Made by a program: the position numbers and the translations under genes | From: Candidatus Methanoperedens sp. | GTDB taxonomy: Archaea > Halobacteriota > Methanosarcinia > Methanosarcinales > Methanoperedenaceae | Length of the DNA: 37,279 nucleotides | Direction of reading: 5' to 3' | Assembly (NCBI GenBank): GCA_023249105.1 | Contig: JAHFDG010000039.1 | Location: forward strand, 1-37,279 | Notes under the pieces: model-generated | The model's input: only the letters and a program-made list of their open reading frames with translations | The model's database searches: none | Told to the model about the DNA's origin: nothing | Shown here: positions 1 through 37,279 of the stretch, piece by piece | Layout: each line of letters starts with the position of its first letter | Position numbering within the stretch: position 1 is the stretch's first letter

Positions 1-39
1 GTCAATATCTTGATGATATCAACAAAATGCCTGTGATTT

Positions 40-609
40 TCAAGTGGAAATACAAGATGGATGAAATGCCTGGAAGAATTGAGTCATTGTAATATTAATT
101 TGGAATTGATATACTAGTATGCCATTGACTATGTTGTTTAATAATTCTTTCGGAATTTTCGAAACGTTTTCTTCGAAGTGGAGCGATATTTTCCTTTTGA
201 GCGCCGACTCAAATTTTTTCAGCTCCACTTCTTTTTCTTTTGCAACCACCAGCAGGTCCACGTCGCTTGTTTCTATATCCTCGCCCCGGGCGCACGAGCC
301 GAAAAGCACTATAGCGTCGGGCATAATTTCGTCCGCAAGAAAATCAACAAGCCCTGATTCATGCATCCTCAGCAAGATGTCGTTTCTCCTGTATATCCTG
401 AACAGGTCATTTTTTTCCGAAACATAGCTTTCATAGACCCCTCTTTTCTCTTTTTTGATTAAGCCTTCGTTTTCAAGTTTCTTTACGTGGTTTATCACGG
501 AGGGCATTCCGAGCTTGAGCATCCTTGAAATCTCCCTGAGTTGAAAGTACCTTGTGGGCTGGTCAAAAAACAGGGTGAGGATGCGATAGGTGGTATATTC
601 TTGTAGCAT
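40..609 (-). CDS. HTH-nucleotidyltransferase (MNT) fusion protein
   Basis: A 189-residue protein. The first ~70 residues form a winged-helix domain (FQLREISRMLKLGMPSVINH, then a KLENEGLIKKEK wing). A minimal nucleotidyltransferase core follows, with the GS...DxD motif near residues 103-118 (LFGSCARGEDIETSDVDLLV). Proteins of this make-up are common in archaea and are usually treated as MNT antitoxin-like regulators that may adenylylate a HEPN partner. The function here is inferred, and no HEPN gene is directly adjacent. The ATG at 609 lies about 25-30 nt downstream of a TATA box on the minus strand, which suggests a leaderless transcript. The last ~15 residues (TMTQFFQAFHPSCIST) do not look like the family and may come from read-through of a shortened 3' end. 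Confidence 0.75.
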   Translation of the reverse strand: MLQEYTTYRILTLFFDQPTRYFQLREISRMLKLGMPSVINHVKKLENEGLIKKEKRGVYESYVSEKNDLFRIYRRNDILLRMHESGLVDFLADEIMPDAIVLFGSCARGEDIETSDVDLLVVAKEKEVELKKFESALKRKISLHFEENVSKIPKELLNNIVNGILVYQFQINITMTQFFQAFHPSCIST

Positions 610-650
610 GTGATATAATTTTGTATCAAGTGATATATAAAGTTATCAGT
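607..650 (-). promoter_or_regulatory. Leaderless promoter with direct repeat before MNT gene
   Basis: A TATA-like element (TTTATATA on the minus strand, about 634-641) lies ~27 nt upstream of the start codon. The GTGATATA motif occurs twice in direct orientation on the plus strand (about 609-617 and 630-638), overlapping the TATA box and the predicted transcription start. This fits binding by the gene's own HTH domain. Autoregulation is inferred. Confidence 0.4.
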
Positions 651-705
651 GTGCTTCGCCCCATGCTGAACTGTATAGTCCCAAAAATGCTTATCTGTCG
701 GACTA

Positions 706-813
706 TGGAGGAGGGAAAGAAAGATGAAACTGCTCACAAAAGATGAGGCGCTGGCAGGTCTGAATGAGATGGACGCATGGGGCGGGGATGTTCGACTGAA
801 CAAGTTTATCGAC
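706..813 (+). pseudogene. 5' fragment of a small gene, possibly pterin-4a-carbinolamine dehydratase-like
   Basis: A strong Shine-Dalgarno sequence (GGAGGAGGG) precedes an ATG at 724. About 30 codons follow (MKLLTKDEALAGLNEMDAW, then GGDVRLNKFIDLKPF) before the frame runs into the 3' end of the converging nucleotidyltransferase gene. The pattern LL-x-x-x-E-A-L-x-x-L-x-x-W resembles the N-terminus of pterin-4a-carbinolamine dehydratases, but the match is short and tentative. A diverged copy of the same ~60 nt lies at about 1983-2050, on the other side of the MNT/HEPN pair. This is read as a gene start whose remainder was lost. Confidence 0.4.
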
Positions 814-1440
814 TTAAAGCCGTTCTGCCCAGATTTCAATAATTTTGTGCTTTATGCCGTTCTTTTTAATGAATTCCAGTATTTTCTCCTTTTGTTCGGC
901 AGGAACCGCAATGACCCCCCGCTCTATCTTTTTCCCTGATATCTCTTCCAAAATGCCTTTTGAAACAAAAACCTTCTCTCCAACCTTCTGCCTGTAACCG
1001 TAAAGTTCTCTCCAGAGCTTAATTTTCCTGCTTCTGTCCATTTTGCGAAAATCCAGAACAAACAGGAAGTGATCTTTCGCGCCCTTTGGCATTCTTTCAT
1101 ATTTTCCGTACAGAAGAATGCCGCTGCTGATGATGCTTCTGTAAAGCTCCCAGCGTTCAAGTTCCCCCGTCTTTACAGAAATGGGGTTTTTCAATCCGCG
1201 AAGCTTCCATTTTTCGTATGTTTCTGATTTTTCAAAGGCAGAAAGCAGTTTTGCCACTTCTTTTCCGATTGCCCTGCCTTTTTCCGTGTCTACAAATATA
1301 TCTATGTCGCTTTCGCTGTCAAAATCCCCGCGCGCAACGGAACCGAAAAGTATTATGTTTTTTATGTCCTTCGCTGTGCTGGATTTCAGGAGGAAAGAGG
1401 AGAAGTCCATTGCACAGGCGATAAGCTCGTATCTATTCAT
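814..1440 (-). CDS. Nucleotidyltransferase domain protein (MNT), partner of HEPN-like gene
   Basis: A 208-residue protein with an N-terminal Pol-beta-type nucleotidyltransferase domain: the GS motif LFGSVARGDFDSESDIDIFV sits near residues 31-50, with the catalytic DxD pair. The C-terminal ~100 residues are basic and unassigned. The start codon overlaps the end of the upstream HEPN-like gene (1433) by 8 nt, so the two are very probably translated from one message. In HEPN/MNT modules the MNT protein is usually the antitoxin that modifies the HEPN RNase; that role is inferred from family and context. The gene ends at the junction with the decayed fragment at 706-813. Confidence 0.75.
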   Translation of the reverse strand: MNRYELIACAMDFSSFLLKSSTAKDIKNIILFGSVARGDFDSESDIDIFVDTEKGRAIGKEVAKLLSAFEKSETYEKWKLRGLKNPISVKTGELERWELYRSIISSGILLYGKYERMPKGAKDHFLFVLDFRKMDRSRKIKLWRELYGYRQKVGEKVFVSKGILEEISGKKIERGVIAVPAEQKEKILEFIKKNGIKHKIIEIWAERL

Positions 1441-1825
1441 CCATCATCCCCCGAAGAATGCTTTCAATTTCGTTAAATATCACGATAATTTCCTTTATGT
1501 TTTCTTTTGGTTTCGGCGCGCCGTAGGCAAGAATTTCGCTTGTGTTTTCCAGAGCCACCATCTTTTTCAGTATCGTATCCTTGTTTTCAAAATCAGGTAG
1601 CTTCTCCGAGACCTTTCCTGACTTGAACCACCTGTGGTTTAGCTGGAAGCCCTCGTCAACAAGCTTTTTCCTGTGCAGGTATGCACAGAGGAGTTCAACC
1701 ATTGCGCGGGAGGCGTTGAGCGCTACAGTCCTTTGCGATTTTTCCAGGCCGCGGATTTCAAGCGCCCATGAGAAGATATTGTCCTTGTATTCCTGAAACG
1801 CTTTCAGGTGGTCTTCCTCTTTCAT
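1433..1825 (-). CDS. HEPN-like small helical protein, putative toxin of an MNT/HEPN pair
   Basis: An all-helical protein of about 130 residues from the ATG at 1825 (MKEEDHLKAFQEYKDN). A longer frame open to 1915 adds 30 residues that run through the promoter repeats, so it is rejected as the start. The size, helix pattern and 8-nt overlap with the nucleotidyltransferase gene fit HEPN partners of MNT proteins. The classical catalytic RX4-6H motif is not clearly visible; the nearest candidate is around SRAMVELLCAYLHR. RNase activity is therefore uncertain. The TATA box lies ~25-30 nt upstream of 1825, implying a leaderless or near-leaderless transcript. Confidence 0.6.
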   Translation of the reverse strand: MKEEDHLKAFQEYKDNIFSWALEIRGLEKSQRTVALNASRAMVELLCAYLHRKKLVDEGFQLNHRWFKSGKVSEKLPDFENKDTILKKMVALENTSEILAYGAPKPKENIKEIIVIFNEIESILRGMMDE

Positions 1826-1837
1826 GGCAGTTGTTAT

Positions 1838-1914
1838 GTGACCAAGTATATAAATAGTTTGTGACCTTGTCGCATATGTGATATGGTATATAATATTTAT
1901 GCGACCATGTCGCA
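1838..1914 (-). promoter_or_regulatory. Promoter with three operator-like repeats
   Basis: Three related sites lie upstream of the HEPN/MNT operon. A half-site GTGACCAAG is at 1838-1846, GTGACCTTGTCGC at 1861-1873, and GCGACCATGTCGC at 1901-1913. The last is a palindrome with 5-bp arms around a 3-nt centre. They bracket a TATA-like TATTTATATA on the minus strand (1847-1856); a second AT-rich element is at 1885-1900. This is the arrangement expected for an autoregulated toxin-antitoxin operon; the binding protein is not identified. Confidence 0.5.
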
Positions 1915-1982
1915 TGCGAAAGGCGTTCCAGAGTCAAAAGCCGCAAGTATTCACTATTGAAGCTCTGCCGGGAGTGGGATAA

Positions 1983-2060
1983 CGAAAGAGGAGCGCTGGC
2001 GGGTTTGAATGGGATGATACGCGCGGGGTGGAGATGTTTGACTGAGTTGTATGCGGAGAT
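1983..2060 (+). pseudogene. Diverged second copy of the 706-813 gene fragment
   Basis: From AAAGAGGAGCGCTGG onwards this stretch aligns with 739-805: GCGCTGGCGGGTTTGAATG here versus GCGCTGGCAGGTCTGAATG there, followed by GGAGATGTTTGACTGA versus GGGGATGTTCGACTGA. Single-base indels and stops make it non-coding. It matches roughly three quarters of positions by eye over ~60 nt. Together with the first copy it flanks the MNT/HEPN module. Confidence 0.35.
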
Positions 2061-2174
2061 GTTGATGGCGGTGGAGTGATATAAACGGACTCTGCATTTT
2101 ATATTTTGATTATTTCCATCTCTAAATCTTCTTCTTTCATTCGCTAGTATTTTCTATCAGGACAACTTCCAACA

Positions 2175-2230
2175 GGAATAAGCTCTTACCAAAACTTTTC
2201 AATGGGCATAAGAGCTTTCCAAATTTTTCA
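2175..2230. repeat. Imperfect tandem repeat of ~29 nt in AT-rich spacer
   Basis: The spacer 2061-2227 contains no ORF of note. Two adjacent copies of a ~27-nt unit are visible: GGAATAAGCTCTTACC followed by AAAACTTTTCA (2175-2201), and GGGCATAAGAGCTTTCC followed by AAATTTTTCA (2204-2230). The second copy runs into the 3' end of the membrane-protein gene. The role is unknown; it may be a relic of slippage or part of the 3' region of the minus-strand genes. Confidence 0.4.
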
Positions 2231-2551
2231 TTTATTATCAGATTGAATTTTTTTAAATAATTCAATATATTTTTTTGGTATTAATAAGTAAATACAATAT
2301 AAAGCTATTCCTGACGCCATAATGTAAGAAATTCCTTCTGATATATTTGGAAAATTTTTTGAAGAATATAAAAAAACCCAGACAAGCCAAAAAAGCAATA
2401 AAAGTTTTAAATTATCTCCAGAAATATCTAATTTTTTATTCAGTGCGAATATAATTACCGTTAATATCGCTGGAATTAAAAGATTTGGTTTATCAATAAG
2501 ATATGTAAATACTTGATTATTAATTGAATCTGAGATTGTCAATTTAAACAC
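2228..2551 (-). CDS. Small polytopic membrane protein, unknown
   Basis: A 107-residue protein, mostly hydrophobic, with about three predicted membrane segments (around 25-37, 48-65 and 76-95) and a short charged tail (PKKYIELFKKIQSDNK). No family was recognised. It follows 2553-2738 with 1 nt between stop and start, so the two are probably cotranscribed. Base composition is far more AT-rich than the housekeeping genes downstream, in common with the next three genes. That suggests an acquired island. Confidence 0.6.
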   Translation of the reverse strand: MFKLTISDSINNQVFTYLIDKPNLLIPAILTVIIFALNKKLDISGDNLKLLLLFWLVWVFLYSSKNFPNISEGISYIMASGIALYCIYLLIPKKYIELFKKIQSDNK

Positions 2552-2552
2552 C

Positions 2553-2738
2553 CTATAAAGGGATTTGGTAGCCCATTCCTCTCAAAATATCTAATACTCC
2601 AAAAACCGCTACAATTATTGCTATTATTTTAGATAAAGTGACTATATAATCACTTTGTGTTCGCTCTAAAATTAAATTTGCAGCTACAGCAGCACCTAAT
2701 TCGATTATTCCTCTGCCTATCAAAATCCAATCTGTCAT
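2553..2738 (-). CDS. Small membrane protein, unknown
   Basis: A 61-residue protein with a hydrophobic segment near residues 36-54 (LSKIIAIIVAVFGVLDIL) and a second, more amphipathic helix at residues 5-24. No family was recognised. The frame ends 1 nt before the start of the downstream membrane-protein gene and begins 22 nt after the lipoprotein gene stop at 2761. The three minus-strand genes form one likely operon. Confidence 0.55.
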   Translation of the reverse strand: MTDWILIGRGIIELGAAVAANLILERTQSDYIVTLSKIIAIIVAVFGVLDILRGMGYQIPL

Positions 2739-2760
2739 AGAAACCTCTTTTAAATAATTA

Positions 2761-3339
2761 TTATTTTGTTAATAAATCATATACTCTCAAAGTTACAGGT
2801 GCTTCAGCTAAGATTTTTCCATAGCTGTCGAAGTCTTTTAAATCCTTTATTTGAGCTAAATCCGATTCATCATATAAATGGAGTTCTAACGCCCCATAAT
2901 ATGTTCCAGGTTTACTTTTTCTGTGCTCTCCTCCAGCTTCTGAGCCCACATACCATCTAGCTTGTAAAACTTTACTGGTAAACGCATCAATAGTTGTCAA
3001 TTCTGAATTTGTACAAAGTATATAATTTAACTCCATAGTACTTCTATCAGTACAAACTGCTTCGACTTTTATAGCTTGATTGTTATTGTTTCTAATTGTC
3101 ACCATACTATATACCGTATGAGGTCCACCTTGACCACCAAAGTATAAGTCAAATTTATACTCATCAAGTTTAACATCTATTTTTGAACTATCTATTTTTT
3201 GTTCAGGAGTAGGAGTTATTATTGGAGTAATTACAGGAGTTACGATGTCATTTCTTTTTTCTGGATTAGAGCCTAAACAGCCCGATACGAATAAAGCAGT
3301 AAATATAACCATTATCCCAAATACAATATGTTTAGTCAT
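2761..3339 (-). CDS. Secreted lipoprotein, unknown
   Basis: A 192-residue protein with a signal sequence (FGIMVIFTALFVSGC) ending in a lipobox Cys at residue 21. A Thr/Pro-rich linker follows (TPVITPIITPTPEQ), then a beta-rich domain. The mature protein should be anchored outside the cytoplasmic membrane by a lipid on the Cys. The folded domain (residues ~50-190) was not recognised; motifs such as VTIRNNNNQAIKV suggest an immunoglobulin-like beta-sandwich. It is divergent from the lipoprotein gene at 3479. The two share a ~140-bp promoter region and the same AT-rich composition. Confidence 0.65.
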   Translation of the reverse strand: MTKHIVFGIMVIFTALFVSGCLGSNPEKRNDIVTPVITPIITPTPEQKIDSSKIDVKLDEYKFDLYFGGQGGPHTVYSMVTIRNNNNQAIKVEAVCTDRSTMELNYILCTNSELTTIDAFTSKVLQARWYVGSEAGGEHRKSKPGTYYGALELHLYDESDLAQIKDLKDFDSYGKILAEAPVTLRVYDLLTK

Positions 3340-3478
3340 TTCAATACCTTCACATTATACATTTTCTAATTACTCATAAATGTTTCTTATTTTCAAATGC
3401 TGTTTCAATTTGTATTGGAAAATAAATTTACAATACATCGCAAGGTTTAAATTCTCTTAAAAATTATAGAAATTGCAG

Positions 3479-3940
3479 ATGATAAAGATGAAAATAGAAA
3501 AATCAACAGTTATAATTGTGATGTTGCTAGGTATAGTTTTCGTTAGTGGTTGCGAGCAACCTTCGCAACCAGCGTATATCCCCAAAGTTGATTTTATAGT
3601 ATCACCAACTGCAATAGATGTAAATGATAATCAAATTTCAAACCTTATCGCAGTTACTATAACAAAAAAAGATACTGAAAATAAACCAACAAATTTTGTT
3701 TTAAAATTTACACCATCCAATCCCGATTATGCATACCCCATTGATGCAGAATCAAATGAAAAAGTGGAACAAAAGGAGACAGGAAATCTCACAACCTATG
3801 GAAGGGAGTTTAAATATCAGTTTAAAGTATTTGGTAAAAAAGTGTCTGGGCAACCCATCTCTCCTTGGAAAATAGATATTGAATTGCTTTACAACAATAC
3901 AACATTGAATGAGCGTTCATTAGATATTACGGTAAAATGA
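3479..3940 (+). CDS. Secreted lipoprotein, unknown
   Basis: About 153 residues from the ATG at 3479; an alternative ATG lies at 3488. The signal sequence TVIIVMLLGIVFVSGC ends in a lipobox Cys. The mature part is beta-rich and Ig-like in character (VDFIVSPTAIDVNDNQ, then repeated alternating strands) and ends ERSLDITVK. Its organisation parallels the divergent lipoprotein at 2761-3339. It ends about 95 nt before the DUF1894 gene, which runs the other way. No enzymatic motif was seen. Confidence 0.65.
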   Translation: MIKMKIEKSTVIIVMLLGIVFVSGCEQPSQPAYIPKVDFIVSPTAIDVNDNQISNLIAVTITKKDTENKPTNFVLKFTPSNPDYAYPIDAESNEKVEQKETGNLTTYGREFKYQFKVFGKKVSGQPISPWKIDIELLYNNTTLNERSLDITVK

Positions 3941-4034
3941 AGTCGAAAATTGTATGATTATCATATTCAATATTTTTTCACATTAATTTTATTGTGGAGC
4001 GTTAGCCTCTTCGATATGGTCTTTCAGGTAACCA

Positions 4035-4307
4035 TCACTCCCCCTTCCTCATTCTCTCCACTTCCTCCCCCCCAGGTATCCTCAGCACAAAACATCCGTG
4101 GCACGGCTTGACATACGGCATGATAATAAAATCCCCATCCACTGCAATCGGAATCGGTGGAACTCCTATCAAATAACCATCAAAAATCTTAAAACCAGCT
4201 TCGACATAATAAATCTCCTTAAAATTCTTCTTTATGTACTCGGCGCACTCCTTGAAAGAACTGTTGGGCAGCAGTATCTCATAATTCATCTCGTCAATGC
4301 AGCCCAT
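4035..4307 (-). CDS. DUF1894 family protein
   Basis: A 90-residue protein. It starts MGCIDEMNYEILLPNSSF and has a GYLIGVPPIPIAVDGDFIIM core and a Cys pair in KPCHGCF. The sequence matches the DUF1894 family, known from methanogens and relatives, which is found next to DUF1890 and methanogenesis marker 14. Biochemical role unknown. Its start overlaps the DUF1890 reading frame by 22 nt, so it is the last gene of a coupled minus-strand operon. The CxxC-like pair could bind metal or form a disulfide; this is inference. Confidence 0.8.
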   Translation of the reverse strand: MGCIDEMNYEILLPNSSFKECAEYIKKNFKEIYYVEAGFKIFDGYLIGVPPIPIAVDGDFIIMPYVKPCHGCFVLRIPGGEEVERMRKGE

Positions 4308-4738
4308 GACTTCACCCCGTCGATTTGCGCCCGAAGCGGCGTGGGGTTATGCACAGCCCTTGCCGCAATGATAACCGAATCCCCGCTGGCTTCGATGAGC
4401 GGCTCGATTTCCTTTCCGAAAATGACAGCCACAGTCTTTGCTTTTGAGAGGGATTTCACAGTGGCAAGATACGATATGCCGCTGTCGCTGTGAATGAACA
4501 CAAAGCACAGGTCAAACTCCATTTTCTTCTCAGCCAGAGCGCCTATACACCTGTCAAGCTCCATCACCTTCTTGATATAATGCTTTCCAGGGTCTGAATT
4601 CAGGAGCAGGCTGATAGCGGCTTTATTCCCCGCCGCCGTCACATCAAAACCGTCAAGGTTCAATTTATTGGCGATATATATTGCCGCCGCTGTCTGCACT
4701 GGCAGTTCAGGGCACCCCATTAATAGAAGCGCTTTCAT
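4286..4738 (-). CDS. DUF1890 family protein
   Basis: A 150-residue alpha/beta protein beginning MKALLLMGCPELPVQTA, with a Rossmann-like alternation of strands and helices. It matches the DUF1890 family of methanogens, which is restricted to methane-metabolising archaea and neighbours marker 14. Function not established. The ATG at 4738 overlaps the TGA of the marker-14 gene (4-nt ATGA overlap), a sign of translational coupling. Conserved-looking residues include the MGCPE motif near the N-terminus and HNPTPLR near residue 130. Confidence 0.8.
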   Translation of the reverse strand: MKALLLMGCPELPVQTAAAIYIANKLNLDGFDVTAAGNKAAISLLLNSDPGKHYIKKVMELDRCIGALAEKKMEFDLCFVFIHSDSGISYLATVKSLSKAKTVAVIFGKEIEPLIEASGDSVIIAARAVHNPTPLRAQIDGVKSWAALTR

Positions 4739-6240
4739 GTTATAATCCTCTCTTTTGATTTTCTATAATATTCAATGCGCTGGTTCAGGACGCAGCCGCC
4801 TCCGCGCCTCCCTCCGATAGGATTTTTCGGAACGCCCATCGAGTTCATGCACCGCGCCATCACAGCCGCACCGCGCGCCAGACCGTCGTCCACGAACACC
4901 ACATGCTCTCCGGGTTCTTTGAAAATCCCGAGTTTCTCTATGCTTTTCAGGATAAGAAAAGGTTTGCAGCCTGTGATTGCAGCTCTTCCTGTTAATCCTA
5001 TGGATGTTTTTTCCGAGATGAGGTTATTATCCATACCAAGTTTCACGAGCCGTTCAACCATCATAGCCGAAACAAGGTCAAGTGTAGCAAACATTGTTTT
5101 TAATCCGTGCTTTGAATAGATTTCTGCGCCTATATCAATTAGACCTGGCAAAAGGCTTCCGTTCACGCCCACATCGCATCCGATAAGTGTAACGCCTATT
5201 TCTTTTGCGGCTGCAGGGTCAACCGGCACGCTTCCATACCTTTCCCTGTCCACCGGCACGACTTCAATAGTTATCAGCGCATGAATATCCTTTGCGTATT
5301 TTTTAATGACGCCGCTTTTTGTTAGCCATATCGTCCGTTCTTTCGTGTCATGAAATAGATCAAGCGCAGCGCCGTATCTTTTATCCACAAGCCCCGTGCC
5401 TTTTATCACAGCATCGGGAATGGCTCCGGCATAACCGCACAGGTTTGCGATAGTCCTGGCATACGGTATATCGCTATTAGTAATCCGCCCTTTCAGCGTA
5501 GTCCCGAAGTCCATGGAAAATACGGGATTCCTGAAATCAACGCCAGCCCATTTCGCCCCCTCCTTGATGCCTGCTGTTGAAAGTTCCCCTTCCATTTCGT
5601 TTGCGACAATTTCCACGCCAGTTGAGCCTACAGGCGGTAGCACTCCGCCCACAGCGCCAGTAAAAACAATCTTATCAATAAGCGTGTGGTCCCTGAATTT
5701 TACCGGTATGTTATCAATGGACATGGCGGGAACCATCTTCTTTGGCGGTATTCCTGCAATAAGACAGCCATCTGCAAGCGCTTTTATGAATTCCCCCACT
5801 TCATGCGGCGATGAAAATCCTGCAACAACGCCTGTTGACCTCACTGCAAAATCAAGGTCGGTTTTTATATCAAGATTGACAGCATCATGCGCTTCAAGAA
5901 GCGTGTCGCGAACCAGCTCTGCAATCGATTCCCTCGTCAGCGATACACCGCTTAAGGTTGTCCCGAATATTCTCTCGTTCGGTTTTGGCTTCCTCACATC
6001 GCGCGTCATTTTTACGGTCTTGTTCAAAAGCCGCGTGCGTCCGTCCTTCATGTTCGTGGCTGTGAGGATGCATTTGGTGGTTGTGTTTCCAACTTCGATG
6101 GATGCGACAATGAAGAAAGGTACGAACTCGCCTCTTTTAAGGTCTCCCTTGAGGTCGGAAGGGAGAATAAGCTGGCTTTCTGCTATTCTTGGTTTTGTAC
6201 CGAAAAAGCAGCCGAGTATGAATTTAATAGGATTTTCCAT
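4735..6240 (-). CDS. Methanogenesis marker protein 14
   Basis: About 501 residues from the ATG at 6240; an in-frame GTG at 6246 is the alternative start. It is recognised as methanogenesis marker 14, a protein nearly confined to methanogens and ANME archaea. Its N-terminal half contains an ASKHA-like phosphate-binding pattern (ASIEVGNTTTKCIL at ~47-60), a second MDFGTTLKG loop near residue 250, and Gly-rich segments (GAVGGVLPPVGSTG; DDGLARGAAVMARCMNS). The precise reaction is unknown; an ATP-dependent or activase-like role is inference from the fold. It heads the DUF1890-DUF1894 run and overlaps the end of the TrmJ-like gene upstream by 17 nt. Confidence 0.88.
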   Translation of the reverse strand: MENPIKFILGCFFGTKPRIAESQLILPSDLKGDLKRGEFVPFFIVASIEVGNTTTKCILTATNMKDGRTRLLNKTVKMTRDVRKPKPNERIFGTTLSGVSLTRESIAELVRDTLLEAHDAVNLDIKTDLDFAVRSTGVVAGFSSPHEVGEFIKALADGCLIAGIPPKKMVPAMSIDNIPVKFRDHTLIDKIVFTGAVGGVLPPVGSTGVEIVANEMEGELSTAGIKEGAKWAGVDFRNPVFSMDFGTTLKGRITNSDIPYARTIANLCGYAGAIPDAVIKGTGLVDKRYGAALDLFHDTKERTIWLTKSGVIKKYAKDIHALITIEVVPVDRERYGSVPVDPAAAKEIGVTLIGCDVGVNGSLLPGLIDIGAEIYSKHGLKTMFATLDLVSAMMVERLVKLGMDNNLISEKTSIGLTGRAAITGCKPFLILKSIEKLGIFKEPGEHVVFVDDGLARGAAVMARCMNSMGVPKNPIGGRRGGGCVLNQRIEYYRKSKERIIT

Positions 6241-6943
6241 ATTCACCTGTTCTCAATTTCCACTGTATGCGGCGCAGCACTCCTCGCAGGGTCTGCACCT
6301 CTCGTCCTGTTAACTCAGCGCGTCCTAATATCCTCTGGAGCATAAGCTTTGTCTTGTTTTCTTTATGTTCCTTATACTCTATATCATCGAGCACCTCATC
6401 AATGTGCTCATATAAAAGCTCGACATCAGAATGGTCTGCAAGATACCTTTCCCCGCCCTTGATATCGCTGAGTTCGTAGAGCACAACGGCTACGGCATGG
6501 GACAGGTTCATGCTCGGGTACTCCGGGCTCGTGGGGATATTCACAACTATATCGCATATTTCAAGCTCCTCATTACTAAGACCGGCGTCCTCCCGGCCAA
6601 AGACGAGCGAGACCACGCCGCTCTTTCCAGAAAGTTTATCTTTTAGCTGTCCGGGGCTGTAAGCGGGCATTCTGAAGTGCTTGTTGTCGGTTTTCCCGTG
6701 AAGTCCTGTCATGCCTACAATGATATTTGAGCCTGAAAGTGCGTCTTTTAAAGAAAACTCAATCCTGGCATTTTCTATTATGTCATAAGCATGAACCGAC
6801 ATTAAACGCGCTGGCATATCAAGTTCGCATGGATTCAGGAGGACAAGCTCGCTGAATCCGAAATTTTTCATTACACGGGCTACGGAGCCGACATTACCGC
6901 TGTAGAGAGGTTCAACGAGGACGATGCGAAAGGTGAGGGACAT
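6224..6943 (-). CDS. trmJ: TrmJ-like tRNA (Cm32) 2'-O-methyltransferase, SPOUT family
   Basis: About 239 residues from the ATG at 6943; an upstream TTG at 6964 would overlap the PIN gene and is not preferred. Signature SPOUT motifs are present: VLVEPLYSGNVGSVARVMKN at the N-terminus, LVFGREDAGLSNEEL in the middle, and NIPTSPEYPSMNLSHAVAVV forming the knotted SAM site. Characterised archaeal TrmJ methylates the 2'-OH of C32 in tRNA. The C-terminal ~70 residues are helical and charged, as in TrmJ dimers. The gene follows VapC by 4 nt and overlaps marker 14. Confidence 0.88.
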   Translation of the reverse strand: MSLTFRIVLVEPLYSGNVGSVARVMKNFGFSELVLLNPCELDMPARLMSVHAYDIIENARIEFSLKDALSGSNIIVGMTGLHGKTDNKHFRMPAYSPGQLKDKLSGKSGVVSLVFGREDAGLSNEELEICDIVVNIPTSPEYPSMNLSHAVAVVLYELSDIKGGERYLADHSDVELLYEHIDEVLDDIEYKEHKENKTKLMLQRILGRAELTGREVQTLRGVLRRIQWKLRTGEYGKSY

Positions 6944-6947
6944 AATT

Positions 6948-7400
6948 TCACGAATAGTTTTCAAGGAACTTAAGCTTAAAACGTTTACTTAACTCTTTTA
7001 TATTTTGTTTCATTTCACTTTCAACATTCTTGAATAAAACTTGAACATTATCCTTTTCTGATAATGCAAGTAAAAAGCAATCTGAAAACGCAATGTTATA
7101 CCTTGATTTTATCATAGCAGCTTTTAGACAGAGTTCATAATCTAATGGTTTTATTTCTACATGCGGATGATGATAAACAAAGTCGTAGAATTTTTTTGCA
7201 AGGGTTTCGGATTGCGGGGGCTTATATACTTCCTGATACACCCTCTCAGCAACATAATATATTTCTGTCAGCGTCAGCGGAGTTAGAACAGCGTCAGTTT
7301 CTCCCCTGTTCACAGACTCAACTACCGCCTTTGCCTGGGTGTGCAATGCGCCGCTGGTATTAATGTATTCTACCCAGACTCCAGTGTCTATTGCTATCAT
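6948..7400 (-). CDS. vapC: PIN-domain toxin (VapC family)
   Basis: A 150-residue PIN-domain protein. The first catalytic acidic residue is in MIAIDTGVWVEY (D5). The second conserved acid is in LTLTEIYYVAE near residue 45, and the third is in IAFSDCFLLALSE near residue 115. VapC toxins are Mg-dependent endoribonucleases that cut tRNA or rRNA. The start overlaps the stop of the AbrB-type antitoxin by 4 nt, the usual antitoxin-toxin coupling. The target is unknown. Confidence 0.85.
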   Translation of the reverse strand: MIAIDTGVWVEYINTSGALHTQAKAVVESVNRGETDAVLTPLTLTEIYYVAERVYQEVYKPPQSETLAKKFYDFVYHHPHVEIKPLDYELCLKAAMIKSRYNIAFSDCFLLALSEKDNVQVLFKNVESEMKQNIKELSKRFKLKFLENYS

Positions 7401-7657
7401 TTTATACCCAAATCATGGAGGAGTTTCTTGAGTTTTGCCTCGTCAATGTCACGCGATGCTTTCGTAGCTTTATCAACAGCATGCGGGGAGGCGCTAACAA
7501 ATAGTTCAGAAGGTTTTACTTCCGGTTCGGCTACAAGGATTATCTTTTTGTTTTCCTGAAAAACCTTGAGCTTGTTGCCCATCGATAAACCCAGCAATTC
7601 TCTTATTTTTTTGGGGATTACTACCTGTCCCCTGCTTGAAACTGTTACAGTTGTCAT
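7397..7657 (-). CDS. vapB: AbrB/MazE-type antitoxin (VapB family)
   Basis: An 86-residue protein. Its N-terminal SpoVT/AbrB swapped-hairpin domain (VTVSSRGQVVIPKKIRELLG) is textbook; the C-terminal half (LFVSASPHAVDKATKASR) is the likely toxin-wrapping tail. It probably represses its own promoter, where a minus-strand AT-rich element near 7680-7690 would serve as the TATA box. It is coupled to the downstream VapC by an ATGA overlap. The upstream flank is the junction to the bacterial-looking pilin-like gene. Confidence 0.88.
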   Translation of the reverse strand: MTTVTVSSRGQVVIPKKIRELLGLSMGNKLKVFQENKKIILVAEPEVKPSELFVSASPHAVDKATKASRDIDEAKLKKLLHDLGIK

Positions 7658-7734
7658 AAGAGTATGTAAGACGCTAATCTTATTTATGTCTTATTGCCAA
7701 TAGTTTCTATGTTCCTACGGTCTGCGGTGTACTC

Positions 7735-9138
7735 TTGATTTTTGTCGGAACTGGCGCTTCGGCTATGGCAGCGACAGAAGGTTATAAGCCTCTGGTTAAA
7801 ATTCCCGGCATGCAGACTAACGCGACGCTCACGAGTTATCTCTCCGGGCTTTATAATTTCCTTATCTCCATTGTCGGAGTGCTGGCTATGGCAGTGATTG
7901 TGTACGGCGGAATGCGATATGTTGTTTCTGCCGGCAATCCGGCGGCGATGGAAGACGCTAAAGAAGCCATCTGGGCTGCGGTCTACGGCTTGGCTCTAGC
8001 GCTCGGCTCCTGGCTGATTATCAATATCGTCAATCCTGATATGCTGGTATTAAAAAATCCCGGCGTGGGATTGGCGCCGGGAAAGTATAGCGCGGCTGGC
8101 AATACAAATGTGTGCGTTGGTCGTCCAAACAGTGATGCTTTTAGCACGATTCCTTATGATGCCAAAGACTCCGGCACTTATTGTACTTGCATTGACGGAA
8201 AAAATATTCCTAAAAAAACAAAGAAAGCGAAATTGACCTTAGCGCCAATTCCTTCCACTGTAACTACGGGCGGCTCGGTGGCATTAACGTTTACGCTTAC
8301 AGATGAATCCAGCTCCAGCCCTTTGAGCGGAAAAACTGTGAAATATAACCATGTTAGTGAAGCATTAAATGGCATGACTTATTATAACGGAGGAAGTACG
8401 GATGGGTCTGGCGTGTATACTATTAATACTCAATTTAATTGTTTGACTTCTAAAATCAAAGTATTTGGAGTATTTTACGGCGATGCAGAATATGTTTCTG
8501 CCGTCAGCGATATAAGAGAAATAGCCCTTACAGCTGGTTCTAATTACGCGCTCAATACGCCGTGCACAGCTTCTGATTTTCCTATACCTATAGTTTTTGG
8601 TTTGCCAAATACCTGTAATTCGCTTTGTTCAAGTAAAGATTTATCGCCAGACAGACAATTTCATTGTATAAACGCTAATTTAGGGATAGGTACAACTCAA
8701 GCCAATGCATCGGATGGCAATACCATAATAAATGGCGCTAATGCAGTACAGCATTCAGTGGATAAGGATCATTTAATTCAGCCAGTTTATTTTGATGCCG
8801 TTAGCCATTCTAATATTCTAGATAATCCAATGATTGCTAAAATTGAAATTAATGTAGCTACTAGTTGGTGGACCGATACTATATCAGCGGATTATACTTA
8901 TGTATTTGATACTGCGTGCGGAGATAATTTAGGTCCTGTTTTACGTGCCGGAAGTTATCATGATTATATAAAATCTTGGGATGATTTAACTTTGCAGGCT
9001 GATAATCTTTCAGCGCCAATAGGTAAATTTGCATTTTATCCTCCAGTGGCTAAAAGTTATACTCCTCAATTAAAAGTTTATCCTAAAGATGGTTGTAGCC
9101 CAGTAACAGCCCCTCAAGTTATACTTGAGGCTAAATAA
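7735..9138 (+). CDS. T4SS-pilin (TrbC/VirB2)-like membrane protein with large extracellular region, CPR-like
   Basis: 467 residues from a TTG at 7735. A signal-like stretch ends ASAMAATEG. Two close membrane segments follow (LYNFLISIVGVLAMAVIVYGG at ~41-61 and AVYGLALALGSWLIINIV at ~88-105) around the YGGMRYVVSAGNPAAMEDAK loop, the hallmark of the pilin-like proteins abundant in Patescibacteria/CPR genomes. The remaining ~350 residues are extracellular. They include a Big-like beta domain (~170-260) and several Cys (TACGD, NTPCTA, NTCNSLC) suggesting disulfides. No ATG/GTG fits the expected start: the hydrophobic core continues upstream in frame (VCGVLLIFVGTG) to a stop at 7675 without a canonical start. 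The 5' end may be truncated by recombination. Flanking genes are archaeal, so transfer is inferred. Confidence 0.65.
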   Translation: MIFVGTGASAMAATEGYKPLVKIPGMQTNATLTSYLSGLYNFLISIVGVLAMAVIVYGGMRYVVSAGNPAAMEDAKEAIWAAVYGLALALGSWLIINIVNPDMLVLKNPGVGLAPGKYSAAGNTNVCVGRPNSDAFSTIPYDAKDSGTYCTCIDGKNIPKKTKKAKLTLAPIPSTVTTGGSVALTFTLTDESSSSPLSGKTVKYNHVSEALNGMTYYNGGSTDGSGVYTINTQFNCLTSKIKVFGVFYGDAEYVSAVSDIREIALTAGSNYALNTPCTASDFPIPIVFGLPNTCNSLCSSKDLSPDRQFHCINANLGIGTTQANASDGNTIINGANAVQHSVDKDHLIQPVYFDAVSHSNILDNPMIAKIEINVATSWWTDTISADYTYVFDTACGDNLGPVLRAGSYHDYIKSWDDLTLQADNLSAPIGKFAFYPPVAKSYTPQLKVYPKDGCSPVTAPQVILEAK

Positions 9139-9157
9139 AAAAAAGATGAAATATGCT

Positions 9158-9179
9158 AAAACTTAAGATTAAAAGTTTT
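9158..9179. terminator. Bidirectional terminator hairpin between convergent genes
   Basis: Perfect 7-bp arms AAAACTT/AAGTTTT enclose an 8-nt loop, lying 20 nt after the plus-strand stop and 5 nt before the minus-strand stop. A/T-rich flanks on both sides would give U-tracts in either transcript. Confidence 0.5.
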
Positions 9180-9183
9180 ATGC

Positions 9184-9717
9184 CTAATTCATCTCAAACC
9201 TTACTTTAACGGCTTGTAAAGTTTCTGCCGGGCGATCTATTGTTGCAAAAACCTTATTGCCACTTTTACTCACTCTCCAATTTAATCCCGATATTTGACT
9301 CCCCTCATTATCAAGGAAAGCAATTCCCAAATTTCCACCTACGGATGGACTTCTTGGATTTGGTACGGTATTAATCCAGTATCCACTGATTTTTGTGTCG
9401 CTAATTTCAAGATTTGTTATTAGCGTATTATATTTTTTCACAAAAATAGATTTTGGCGCTTCATTTATTAAAAATATCCCAGCGCCTTCTTGCCACTTAA
9501 GCGCATCAGCTGGTATTTCAACGGTTTCACTTGCTGTTGCTGTTGGAGTTGCCGTTCCGGTTACAATTCCTGCCGGATTTCCATTTCCACCCTGCGATCC
9601 GCCGCCGGTATCTGTTGATGTTTGCACTGGCGCTTGTCCGGCAAAATAAGCAACTGCTGCCACTATTACTACTATCGCGGCAAACGCGATATATCGCTTC
9701 CATATTTCCGGGTGCAT
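9184..9717 (-). CDS. Single-pass membrane-anchored protein with Gly/Thr-rich linker
   Basis: About 178 residues from the ATG at 9717 (MHPEIWKRYIAFAAIVVIV), which has an AAGGA element ~7 nt upstream. An in-frame ATG at 9801 would add 28 residues and cannot be excluded. One N-terminal membrane helix (~9-27) is followed by a Gly/Ser/Thr/Pro linker (GGGSQGGNGNPAG, TATPTATASETVE) and a C-terminal beta domain of ~110 residues that was not recognised. The architecture is that of an extracellular surface protein. It converges on the pilin-like gene and shares its terminator region. Confidence 0.55.
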   Translation of the reverse strand: MHPEIWKRYIAFAAIVVIVAAVAYFAGQAPVQTSTDTGGGSQGGNGNPAGIVTGTATPTATASETVEIPADALKWQEGAGIFLINEAPKSIFVKKYNTLITNLEISDTKISGYWINTVPNPRSPSVGGNLGIAFLDNEGSQISGLNWRVSKSGNKVFATIDRPAETLQAVKVRFEMN

Positions 9718-9917
9718 TTCAGTTCCTTTCTCTCCTGGCTTTCCTTCAGTCGGATAACCTCCGCCTGCCATCAATCCTACTGTTAATACTCTATTTAACA
9801 TTTCCTATCTTAGTATTTTAGTAGTCCCTTCTCCACACTATTTTTGAAATCGTAGCAGTCTTTTTCTTTTAAGCCCCTTATGATTATTTTCATTTCCTCC
9901 TGTGGGATTAATCCTTT

Positions 9918-10301
9918 TTACTTGCATGCCTGGAGAAACATATTCAGGTCAAACGCTTCTACCCCCATTTCAATGGCTTTCTCCTTTGCTGCATGGTCAT
10001 CTATTAAAAGTACTGCCCCTCTACTAAGAGCTAACGAGATTGCCTCCCGTTCACCCATACCCAAATCTGTATCATCGATGGGATTGCTACCCTCGACGAT
10101 TATCCATCGGTCATCAGTAATGCCTTCATAATTTGGTGCAATTATGGATAAGAAACCCTTGAAGAATCTTGCTTTTGTAAGTTCTATTAATACTGCATTT
10201 GGTATGCTGATAGCTTTTACATTAAATAACTTTTTTACGAGATTGAGTCTATTGATTTTAAATAGGGAGCTTATAAAACCTGTATCGAAGACCACCTTCA
10301 T
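9918..10301 (-). CDS. PIN-like toxin, DUF3368 family
   Basis: A 127-residue PIN-fold protein. Conserved acids are visible in VVFDTGFISSL (D6), the MGEREAISLA segment near residue 83, and LLIDDHAAKEKA near residues 97-102. The DUF3368 family typically pairs with UPF0175 antitoxins, as here. A nuclease role is inferred from the fold. The start overlaps the antitoxin stop by 4 nt. The second conserved segment (ELTKARFFKGFLSIIAPNYEG) is typical of the family. Confidence 0.82.
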   Translation of the reverse strand: MKVVFDTGFISSLFKINRLNLVKKLFNVKAISIPNAVLIELTKARFFKGFLSIIAPNYEGITDDRWIIVEGSNPIDDTDLGMGEREAISLALSRGAVLLIDDHAAKEKAIEMGVEAFDLNMFLQACK

Positions 10302-10624
10302 TTAATAAGCTCCAGCAGTCTTCTTGCGCCTTTTCTCATCTCCTCAGGCGTCTTTGAACCCCTTCTTATTTTGATTTTTTTGGATGCCAGCAGTTCTTTG
10401 GATTCTTCATAGCTCAGGCTAATTAGTTCCGCAAATCTCCCAAGTGAAATTTTCCCTTCTTTATACAGCTCAATAGCCAGTGATTCCCTCACATCTTTCC
10501 TTGCGCTTAAAAGTGTATTTACTGCATCTTTTATAAATTCACCCTCATCCCGATATAACCCGGTTTTTTTAATTAATTTTAGCTCACTGGCAATGTCATT
10601 TGGGAGCTTAATGCATGTTTCCAT
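10298..10624 (-). CDS. UPF0175 family antitoxin
   Basis: A 108-residue protein with two parts. The N-terminal ~50 residues are ribbon-helix-helix-like (CIKLPNDIASELKLIKKTG, then EFIKDAVNTLLSARKD). The core is the UPF0175 motif ALELYKEGKISLGRFAEL-type, here AIELYKEGKISLGRFAELIS, followed by LSYEESKELLASKKI. The tail is basic. It probably acts as DNA-binding antitoxin to the DUF3368 protein encoded immediately downstream with a 4-nt overlap. Confidence 0.82.
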   Translation of the reverse strand: METCIKLPNDIASELKLIKKTGLYRDEGEFIKDAVNTLLSARKDVRESLAIELYKEGKISLGRFAELISLSYEESKELLASKKIKIRRGSKTPEEMRKGARRLLELIK

Positions 10625-10684
10625 GTTATCACATTTTAATAGTAGTTTGCTCTATAAATGACTTTGTGCCTTGCCACTTATAAC

Positions 10685-11041
10685 CTACATCTTCTCAATC
10701 TTCTTAATACTCATCATCGGGTAATCCAATGCCTCATCATACACAAGTTCCACATGCGCTATAATATTTTTGTAAAGCACCTGCAAACTCACATGCAGCA
10801 TGCGCCCTTCAAGCTCGCAGTACTTAAACTTTGGATTCTGCTTTTTCTCGACCATCTCGCGGTCAATGGAAACACTCACGCTCCGAACATGCGGCTGGAC
10901 TCCGATGCTATCCTCTATAATTCTTTCAAGACCGTCAATGGTATCTGTGCTTATCGGCGTTCCCACAAACTGGTGATACAGCGCGCCCAGCTTGATGCCG
11001 GCTTCAAACACAGCTATGTCGCGTTCATTAATATCTGTCAT
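10685..11041 (-). CDS. mptD: Dihydroneopterin aldolase MptD (archaeal, DUF372)
   Basis: A 118-residue protein with the family signature FEAGIKLGALYHQFVGTPIS near residues 12-31 and conserved Glu/Tyr residues after it. MptD converts 7,8-dihydroneopterin to 6-hydroxymethyl-7,8-dihydropterin, a step towards tetrahydromethanopterin and folates; the length is normal. A good ribosome site (GGAAGGAG, 5-8 nt spacing) precedes the ATG at 11041. The gene overlaps the end of the archaetidylserine synthase gene by 14 nt. It therefore belongs to the lipid operon at RNA level although it serves a different pathway. Confidence 0.85.
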   Translation of the reverse strand: MTDINERDIAVFEAGIKLGALYHQFVGTPISTDTIDGLERIIEDSIGVQPHVRSVSVSIDREMVEKKQNPKFKYCELEGRMLHVSLQVLYKNIIAHVELVYDEALDYPMMSIKKIEKM

Positions 11042-11717
11042 AACATCTCCTTCCTATCGGGCTCAGGATGTAGGCAAAAATCATAATAAACAGGAGCAAT
11101 GACGCATTTTTTACCATATCAGGATAACCAAGGTAAAAAACAATTATATCAAAAACAAGCACAAGCGACATCGGAGCCAGGATAACAGGCTGCTTCAATT
11201 TTGGATAATCTATCGTGCTTACCATTAGCAATGATATGATAACAAGAAGAACTGCAAACGTATAAACGAAATATGAATGTGGGATATAATCCCTTATCAG
11301 AAGAAACAGAGCCACAACAAACCCTCCTGCTGTTATGGGAATTCCTTCAAATCCATCCTTTTTCCCGGCAACATTGAATCTGGCAAGGCGCAGTATCCCG
11401 CAGGCAAGGAAGAGTCCTGAAAAAACTACTGCCATGTATCCTGTATTGGCAAGGAAAACGAACGCTAAAAGGGCAGGTGCAACCCCGAAAGCTATCACAT
11501 CCGCAAGCGAGTCAAGATTTGCGCCAAGAACCCCAAATCCGCAGTAACGCGCCACAGCGCCGTCTGCGCCGTCTGCTATTACAGCAATGAGAACAAGCAC
11601 AAGCGCGCTATCGACCCGTCCTCTTACCGTCATTATTATCGAGGCAAATCCGAGAAGCGCATTGATAAGCGTAATGATATCCGCAGGTTTTATAAGTTTC
11701 AGGATATTTTGTCCCAT
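11028..11717 (-). CDS. pssA: Archaetidylserine synthase (CDP-alcohol phosphatidyltransferase)
   Basis: About 229 residues. The ATG at 11717 is chosen because GGAG sits 6 nt before it; the ATG at 11723 overlaps that site. The CDP-alcohol phosphotransferase motif DGx2ARx8Gx3Dx3D is intact (DGAVARYCGFGVLGANLDSLAD near residues 50-72), and there are six or more membrane helices. It should transfer serine to CDP-archaeol, giving archaetidylserine at the membrane. The neighbouring decarboxylase gene ends 4 nt before the alternative start, so the two successive enzymes are cotranscribed. Confidence 0.9.
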   Translation of the reverse strand: MGQNILKLIKPADIITLINALLGFASIIMTVRGRVDSALVLVLIAVIADGADGAVARYCGFGVLGANLDSLADVIAFGVAPALLAFVFLANTGYMAVVFSGLFLACGILRLARFNVAGKKDGFEGIPITAGGFVVALFLLIRDYIPHSYFVYTFAVLLVIISLLMVSTIDYPKLKQPVILAPMSLVLVFDIIVFYLGYPDMVKNASLLLFIMIFAYILSPIGRRCYDRY

Positions 11718-11727
11718 TTTCATCTCC

Positions 11728-12363
11728 TTATTTCCGTCTTATTTTCCCTTTTCTCATTGCAATTATAGTCTGTCCTGCTTTCACTTTATCATTTACCCCG
11801 ACTATAAACTCATATCCTTCCGGGACTATCACATCAACACGCGAACCAAAACGTATCATGCCGATGCGTTCCCCTCTTTTCACGTGGCTTCCCACGCAGA
11901 TATACGAGACAATGCGCCGTGTCAGGACGCCTGCAATCTGGGTTAATTCAAGAACGCCGGTATCGGTATTTATCACTACATGGTTCCTCTCATTCACATC
12001 AGAATCCTTGTTAAACGCCGGTATATATCCGCCCGGCTTATAATCGATATGTGCTATTGTACCGGCTAAAGGAGCGCGGTTCACATGGACATCATGGATG
12101 TTCATAAAAATACACAGCGTTCTGTTATGGATTGAAATTACTTTGCCGTCGGCTGGAGAAACTGCATCATCTTCATCTCCGAGCGGGGAACGCTCAGGGT
12201 CGCGGAAGAATATGAAAAAAAAGAGCGTTAAAATTGCGCCGATAATGAATGCGATTAACAATATATAAAAAACCAATCCCGTGAAACTTTTTGAAACATA
12301 CCCAACTGCGAGGGTAAACAGCATCATCACTCCTATCCACGATAAGGAGCCTTTAGCCAGCAT
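11728..12363 (-). CDS. asd: Archaetidylserine decarboxylase proenzyme
   Basis: About 211 residues from the ATG at 12363. A TTG at 12384 lacks a ribosome site and would overlap artA more deeply. Two N-terminal membrane helices (~8-24, 29-53) are followed by the decarboxylase domain with SPADGKV (~69-75), DVHVNRAP (~91-98) and the self-cleavage motif IRFGSRVD (Gly173-Ser174), which generates the pyruvoyl cofactor. The product would be archaetidylethanolamine. In haloarchaea pssA and asd are needed for archaeosortase-dependent lipid attachment, which matches their position next to artA here. Confidence 0.9.
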   Translation of the reverse strand: MLAKGSLSWIGVMMLFTLAVGYVSKSFTGLVFYILLIAFIIGAILTLFFFIFFRDPERSPLGDEDDAVSPADGKVISIHNRTLCIFMNIHDVHVNRAPLAGTIAHIDYKPGGYIPAFNKDSDVNERNHVVINTDTGVLELTQIAGVLTRRIVSYICVGSHVKRGERIGMIRFGSRVDVIVPEGYEFIVGVNDKVKAGQTIIAMRKGKIRRK

Positions 12364-13168
12364 GCTTGAAAACCCCCTGTACAAGGTTCAGGATGCCGTC
12401 AATCATGTCGATGATTTCAGGAAGTAATTTCAGGACTGCATATGCGATTACGAATAACGCCACGAGGGAGCCCGTTTTTGCTATCACTGTATGTGCGATA
12501 TAAAAACTCGTATCAGGGTCGCCGAACCATGTCATTCCGTAAGCATCAACAACAAAGACGTTCCTTATCAAATTCAATCCGTATATTACCGGGACCGAAA
12601 CGAGAAAAGCCGGGGCAAATCGCTTAAATGGCGCGTTGGCGCTTGTGATTATCCCGATAAACAATGCAATGCTTTCTATTGCTGTGCAAGCAAGGATTAT
12701 TTCGACCTTATAACCATTGACAGCAATCAGGTTCCAGTCAAGCCTTGTAATCGTTACCCCGAAAACCGAGGCAAGCCATATAGTCTGGTCGGTTACGGTT
12801 GAAATTATCCATGTGTTCATTGCCGGGATTTCCGAAAAAACAAAATATGAAAGCCCGCCTATGGCAGCGGCAGTGGTCATCATAAAGATGGAGGAAAGAG
12901 TGCTTATACCGTTAATATTCCCAAGAAGGCTCTTGTCATGCCGTATCAGTATAAAACCGATAAAAACACAGAAAATGGCTGCAAGTATGGTCAGTGCTAC
13001 ATTGACATAATCCCCCAATTCATAATAATGTGACCACTGTAAAACCCAGTGGACTGAAAAAAGCATCCAGCCGGCGCCAGTAAGCGGGAGCTTGAACCTG
13101 TTTTGGCCGGGGATGACTGAGGCTATTACAAGCAATCCGAGTGCCAGCCAGATAATGTTTTTTATCAT
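12353..13168 (-). CDS. artA: Archaeosortase A
   Basis: A 271-residue polytopic protein with eight or so membrane helices and the three conserved exosortase/archaeosortase residues: Cys161 in ILACTAIESIALFIG, Arg202 in NLIRNVFVV, and His226 in FYIAHTVIAKTGS. ArtA cleaves the C-terminal PGF-CTERM signal of surface proteins such as S-layer glycoproteins, and the protein is joined to a membrane lipid. A GAGGGG ribosome site precedes the ATG. The stop overlaps the start of asd. Co-operon placement with the head-group enzymes supports a shared surface-anchoring role. Confidence 0.9.
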   Translation of the reverse strand: MIKNIIWLALGLLVIASVIPGQNRFKLPLTGAGWMLFSVHWVLQWSHYYELGDYVNVALTILAAIFCVFIGFILIRHDKSLLGNINGISTLSSIFMMTTAAAIGGLSYFVFSEIPAMNTWIISTVTDQTIWLASVFGVTITRLDWNLIAVNGYKVEIILACTAIESIALFIGIITSANAPFKRFAPAFLVSVPVIYGLNLIRNVFVVDAYGMTWFGDPDTSFYIAHTVIAKTGSLVALFVIAYAVLKLLPEIIDMIDGILNLVQGVFKHAG

Positions 13169-13198
13169 ATTATTCCCCTCGAATCATTAAATCCATAT

Positions 13199-14203
13199 TT
13201 AAATCAGTGTTTTAATCAACGTAGATATGTCTTTTATTTGAACCTTTTTTTCTTTTGTCAGAATAGCTTCTACAAGTTTATTAAATCTCCCGTTGTCCCT
13301 GATTTCACACACAAACGTTTCCAAAACCATATCGTTTGACAAAAGCAGGGCAAGCCTGGCAAGTGTTGAAAAATCGAACTCTTTTTTCCAGCGTTTCTCG
13401 TAGCTACGAAGTGCGTTATTTCCTGAAATGGCGCCGGATAATATCTCTGCTGCAATTTCCCCGGAACGCCGCGCATAAAATATCCCCTCGCCCTCAAACG
13501 GCGATACGAATCCTGCTGCATCGCCTGCAAGGAGGAATCTATCGGAGAATGTTTTTTTAGCAGGTTCAAGCGGTATCAAACCTTTCTCGCCTGGAATATC
13601 CGGGTAACCGTTCAGTGACGAAGTGCCTGTAAGTACGTGGTTCTTTTTTGGCGCGCTCCACGAGTAACCGCTATGCATCAGGTTCATTTCAAAATAATCA
13701 TCAGGTTCCACATTTTTTTTCTGCTGCACACAATAGGCATACTTCTTCGCACCGCCGCAAAGACTGCTTAAATCAGATACACCCGATGCAATGATGGCAT
13801 AATCTGCTAAGACATTTTCTTTCGTTGTCCTGATTGTAAGAGAGGAGCCATTTTCCTCTAACGACATAACCATGTCTTTTCTCAGTTCAGCCCCGGAATT
13901 TACGGCTTCATCCAGGTTAAAAGAATCAAAGGCTTCGCGGTCTATGGAATACTCAACCGAATTCTTATATGTTATTTCAGCCCTGACATCGCGAAACGAG
14001 AGCCTGACACCCTTTAACTCCCTTTCCACATACGCATCATCTACCTTGTATTCCCTGGCATATTGCGCTGTCAGGATTCCGGCACATATCTTTTTTTTAT
14101 CGCACGGGTCTATTATAATGGTTTTATGGCCGAGTGAAGATAGCTTTTCTGCTGCGAAAGAGCCGGCAGGTCCTGCGCCTATGACCGCTACATCATATCT
14201 CAT
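13199..14203 (-). CDS. Geranylgeranyl reductase family FAD protein
   Basis: A 334-residue flavoprotein. The N-terminal FAD motif is MRYDVAVIGAGPAGSFAAEK; a second FAD segment RFLLAGDAAGFVSPFEGEGI lies near residue 220. Both are typical of archaeal geranylgeranyl reductase (GGR) homologues that saturate isoprenoid chains of archaeol lipids. It is shorter than the usual ~390 residues, mainly at the C-terminus, so it may act on another polyprenyl substrate. The middle segment has a CxGxL-like motif (CAGILTAQYA, residues 41-50), also found in this family. It overlaps the upstream membrane-protein gene by 11 nt, inside the lipid/ArtA operon. Confidence 0.82.
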   Translation of the reverse strand: MRYDVAVIGAGPAGSFAAEKLSSLGHKTIIIDPCDKKKICAGILTAQYAREYKVDDAYVERELKGVRLSFRDVRAEITYKNSVEYSIDREAFDSFNLDEAVNSGAELRKDMVMSLEENGSSLTIRTTKENVLADYAIIASGVSDLSSLCGGAKKYAYCVQQKKNVEPDDYFEMNLMHSGYSWSAPKKNHVLTGTSSLNGYPDIPGEKGLIPLEPAKKTFSDRFLLAGDAAGFVSPFEGEGIFYARRSGEIAAEILSGAISGNNALRSYEKRWKKEFDFSTLARLALLLSNDMVLETFVCEIRDNGRFNKLVEAILTKEKKVQIKDISTLIKTLI

Positions 14204-14762
14204 GTGCGGCTCTCCCTGTTATTCTGTCCATCAGCATATACGCAGCATCGAATGTAAGCAGGACTAATAACGCATTCAACCCCAGCATATCCAGGATAAC
14301 AAGTATCAGTATCCCCAGCTTCAGGATTAGCCTGTACTCGAATATGAAATCCAGGAATTTCGGCGTTTGTATAAAATCCCCGATCTCATCAAGGGCTGCA
14401 AGCACAGCTATTGGCAGTACAAGAGGAGAGAGTTTTATCCCGTATAGAAAAACCACGGCAAGTATTGCGCCAAGACCGAAATAATGACCGGTGCTGTCAA
14501 TTTTGCCTGTTATCAGGTTCCCAAGGACGATGCCGCCGAAGAGAAGAGCGGCGTTGGTATCGATGAGCATTAAAAGTCCAATTGATAATCCGTAAGCAAG
14601 CCCGGCGGGTATTGCGTAAAGGCTACGGGTTAGGTTTTTATCCTCAATATCATCGGTCAGCTTGATCAATGAACCTGAAAGGAGACTTATAGCCAGAAGC
14701 GCAAGTAAGGACACGTGCCAAATGCTAGTTTCAGGAATTAAATAGCTTTCTGTCAGAGACAT
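14193..14762 (-). CDS. Uncharacterised polytopic membrane protein at head of lipid/ArtA operon
   Basis: A 189-residue protein with about six hydrophobic segments. Two acidic motifs lie at membrane edges: LTDDIEDKN near residues 37-45 and ALDEIGDF near residues 121-128. Acid pairs of this kind bind Mg-diphosphate in some prenyl/CDP-lipid enzymes, but no family was recognised and the resemblance is only suggestive. As first gene of an operon with a GGR homologue, archaeosortase and head-group enzymes, a role in archaeal lipid metabolism or surface anchoring is a reasonable inference. The start is the only in-frame ATG near the promoter. Confidence 0.65.
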   Translation of the reverse strand: MSLTESYLIPETSIWHVSLLALLAISLLSGSLIKLTDDIEDKNLTRSLYAIPAGLAYGLSIGLLMLIDTNAALLFGGIVLGNLITGKIDSTGHYFGLGAILAVVFLYGIKLSPLVLPIAVLAALDEIGDFIQTPKFLDFIFEYRLILKLGILILVILDMLGLNALLVLLTFDAAYMLMDRITGRAAHEI

Positions 14763-14894
14763 ACAAAGAATGGAATAAAGGAAAATATCGTTTCAATTAT
14801 AAACCAGAACCGAGAACCACAAGTATTATTTATCAGAACATATGTACTGGAATTAAATTAAAATACTATCAAGGATTGCGGAATTAAAAATACA

Positions 14895-16343
14895 ATGAAG
14901 AAGAAATTCAACAATAAAATTCTTATTATCGGCTATGGCTCAGTTTCGCAATGCACCCTGCCAGTTTTAATGGACAAAATCGATGCTCCGCTACAAAACA
15001 TTACTATAATTGATTTTGAAGACAAATCAAAAGCTCTGAAAAAATATACAGATCAGGGATTAAAATATTTCCGTGAAAAAATTACCCCGGAAAATATAGA
15101 TCAAGTTTTGTCAAAATATCTGGATAACGGGGGCCTGCTCGTAGATCTGGCATGGAATATAGGCGCCAATGATATTATTAAATGGTGCCATGATCACGAA
15201 GTATTGTACGTTAATACATCTGTTGAACTCTGGGATCCTACTGAGGGAATTTATACAAAAAGCCCGTTTGAAAAATCGCTTTATTGGCGGCAAATGCAAT
15301 TGCGCGAACTTTCCCGTGATTGGAAAGATGCGCCAACCGCTGTTATTGACCATGGCGCAAATCCCGGCCTCATTTCTCACTTCGTCAAGGAAGCTTTACT
15401 GGATATTGCTGCGCGTATGATTTTGGATAAAAAAGCATCTGTACAGGATGAAGAAGAAATTGCCCAACTTGCAAAAGACAGGGATTTTCCCCGACTGGCG
15501 AAGAAATTAGGAATTAAAGTGATCCATTGCAGCGAGCGAGATACTCAAATTGCCAACAGGCCAAAGGAGGTTAACGAATTTGTAGGGACATGGAGCATTG
15601 AAGGATTGCGGGAAGAAGGGACAGCTCCGGCTGAAATTGGTTGGGGGACGCATGAGAGGAAGCTGCCACCCCTGGCAGATATACCTCCGTGTGGACCTAA
15701 AAATCAGATCTTTTTGCCCCAGATGGGCATTAATACTTATGTCAGATCGTGGATACCGGATGAAGAAATTATCGGTATGATGATCCGACATGGTGAAGCT
15801 TTCGGGCTTTCAGACCGGTTAACTGTTTGGGAAGACGGCAAGGCGATATACCGGCCTACCGTAAATTATGCTTATATGCCCTGTCACGATACGCTTTCCT
15901 CGCTCTGGGAATTGCGAGGAAGGAATTACGAACTCCAGCCAAAGGTCAGGATTATGACTAATGAAATTATATCTGGCGAGGATACCTTGGGAGCTCTCTT
16001 GATGGGGCACCCTTATAATTCCTGGTGGACTGGCAGCTCTTTAAGTATTGACGAAGCCAGATATCTTGTTCCCGGTCAGAACGCTACGACCCTTCAAGTA
16101 GCGGCAGGTATTGTTGCAGCTGTACTCTGGATGATCGAAAACCCGCGGGAAGGTATTAAATTGCCAGACGACCTGCCTCATGATTTTGTTCTGGATATTG
16201 CCAAACCATATCTTGGTAAATTTATTTCCGCTCCGTCGGACTGGACTCCTCTTAAAAATCGCAAAATATTTTTTAAAGAAAATCCGGCAGCGAAATACAA
16301 TCCAGATCCATGGCAAATTGAAAATTTTCTTTTCATAGGTTAA
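14895..16343 (+). CDS. Homospermidine synthase
   Basis: A 482-residue protein of the saccharopine dehydrogenase-like homospermidine synthase family, full length. The N-terminal NAD-binding loop ILIIGYGSVSQCTLPVL is clear. TAVIDHGANPGLISHFVKEA near residues 148-167 and the C-terminal HPYNSWWTGSSL segment near 374-385 are typical. The enzyme joins two putrescines (or putrescine and spermidine) into homospermidine. The next gene, a fold-III decarboxylase, would supply putrescine. Composition and codon use are more AT-rich than the preceding operon, and the enzyme is mainly bacterial. Horizontal acquisition of the pair is inferred. Confidence 0.88.
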   Translation: MKKKFNNKILIIGYGSVSQCTLPVLMDKIDAPLQNITIIDFEDKSKALKKYTDQGLKYFREKITPENIDQVLSKYLDNGGLLVDLAWNIGANDIIKWCHDHEVLYVNTSVELWDPTEGIYTKSPFEKSLYWRQMQLRELSRDWKDAPTAVIDHGANPGLISHFVKEALLDIAARMILDKKASVQDEEEIAQLAKDRDFPRLAKKLGIKVIHCSERDTQIANRPKEVNEFVGTWSIEGLREEGTAPAEIGWGTHERKLPPLADIPPCGPKNQIFLPQMGINTYVRSWIPDEEIIGMMIRHGEAFGLSDRLTVWEDGKAIYRPTVNYAYMPCHDTLSSLWELRGRNYELQPKVRIMTNEIISGEDTLGALLMGHPYNSWWTGSSLSIDEARYLVPGQNATTLQVAAGIVAAVLWMIENPREGIKLPDDLPHDFVLDIAKPYLGKFISAPSDWTPLKNRKIFFKENPAAKYNPDPWQIENFLFIG

Positions 16344-16410
16344 TAATTAGTAATAGTTAATAATAAATGATGTTTAAAAATAAAGAATAGTTAATAATAT
16401 CGGATACAAT

Positions 16411-17589
16411 ATGATCGAAAAACAAAAAGAAATGTTAGAAAAAATTGCCCGGGAACACGGTACGCCGGTTTTTATTATAGATCATGAAAAAATCAGGGAG
16501 AATTATCGTGAATTCAGGGAAAAATTGCCTGACGTCCAGGCATATTTTGCCGTCAAGGCCAATTCCAATCCTGAAATTGTCAAAACAATGTATGACATGG
16601 GCGCAAGTTTTGACGTAGCTTCTTTCCCTGAATTTATGCTGGTTCATGATAATATCAAACATATGCCAGATAAAGAGCGGCAAGATTTTATCTGGAATAA
16701 AATTATCTATGCTAATACCATCAAGCCTGCCGATGTTCTGGCTAAGTTAAATGCTTATAAGATTTTAGTTACTTTTGACAATATTGAAGAATTAAGAAAA
16801 ATTAAAAAACATGCTCCTGATGTTGGCCTGGTTTTAAGGATACGCGTTCCCAATACCGGTTCTATGGTTGAGTTGTCTTCAAAGTTCGGAGCCCATCCCG
16901 GAGAAGCGGTTGATCTTATCGCCGAAGCTGTGAAATTGGAGCTTGGAGTTGAAGGCATTAGTTTCCACGTCGGCAGCCAGTGCAATAATTTTGACAATTA
17001 TTCGCAAGCTTTGAATTTTGCCTCCTCAATATTCAAGGAAGCAGATTTAAGAAATTATCAAATAGGGTTTATTGACAAGGAAGGCAAAAGAAGAAAGATT
17101 CTGGATATTGGCGGCGGGTTTCCTGTAAAGTACACGCCGGACGTAAAATCTTTTACCACCCTTTCTGATAAATTGAAATCGGAAATAAAGCGTTTGTTCC
17201 CCAATGACGATATCCAGGTTGTTGCCGAACCGGGAAGATTTATAGTGGCGACGGCCTGTACTTTGATTACGAAAATTGTTGGGAAAGCTGTCCGTGATGG
17301 CAAAACATGTTATTACTTAAACGACGGAGTTTATCATACTTTTTCCGGACAGGTTTTTGATCACCAGCCTTATCCGCTGCATTCATTCAAGGGGGGAGAA
17401 AAGAAAGTTTGTGCTACGTTTGGCCCCACCTGCGACGCTTTCGACACAATTTCATTATCCGATGAGCTCCCTGAAGATTTACAAATTGACGATTTACTTT
17501 ATGCTGAAAATATTGGCGCCTATTCGATCGCTTCATCCACGTATTTTAATGGTTTCCCGCCGGCTAAAGTGGTGCATTTAAATAAATAA
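16411..17589 (+). CDS. Fold-type III PLP decarboxylase (ornithine/lysine decarboxylase-like)
   Basis: A 392-residue protein with all the landmarks of the alanine-racemase-fold decarboxylases. The PLP lysine is K49 in YFAVKANSNPEIV. Also present are HVGSQ near residue 190, the phosphate-binding DIGGGFP near 232, EPGRF near 273, and the catalytic Cys in FGPTCDAFDTI near residue 340. These features fit ornithine decarboxylase; lysine or carboxynorspermidine specificity cannot be ruled out by eye. It is linked to homospermidine synthase 68 nt upstream, implying putrescine supply. The spacer contains a duplicated AATAGTTAATAAT motif. Confidence 0.85.
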   Translation: MIEKQKEMLEKIAREHGTPVFIIDHEKIRENYREFREKLPDVQAYFAVKANSNPEIVKTMYDMGASFDVASFPEFMLVHDNIKHMPDKERQDFIWNKIIYANTIKPADVLAKLNAYKILVTFDNIEELRKIKKHAPDVGLVLRIRVPNTGSMVELSSKFGAHPGEAVDLIAEAVKLELGVEGISFHVGSQCNNFDNYSQALNFASSIFKEADLRNYQIGFIDKEGKRRKILDIGGGFPVKYTPDVKSFTTLSDKLKSEIKRLFPNDDIQVVAEPGRFIVATACTLITKIVGKAVRDGKTCYYLNDGVYHTFSGQVFDHQPYPLHSFKGGEKKVCATFGPTCDAFDTISLSDELPEDLQIDDLLYAENIGAYSIASSTYFNGFPPAKVVHLNK

Positions 17590-17594
17590 CGGGC

Positions 17595-17672
17595 ATCAGA
17601 TACTTATTTCTCTGCGAATTCGGGAAAAGAAAGTCAAAATCGAAATGGTTTCGCCATTTGACGATATCTGAT
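17595..17672 (+). other. Nested inverted repeats after the decarboxylase gene
   Basis: Outer arms ATCAGATA (17595-17602) and TATCTGAT (17665-17672) are perfectly complementary. They enclose an inner hairpin with arms AAATGG/CCATTT and a 5-nt loop (17643-17659). No clear U-tract follows, so it may be a 3'-end structure, a processing site or a small RNA. It ends ~25 nt before the argH promoter. Confidence 0.35.
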
Positions 17673-17695
17673 AACCTTTGAGGATGTCAGAAGTC

Positions 17696-17732
17696 TATAT
17701 TTATACCTATTGACATGAATTAAAGAGATTTT
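17696..17732 (+). promoter_or_regulatory. Promoter of the argH leader
   Basis: An archaeal TATA-like box TATATTTATA sits at 17696-17705. A start site ~25 nt downstream would fall at about 17725-17730, only a few bases before the leader-ORF ATG at 17733. The leader ORF would then be the first translated element on the transcript and argH the second. Confidence 0.45.
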
Positions 17733-17879
17733 ATGAAAAAACTTTATGAAAGTTTTATCAAAAGAAGGGGTATGCTGCGCATACCCCTATACCGCAAAAC
17801 CGTCGCGCCGCTTTACTTCGCAGACACGTATGGCTTTGCCATACGTGGACACCGCATAAAGCGAGGTGTCGCTTTATGA
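17733..17879 (+). CDS. 48-codon leader ORF overlapping the argH start
   Basis: The frame is open from ATG 17733 to TGA 17877-17879 and overlaps the argH ATG (17876) as ATGA. The predicted peptide is basic, beginning MKKLYESFIKRRGMLRIPLY and ending RGHRIKRGVAL. It resembles no family. Almost all of the ORF consists of palindromes, so the peptide is partly dictated by them. A related 27-codon leader ORF precedes dapB in the same position. Translation of this ORF would place a terminating ribosome on the argH start. It could equally be an open frame through a palindromic repeat, so its status as a gene is uncertain. Confidence 0.45.
   Translation: MKKLYESFIKRRGMLRIPLYRKTVAPLYFADTYGFAIRGHRIKRGVAL
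17738..17878 (+). promoter_or_regulatory. argH leader: Four-hairpin leader element before argH
   Basis: Four consecutive perfect stem-loops. 17738-17756: 8 bp, loop ATG. 17766-17788: 10 bp AGGGGTATGC/GCATACCCCT, loop TGC. 17825-17847: 10 bp CACGTATGGC/GCCATACGTG, loop TTT. 17855-17878: 10 bp CATAAAGCGA/TCGCTTTATG, loop GGTG. The last holds the likely Shine-Dalgarno (GAGGTG, 17863-17868) partly in its loop and the whole argH ATG in its 3' arm. Folded, it should block initiation unless opened by a ribosome on the leader ORF. A shorter copy precedes dapB. Confidence 0.6.
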
Positions 17880-19342
17880 ATATATTAAGGCGAGGTCGTC
17901 TCCAGGTCAAACAGGATGAAGACATAATGCATTTCACATCGTCAATGGAAGCGGACATGCGGATATTCGATGCCGATATTGAAGTGGATAAAGCCCATGT
18001 TGTTATGCTAAAAGAGCAGGGCATCATAAAGGACAGCGAATGCTCAACTATCCTCTCAGGTCTTGAAAAGATTCAAAAAGAGGGAATTTCCGCTCTTGAT
18101 ACCTCATATGAAGATGTCCACATAGCCCTTGAAGCCCGGCTTATTGAACTTGTGGGCGAAGATACGGGGGGGCGTATGCATTCCGCGCGCTCACGAAATG
18201 ACGAAGTGGCAACATGCATACGCATCGCGCTGCGCACGGAACTTGTATTTCTTTTAGAGGAAGTTCATGCCCTTGCCGCAACGCTTGTCAAAACTGCTGA
18301 AGAACATCGTGAAACCATTATGCCAGGCTACACCCACACCCAGCACGCCCAGCCAACCACACTGGCTCATCACCTTCTGGCGCATGCAAACGCCTTGCTG
18401 CGCGGCATTGAAAGGATAAAAGGGGCGTATGTCCGCACGAACCAGAACCCTCTCGGCGCTGCTGCATTTGCTTCAACCGGTTTTCCAATAAACCGGGAGA
18501 GGACAACTGAACTCCTCGGGTTTGACTCTGCACTTTCGAATTCCATGGATGCTGTAAGTACGCGCGATTTTATGATAGAAAGCTTGAGTTCTTTCTCCAA
18601 TTTGATGACGGACTTAAGCCGCCTGGCTGAAGAATTTGTCCTCTGGAGTACATCCGAATTCGGGTTTATCGAGCTTGATGACAGGTATTCATCCACATCA
18701 TCCATAATGCCGCAAAAAAAGAATCCAGATATCGCCGAACTTTTGCGCGCAAAGACTGGAACGGTTCACGGCGCCCTCATGTCAGTGCTCACAATCTGCA
18801 AGGCGCTTCCGTACAGCTATAACCGTGACCTTCAGGAAGCTACGCCTCACCTCTGGCGCGCCGTTGATACCGTGCGCTCCTCCGTTCGTATGGCAAGTGG
18901 AATAGCCGGGACCATGAAAGTCAGGAAGGAAAAAATGAAAAGCGCCACAGGAATAGGATTCATGACAGCAACCGAGCTTGCAGATACCATTGTGCGCACA
19001 ACAGGCATCCCTTTTCGGACTGCGCATCATATAGTGGGTGCAAGTGCAAAGACAGGGAAAAACCCGACTCTTTCAGGGCTTGATGAACTCTCCTTAAAAA
19101 TTATCGGTAAAAAACTAAGTGAGATGGGCCTATCCGAAAAAGCCGTTAAAAAAGCCCTTGAAACCATGGAAAATATCAAGAAACGCGAGGTTCCTGGAGG
19201 CCCTGCCCCGAAAGAAACAAACCGCCAGATAAAAAAGCTGGCGAGTGACCTTACGATAATAAAGAGTGATATTAAGCGGATTCGAAAGAAAATCGACAAA
19301 GCAAGAGAGAAACTTGGTAATACGATTGGCGAGGCTGCATGA
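17876..19342 (+). CDS. argH: Argininosuccinate lyase
   Basis: A 488-residue protein of the fumarase/aspartase superfamily. The N-terminus MNILRRGRL aligns with methanosarcinal ArgH, supporting this start inside the hairpin. Catalytic segments are present: GGRMHSARSRNDEVAT near residue 102, TPGYTHTQHAQPTT-type (MPGYTHTQHAQPTT) near 148, and the signature SSIMPQKKNPDIAE near 275. It splits argininosuccinate into arginine and fumarate, the last step of arginine synthesis. It carries the structured leader upstream and overlaps the CorA-like gene at its 3' end by 4 nt (ATGA). Confidence 0.95.
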   Translation: MNILRRGRLQVKQDEDIMHFTSSMEADMRIFDADIEVDKAHVVMLKEQGIIKDSECSTILSGLEKIQKEGISALDTSYEDVHIALEARLIELVGEDTGGRMHSARSRNDEVATCIRIALRTELVFLLEEVHALAATLVKTAEEHRETIMPGYTHTQHAQPTTLAHHLLAHANALLRGIERIKGAYVRTNQNPLGAAAFASTGFPINRERTTELLGFDSALSNSMDAVSTRDFMIESLSSFSNLMTDLSRLAEEFVLWSTSEFGFIELDDRYSSTSSIMPQKKNPDIAELLRAKTGTVHGALMSVLTICKALPYSYNRDLQEATPHLWRAVDTVRSSVRMASGIAGTMKVRKEKMKSATGIGFMTATELADTIVRTTGIPFRTAHHIVGASAKTGKNPTLSGLDELSLKIIGKKLSEMGLSEKAVKKALETMENIKKREVPGGPAPKETNRQIKKLASDLTIIKSDIKRIRKKIDKAREKLGNTIGEAA

Positions 19343-20454
19343 GCGAAGATAAAACAGAGATAATAACCGAAGAAAAAAAAGAGGAGACCAAGCCTCCCCA
19401 GCCCCAGCCTGATGGCAAACTGGCATTTTGCGTGGCGCTTCCGAAAACAGGCGGGAGACCCTTAAAATTAACAGGCGAGAACCCGCATGAATTCATACAG
19501 TTCCTTAACGATTCTTCCATAGCATGGTTGAATTTCCCGGTAAGCGACATAACAAAGGATGCAGAGATTATCTCAATGTCTCTTGGCTTCAGCTCATCGC
19601 TTGTTCCCACGCTTCTCTCAAATTATCTTTCGGCTTACGAAGACCGTGATATTGAAATGGGATTGATGCTGCCTGCAGTAAATGTAAAAAAATTTGATGT
19701 TCTTATAAGCCCGATATTAATCCTGATAAGAAAAGACCTTATTCTCACCATTCACGATGAGAAAGTGAACAGGCTTGTTCGGTTTTCACGTTATGCCGAT
19801 GCCTTCATGAGAAAAATCAAACCCACACTTCTGGAACAGGATAAATTAAGCATAATTCTCACAAGGATAATTGATGAAAATAATAGCAAGAATTTTGACC
19901 ATCTTCGCGAGATAGAGTCCCAGGGAGATGAACTGAGCAAAATTCTAATGGATCCCACCACGCCAAGAGGTATAATCGGTCCGGAAATACACAACATGAA
20001 ACATGCGCTGGTGAACTACCTGGATACGCTTTGGGCTACCCTTGATGTGGTGAATTCACTCCGCCACGGCGATGCCGAACTCATAACCGACAGCCCCAAA
20101 TTACTGGCGCGCCTCGGGATTCTCTCAGATGACGTCAACAGGCACATAGCGCTTAGCGAACACATGTCCGAGGTGCTGGCTTCAGGGCTTGAAGTGCTCC
20201 AGAGCATCTACAACAACCAGCTTCAGGTTTTAAATAACCGGCTTGCCCTTGTCATGACATGGTTGACTATATTGGGAACGGCGGTGCTTGTACCCAATAC
20301 CCTTGCTACAATTTTTAGCAATTCTGCTTTCAATATGGGGCCGGAAGACAGGGTATGGTATTCTTTGCTCCTTATTTTTTCCACGGTATTTGCGACATGG
20401 GCTGCTTACTGGTGGATAAAAAAGAAAGGATTGCTACCCTTCAAAGTGGACTGA
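19339..20454 (+). CDS. CorA-like divalent cation transporter lacking the GMN motif
   Basis: A 371-residue protein with an acidic/Pro-rich N-terminus, an alpha/beta cytosolic domain, a long helix (~215-295) and two C-terminal membrane helices (~300-322 and 337-358), the CorA/ZntB layout. The universal selectivity signature GMN between the helices is not present: TLATIFSNSAFNMGPEDRVWY is found instead, with NMGPED in the loop. Cation transport is therefore likely, but ion selectivity may differ from CorA Mg2+ channels, and homologues of this type have been reported only as CorA-like. Cotranscription with argH is indicated by the ATGA overlap. Confidence 0.8.
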   Translation: MSEDKTEIITEEKKEETKPPQPQPDGKLAFCVALPKTGGRPLKLTGENPHEFIQFLNDSSIAWLNFPVSDITKDAEIISMSLGFSSSLVPTLLSNYLSAYEDRDIEMGLMLPAVNVKKFDVLISPILILIRKDLILTIHDEKVNRLVRFSRYADAFMRKIKPTLLEQDKLSIILTRIIDENNSKNFDHLREIESQGDELSKILMDPTTPRGIIGPEIHNMKHALVNYLDTLWATLDVVNSLRHGDAELITDSPKLLARLGILSDDVNRHIALSEHMSEVLASGLEVLQSIYNNQLQVLNNRLALVMTWLTILGTAVLVPNTLATIFSNSAFNMGPEDRVWYSLLLIFSTVFATWAAYWWIKKKGLLPFKVD

Positions 20455-21612
20455 TTATTTCTTTTTATTCAGTAAATTTGAGATAAAAAGGATTACCAGC
20501 ATAATCACTACTATTAGACCAAGCACTAAAAGCATTGAAGATACAACATCCTTTAAAGTACTTTTTGCCGGGGTTTCCTTAATTTCTGGAGTCTCAGTCG
20601 GCATCGGAGTTTCCTTTGTCACAGTAGTAGTCGGTGTAGTAATGCTTGTGGCTGTTGGTGTAGGAGTTGGCGATGGTGTTGCCGCAGCAGGCTTTTGCAG
20701 GTTCAATGCCCTGATGGTTTGATTTCCCTGGGTATTAATATCTACATAAAGGATTTTAGTCCCATCACGGCTCCACCTGGGATTTTCCAGTTTAAAACCA
20801 TCCTTTGCAAGAAGCTTATTTCCAGAACCATCCGGGTTTATGATAAATATTTTAGTGCCGATAGATGACCTTGTTTCATAAGAAACATACAGGATGCCGT
20901 CCTGACCCCAGTCCGGGTCAGATTTTTTGATATCATCGACAGTAACCTGCTTTTTGCCGCTGCCATCGGCGTTGGCGGTAAAGAGCTGCTCGATATATTT
21001 GTTATCATACGAAATATATACAAAGGCTTCCCCGTCCGGGCTCCACTGCGGGTTCCACTGCCGGAATTCATCGGTTATTACCTGCTTTTTCCCGGTACCG
21101 TCAGGATTGAACTGGTATATCTTTTCATTTCCTGCTGAATCAAAGGAAGTAAATAGTACGGTTTTCGTTTTCGGGTTCCATGAAGCGCTGCCCACGGAAG
21201 GCGGTTTGTCCTCAGGTGCCCTTCCCTGTCGGGTCTTATTATCGAAGAACTTTCTCAAACCAGAGCCATCTGGCTTTACAAGAAAAATCTTTTCCAGTCC
21301 ATCAGTATCATAAGAGATATAGGAAATATCATCTTCAAACCATGCCACGCCCCATTTTTTATTAGTTTTATTATCGTTCGTTACCTGTTTTTTCCCTGTG
21401 CCGTCAACGTTTATCGTGAAAATTTGCTGGTTCCTTGAGCTATCGTAAGCAACATAAGCGATGGAATTCCCGTCAGGACTCCAATCAAGTCCCCATACCA
21501 ATGACTCATTGGTCTGGATAACCGAGGAACTCTCGATATTCAGGTCAGCCGATACAGGAACTGAAAATAATGATAACAATGCCAGATAAATTAAAATATA
21601 TGATACTTTCAT
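20455..21612 (-). CDS. Secreted TolB-like beta-propeller with C-terminal membrane anchor
   Basis: About 385 residues from the ATG at 21612 (MKVSYILIYLALLSLFSVPV), which gives a clean signal peptide; an upstream start at 21639 would only lengthen it. Six PD40/WD40-like repeats follow, each with a W-SPDG or similar turn (LDWSPDGNSIAYVAYDS, PQWSPDGEAFVYISYD, PRWSRDGTKILYVD). A Thr/Pro stalk (TPSPTPTPTATSITTPTTTV) leads to a terminal membrane helix and KKK. The protein should be displayed outside the cell. No PGF-CTERM motif is visible, so it is not an obvious ArtA substrate. It is convergent with the CorA-like gene with no spacer. Confidence 0.8.
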   Translation of the reverse strand: MKVSYILIYLALLSLFSVPVSADLNIESSSVIQTNESLVWGLDWSPDGNSIAYVAYDSSRNQQIFTINVDGTGKKQVTNDNKTNKKWGVAWFEDDISYISYDTDGLEKIFLVKPDGSGLRKFFDNKTRQGRAPEDKPPSVGSASWNPKTKTVLFTSFDSAGNEKIYQFNPDGTGKKQVITDEFRQWNPQWSPDGEAFVYISYDNKYIEQLFTANADGSGKKQVTVDDIKKSDPDWGQDGILYVSYETRSSIGTKIFIINPDGSGNKLLAKDGFKLENPRWSRDGTKILYVDINTQGNQTIRALNLQKPAAATPSPTPTPTATSITTPTTTVTKETPMPTETPEIKETPAKSTLKDVVSSMLLVLGLIVVIMLVILFISNLLNKKK

Positions 21613-21684
21613 AATACCCAACACATAGTATCTATACACACTGATAAATGTTACGATGCCGGTGTCTTTTTTTCAAAAAGTCTG

Positions 21685-22893
21685 TCAGAAGTCGAATAAT
21701 GATTTCTGCGGTTCACAGTCGTTTTTATGCACAAACTCAGCCGATAATTCAACACGCCCGTACTGCCCGCCGCCGCCTGGATGAATCTTCACTTTCCCTT
21801 CCCTGAAAGCGATTATTGCATTGATAACACGTTCATCTACTCCTGAATCTTTGATATTGGCATCTACGAGCACAGCCACCTCGGAACCATATCGCCCGAT
21901 AAGTGTGTTCCAGATGCCCTGCACACCTTTTGTATTGGTGCCGGACATCCCCAGCGCCATCGCGATTATCTCGGATAAAGGAATCAAGTGAAGGTAAGGG
22001 GGCCTGTGTGCCGGATGCTTCGGCTTATCGTATGCAGCCAGTTCATTGACCCTGTCTTTCACGCCCTTTTTGATAGTTCCGCCGCACGAGCATGACCAGC
22101 TTTTCATAACGCTCTCCCTGAGCGTATAATGCCTGTAACACCGGACGCATGCGCTCTCGTTATATTTCCCTTCCTCGGGAGGTATGCCCACATTGAGAAC
22201 CGGCTTTCGTCCCTTCTCCCGGATTATCGCCATTTTAAGTTCATCAAAACTTATGTCTTCCATCTCAAAGCGTGTGAACTCACGCGCAAGTTTATTCACA
22301 TACGGGGAATGTGCATCCGAGTTTGTAAGAAAAGTAAGGCAGTGAAGCTCGGAAATCCTGTCTGCGTATGAGGTATCGGCGCTCAAGCCCAGTTCCAGAA
22401 AATAAATTTTGTCTGCCATATCCCCGTAGCAATCCTTGAGCGAATTATGGTATGCGTACATGGCAGTCCAGGGCGTGAAGGCATGCGCAGGTCCGATGAG
22501 CGCGCCCGCATCATGGGCAGCCTGGGCAATTTCCACGCCATTTAGCCTCACGTTTGGCCTGCCGTCGGAGTCGATATCTTTTGAGCGGGGTTTCATGAAC
22601 TCGTACAGTTCCTGCGCTTTGGATATTGAGGGGATAATCAGGAGGTGATGCACCTGATTTATATCCTCGACTTCGGTTGTCAATATGAACCTTGTATCGT
22701 TCAGCTTGAAAACCCCGTTTTCTTCCTTTAGCTTCTTTATTTCAGCCAGCCACTTAGGGTGCAAGCAGTCGCCTGTGGCAACGAGCTGGATACCCTTCTT
22801 CCGGGATTCTTCTGCAAGGGTGGGCAGGTCCATCTTCGGGGATGTCGCCATGCTGTATTTTGAGTGGATGTGGAGGTCGGCGTTTACTTGCAT
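21685..22893 (-). CDS. Endonuclease Q (PHP-domain DNA repair nuclease)
   Basis: About 402 residues from the ATG at 22893 (MQVNADLHIHSKYSMATSP); a TTG at 22908 is rejected. The PHP metal-binding motifs are HIHSKYS, TGDCLHPKW, EVEDINQVHH, PAHAFTPW and NSDAHSP. A C-terminal zinc-binding part has CVRCYRHY and SCSCGGTIKKG. This matches archaeal EndoQ, which nicks 5' of deaminated bases such as uracil, hypoxanthine and xanthine in DNA and of abasic sites. A helix-hairpin-helix-like tail (RVINAIIAFREGKV, then GGGGQYGRV) is as in the family. It is part of a minus-strand group with the TusA and nitroreductase genes. Confidence 0.85.
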   Translation of the reverse strand: MQVNADLHIHSKYSMATSPKMDLPTLAEESRKKGIQLVATGDCLHPKWLAEIKKLKEENGVFKLNDTRFILTTEVEDINQVHHLLIIPSISKAQELYEFMKPRSKDIDSDGRPNVRLNGVEIAQAAHDAGALIGPAHAFTPWTAMYAYHNSLKDCYGDMADKIYFLELGLSADTSYADRISELHCLTFLTNSDAHSPYVNKLAREFTRFEMEDISFDELKMAIIREKGRKPVLNVGIPPEEGKYNESACVRCYRHYTLRESVMKSWSCSCGGTIKKGVKDRVNELAAYDKPKHPAHRPPYLHLIPLSEIIAMALGMSGTNTKGVQGIWNTLIGRYGSEVAVLVDANIKDSGVDERVINAIIAFREGKVKIHPGGGGQYGRVELSAEFVHKNDCEPQKSLFDF

Positions 22894-22932
22894 GATGGGA
22901 CTAATCAACCGGATGGCATATAGGGATTGCGT

Positions 22933-23190
22933 TTATCCGTTCCCTTTCCTTATCAAAAAATGATAATGGTCGCCTTCCTTGAAAAGTTTTATGAACTGGT
23001 GCCCCGCCCTCTTGGCCCAGCGGGGGATATCCTGCACAGCTGCGGGGTCATCGGTAACCATTTCCAGAACCTGCCCCACTTCTATGGTCTCCATTTCCTG
23101 TGTGGTATTAAATATCGGAATCGGGCAGTAGAGCCCCACGCAATCCAGAAATTTGTCGGGTTTGGTTTTTTCTTTTTCTTCTTCGCTCAT
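22933..23190 (-). CDS. TusA-like sulfur carrier protein
   Basis: An 85-residue protein. The family signature is FLDCVGLYCPIPIFNTTQEM: the second Cys (CPxP, about residue 22) is the sulfur-carrying residue. The rest (VLEMVTDDPAAVQDIPRWAK) is the usual IF3-like fold. TusA-like proteins relay persulfide sulfur in tRNA thiolation or cofactor synthesis. Which pathway is served here is not evident. It lies 4 nt downstream of the nitroreductase gene, probably cotranscribed. Confidence 0.85.
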   Translation of the reverse strand: MSEEEKEKTKPDKFLDCVGLYCPIPIFNTTQEMETIEVGQVLEMVTDDPAAVQDIPRWAKRAGHQFIKLFKEGDHYHFLIRKGNG

Positions 23191-23194
23191 TTAA

Positions 23195-23728
23195 TCAACT
23201 TTTTCTACCATGCTTTTCGTAAAATATCATGTCCTTAATGTTTTTCCTGGAACTTTCATCGTGTTTGGGTGGGGTCATTTCAGGATATCCAACCGGGATA
23301 ACCGTCAATACGAAATGTGTCTTGGGCACATTCAGGAGTTCCCCCACCTTCTCTCGCTCAATACTTACCCAGCATGTCCCGATACCCAATTCCCATGCTG
23401 CAAGCATCATATTCTGCACTGCAATAGCAGCTGCGAACCTGGGTTCACCTATACTTTCGATCCACGAGAATTTTCCGTTAATATGCGGCACGATGACAGC
23501 GATTGCCATGGGCGCATTTTCGAGATAACCCGAATACCTTGCATATTTAGCAATGGATTTCAAGGTCTCTTTATCCTTGATTATTATGAATTCCCAGGGC
23601 TGCGTATTAAACGGGCTGGGCGCCCATCTTGCAGCTTCCAGTATCTTTAAAAGAATATCGTCAGGTATGATATCAGGTTTAAACTGGCGGACAGCGCGTC
23701 TGTTCCTGATTACTTCTAATACATACAT
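23195..23728 (-). CDS. Nitroreductase family FMN protein
   Basis: A 177-residue protein. Family motifs are VIRNRRAVRQFKPDIIPDD for FMN phosphate binding, ARWAPSPFNTQPWEFIII for the isoalloxazine, and WELGIGTCWV near residue 115. Such enzymes reduce quinones, nitro groups or other electrophiles with NAD(P)H; the physiological substrate is unknown. The gene precedes the TusA-like gene by 4 nt and is divergent from the histidine kinases, with a ~100-bp promoter spacer between them. Confidence 0.85.
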   Translation of the reverse strand: MYVLEVIRNRRAVRQFKPDIIPDDILLKILEAARWAPSPFNTQPWEFIIIKDKETLKSIAKYARYSGYLENAPMAIAVIVPHINGKFSWIESIGEPRFAAAIAVQNMMLAAWELGIGTCWVSIEREKVGELLNVPKTHFVLTVIPVGYPEMTPPKHDESSRKNIKDMIFYEKHGRKS

Positions 23729-23802
23729 ATTTTCCCTTGATTAAGCATGGGTTCATAGCAATTTAATTGTTTTGGTGTGATTGGGGAAAAGTTTTTGGGA
23801 GG

Positions 23803-23827
23803 GTATATATAATATATACTGGGGTAT
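23803..23827 (+). promoter_or_regulatory. Promoter of first histidine kinase
   Basis: A strong AT-only element TATATATAATATATACT lies at about 23804-23820, with an ATG at 23828. The spacing predicts a leaderless transcript. The motif is itself nearly palindromic. Confidence 0.35.
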
Positions 23828-25213
23828 ATGAAATATGAGGTGGGTGAATCATCCGTTTATTTGGGGGCAAGCAAGGTGAAGGATAAAGAAAAGCCAAAGC
23901 AGCAGCTCATAAATGAACTGGCGGAATTGCGCCAGCGAATTGCTGAACTGGAAAAATCAGAAAAGGGGCGCAGACGGGCAGATGAGATACTGCAGGTTTC
24001 CGAAATCCGTTATCGGCTGCTCTTTGAAACTGCCCAGGATGGAATATTACTATTAGATGCAGACACGGGTGATATAATTGACGTTAACCCATTCTTGGTA
24101 AATATGCTGGGCTATTCTCATGAAGAGCTTTTGGGAAAGAAACTCTGGGAAATCGGTCTTTTCAAAGACATTGCGGTAAGCAAAACTGCTTTTTTGGAAT
24201 TACAAGGTAATGAATATGTCCGTTATGATGATTTACCGCTTGAAACAAAGGACGGGCGAAGTATTGATGTGGAGTTTATCAGCAACGTATATCATGTTAA
24301 CCATACGAAAGTTATCCAATGCAACATCCGCGACATCACCGGGCATAGACGCTTAGAAGACGAGTTGAAGAAGTATCGCGAGCACCTTGAACAAGTAGTA
24401 GAGGAGCGCACAGCTGAACTAAAAGAAACCAATGAACTGCTTCAACAGGATATCATCGAGCGCAAGAAAGCAGAAGAAACACGCATTGAAAACGAGCGAC
24501 TTGCAGCCGCAGACAGAGCCAAGAGCGAGTTTTTAGCCAATATGAGCCATGAACTCCGCACCCCCCTGAATTCTTCCATCGGGTTTTCTGAACTTCTTAA
24601 ACAGGGCATAGCAGGAGAATTAAGCGAAAAACAGAAACATTTTGTGGATAATATTTTTACAAGCAATCAATTCCTGCTTACCCTCATCAATGATATTCTC
24701 GACTTAAGCAAGATAGAAGCCGGGAAAACAGAACTGGCGCCTGAGAAGATGTCAGTGCCCGTAACCATTAAAGAGACGCTTACTCTTATAAAAGAAAAGA
24801 CAATTAGACATAAAGTGCTCCTGAAAACGGAATTCGACCCTGGACTTGAGTATATAGAGGCTGACAAGCAGAGATTCAAGCAGATTCTTTTCAATTTACT
24901 CAGCAATGCTGTGAAATTCAGTAAGGAGGAGGGAGGGACTGTAACCATAAAAGCGAAAAAAGATGGGGACATGGCGAAGATTTCTGTTTCGGATACAGGT
25001 ATAGGAATTAAGGGAGAAAATATTGGCAGGCTTTTCCATAAGTTCGAGCAGCTTGAATCGGGAATCAGCCAGAAATACGGCGGTACTGGTCTTGGGCTTG
25101 CGATTACAAAACAGCTTGTGGAGCTGCATGGAGGAAAAATCTGGGCTGAGAGCAAGTTCGGGGAAGGGAGCACGTTTACCTTTACGCTGCCGATTGGGGC
25201 GAAAAAGGAGTAA
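23828..25213 (+). CDS. Soluble PAS-domain histidine kinase
   Basis: A 461-residue cytoplasmic kinase. A coiled-coil N-terminus (~20-55) leads to one PAS domain (~58-172: YRLLFETAQDGILLLDADTG), a second coiled coil, and HisKA with the phosphoacceptor His241 in ANMSHELRTPLN. HATPase_c carries the N box LSNAVKFSKEEG, the G1 box DTGIGIKGE and the G2 box GTGLGLAI. No membrane helix is seen. The transmitter half is closely similar to that of the adjacent 1026-residue kinase, suggesting tandem duplication. It lies 3 nt upstream of that kinase, in one operon with a response regulator. Confidence 0.92.
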   Translation: MKYEVGESSVYLGASKVKDKEKPKQQLINELAELRQRIAELEKSEKGRRRADEILQVSEIRYRLLFETAQDGILLLDADTGDIIDVNPFLVNMLGYSHEELLGKKLWEIGLFKDIAVSKTAFLELQGNEYVRYDDLPLETKDGRSIDVEFISNVYHVNHTKVIQCNIRDITGHRRLEDELKKYREHLEQVVEERTAELKETNELLQQDIIERKKAEETRIENERLAAADRAKSEFLANMSHELRTPLNSSIGFSELLKQGIAGELSEKQKHFVDNIFTSNQFLLTLINDILDLSKIEAGKTELAPEKMSVPVTIKETLTLIKEKTIRHKVLLKTEFDPGLEYIEADKQRFKQILFNLLSNAVKFSKEEGGTVTIKAKKDGDMAKISVSDTGIGIKGENIGRLFHKFEQLESGISQKYGGTGLGLAITKQLVELHGGKIWAESKFGEGSTFTFTLPIGAKKE

Positions 25214-25216
25214 AGA

Positions 25217-28200
25217 ATGAAATTAATTAATAAATTAACCCTCGGGCATTTGATAGTCGGCCTGTTTGTCATAGTTGTTGCTCTAGTCGGAATGGAAACA
25301 ATAAATAATATTGACTTCACATTTAACGAGATTTCGGAGCAAACCCTGCCCGTTATTGAAGCTCTTGAAGATGTGAGAGCAGCGGGTCTGAAAATAGGAG
25401 GCTCTACCAGCGAATTCGCATACCTGAGAGCAGAAAGTAAATCCAATTTAACCGGATTGGATATAGAAAAAGAAAATATAATATTAGCTCGACAACAATA
25501 TGATTTCGCAATTTCGCAATATGAAGAACTGGTAAATAACTTTTTTCCCGATGAGAAGGCTCTGTTAGAGAGTGTAAAAAAAAGTGGAAGAAAACTTCAA
25601 AATACGAGCAATGAATTAATTACACTAGAGGAACGGGGTGTCTCCAGCGAAATAGTCGTAGAAAAGTGGGGAGAATTCGAAGCGGCTGAGCAGGAATTCC
25701 TTAAAGCTATAGATGGCGTCATCGCACACGAATCTGAAGAAACTGCACAAAGAAAACAAAATGTAGAGCGTGCGATTGCAACATCCATTAAAACTATCTT
25801 AATTGTTGGTTTGTTGACCTTTACCATAGCGATTGTGCTTGGCGCGCGTATTTCAAAATCCATTTCAGACCCGATAACAAAATTGAAGAATGCAGCTATA
25901 GACCTGGGGAAGGGTAAACTGGATACAAGAGTGGATATAAAATCCAGGGATGAGGTGGGCGTTTTAGCCGCCTGCTTTAACCTGATGGCAGAGAAACTGG
26001 GGCAGGGCATCGAGGAGCGCAAGAAAGCTCTGGAAGTGCTAAGGGAAAGCGAGGAAAAATTCAGGCTGGTCTTTGAGAATGCCAGGGATGCTGTCTTCTG
26101 GGCAGACCCTGAGACGGGTTTGATTGTCAGGTGTAATAAAGCCGCGGAAAACCTGCTGGAGAAGGAAAACCGGGAAATTGTAGGACATAACCAATCCACG
26201 CTGCATCCACCTGAAAAGGCGGAATATTATGCCAGTGTGTTCAAAAGACACATACAACAGAAAGGGAGTGTGGATGAGGAAGCTGAGGTCATAACCAAAT
26301 CGGGGAAAATAAAGCCAGTCCAAATCTCGGCGTCTGTGACCATAGTCAGAGAAAAACCAATAATTCAGGGAATATTCCGCGACATCACAGAGCGCAAACT
26401 GGCAGAGAACGCGCTGAAAGAGAGCGAGGAAAAGTTCCGCTCAATAGCAGTTGGGGCATTAGATGCTATCATTTCAATGGATGAGCAGGGAAGAATTTAT
26501 TATTTGAATCCGGCCGGGGAAAGAATATTTGGATACGCAGCGGAAGAAGTGATAGGCAAAGAATTGCATACTTTTCTGGTTCCTGAGAAATATCATGATG
26601 CTTACAAAAAAGGGTTTGATAGTTTTAAGGCTACAGGCAAAGGGCGATTCATTGGACAGATTATTGAAATTTCCGCTCTTAGAAAGGACGGTACCGAATT
26701 CCCTGTCGAGATGTCCATTTCAGCCTTGCAAATTCAGGAAAAATGGCATGCTGTGGGGATAATTCGCGACATAACAGAGCGCAAGCGTGCTGAGGAGGCA
26801 TTGAAAGAAAGCGAGAAGCGCTTCCGGGCGGCGTTTGATTTTTCCGGCGTGGGCATGGCGCTCGTGTCTCCCGATGGCTGTTGGCTGCGCGTCAACAATA
26901 ACCTTTGTAAAATTGTCGGCTATTCCGAAGATGAATTGCTTAAAACAACATTCCAGGCGATTACCCATCCCGACGATTTGCCCAAAAACATAGAGGCACA
27001 GAAGCAGCTCCTTGCAGGAAAAATTCAATATACACAGACCGAAAAACGGTATAAGCATCACGACGGCCATTACGTCTGGGTCCTGATGACGACGAGCCTG
27101 ATACGCTCCGAGCAGGGCAAACCGCTTTATTTCGTTACTCAGGTCGTGGACATCAACGAGCGCAAGCGTGCTGGGGAAGCATTGAGATACAGCGAGGAAC
27201 GCTACCGCCGTCTTGTGGATATGTCTCCCTACGGAATCGCTATCCACAGCGAAGGTAAATTTGTGTTTATGAACCAGGCTGGAGCCAGAATTCTTGGCGC
27301 CGCAAACCCTGAAGAGCTCATAGGAATACCTGTGCTTCAAATTATCCACCCGGATTATCGTGAGCTCGTCAAAGAACGAATTCGCATGCAAGAGGAAGGA
27401 AAGGCAGCGCCGCTGATAGAAGAAAAGTTCCTCCGGCTCGACGGCACTTCCGTGGATGTCGAGTTAATTTCAATTCCTTTTATCTATAAGGGCAAATTGG
27501 CGATGTACGGTGTTTTCCTGGATATCACGGAGCGCAAGAAGATAGAGGAACTGCGCCTCGAAAACGGGCGACTCGCATATGCAAACCAGGCAAAATCAGA
27601 GTTTCTTGCAGTCATGAGCCATGAGCTCCGTACCCCGTTGAATGCAGTTATCGGTTTCTCTGAATTACTAAAGCAGGGAAATGCCGGGGAATTGAATGAA
27701 AAGCAGGGGCACTATGTCGATAATGTCCTGGTAAGCGGTAAACACCTGCTTGCTCAGATCAACGATATCCTTGACATTGTCAGGATAGAAGCGGGAAAAA
27801 TGGACCTGGTCATAGAGAAGATTTCCGTGCCTGAAGTCATTAATGAGGCCGTAGCTTTCCTAAAAGAAAATGCAGCAAAGCATAATGTAATTCTCAAAAA
27901 AGATTTTGACCCCGGGCTTGATATTATAGAAGCTGACCGCACCAAATTCAGGCAAATCCTGAATAACCTGCTTGATAACGCTGTGAAGTTCAGCAAGCCG
28001 GAAGGGGGAACAGTGACCATAACAACTAAAAAATCAGAAGATATGGCGAAAATTTCGGTATCGGATACGGGCATAGGAATCAAAGAAAAAGATATGGGGA
28101 AATTATTCACAAAGTTCCAGCAACTCGGTTCGGGAATTTCCAGAAATTACGGCGGCGCAGGGCTTGGACTTGCTATTTCAAAGCAGTTTGTGGAGCTGCA

Positions 28201-28297
28201 CGGTGGTAAAATCTGGGCCGAGAGCAAGTTTGGGGAGGGGAGTACATTTACGTTTATACTGCCGATAGAGGCAAAGAAGAGGGGGAAAAATAAATGA
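25217..28297 (+). CDS. Membrane sensor histidine kinase with HAMP and four PAS domains
   Basis: A 1026-residue hybrid-free kinase. The first membrane helix is residues ~8-28. A helical extracellular sensor (~29-188, four-helix-bundle type) follows, then a second helix (~190-212), a HAMP domain (~213-265) and four PAS domains (~275-395, 400-522, 525-650 and 655-780). Linkers repeat the RDITERK motif (IFRDITERKLAENA, IIRDITERKRAEEA, VDINERKRAGEA, LDITERKKIEEL). HisKA has SHELRTPLN near residue 805, and HATPase_c is C-terminal. The transmitter resembles the preceding kinase. The stop overlaps the response regulator start by 4 nt, indicating a cognate pair. Confidence 0.93.
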   Translation: MKLINKLTLGHLIVGLFVIVVALVGMETINNIDFTFNEISEQTLPVIEALEDVRAAGLKIGGSTSEFAYLRAESKSNLTGLDIEKENIILARQQYDFAISQYEELVNNFFPDEKALLESVKKSGRKLQNTSNELITLEERGVSSEIVVEKWGEFEAAEQEFLKAIDGVIAHESEETAQRKQNVERAIATSIKTILIVGLLTFTIAIVLGARISKSISDPITKLKNAAIDLGKGKLDTRVDIKSRDEVGVLAACFNLMAEKLGQGIEERKKALEVLRESEEKFRLVFENARDAVFWADPETGLIVRCNKAAENLLEKENREIVGHNQSTLHPPEKAEYYASVFKRHIQQKGSVDEEAEVITKSGKIKPVQISASVTIVREKPIIQGIFRDITERKLAENALKESEEKFRSIAVGALDAIISMDEQGRIYYLNPAGERIFGYAAEEVIGKELHTFLVPEKYHDAYKKGFDSFKATGKGRFIGQIIEISALRKDGTEFPVEMSISALQIQEKWHAVGIIRDITERKRAEEALKESEKRFRAAFDFSGVGMALVSPDGCWLRVNNNLCKIVGYSEDELLKTTFQAITHPDDLPKNIEAQKQLLAGKIQYTQTEKRYKHHDGHYVWVLMTTSLIRSEQGKPLYFVTQVVDINERKRAGEALRYSEERYRRLVDMSPYGIAIHSEGKFVFMNQAGARILGAANPEELIGIPVLQIIHPDYRELVKERIRMQEEGKAAPLIEEKFLRLDGTSVDVELISIPFIYKGKLAMYGVFLDITERKKIEELRLENGRLAYANQAKSEFLAVMSHELRTPLNAVIGFSELLKQGNAGELNEKQGHYVDNVLVSGKHLLAQINDILDIVRIEAGKMDLVIEKISVPEVINEAVAFLKENAAKHNVILKKDFDPGLDIIEADRTKFRQILNNLLDNAVKFSKPEGGTVTITTKKSEDMAKISVSDTGIGIKEKDMGKLFTKFQQLGSGISRNYGGAGLGLAISKQFVELHGGKIWAESKFGEGSTFTFILPIEAKKRGKNK

Positions 28298-28656
28298 CAA
28301 AAGTGCTTGTAGTGGAAGATGAACCCCTCAGCATGGAGCTTGTAGTTGAGATGGTCACAGCGTGCGGCTTTACTGCTGAAACAGCTTTGAATGGAGAAGA
28401 AGCTGTTAAGAAAGCGCAAATCGAGGTTTATGACCTGATAGTAATGGATATTGAACTTCCGGGCATGGACGGCGCTGCTGCGGCTAAGATTATCAAAAGA
28501 AAACCCGGTTATGAAAATACGCCTGTAATCGCTTTAACTGCATACGCAATGAAGGAAGACCGGGCGCGATTCCTCGCTCAGGGGTTTAATGAGTATTTTC
28601 CAAAGCCGGTAAATGTAGCAGAGTTCATGAAAATGTTGAAGAAATACAGGAAATAG
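28294..28656 (+). CDS. Single-domain response regulator (CheY-like)
   Basis: A 120-residue receiver domain only. The acidic pocket is VVEDEP (D9), the phosphoacceptor is Asp52 in LIVMDIELPGMDG, the switch Thr81 lies in IALTAYAMKED, and Lys103 in YFPKPVN. There is no output domain, so it must act by protein-protein interaction or phosphorelay; archaeal two-component systems often use such regulators. The start overlaps the kinase stop as ATGA. Confidence 0.92.
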   Translation: MTKVLVVEDEPLSMELVVEMVTACGFTAETALNGEEAVKKAQIEVYDLIVMDIELPGMDGAAAAKIIKRKPGYENTPVIALTAYAMKEDRARFLAQGFNEYFPKPVNVAEFMKMLKKYRK

Positions 28657-28831
28657 CAGCGAGTCTGCGAATATAGCCAAAAACTAAACAATTTAAACTA
28701 CCTTCGCGGCTTTTCGGTGGATAAAATCGCACACAGCAAAGGCGCCAAGAACGCGAAGTTTCATATCATATGTTTAAAATATTAGGTTCTTAACTATAAA
28801 TCAAAATAAAAAACTCAAACAAATCTGCGGT
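28657..28831. repeat. Intergenic spacer with a common intergenic repeat motif
   Basis: No ORF is supported here. On the plus strand GCAAAGGCGCCAAGAACGCG (28738-28757, followed by AAG) resembles the short intergenic phrase of spaced AAGNCGC-type triplets seen in many bacterial and archaeal genomes. Around it are GCGGCTTTTCGGTGG and an AT-rich tail. It separates convergent genes (response regulator and dapB), so it may also serve transcription ends. The resemblance is from memory of such repeats and unverified. Confidence 0.35.
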
Positions 28832-29626
28832 TTATTTTATCCCCAGCACATCAGCCATCTCATATAAACCGGGCTGCTCAGAACAAACCCACACAGCCGC
28901 CCTCACAGCCCCTTTTGCAAAAGCCTGCCTGCTGTGCGCCTGGTGCTTGATTTCGATGCGCTCACCGTCGCCTGCGAATAATACCGTATGGTCGCCAACA
29001 ATATCGCCTCCTCGCACTGCATGGATGCCGATTTCCTTATGGCGCGGCGAAAGCCCGTGCCTGCCGTAAATAAGCTCTTTTCCACCAAGCGTTTTTGAAA
29101 TAACTTCCGCGGCTTTCACGGCTGTACCGCTTGGTGCATCCTTTTTCTGGTTATGGTGGGCTTCAATAATTTCAATATCATAATCCGAAAGGCTCTTTGC
29201 AGCCTCGGCAAGCAGACCCCAGAAAACGTTCACTCCAATGGAAAAGTTAGGTGAAATGACTGCCGCAACGCCATTTTCCGAAATTGCCTTTTTCATGAGC
29301 GCTTTCTGTTCAGGGGTGAAACCCGTAGTTCCCACAACCAGATTAACTTTCTTGGTCGCGCATGCGATTACGTTCTTCACGGCTGCATTAGCTATTGTAA
29401 AATCAATAAGAACATCGGGTTTTGACCTCTCAAGAGCAGCATCGATGAGATTGGCATCATCAACTGGAACATTAAACTTACCAGCCCTCATTACCTCGCC
29501 AATATCCTTGCCAATATTGGTAACATCTATTGCACAAACAAGTTTTAAGTCATTGGATTTCAGGATATTTTCGATAATAAGCCCGCCCATTCTCCCGCAG
29601 GCGCCCGTGACTGCTACTTTTATCAT
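28832..29626 (-). CDS. dapB: 4-hydroxy-tetrahydrodipicolinate reductase
   Basis: A 264-residue protein. The N-terminal dinucleotide motif is VAVTGACGRMGGLI. The substrate motif EAHHNQKKDAPSGTAVKAAE sits near residues 157-176, with the catalytic His pair and Lys. It reduces the DapA product in lysine/diaminopimelate synthesis. The ATG at 29626 overlaps the TGA of a 27-codon leader ORF, and its first base is in the stem of the last leader hairpin. It is downstream of dapA and rps17e in one operon. Confidence 0.94.
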   Translation of the reverse strand: MIKVAVTGACGRMGGLIIENILKSNDLKLVCAIDVTNIGKDIGEVMRAGKFNVPVDDANLIDAALERSKPDVLIDFTIANAAVKNVIACATKKVNLVVGTTGFTPEQKALMKKAISENGVAAVISPNFSIGVNVFWGLLAEAAKSLSDYDIEIIEAHHNQKKDAPSGTAVKAAEVISKTLGGKELIYGRHGLSPRHKEIGIHAVRGGDIVGDHTVLFAGDGERIEIKHQAHSRQAFAKGAVRAAVWVCSEQPGLYEMADVLGIK

Positions 29627-29706
29627 AAAGGGTTACGCCCCTTTAGGACGTATAGGGGATATTTCATATCCCCTTCTTTTGATAAAACTTTTCCAAAGTT
29701 TTTCAT
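29623..29706 (-). CDS. 27-codon leader ORF overlapping the dapB start
   Basis: The ORF begins at ATG 29706, 7 nt after the dapA stop, and ends with a TGA at 29625-29623 that overlaps the dapB ATG as ATGA. The peptide is MKNFGKVLSKEGDMKYPLYV followed by LKGRNPL. The chain dapA-leader ORF-dapB is thus contiguous for ribosomes. The nucleotide sequence resembles the argH leader, but a 1-nt difference near the start shifts the frame, so the first 13 residues differ. Conservation is at DNA/RNA level more than peptide level. Expression is unproven. Confidence 0.45.
   Translation of the reverse strand: MKNFGKVLSKEGDMKYPLYVLKGRNPL
29626..29702 (-). promoter_or_regulatory. dapB leader: Three-hairpin leader element before dapB
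   Basis: Perfect stem-loops on the minus-strand RNA. 29702-29684: 8 bp AAAACTTT/AAAGTTTT, loop GGA. 29674-29654: 9 bp AGGGGATAT/ATATCCCCT, loop GAA. 29645-29626: 7 bp TAAAGGG/CCCTTTA, loop GCGTAA, ending on the A of the dapB ATG. The block 29670-29691 is identical over 22 nt to 17749-17770 in front of argH. After the second hairpin both copies read CCCCTATAC, and both end CTTTATGA. The stem sequences of hairpin 2 differ between copies while pairing is kept, as expected for a selected structure. Confidence 0.6.
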
Positions 29707-29713
29707 AAAAAAT

Positions 29714-30592
29714 TCACTTCTTTATCAGATGAAGGTCGTTCAACGCTGCTTTTAGCTTTCTCTCATTATCTTCACTCATTCGTGCAAGCGGAAGCCGAAG
29801 GTCCCCGGCGGGAAGTCCAATAAGTTCGACCGCCTTTTTAATCGGGATAGGATTTGTCTCCAAAAATACGGCGCGTATGAGTGGTGCTAAGGCGAGATGC
29901 AGCCTTCTTGCTTCATCCATATCTCCTCTCTGGAACGCTTCAACCATGGAAACTGTGAGTTTCGGGGCGACATTAGCGACAACAGAAATTACACCCACAC
30001 CGCCAATAGCCATGATGGGAAGCGTTAATCCATCATCGCCTGAGAAAACCACAAAATCCTCATCCTGCGTCATCTCGATAATACGTGTAACCTGGTCAAG
30101 ATTGCCGCTTGCTTCTTTTATCCCGATAATATTGCTTTCTTTTGCAAGTTCAGCGACAAGCTCAGGTTTGAGATTGATACCCGTCCGCGAAGGGACATTA
30201 TATACAATCATTGGTATGTCAACCTCGTTTGCAATCTTCTTAAAATGAGCAAGCATCCCGCGGTCGTTGGGCTTGTTATAATAAGGTGTTATTAATAGAG
30301 CGGCATCGGCTCCTGCATCTTTGGCGAATCTTGTAAGCTCTATAGCCTCGGTCGTGTTATTCGAGCCTGTGCCGGCTACGACAGGAACTGTCGAGCATTC
30401 AACCGCAATTTCAATGACCTGTTCATGTTCCTTGATAGAAAGGGTTGCCGATTCGCCGGTCGTCCCGCATGGAACGATGCCCGAAACGCCGTTTTCAATT
30501 AAAAATCCGATATTCTGCTTAAGGCCCTGTTTATCTATCTTATTATCCTTTGTGAAAGGAGTAATAAGGGCAGGCAGAACACCATTCATCAT
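29714..30592 (-). CDS. dapA: 4-hydroxy-tetrahydrodipicolinate synthase
   Basis: A 292-residue TIM-barrel aldolase. Active-site residues are Thr44-Thr45 in PCGTTGESATLS, Tyr131 in IVYNVPSRTGIN, and the Schiff-base Lys159 in GIKEASGNLDQ. It condenses pyruvate with aspartate semialdehyde. The start could be ATG 30592 or the next codon at 30589. It follows rps17e by 5 nt and precedes the dapB leader ORF by 7 nt. Confidence 0.95.
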   Translation of the reverse strand: MMNGVLPALITPFTKDNKIDKQGLKQNIGFLIENGVSGIVPCGTTGESATLSIKEHEQVIEIAVECSTVPVVAGTGSNNTTEAIELTRFAKDAGADAALLITPYYNKPNDRGMLAHFKKIANEVDIPMIVYNVPSRTGINLKPELVAELAKESNIIGIKEASGNLDQVTRIIEMTQDEDFVVFSGDDGLTLPIMAIGGVGVISVVANVAPKLTVSMVEAFQRGDMDEARRLHLALAPLIRAVFLETNPIPIKKAVELIGLPAGDLRLPLARMSEDNERKLKAALNDLHLIKK

Positions 30593-30597
30593 ATTTT

Positions 30598-30798
30598 CTA
30601 TCTCTTTCGGATAGCCCTTACTCTTATCTGACGTACTATGTATCCTGCTACGCGATTTCTGATACCCTTGCTCTCAATATTGGTATATCTTGTAACGTAC
30701 TCCTTATTCTGTGCGAAGTCTGTGGTGAAGACATCGCTATGCTCTTCAAGTAAGAGGGCTGCCAATGATTTTATGTATCCGGGTCTAATATTTCCCAT
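30598..30798 (-). CDS. rps17e: 30S ribosomal protein S17e
   Basis: A 66-residue basic protein matching the archaeal/eukaryotic S17e family: [20 protein letters not shown] at the N-terminus, then [12 protein letters not shown] and the conserved [23 protein letters not shown] ribosome site precedes the ATG. It heads the rps17e-dapA-dapB operon, an arrangement also known in Methanosarcinales, tying lysine synthesis to a ribosomal-protein promoter. Confidence 0.93.
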
Positions 30799-30930
30799 AA
30801 TTTATCTCCATTTTTCCTGTGCATACAACTCCATTATTCATATAGGTTTCTGGGAATATACAGGGAATATACGGAGACTCCATACACATAAAACCACAGA
30901 TTTATTCTATTTGAAGCCTATCTGGTTATA

Positions 30931-31716
30931 ATGAAAAAAATTCTTGTAACCAACGACGACGGGGTATATTCAACAGGACTTAAAGCCGCTTATGATAGCG
31001 TGAGCGACCTTGGAGAAGTGACGGTGGTTGCGCCTTCAACACAGAAAAGCGGCGTGGGGCGCGGAATATCTATCTTTGAGCCGCTTCGCGTATCGTTTGC
31101 AAGCGTAAACGGTTTCAGGGCGTATGCAGTGGCAGGAACCCCTACGGATTCAGTCATCATCGGGTTATTCACGATAATGAAAGAGAAGCCTGACCTTGTG
31201 CTTTCAGGTTTCAATGTGGGTGAGAACATCAGTACTGATACGGTAACAACGAGCGGTACCATCGGGGCGGCGCTTGAAGCTGCAAGCTATGGCATTCCCG
31301 CAATTGCCGCATCCATACAGGTAATTGATGAAGGGGATAAGTTCGACGACCACCGCGCATATATTTATGACTTTGAAGTTGGAATAAAAATCGTGAACGG
31401 AATAGCCAGGAAGGTTATGAGCAAAGGGCTTCCTGATGGTGTGGATTTGCTCAATGTCAATATACCGCGGCATGCGACCATGGATACCGAGATAGATGTT
31501 ACGAGGCTTGCAAAAAAGATATTCATAACTGGCGTGGAAGAGCGCCATGACCCGAGGGGCAGGCCGTACTACTGGATAAACGGGGATTTGATAAGGGATG
31601 CCGAGGAGGGGACTGATGTCAGGGCTGTCATGAAAAAAGGTCATATCTCTGTAACGCCGCTGTCTCTTGATTCTACTGCAAGGGTGGATTTCAGGGAGAT
31701 TGATGCATTATTGTAA
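30931..31716 (+). CDS. surE: 5'/3'-nucleotidase SurE
   Basis: A 261-residue protein. The metal-binding N-terminus is ILVTNDDGVYSTGL (Asp-Asp). Also present are APSTQKSGVGRGIS, GTPTDSVIIG and the FNVGENISTDTVTTSGTIGAA motif near residues 92-112. SurE dephosphorylates nucleoside monophosphates in a divalent-metal-dependent way. A TATA-like TTTATTC lies ~26-30 nt before the ATG, so the mRNA is probably leaderless. It is divergent from rps17e, and the intervening spacer holds a small tandem GGGAATATAC duplication. Confidence 0.93.
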   Translation: MKKILVTNDDGVYSTGLKAAYDSVSDLGEVTVVAPSTQKSGVGRGISIFEPLRVSFASVNGFRAYAVAGTPTDSVIIGLFTIMKEKPDLVLSGFNVGENISTDTVTTSGTIGAALEAASYGIPAIAASIQVIDEGDKFDDHRAYIYDFEVGIKIVNGIARKVMSKGLPDGVDLLNVNIPRHATMDTEIDVTRLAKKIFITGVEERHDPRGRPYYWINGDLIRDAEEGTDVRAVMKKGHISVTPLSLDSTARVDFREIDALL

Positions 31717-31830
31717 GAAGCGAAACAATGGCCTTATCGGCGAGCTTGAAAAACTCGTAAAACCCGAACGATAATATGCCTGCTCAATGTTACTGCAGGT
31801 TTTGCACCCTGTCAGGAAATCGAAATATAG

Positions 31831-32031
31831 CTATTTGTCTCGCGAATATGTTTCTTTTCCCTCGTGTAAAATCAGTTGATATTTTGATGCGCTATTTTCA
31901 TTCTCAACTAATTGCTGGAGGGCGTACTCTATGGCATGAGTTCTATTTGCAAATCGCTTCTTTTCAATCTGTAAATCAACCCATTTTAACAGGTTCTCAT
32001 CAAGGGCAACACTGGTTTTAATTTTAATAAT
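31831..32031 (-). CDS. Ribbon-helix-helix protein with non-canonical (ATT) start or start-lost antitoxin
   Basis: A minus-strand frame bounded by stops at 32035-32037 and 31831-31833 encodes a perfect RHH/CopG-type domain: KIKTSVALDENLLKWVDLQI, then EKKRFANRTHAIEYALQQLV, ending in a short charged tail (GKETYSRDK). No ATG, GTG or TTG lies upstream of this core within the open frame. The best candidates are consecutive ATT codons at 32031-32026. An out-of-frame ATG (32040) runs at once into TGA. Either an ATT start is used, or the start was lost by a small indel. No toxin gene follows; the gene converges on surE. Confidence 0.55.
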   Translation of the reverse strand: MIKIKTSVALDENLLKWVDLQIEKKRFANRTHAIEYALQQLVENENSASKYQLILHEGKETYSRDK

Positions 32032-32166
32032 ACTTCACATTACCCCATAATACTACCAAAATATTAAATAGTGTGTTACCCTATTATACCTGATTATACC
32101 TCAATAAGGTATTATCAATCAGTGTGGTATGCTGAATGTGAGCGACAAATATAAGGAGTAATCCAT
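32032..32166. promoter_or_regulatory. Shared divergent promoter/operator region
   Basis: Between the RHH gene and the 53-codon gene lie repeated operator-like words. On the plus strand TATTATACC and GATTATACC are adjacent at about 32081-32100, and TTACCCCATAAT and TTACCCTATTAT also recur. RHH proteins typically bind such short tandem repeats and autoregulate. A TATA-like TATTTAATATT on the minus strand is centred near 32060. Confidence 0.4.
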
Positions 32167-32328
32167 GTGGCAATACTTGAATCCAGAGATGAAAGAGTGA
32201 AACTGCTCAAGTCTGGGTTCACAGGCAAGGAGATCGAGACGGTATACGTGATTCTCAATTCCTTTGATGTCGTGGGTGTGAACTGGCATGAAATAGCTAA
32301 TCCTGGAGACTTCTGGTTTTCGATATAA
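32167..32328 (+). CDS. 53-residue protein, unknown
   Basis: It starts at GTG 32167 with AAGGAG nine nt upstream (32153-32158), the best ribosome site in this area. The protein reads MAILESRDERVKLLKSGFTG, then KEIETVYVILNSFDVVGVNW, and ends HEIANPGDFWFSI. The N-terminal half is helical and charged, and the C-terminal half is beta-like. No family was recognised. It is divergent from the RHH gene across a repeat-rich region, so the RHH protein may regulate it. Confidence 0.5.
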   Translation: MAILESRDERVKLLKSGFTGKEIETVYVILNSFDVVGVNWHEIANPGDFWFSI

Positions 32329-32481
32329 AAGGCATACTTATGAAGCTTGAAACGCTTACAAATAGAACACAAAAAATCAATAAGAGTGCTAAAGAAGGAA
32401 CCAGCCGTGAGATTTAAATACGCAGGTTTCCTACAACCCATAATTTAATATCTCTAAAATGTATAATCAACCTGAGAAAAC

Positions 32482-32943
32482 ATGATAATAAACTTCCAGC
32501 TTACCAATGTGGAATCCAAGGCATATACCACGACCGAGGATGTGCGGAAATACAAGAATATCAATATCAACTACGACGTGAATCTTAAAAACCCCTCGAT
32601 TGTGGTGCAGCATACGCCTCTCGGGGAAAAATCGGTTCTGCGGGTGGAGTACACTTTTGCCATCAATTACCTGAGCCCGAATATCGGTCATATAAGGTTT
32701 GAGGGGCTGTCCGATTATTATAGCGAGGAAGACCTGAAAGCCCTGAAGGAGAAATGGGATGCGGGGAATGCGCCAGGCGATGTGCAGAACGAGCTTGCAA
32801 ATACCATGGTTGCGAATCTTGCGCCTCTGGCATTATTGCTTTCAAAAGCGCTGGGGCTTCCGCCTTCGATGCCTGTTCCTGTGATTAATTTCCAGCAGGC
32901 GCAGCAGAAGAAGAAGGAAGAGCCGACGTATTATCATGGGTAG
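32482..32943 (+). CDS. Conserved archaeal protein, possibly SecB-like fold
   Basis: A 153-residue protein. The first ~80 residues are beta-rich (MIINFQLTNVESKAYTTTED, then NININYDVNLK and VEYTFAINYLSP), and the last 70 are helical, ending LGLPPSMPVPVINFQQAQQK. The order of a four-stranded sheet followed by helices and the Pro-rich tail resembles uncharacterised archaeal proteins sometimes described as SecB-like chaperones. This is low-confidence inference. The gene stands alone with short spacers and normal composition. Confidence 0.6.
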   Translation: MIINFQLTNVESKAYTTTEDVRKYKNININYDVNLKNPSIVVQHTPLGEKSVLRVEYTFAINYLSPNIGHIRFEGLSDYYSEEDLKALKEKWDAGNAPGDVQNELANTMVANLAPLALLLSKALGLPPSMPVPVINFQQAQQKKKEEPTYYHG

Positions 32944-33055
32944 CATTTATTTTTAAATAGTATGATGTTTAAATTTACTGAGCAAGAGAGGAATTTAATG
33001 CTTGAAATTGATTGGATAACAAAGAAGCGCAATATGAACTGAAGGGTGGAAATCC

Positions 33056-33202
33056 ATGAGTTGGGCAAGTGAACATAAATATAAACCAAAAAAGAAAAAT
33101 ATTAAAAAGAGAACCAACGTATATTCTGTCCCTGGAACTCAAGAGGTGGTCTTTAAAAATGAATGGGAAAAGAAAAAGAGATGGTGGCAATTTTGGAAGT
33201 AA
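33056..33202 (+). CDS. 48-residue basic protein, unknown
   Basis: ATG at 33056 after a GGGTGG ribosome-like site. The sequence is highly basic and aromatic: MSWASEHKYKPKKKNIKKRT, then NVYSVPGTQEVVFKNEWE, ending KKKRWWQFWK. A nucleic-acid- or membrane-associated role is possible, but no family was recognised. A 26-codon frame just upstream (32962-33042) has no clear support and may be a remnant. Confidence 0.4.
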   Translation: MSWASEHKYKPKKKNIKKRTNVYSVPGTQEVVFKNEWEKKKRWWQFWK

Positions 33203-33307
33203 CTATTCATCAACAGAGTTTTGACAGATAATTGGAACAACCGATAACTTTACAGAACCGGTGGAGGGAATATTAATATAGCTGTAAAAATCATATCATG
33301 AAAACGT

Positions 33308-33397
33308 ATGAACAATACTATGAAGATTTTGATTCTGATAGGGGTTGTGGCTTTTGTTGTGGGGTATATTCTTTATGCAACGCCATACATGAGATAA
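33308..33397 (+). CDS. 29-residue single-helix membrane peptide
   Basis: ATG 33308 to TAA 33395-33397 encodes MNNTMKILILIGVVAFVVGY followed by ILYATPYMR: one membrane helix with short polar ends. Overlapping frames exist (one from 33298 would give a Cys-rich peptide), so the choice is uncertain. It fits a small membrane protein like others in the neighbourhood. Confidence 0.3.
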   Translation: MNNTMKILILIGVVAFVVGYILYATPYMR

Positions 33398-33509
33398 ACC
33401 CGCGTATATAGCCTATGATTGCGCCATTGCCAATGCGCAGGGTTTGATTTGGTCGAGGATGAAGATAATCTTAATAGCTGTTAAGGGTGTATCAGGAAAA
33501 AGGGTGATT

Positions 33510-33773
33510 ATGCAAATCAAAGATTTTTTAAAAAAGAAATTTGAACACATATTTATAATATGCATAGCTATAATAGTTGATGTCATCCCGATAATCGCTG
33601 TTATGGTGGGGCTTTGGATTGTAAAATATTTTTCAAAATTATTTGGGTTTGAAGGATTTTATCTGATAAAAATAATCTCTACTTTTTCGGAATTATTTAT
33701 GGTAATTCTTTATATAAGCACTATAATTTTGAGCCTTAAAGCAATCTATAAGCTATTTAAAGAAGGAGAGTAA
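33510..33773 (+). CDS. Small two-helix membrane protein, unknown
   Basis: About 87 residues from ATG 33510 (MQIKDFLKKKFEHIFIICIA), which has AAGGGTGAT just upstream; longer starts at 33444 (TTG) and 33459 are possible. Two strongly hydrophobic segments (around 13-40 and 58-76) and a short charged tail ending KLFKEGE. AT-rich. It precedes the next membrane protein by 11 nt, so the two are likely cotranscribed. No family recognised. Confidence 0.55.
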   Translation: MQIKDFLKKKFEHIFIICIAIIVDVIPIIAVMVGLWIVKYFSKLFGFEGFYLIKIISTFSELFMVILYISTIILSLKAIYKLFKEGE

Positions 33774-33784
33774 TAGAGTTAACT

Positions 33785-34183
33785 ATGGCTTCTGATGCGA
33801 CTATTAAGAAATACAGAGAATTTCTCGATACTGTCACAATGGGTGAGCTTGTCAAAGCTGTTCTATTTAATATAGCATATCTTTTTACAATGACTATAAT
33901 CGGTGCTCTTTTTGTAACATTGTACGGTTATTATATTCCTATCGATTCGACGTCCACTACATCGGTATTAACTGTTGCTTTTATTTTTGCGTTCTTTGTT
34001 ATCATAGACTTTGGGCTGTTGATATCCGATAAACCAACACCTACCCTTATAGCCATGCTGCTGGTAATTGCCCCATTGTTTATAATATACAGACTTCTTA
34101 AGAGTGCAGATTTTATTCAGGTTGATAGAAGCACGCCAGCCAGAATTAAGCGGTACGTTCCCCTAAGGTTTATCAGCGGATAA
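33785..34183 (+). CDS. Four-helix membrane protein, unknown
   Basis: A 132-residue protein with an amphipathic N-terminus (MASDATIKKYREFLDTVTMG) and three to four membrane helices (~24-48, 58-77, 85-103), ending in a basic cytoplasmic tail (TPARIKRYVPLRFISG). No family recognised. It is likely cotranscribed with the preceding small membrane protein. Confidence 0.6.
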   Translation: MASDATIKKYREFLDTVTMGELVKAVLFNIAYLFTMTIIGALFVTLYGYYIPIDSTSTTSVLTVAFIFAFFVIIDFGLLISDKPTPTLIAMLLVIAPLFIIYRLLKSADFIQVDRSTPARIKRYVPLRFISG

Positions 34184-34441
34184 CAACCTTATTCTTTTAT
34201 CCTCGCCCCTTGCCTATGCGCATGGTTTGGATTTCTCCTGCGCCTCCCTAAAATTCTCGCCCTTTCCTATCAATTTCAACAAAGTCCTCAGTCTTTTAAT
34301 CCTGCACATGGACTATCTGGCTTTCACAATGCGTCTTTCCACTGATTAAAACTGTAGTATCCTGAAATTATTTTAACCCCGTAGCATTAAATAAGTAATG
34401 AATTTGTCATTAGCAGGCGCTATTTATCCTCTCGCAATATT
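34184..34441. other. Gene-free spacer
   Basis: No supported gene is visible. A segment at about 34201-34231 (TTGCCTATGCGCATGGTTTG) resembles 33421-33450 upstream of the small membrane-protein pair (TTGCCAATGCGCAGGGTTTG). The two copies bracket these two genes. The rest is mixed sequence with no strong promoter. Confidence 0.3.
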
Positions 34442-34475
34442 AAAAAAAATGTATGTGCAGGTTCAGCACCTGCAC
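34442..34475 (-). terminator. Intrinsic-type terminator of the DUF1646 gene
   Basis: A perfect 8-bp stem GTGCAGGT/ACCTGCAC with a 5-nt loop (34455-34475) is followed, in the minus-strand direction, by a run of eight T (34449-34442). It lies 22 nt beyond the DUF1646 stop codon. Confidence 0.65.
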
Positions 34476-34497
34476 GAAATATATTTATCTTGTTGAT

Positions 34498-35604
34498 TTA
34501 CACGCCTTTAATTCTCAGGACAAACAGGACAATGTAGTAAATAATCATTATCGCTGCACCAAGTGGTAGTCCAAGCCTTGCCCATTCTTTGCTTGTTATA
34601 CCAAGCTTGTTTGCTGAGATAATGTTGGGAATGTTTCCCGGAATCAACATGCCGCCGGCAATCAATAATCCCATGAGCGCAGCGTCAATACGATCCACAG
34701 TCATGCCTTTGGTAATCTCTGCTGAAGCAAGCGTGGCATTATCAAGAATTGCCGAAACCGTGTTCACCCAGTAAAGTATCTGAGCTGAGAGGTCTTTTAT
34801 GTACCACTCGATAATCGGAGTAAAACCAATCCCGAGGAAAACAAGCGCCATGACGAAGATATAAACTTTAAAGGCACGAACACCGACATCCTTTAAAGTT
34901 TCCTTCTCTTCTGCCGCGGTCAGTGTATCTTTAGCTTTTTCCTTCTGCCCTACAAAGAACATGCTCAGTATTCCGAGAGCGAGCACGCCCGGAATTATAT
35001 ATATTCCAAGCTGATTAAACAAATACCAGAAATTTTCTTGTAATTTTGTTTTTATGACAATTGTAGATAATGGCTCACCTACAGGTGTCAGTGCAGCGCC
35101 AAGACCGATTGCAAAGCAGGCAATTATCACAAGATTAATCTCTGTTTTGCGGTTCAGCTTCAGGGCGCTGACCAATTCGACAAGAAGCAATGCAGCAATG
35201 ATGGCGGTTATTACGCTTGATAATAGTCCGAGTACGACGACAATCAGGAAAACAAATACTTTTAACGGGACTTTCGCAAGTATCGAATCCGTAAAGCTTT
35301 TCAGGCTGCCACGACCATAGTGGAAAAGCAAGCCTGCAATTAAAACAGCCATGGTGATTTCAACAGGGTCTACGAGGGCTTTCTCTACCAATAAAAAATT
35401 CCATTTTGGCAGGATTTCATTTGCAGCCCCTGTCACTTTTAATAAAAAGTGATCAAGTGAAATCGCAAGTATTCCCATTATAAACAGGAAAGCTTCAAGA
35501 TTGTGTTCAATTTTTTTGATTAAAAATGGACCCAACAACACTATCAGGAATATGACAAACAAGCCTCCTGAAAGCATCATATCAGGGTTCGGTGGTAGTT
35601 CCAT
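34498..35604 (-). CDS. DUF1646 family membrane transporter
   Basis: A 368-residue polytopic protein with ten or so helices, matching the DUF1646 family of the ion-transporter (NhaD/ArsB-like) superfamily. Two half-helix motifs face each other: LTPVGEPLSTIV near residue 173 and ILDNATLASAEITKG near residue 290, with PGNIPNI near 325. Cation or anion antiport is probable, but the substrate is not known. A strong AGGAGG ribosome site precedes the ATG at 35604, and a terminator follows the stop. Confidence 0.85.
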   Translation of the reverse strand: MELPPNPDMMLSGGLFVIFLIVLLGPFLIKKIEHNLEAFLFIMGILAISLDHFLLKVTGAANEILPKWNFLLVEKALVDPVEITMAVLIAGLLFHYGRGSLKSFTDSILAKVPLKVFVFLIVVVLGLLSSVITAIIAALLLVELVSALKLNRKTEINLVIIACFAIGLGAALTPVGEPLSTIVIKTKLQENFWYLFNQLGIYIIPGVLALGILSMFFVGQKEKAKDTLTAAEEKETLKDVGVRAFKVYIFVMALVFLGIGFTPIIEWYIKDLSAQILYWVNTVSAILDNATLASAEITKGMTVDRIDAALMGLLIAGGMLIPGNIPNIISANKLGITSKEWARLGLPLGAAIMIIYYIVLFVLRIKGV

Positions 35605-35811
35605 TAAATTGCCTCCTATAACAATTTTTTGTTCTCATCACTTCGGAGTTCTTAACTTTTTTGGTTTTTATCTCTTCAAAGCGCAAAAAACGATTCGTGC
35701 AAAAACTAAAGTCATTTCCGATGGCATTATTCTCCAATTATTATATTCACCCACGTTACGGTTTGGTGAAAGTTAATTATATTACGAAGACCCTTATTAC
35801 ATTTAAGATTT

Positions 35812-37164
35812 ATGAATAATCAGGGGTTAATCGAAAAGTGGTATGCATTAGATATAGAGGCGGTTTTTCAGCGCCTGCAATCCGGCATATCGGGCTTGAA
35901 ATCGGATGATGTGAAAGCCCGTCTATTGACGATTGGTTTTAATGAACTGCCTGAAAAGAAAAAGATATCTGCCCTTGGAATTTTCCTCTCGCAATTTAAA
36001 AATTACCTGATTATTATCCTTATCGGCGCCGCAATTATTTCAGCCTTTACAGGCGAAACCACCAATGCGTATGTGATACTTTTTATTATCCTGTTCATCT
36101 CACTCCTTGGTTTTATCCAGGAATACAGGGCAGAGCGGGCGATGGAAGCCCTGAAAAAAATGGTCGCCTTTGAGGCAAAGGTGCTCTGCGACGGTGCGGT
36201 GAAAAAAATACCGATAAGGGAACTGGTACCCGGAGATATAATTTACATCGAGGCGGGGGACAGGATACCGGCAGATGCAAGGCTTGTAGAGGCAACCAAT
36301 CTTGAACTATAGAATCTTCCCTGACCGGCGAGTCCCATCCGGTATTAAAAACCACGGATGCGCTGGGCGGGGAGACGCCTGTTGCAGAACAGAAGAACAT
36401 GGTATTCATGGGCACAACTGCTGTACGGGGCAACGGCATAGCCGCAGTGGTTGGAACAGGCAAGAATACGCATATTGGCAGCATCGCGCAGATGATACAG
36501 ATGGAAGACGAGGAGCCCCCTCTTAAGATGAAATTCACAAAGCTTGCCACTTTTCTTGCAAAACTTGTTTTGCTTGCCTGCCTCATCATTTTTATCGCAG
36601 GAATACTGCGCGGGCAGGATGTTCTCCAGATGCTTGTATTTGCCGCTGCCATTGCAGTCGCAGGCATACCCGAGGCTTTGCCGTTCATAGTCACTGCCAC
36701 CCTTGCCATAGGCACCCAGAGGATGGCAAAACGCCATGCAATAATCAGAAAGCTTCCGGCAGTGGAGACGCTGGGATGCGCTACTGTCATCTGTTCCGAT
36801 AAGACAGGCACTATTACCAGAGGCGAGATGACGGTAGGGAAGGTATTCACGGATGCAATTATCGAGGTGACAGGCAGCGGTTACATCCCGGAAGGTGAAT
36901 TCCGAAAGGGCGGCGTGAAGCTCTTGCCTAAAGAGGATGCACATCTGGCAGAGCTTTTGAAAATCGGTATGCTGTGCAATAATTCATATCTCGAACACGA
37001 TGGAGGATGGCGCATAATCGGTGACCCCACAGAGGGCGCCCTGCTTGTAGCCGCAAGAAAAGCAGGCATAAGTGAAACGCATCCGCGGGTGACGGAGTTA
37101 CCCTTTGACAGCGAGCGCAGGCTCATGAGCACGCTTCACACAACCCCGCGCGGCATTACTGCGT
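35812..37164 (+). pseudogene. P-type cation-transporting ATPase, frameshifted and 3'-truncated
   Basis: The N-terminal part (35812-36312, 166 residues) has the cation-ATPase N-domain and first membrane helices up to EAGDRIPADARLVEATNLEL. A TAG then interrupts it. One base less than expected at 36307-36314 moves the reading to the frame beginning near 36315, where the protein continues with SLTGESHPV, the M4 motif AGIPEALPFIV, the phosphorylation site CSDKTGTIT and GDPTEGALLVAARK up to ERRLMSTLHTTPRG. After about 37164 the sequence no longer resembles a P-type ATPase, so the N-domain end, hinge and C-terminal membrane helices are missing. Probably inactive, unless the frameshift is a sequencing error. 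Confidence 0.85.
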
Positions 37165-37229
37165 TGCGTGCCTCGAAGCACAAGAAAGAAAGTACAACAA
37201 ACAGAACATTTGGAGGAAAGAAAAATACA

Positions 37230-37279
37230 ATGCATGTTCAAAGGGTTAAAATCCCACTGCATGGGTCTGCTCCCGTGCA
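37230..37279 (+). CDS. Start of an unidentified gene, cut by the window edge
   Basis: A clear ribosome site (GGAGG at 37212-37216) precedes ATG 37230. The 16 visible codons read MHVQRVKIPLHGSAPV and stay open to the last base. It sits where the ATPase should continue, so it may be the first gene of an inserted element (a transposase-type gene is one guess). Too short for identification. Confidence 0.4.
   Translation, partial: MHVQRVKIPLHGSAPV

Follow-up and report, generated by a model that had tools for sequence, protein, structure and literature searches.

The window, i.e. the whole 37,279-nucleotide stretch of Candidatus Methanoperedens DNA analysed here, carries on its forward strand the gene argH, which encodes an argininosuccinate lyase of 488 aa (positions 17876 to 19342; Pfam domains Lyase_1 and ASL_C2). 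Upstream lies the native argH promoter with a TATA-like box (TATATTTATA, 17696 to 17705, + strand), spaced 35 nt from the first start codon. This codon opens a mini-ORF of 48 codons on the same strand (MKKLYESFIKRRGMLRIPLYRKTVAPLYFADTYGFAIRGHRIKRGVAL, 17733 to 17879), the TGA stop of which overlaps the argH ATG as ATGA, and the sequence agrees in this respect with the initial annotation. The four perfect stem-loops that had been reported within this mini-ORF were likewise recovered, all on the + strand, namely the left-end hairpin H1 (17738 to 17756; 8 bp, 3-nt loop ATG), the variable hairpin H2 (17766 to 17788; 10 bp, 3-nt loop), an extra cassette hairpin belonging to a ACCGTCGCGCCGC...CACGTATGGC module (17825 to 17847; 10 bp, 3-nt loop) and the right-end hairpin H3 (17855 to 17878; 10 bp, 4-nt loop GGTG), which contains the argH start codon. 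RNA folding of the block yielded -56.2 kcal/mol compared with -34.1 +/- 3.7 kcal/mol for shuffled sequences (z = -6.0).

Upstream of argH, in the interval that separates it from a decarboxylase-like gene, lies a separate palindromic stretch (17592 to 17685; outer stem ATCAGATA...TATCTGAT, inner stem AAATGG/CCATTT). Since it is unique in the genome of the window, it is not part of the repeat described below and perhaps represents a terminator or a regulatory structure.

A dispersed, modular repeat and its insertion sites

The block from 17733 to 17875 is not an argH leader; it represents a single copy of a modular palindromic repeat that is dispersed in Candidatus Methanoperedens. A search of the genome of the window with the block, in which at most 40 candidates were scored, returned at least 68 matches, from which at least 46 copies could be parsed; all copy counts given here derive from BLAST and pattern searches. 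The initial annotation had regarded absence from all related genomes as an argument against its readings, yet matches were present in 28 of the 60 relatives searched, nearly all of the same genus, and those outside the genus Methanoperedens were weak and confined to one sister genus. Exact left ends were found in 16 of 34 genomes of the family, all 16 of them belonging to the Methanoperedens genus; their number reaches 30 in a single genome, and many other genomes of the family lack them. No credible Rfam family matched the block at E-values up to 1, and a known Rfam cis-regulatory RNA was hence rejected. An origin from a virus, phage or plasmid was rejected as well, as the repeat had no match in IMG/VR (searched with an exact 22-mer), INPHARED or PLSDB. 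Using the argH copy and one right-end 22-mer as seeds, we assembled a parsed sample of 106 distinct copies from genomes that are, for the most part, draft MAGs. Since the same genomes contribute some loci to both collections, copies were told apart by their junctions.

Comparison of orthologous argH loci reveals both filled and empty sites. In about 20 genomes of the same genus, the promoter region joins the ATGA of argH directly, mostly as ATGAATAT, whereas in seven genomes the element is placed immediately 5' of that ATGA and is flanked by ATGA on both sides. Relative to the empty sites, the net gain in the window amounts to 143 nt (17733 to 17875, + strand). The left ATGA copy (17733 to 17736) occupies the native argH start position and opens the mini-ORF, while the right copy (17876 to 17879) represents the restored argH start, which overlaps the mini-ORF stop. 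In keeping with this assignment, the 35 nt from TATTTATA to the leader ATG equal the distance between TATA-like box and argH ATG in most empty-site loci. In the ArgH tree, the seven filled loci require at least four changes, although a single origin followed by losses may provide an alternative to repeated changes. Their copies have six different lengths between 143 and 266 nt, all of which equal 2 modulo 3. In genome G008 the argH mini-ORF stops within H2, where its TGA overlaps a GTG (as GTGA) that opens a second mini-ORF, and the latter terminates at the argH ATGA. The segment between TATA-like box and argH start (TTGACATGAATTAAAGA, 17709 to 17731) is conserved across most of the genus, and the ATGA it contains was never used as an insertion site.

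The smallest repeat unit measures about 76 to 83 nt and consists of H1 (AAAACTTTnnGAAAGTTTTATCAAA), H2 with a variable stem flanking GGTATGC/GCATACC, a short linker, and H3 in one of the variants AAAGCGAGGTGTCGCTTT, AAAGGGGCGTAACCCTTT or AAGCCGAAGTTTCGGCTT; longer copies hold additional hairpin cassettes in tandem or nested arrangement. Each terminus is a self-complementary hairpin of different sequence (AAAACTTTnnGAAAGTTTT and AAAGCGAGGTGTCGCTTT), and no inverted repeat is common to both. Lack of covariation had also been named as an argument against the earlier readings; in a set of 33 units, 98.6% of the cells in the three stems are paired, and two-sided changes are far more frequent than expected (42 vs 6.9), with one-sided changes nearly absent. 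Because G-U intermediates are lacking, this pattern suggests that the palindromes are also maintained perfect at the DNA level. Inspection gave no support for a conserved peptide as the selected feature, as modules are freely swapped and the H1 codon that varies coincides with the hairpin loop.

The preference for start codons extends well beyond argH. A second copy in the window (29623 to 29706, - strand; mini-ORF MKNFGKVLSKEGDMKYPLYVLKGRNPL) has duplicated ATGA flanks and an H3 of type B (GGGGCGTAACCC), and it overlaps the downstream gene dapB, which encodes a dihydrodipicolinate reductase (28832 to 29626, - strand; Pfam DapB_N and DapB_C). The dapB site is filled in the genome of the window and in G025 and holds a deletion derivative in G026, whereas the other dapB orthologues with a located start have no recognisable element. 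Upstream of the ribosomal protein gene uL14, six genomes are filled and 22 are empty, the genome of the window among the latter. Across the genus, 80 of 171 exact left ends follow immediately after ATGA, while merely 20 of the 415 ATGA tetramers in the window are gene starts. Identical start tetranucleotides on both flanks were observed for 52 of the 106 copies (51 ATGA, one GTGA), and these 52 precede 31 gene families, mostly housekeeping ones and with core genes among them. The families were assigned by Pfam and the finer host names inferred; they include argH, dapB, uL14, uL5, uL15, eL19, RNA polymerase A'' and RNase P Pop5 as well as genes for an isocitrate/isopropylmalate dehydrogenase, an acetolactate synthase-type TPP enzyme, an M24 peptidase, an EMC3-like protein and the 30-kDa subunit of complex I. 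A pelota/eRF1-like gene is likewise found downstream of an element end (L079), and a few ATGA-flanked copies lie before very short ORFs.

Copies away from gene starts are flanked by TCAA, ACGAACT, ATCCGTG or about 48 nt instead of ATGA. The ATGA flanks may have arisen by duplication of the target or may be left behind by template switching at ATGA microhomologies, and either origin fits the existence of copy groups that share the other flanks (ATCCGTG, ACGAACT, TCAA). Several copies (L028, L029, L042, L047, L048, L106, L112 and L138) are nested within other dispersed intergenic repeats, namely the ATCCGTG... and ACGAACT... families, with an element subtype specific to each flank family. One further copy (L017, ~2456-2585) is placed between near-perfect direct repeats of about 48 bp (TTTTGATGAACCCGTCT...TTCATCAAA), compared with the usual duplication of 4 nt, and L137 has a similar junction.

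Reading frame and Shine-Dalgarno sequence at start-codon sites

The 52 start-site copies vary in length from 80 to 269 nt, but in 49 of them the start-to-start distance equals 2 modulo 3 and no stop codon precedes the ATGA, so that the frame of the left start stays open until the TGA that overlaps the right start. Of the three exceptions, two stop 9 nt 5' of the ATG. As shared ancestry makes copies at the same gene non-independent, gene families and distinct lengths were counted too, and the rule holds for 29 of 31 families and for 26 of 29 distinct lengths (binomial p about 5e-10). Copies at other sites do not follow it: the length equals 2 modulo 3 in only 8 of 35, and an in-frame stop occurs in 25 of 35. 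Since the rule is specific to start sites, selection acting at start codons is the simplest explanation for the open frame, and from our point of view this frame provides the strongest evidence that the mini-ORFs would be translated.

Rearranged copies point in the same direction: in G008, G014, G024 and G026, stop and start codons still overlap one another in a chain. Upstream of uL14, two serial mini-ORFs joined by ATGA are present in G024, the first of which starts with TTGA as read from the sequence, and in G014 the element has shrunk to 13 codons while both overlaps are preserved. The remnant upstream of dapB in G026 is still linked through ATGA.

The right end of the element further supplies a Shine-Dalgarno sequence, GAGGTG (17863 to 17868, + strand), 7 nt 5' of the argH ATG and complementary to the 16S rRNA tail of the genome of the window (GGATCACCTCCT). 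A GAGGTG placed 7 nt before the restored ATG is the most frequent type of right end, and right ends without a Shine-Dalgarno sequence were observed at none of 69 start sites vs 9 of 37 other sites (p = 4e-5). The type B variant of H3, which has a weak Shine-Dalgarno sequence at best, is nevertheless confined to start sites, and for this reason the sequence supplied by the element probably helps without being essential, as was likewise found for coupling in Haloferax (PMC6728339).

A proposed translational hand-off and alternative explanations

Taken together, we consider it likely that a mobile modular repeat inserts at gene starts, nearly always at ATGA, and that a translational hand-off keeps the gene working. 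According to this model, the promoter and start signals of the gene itself would launch translation of the mini-ORF from the left ATG, and the translating ribosome would melt the hairpins, including H3 and its pairing with the start codon. The ribosome would then terminate at the TGA overlapping the right ATG and reinitiate on the host gene, a step that the element's GAGGTG, situated 7 nt upstream, presumably assists. As a consequence of such a hand-off, the encoded protein would be unchanged and the host gene would stay under its native control. In Haloferax, coupling at overlaps of the ATGA type has been proven (PMC6728339), and the insertion would mimic a native operon junction of this kind such as uS17/uL14 (GAGGTGGCAAAATGA), with the difference that here a mobile element makes the Shine-Dalgarno-ATGA junction and thereby adds an artificial upstream gene.

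The strong hairpins, one of which covers the argH start codon (17855 to 17878), could also be taken for a cis-regulatory leader that evolved for argH, be it an attenuator, a riboswitch or the target of an RNA factor, and the initial annotation had offered this as one of two readings. The same element, however, precedes at least 31 unrelated gene families, most sister genomes lack it before argH despite an otherwise similar promoter, and no Rfam family matches it. Because of these dispersed copies and empty sites, we reject an argH-specific leader as scarcely credible, and control by a ligand or factor specific to argH is dropped with it. What survives of the earlier reading is the idea that translation of the mini-ORF opens the start-codon hairpin; this is likely, although the effect would be to neutralise the insertion rather than to regulate argH. 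From a distinct perspective, one could imagine that the mini-ORF is irrelevant and that the ribosome bypasses the element between the two AUGA copies, or that the RNA is excised there. Hairpins are typical of programmed bypassing signals, and the two AUGA copies might be the codons at which the ribosome takes off and lands, or might form a junction. Neither bypassing nor excision would require the frame to be open or the length to equal 2 modulo 3. Both features are nevertheless kept by 49 of the 52 copies and by 29 of the 31 families, and the right end that bears the Shine-Dalgarno sequence is associated with start sites, which makes this explanation very improbable.

It is further conceivable that insertion occurs without preference and that the same hand-off operates, with copies at start codons being mere survivors while insertions at other genic sites are lethal. 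Insertion into an essential gene would indeed be lethal, the start codon would be a harmless site for this element, and copies at other sites are numerous. On the other hand, intergenic DNA is as harmless and far commoner, yet ATGA directly precedes about half of the exact left ends despite the scarcity of gene starts among the ATGA tetramers of the window, and mini-ORFs linked in series by ATGA occur; we therefore regard a lack of preference as unlikely. Copies at argH, uL14 and other genes of several species with conserved frames might also be domesticated leaders that tune translation and are positively selected at each gene. Patchy presence among close relatives, varying module content at the same gene and host genes that share no function speak against such domestication, which appears quite improbable to us. 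In our view, the element more probably behaves as a passenger, selfish or neutral and of gene-friendly design, than as a regulator of argH.

With regard to mobilisation, the transposase search covered the Y1 type only, and none of the five Y1 transposase loci in the genome of the window has an element within about 1.5 kb on either side, so that mobilisation by a Y1/RAYT enzyme was rejected. Nor did the loci retrieved lend support to a longer autonomous parent sharing both ends, since none of them combined a left end with a right end far away. The element could spread by template switching between ATGA microhomologies, without a transposase of its own. It is further plausible, though slightly less likely than not, that this class of element targets the translation start itself: it would use or recognise Shine-Dalgarno-ATGA junctions and rebuild one at its right end for serial stacking, while the hand-off keeps the host gene expressed.

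Relation to known repeats

Mobile DNA usually disrupts genes or stays clear of them. The present element, in contrast, occupies a codon that genes cannot lose and leaves the protein unaltered, even when the host gene encodes a ribosomal protein or RNA polymerase. The filled and empty sister loci represent natural, replicated tests of archaeal termination-reinitiation, and the tens of predicted small peptides together with the hairpin leaders would form an unseen layer of expression in a key methane-consuming genus. For annotation, there is a risk that mini-ORFs are called as genes and that start codons are misplaced.

Several known repeats share features with the element. Like the MITEs of bacteria and archaea, it is short and multicopy, lacks a transposase gene, has duplicated flanks and has corresponding empty sites; each of its ends is, however, a hairpin of its own instead of part of a common inverted repeat, no partner transposase of the Y1 type that was sought was found, and a location at start codons goes unmentioned in a MITE review from 2024 (PMC10969869). 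The composite arrays of small palindromes resemble REP/BIME sequences, which are associated with RAYT (Y1) enzymes, but REPs are extragenic by definition and the five Y1 loci of the genome of the window lie apart from the element. Borg tandem repeats occur in the same host genus, both within and outside genes, but they are direct tandem repeats and are reported to be virtually absent from host genomes (PMC9879509), whereas the element is dispersed, palindromic and located on Methanoperedens contigs.

In architecture, to which the comparison refers, the element also resembles the Rickettsia palindromic elements (RPEs), which are likewise dispersed palindromic repeats of about 80 to 150 nt with an open frame in unrelated genes; their hosts belong to a different domain. 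An in-frame palindromic repeat comparable to RPEs had been the other reading of the initial annotation, and while dispersal and empty sites bear it out, the leader lies in a frame other than that of argH and ends at the ATGA, so that the element is not in frame with argH. RPEs join the host protein, whereas the Methanoperedens copies mostly sit at start codons and encode a separate peptide, with the start restored by the ATGA overlap and the Shine-Dalgarno sequence. Start-codon insertion with a separate peptide and a putative hand-off is the main mode, and no description of it was found in open-licence papers on Methanoperedens palindromes, MITEs or transposases and on start-codon insertion with coupling. 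In-frame lengthening of a host protein is limited to single copies such as that in moeA of L046 (~2498-2582), where a copy in reverse orientation adds about 27 residues, the ORF stays open and the aligned PDB homologue is gapped at the inserted residues. As such, the element is able to behave like an RPE.
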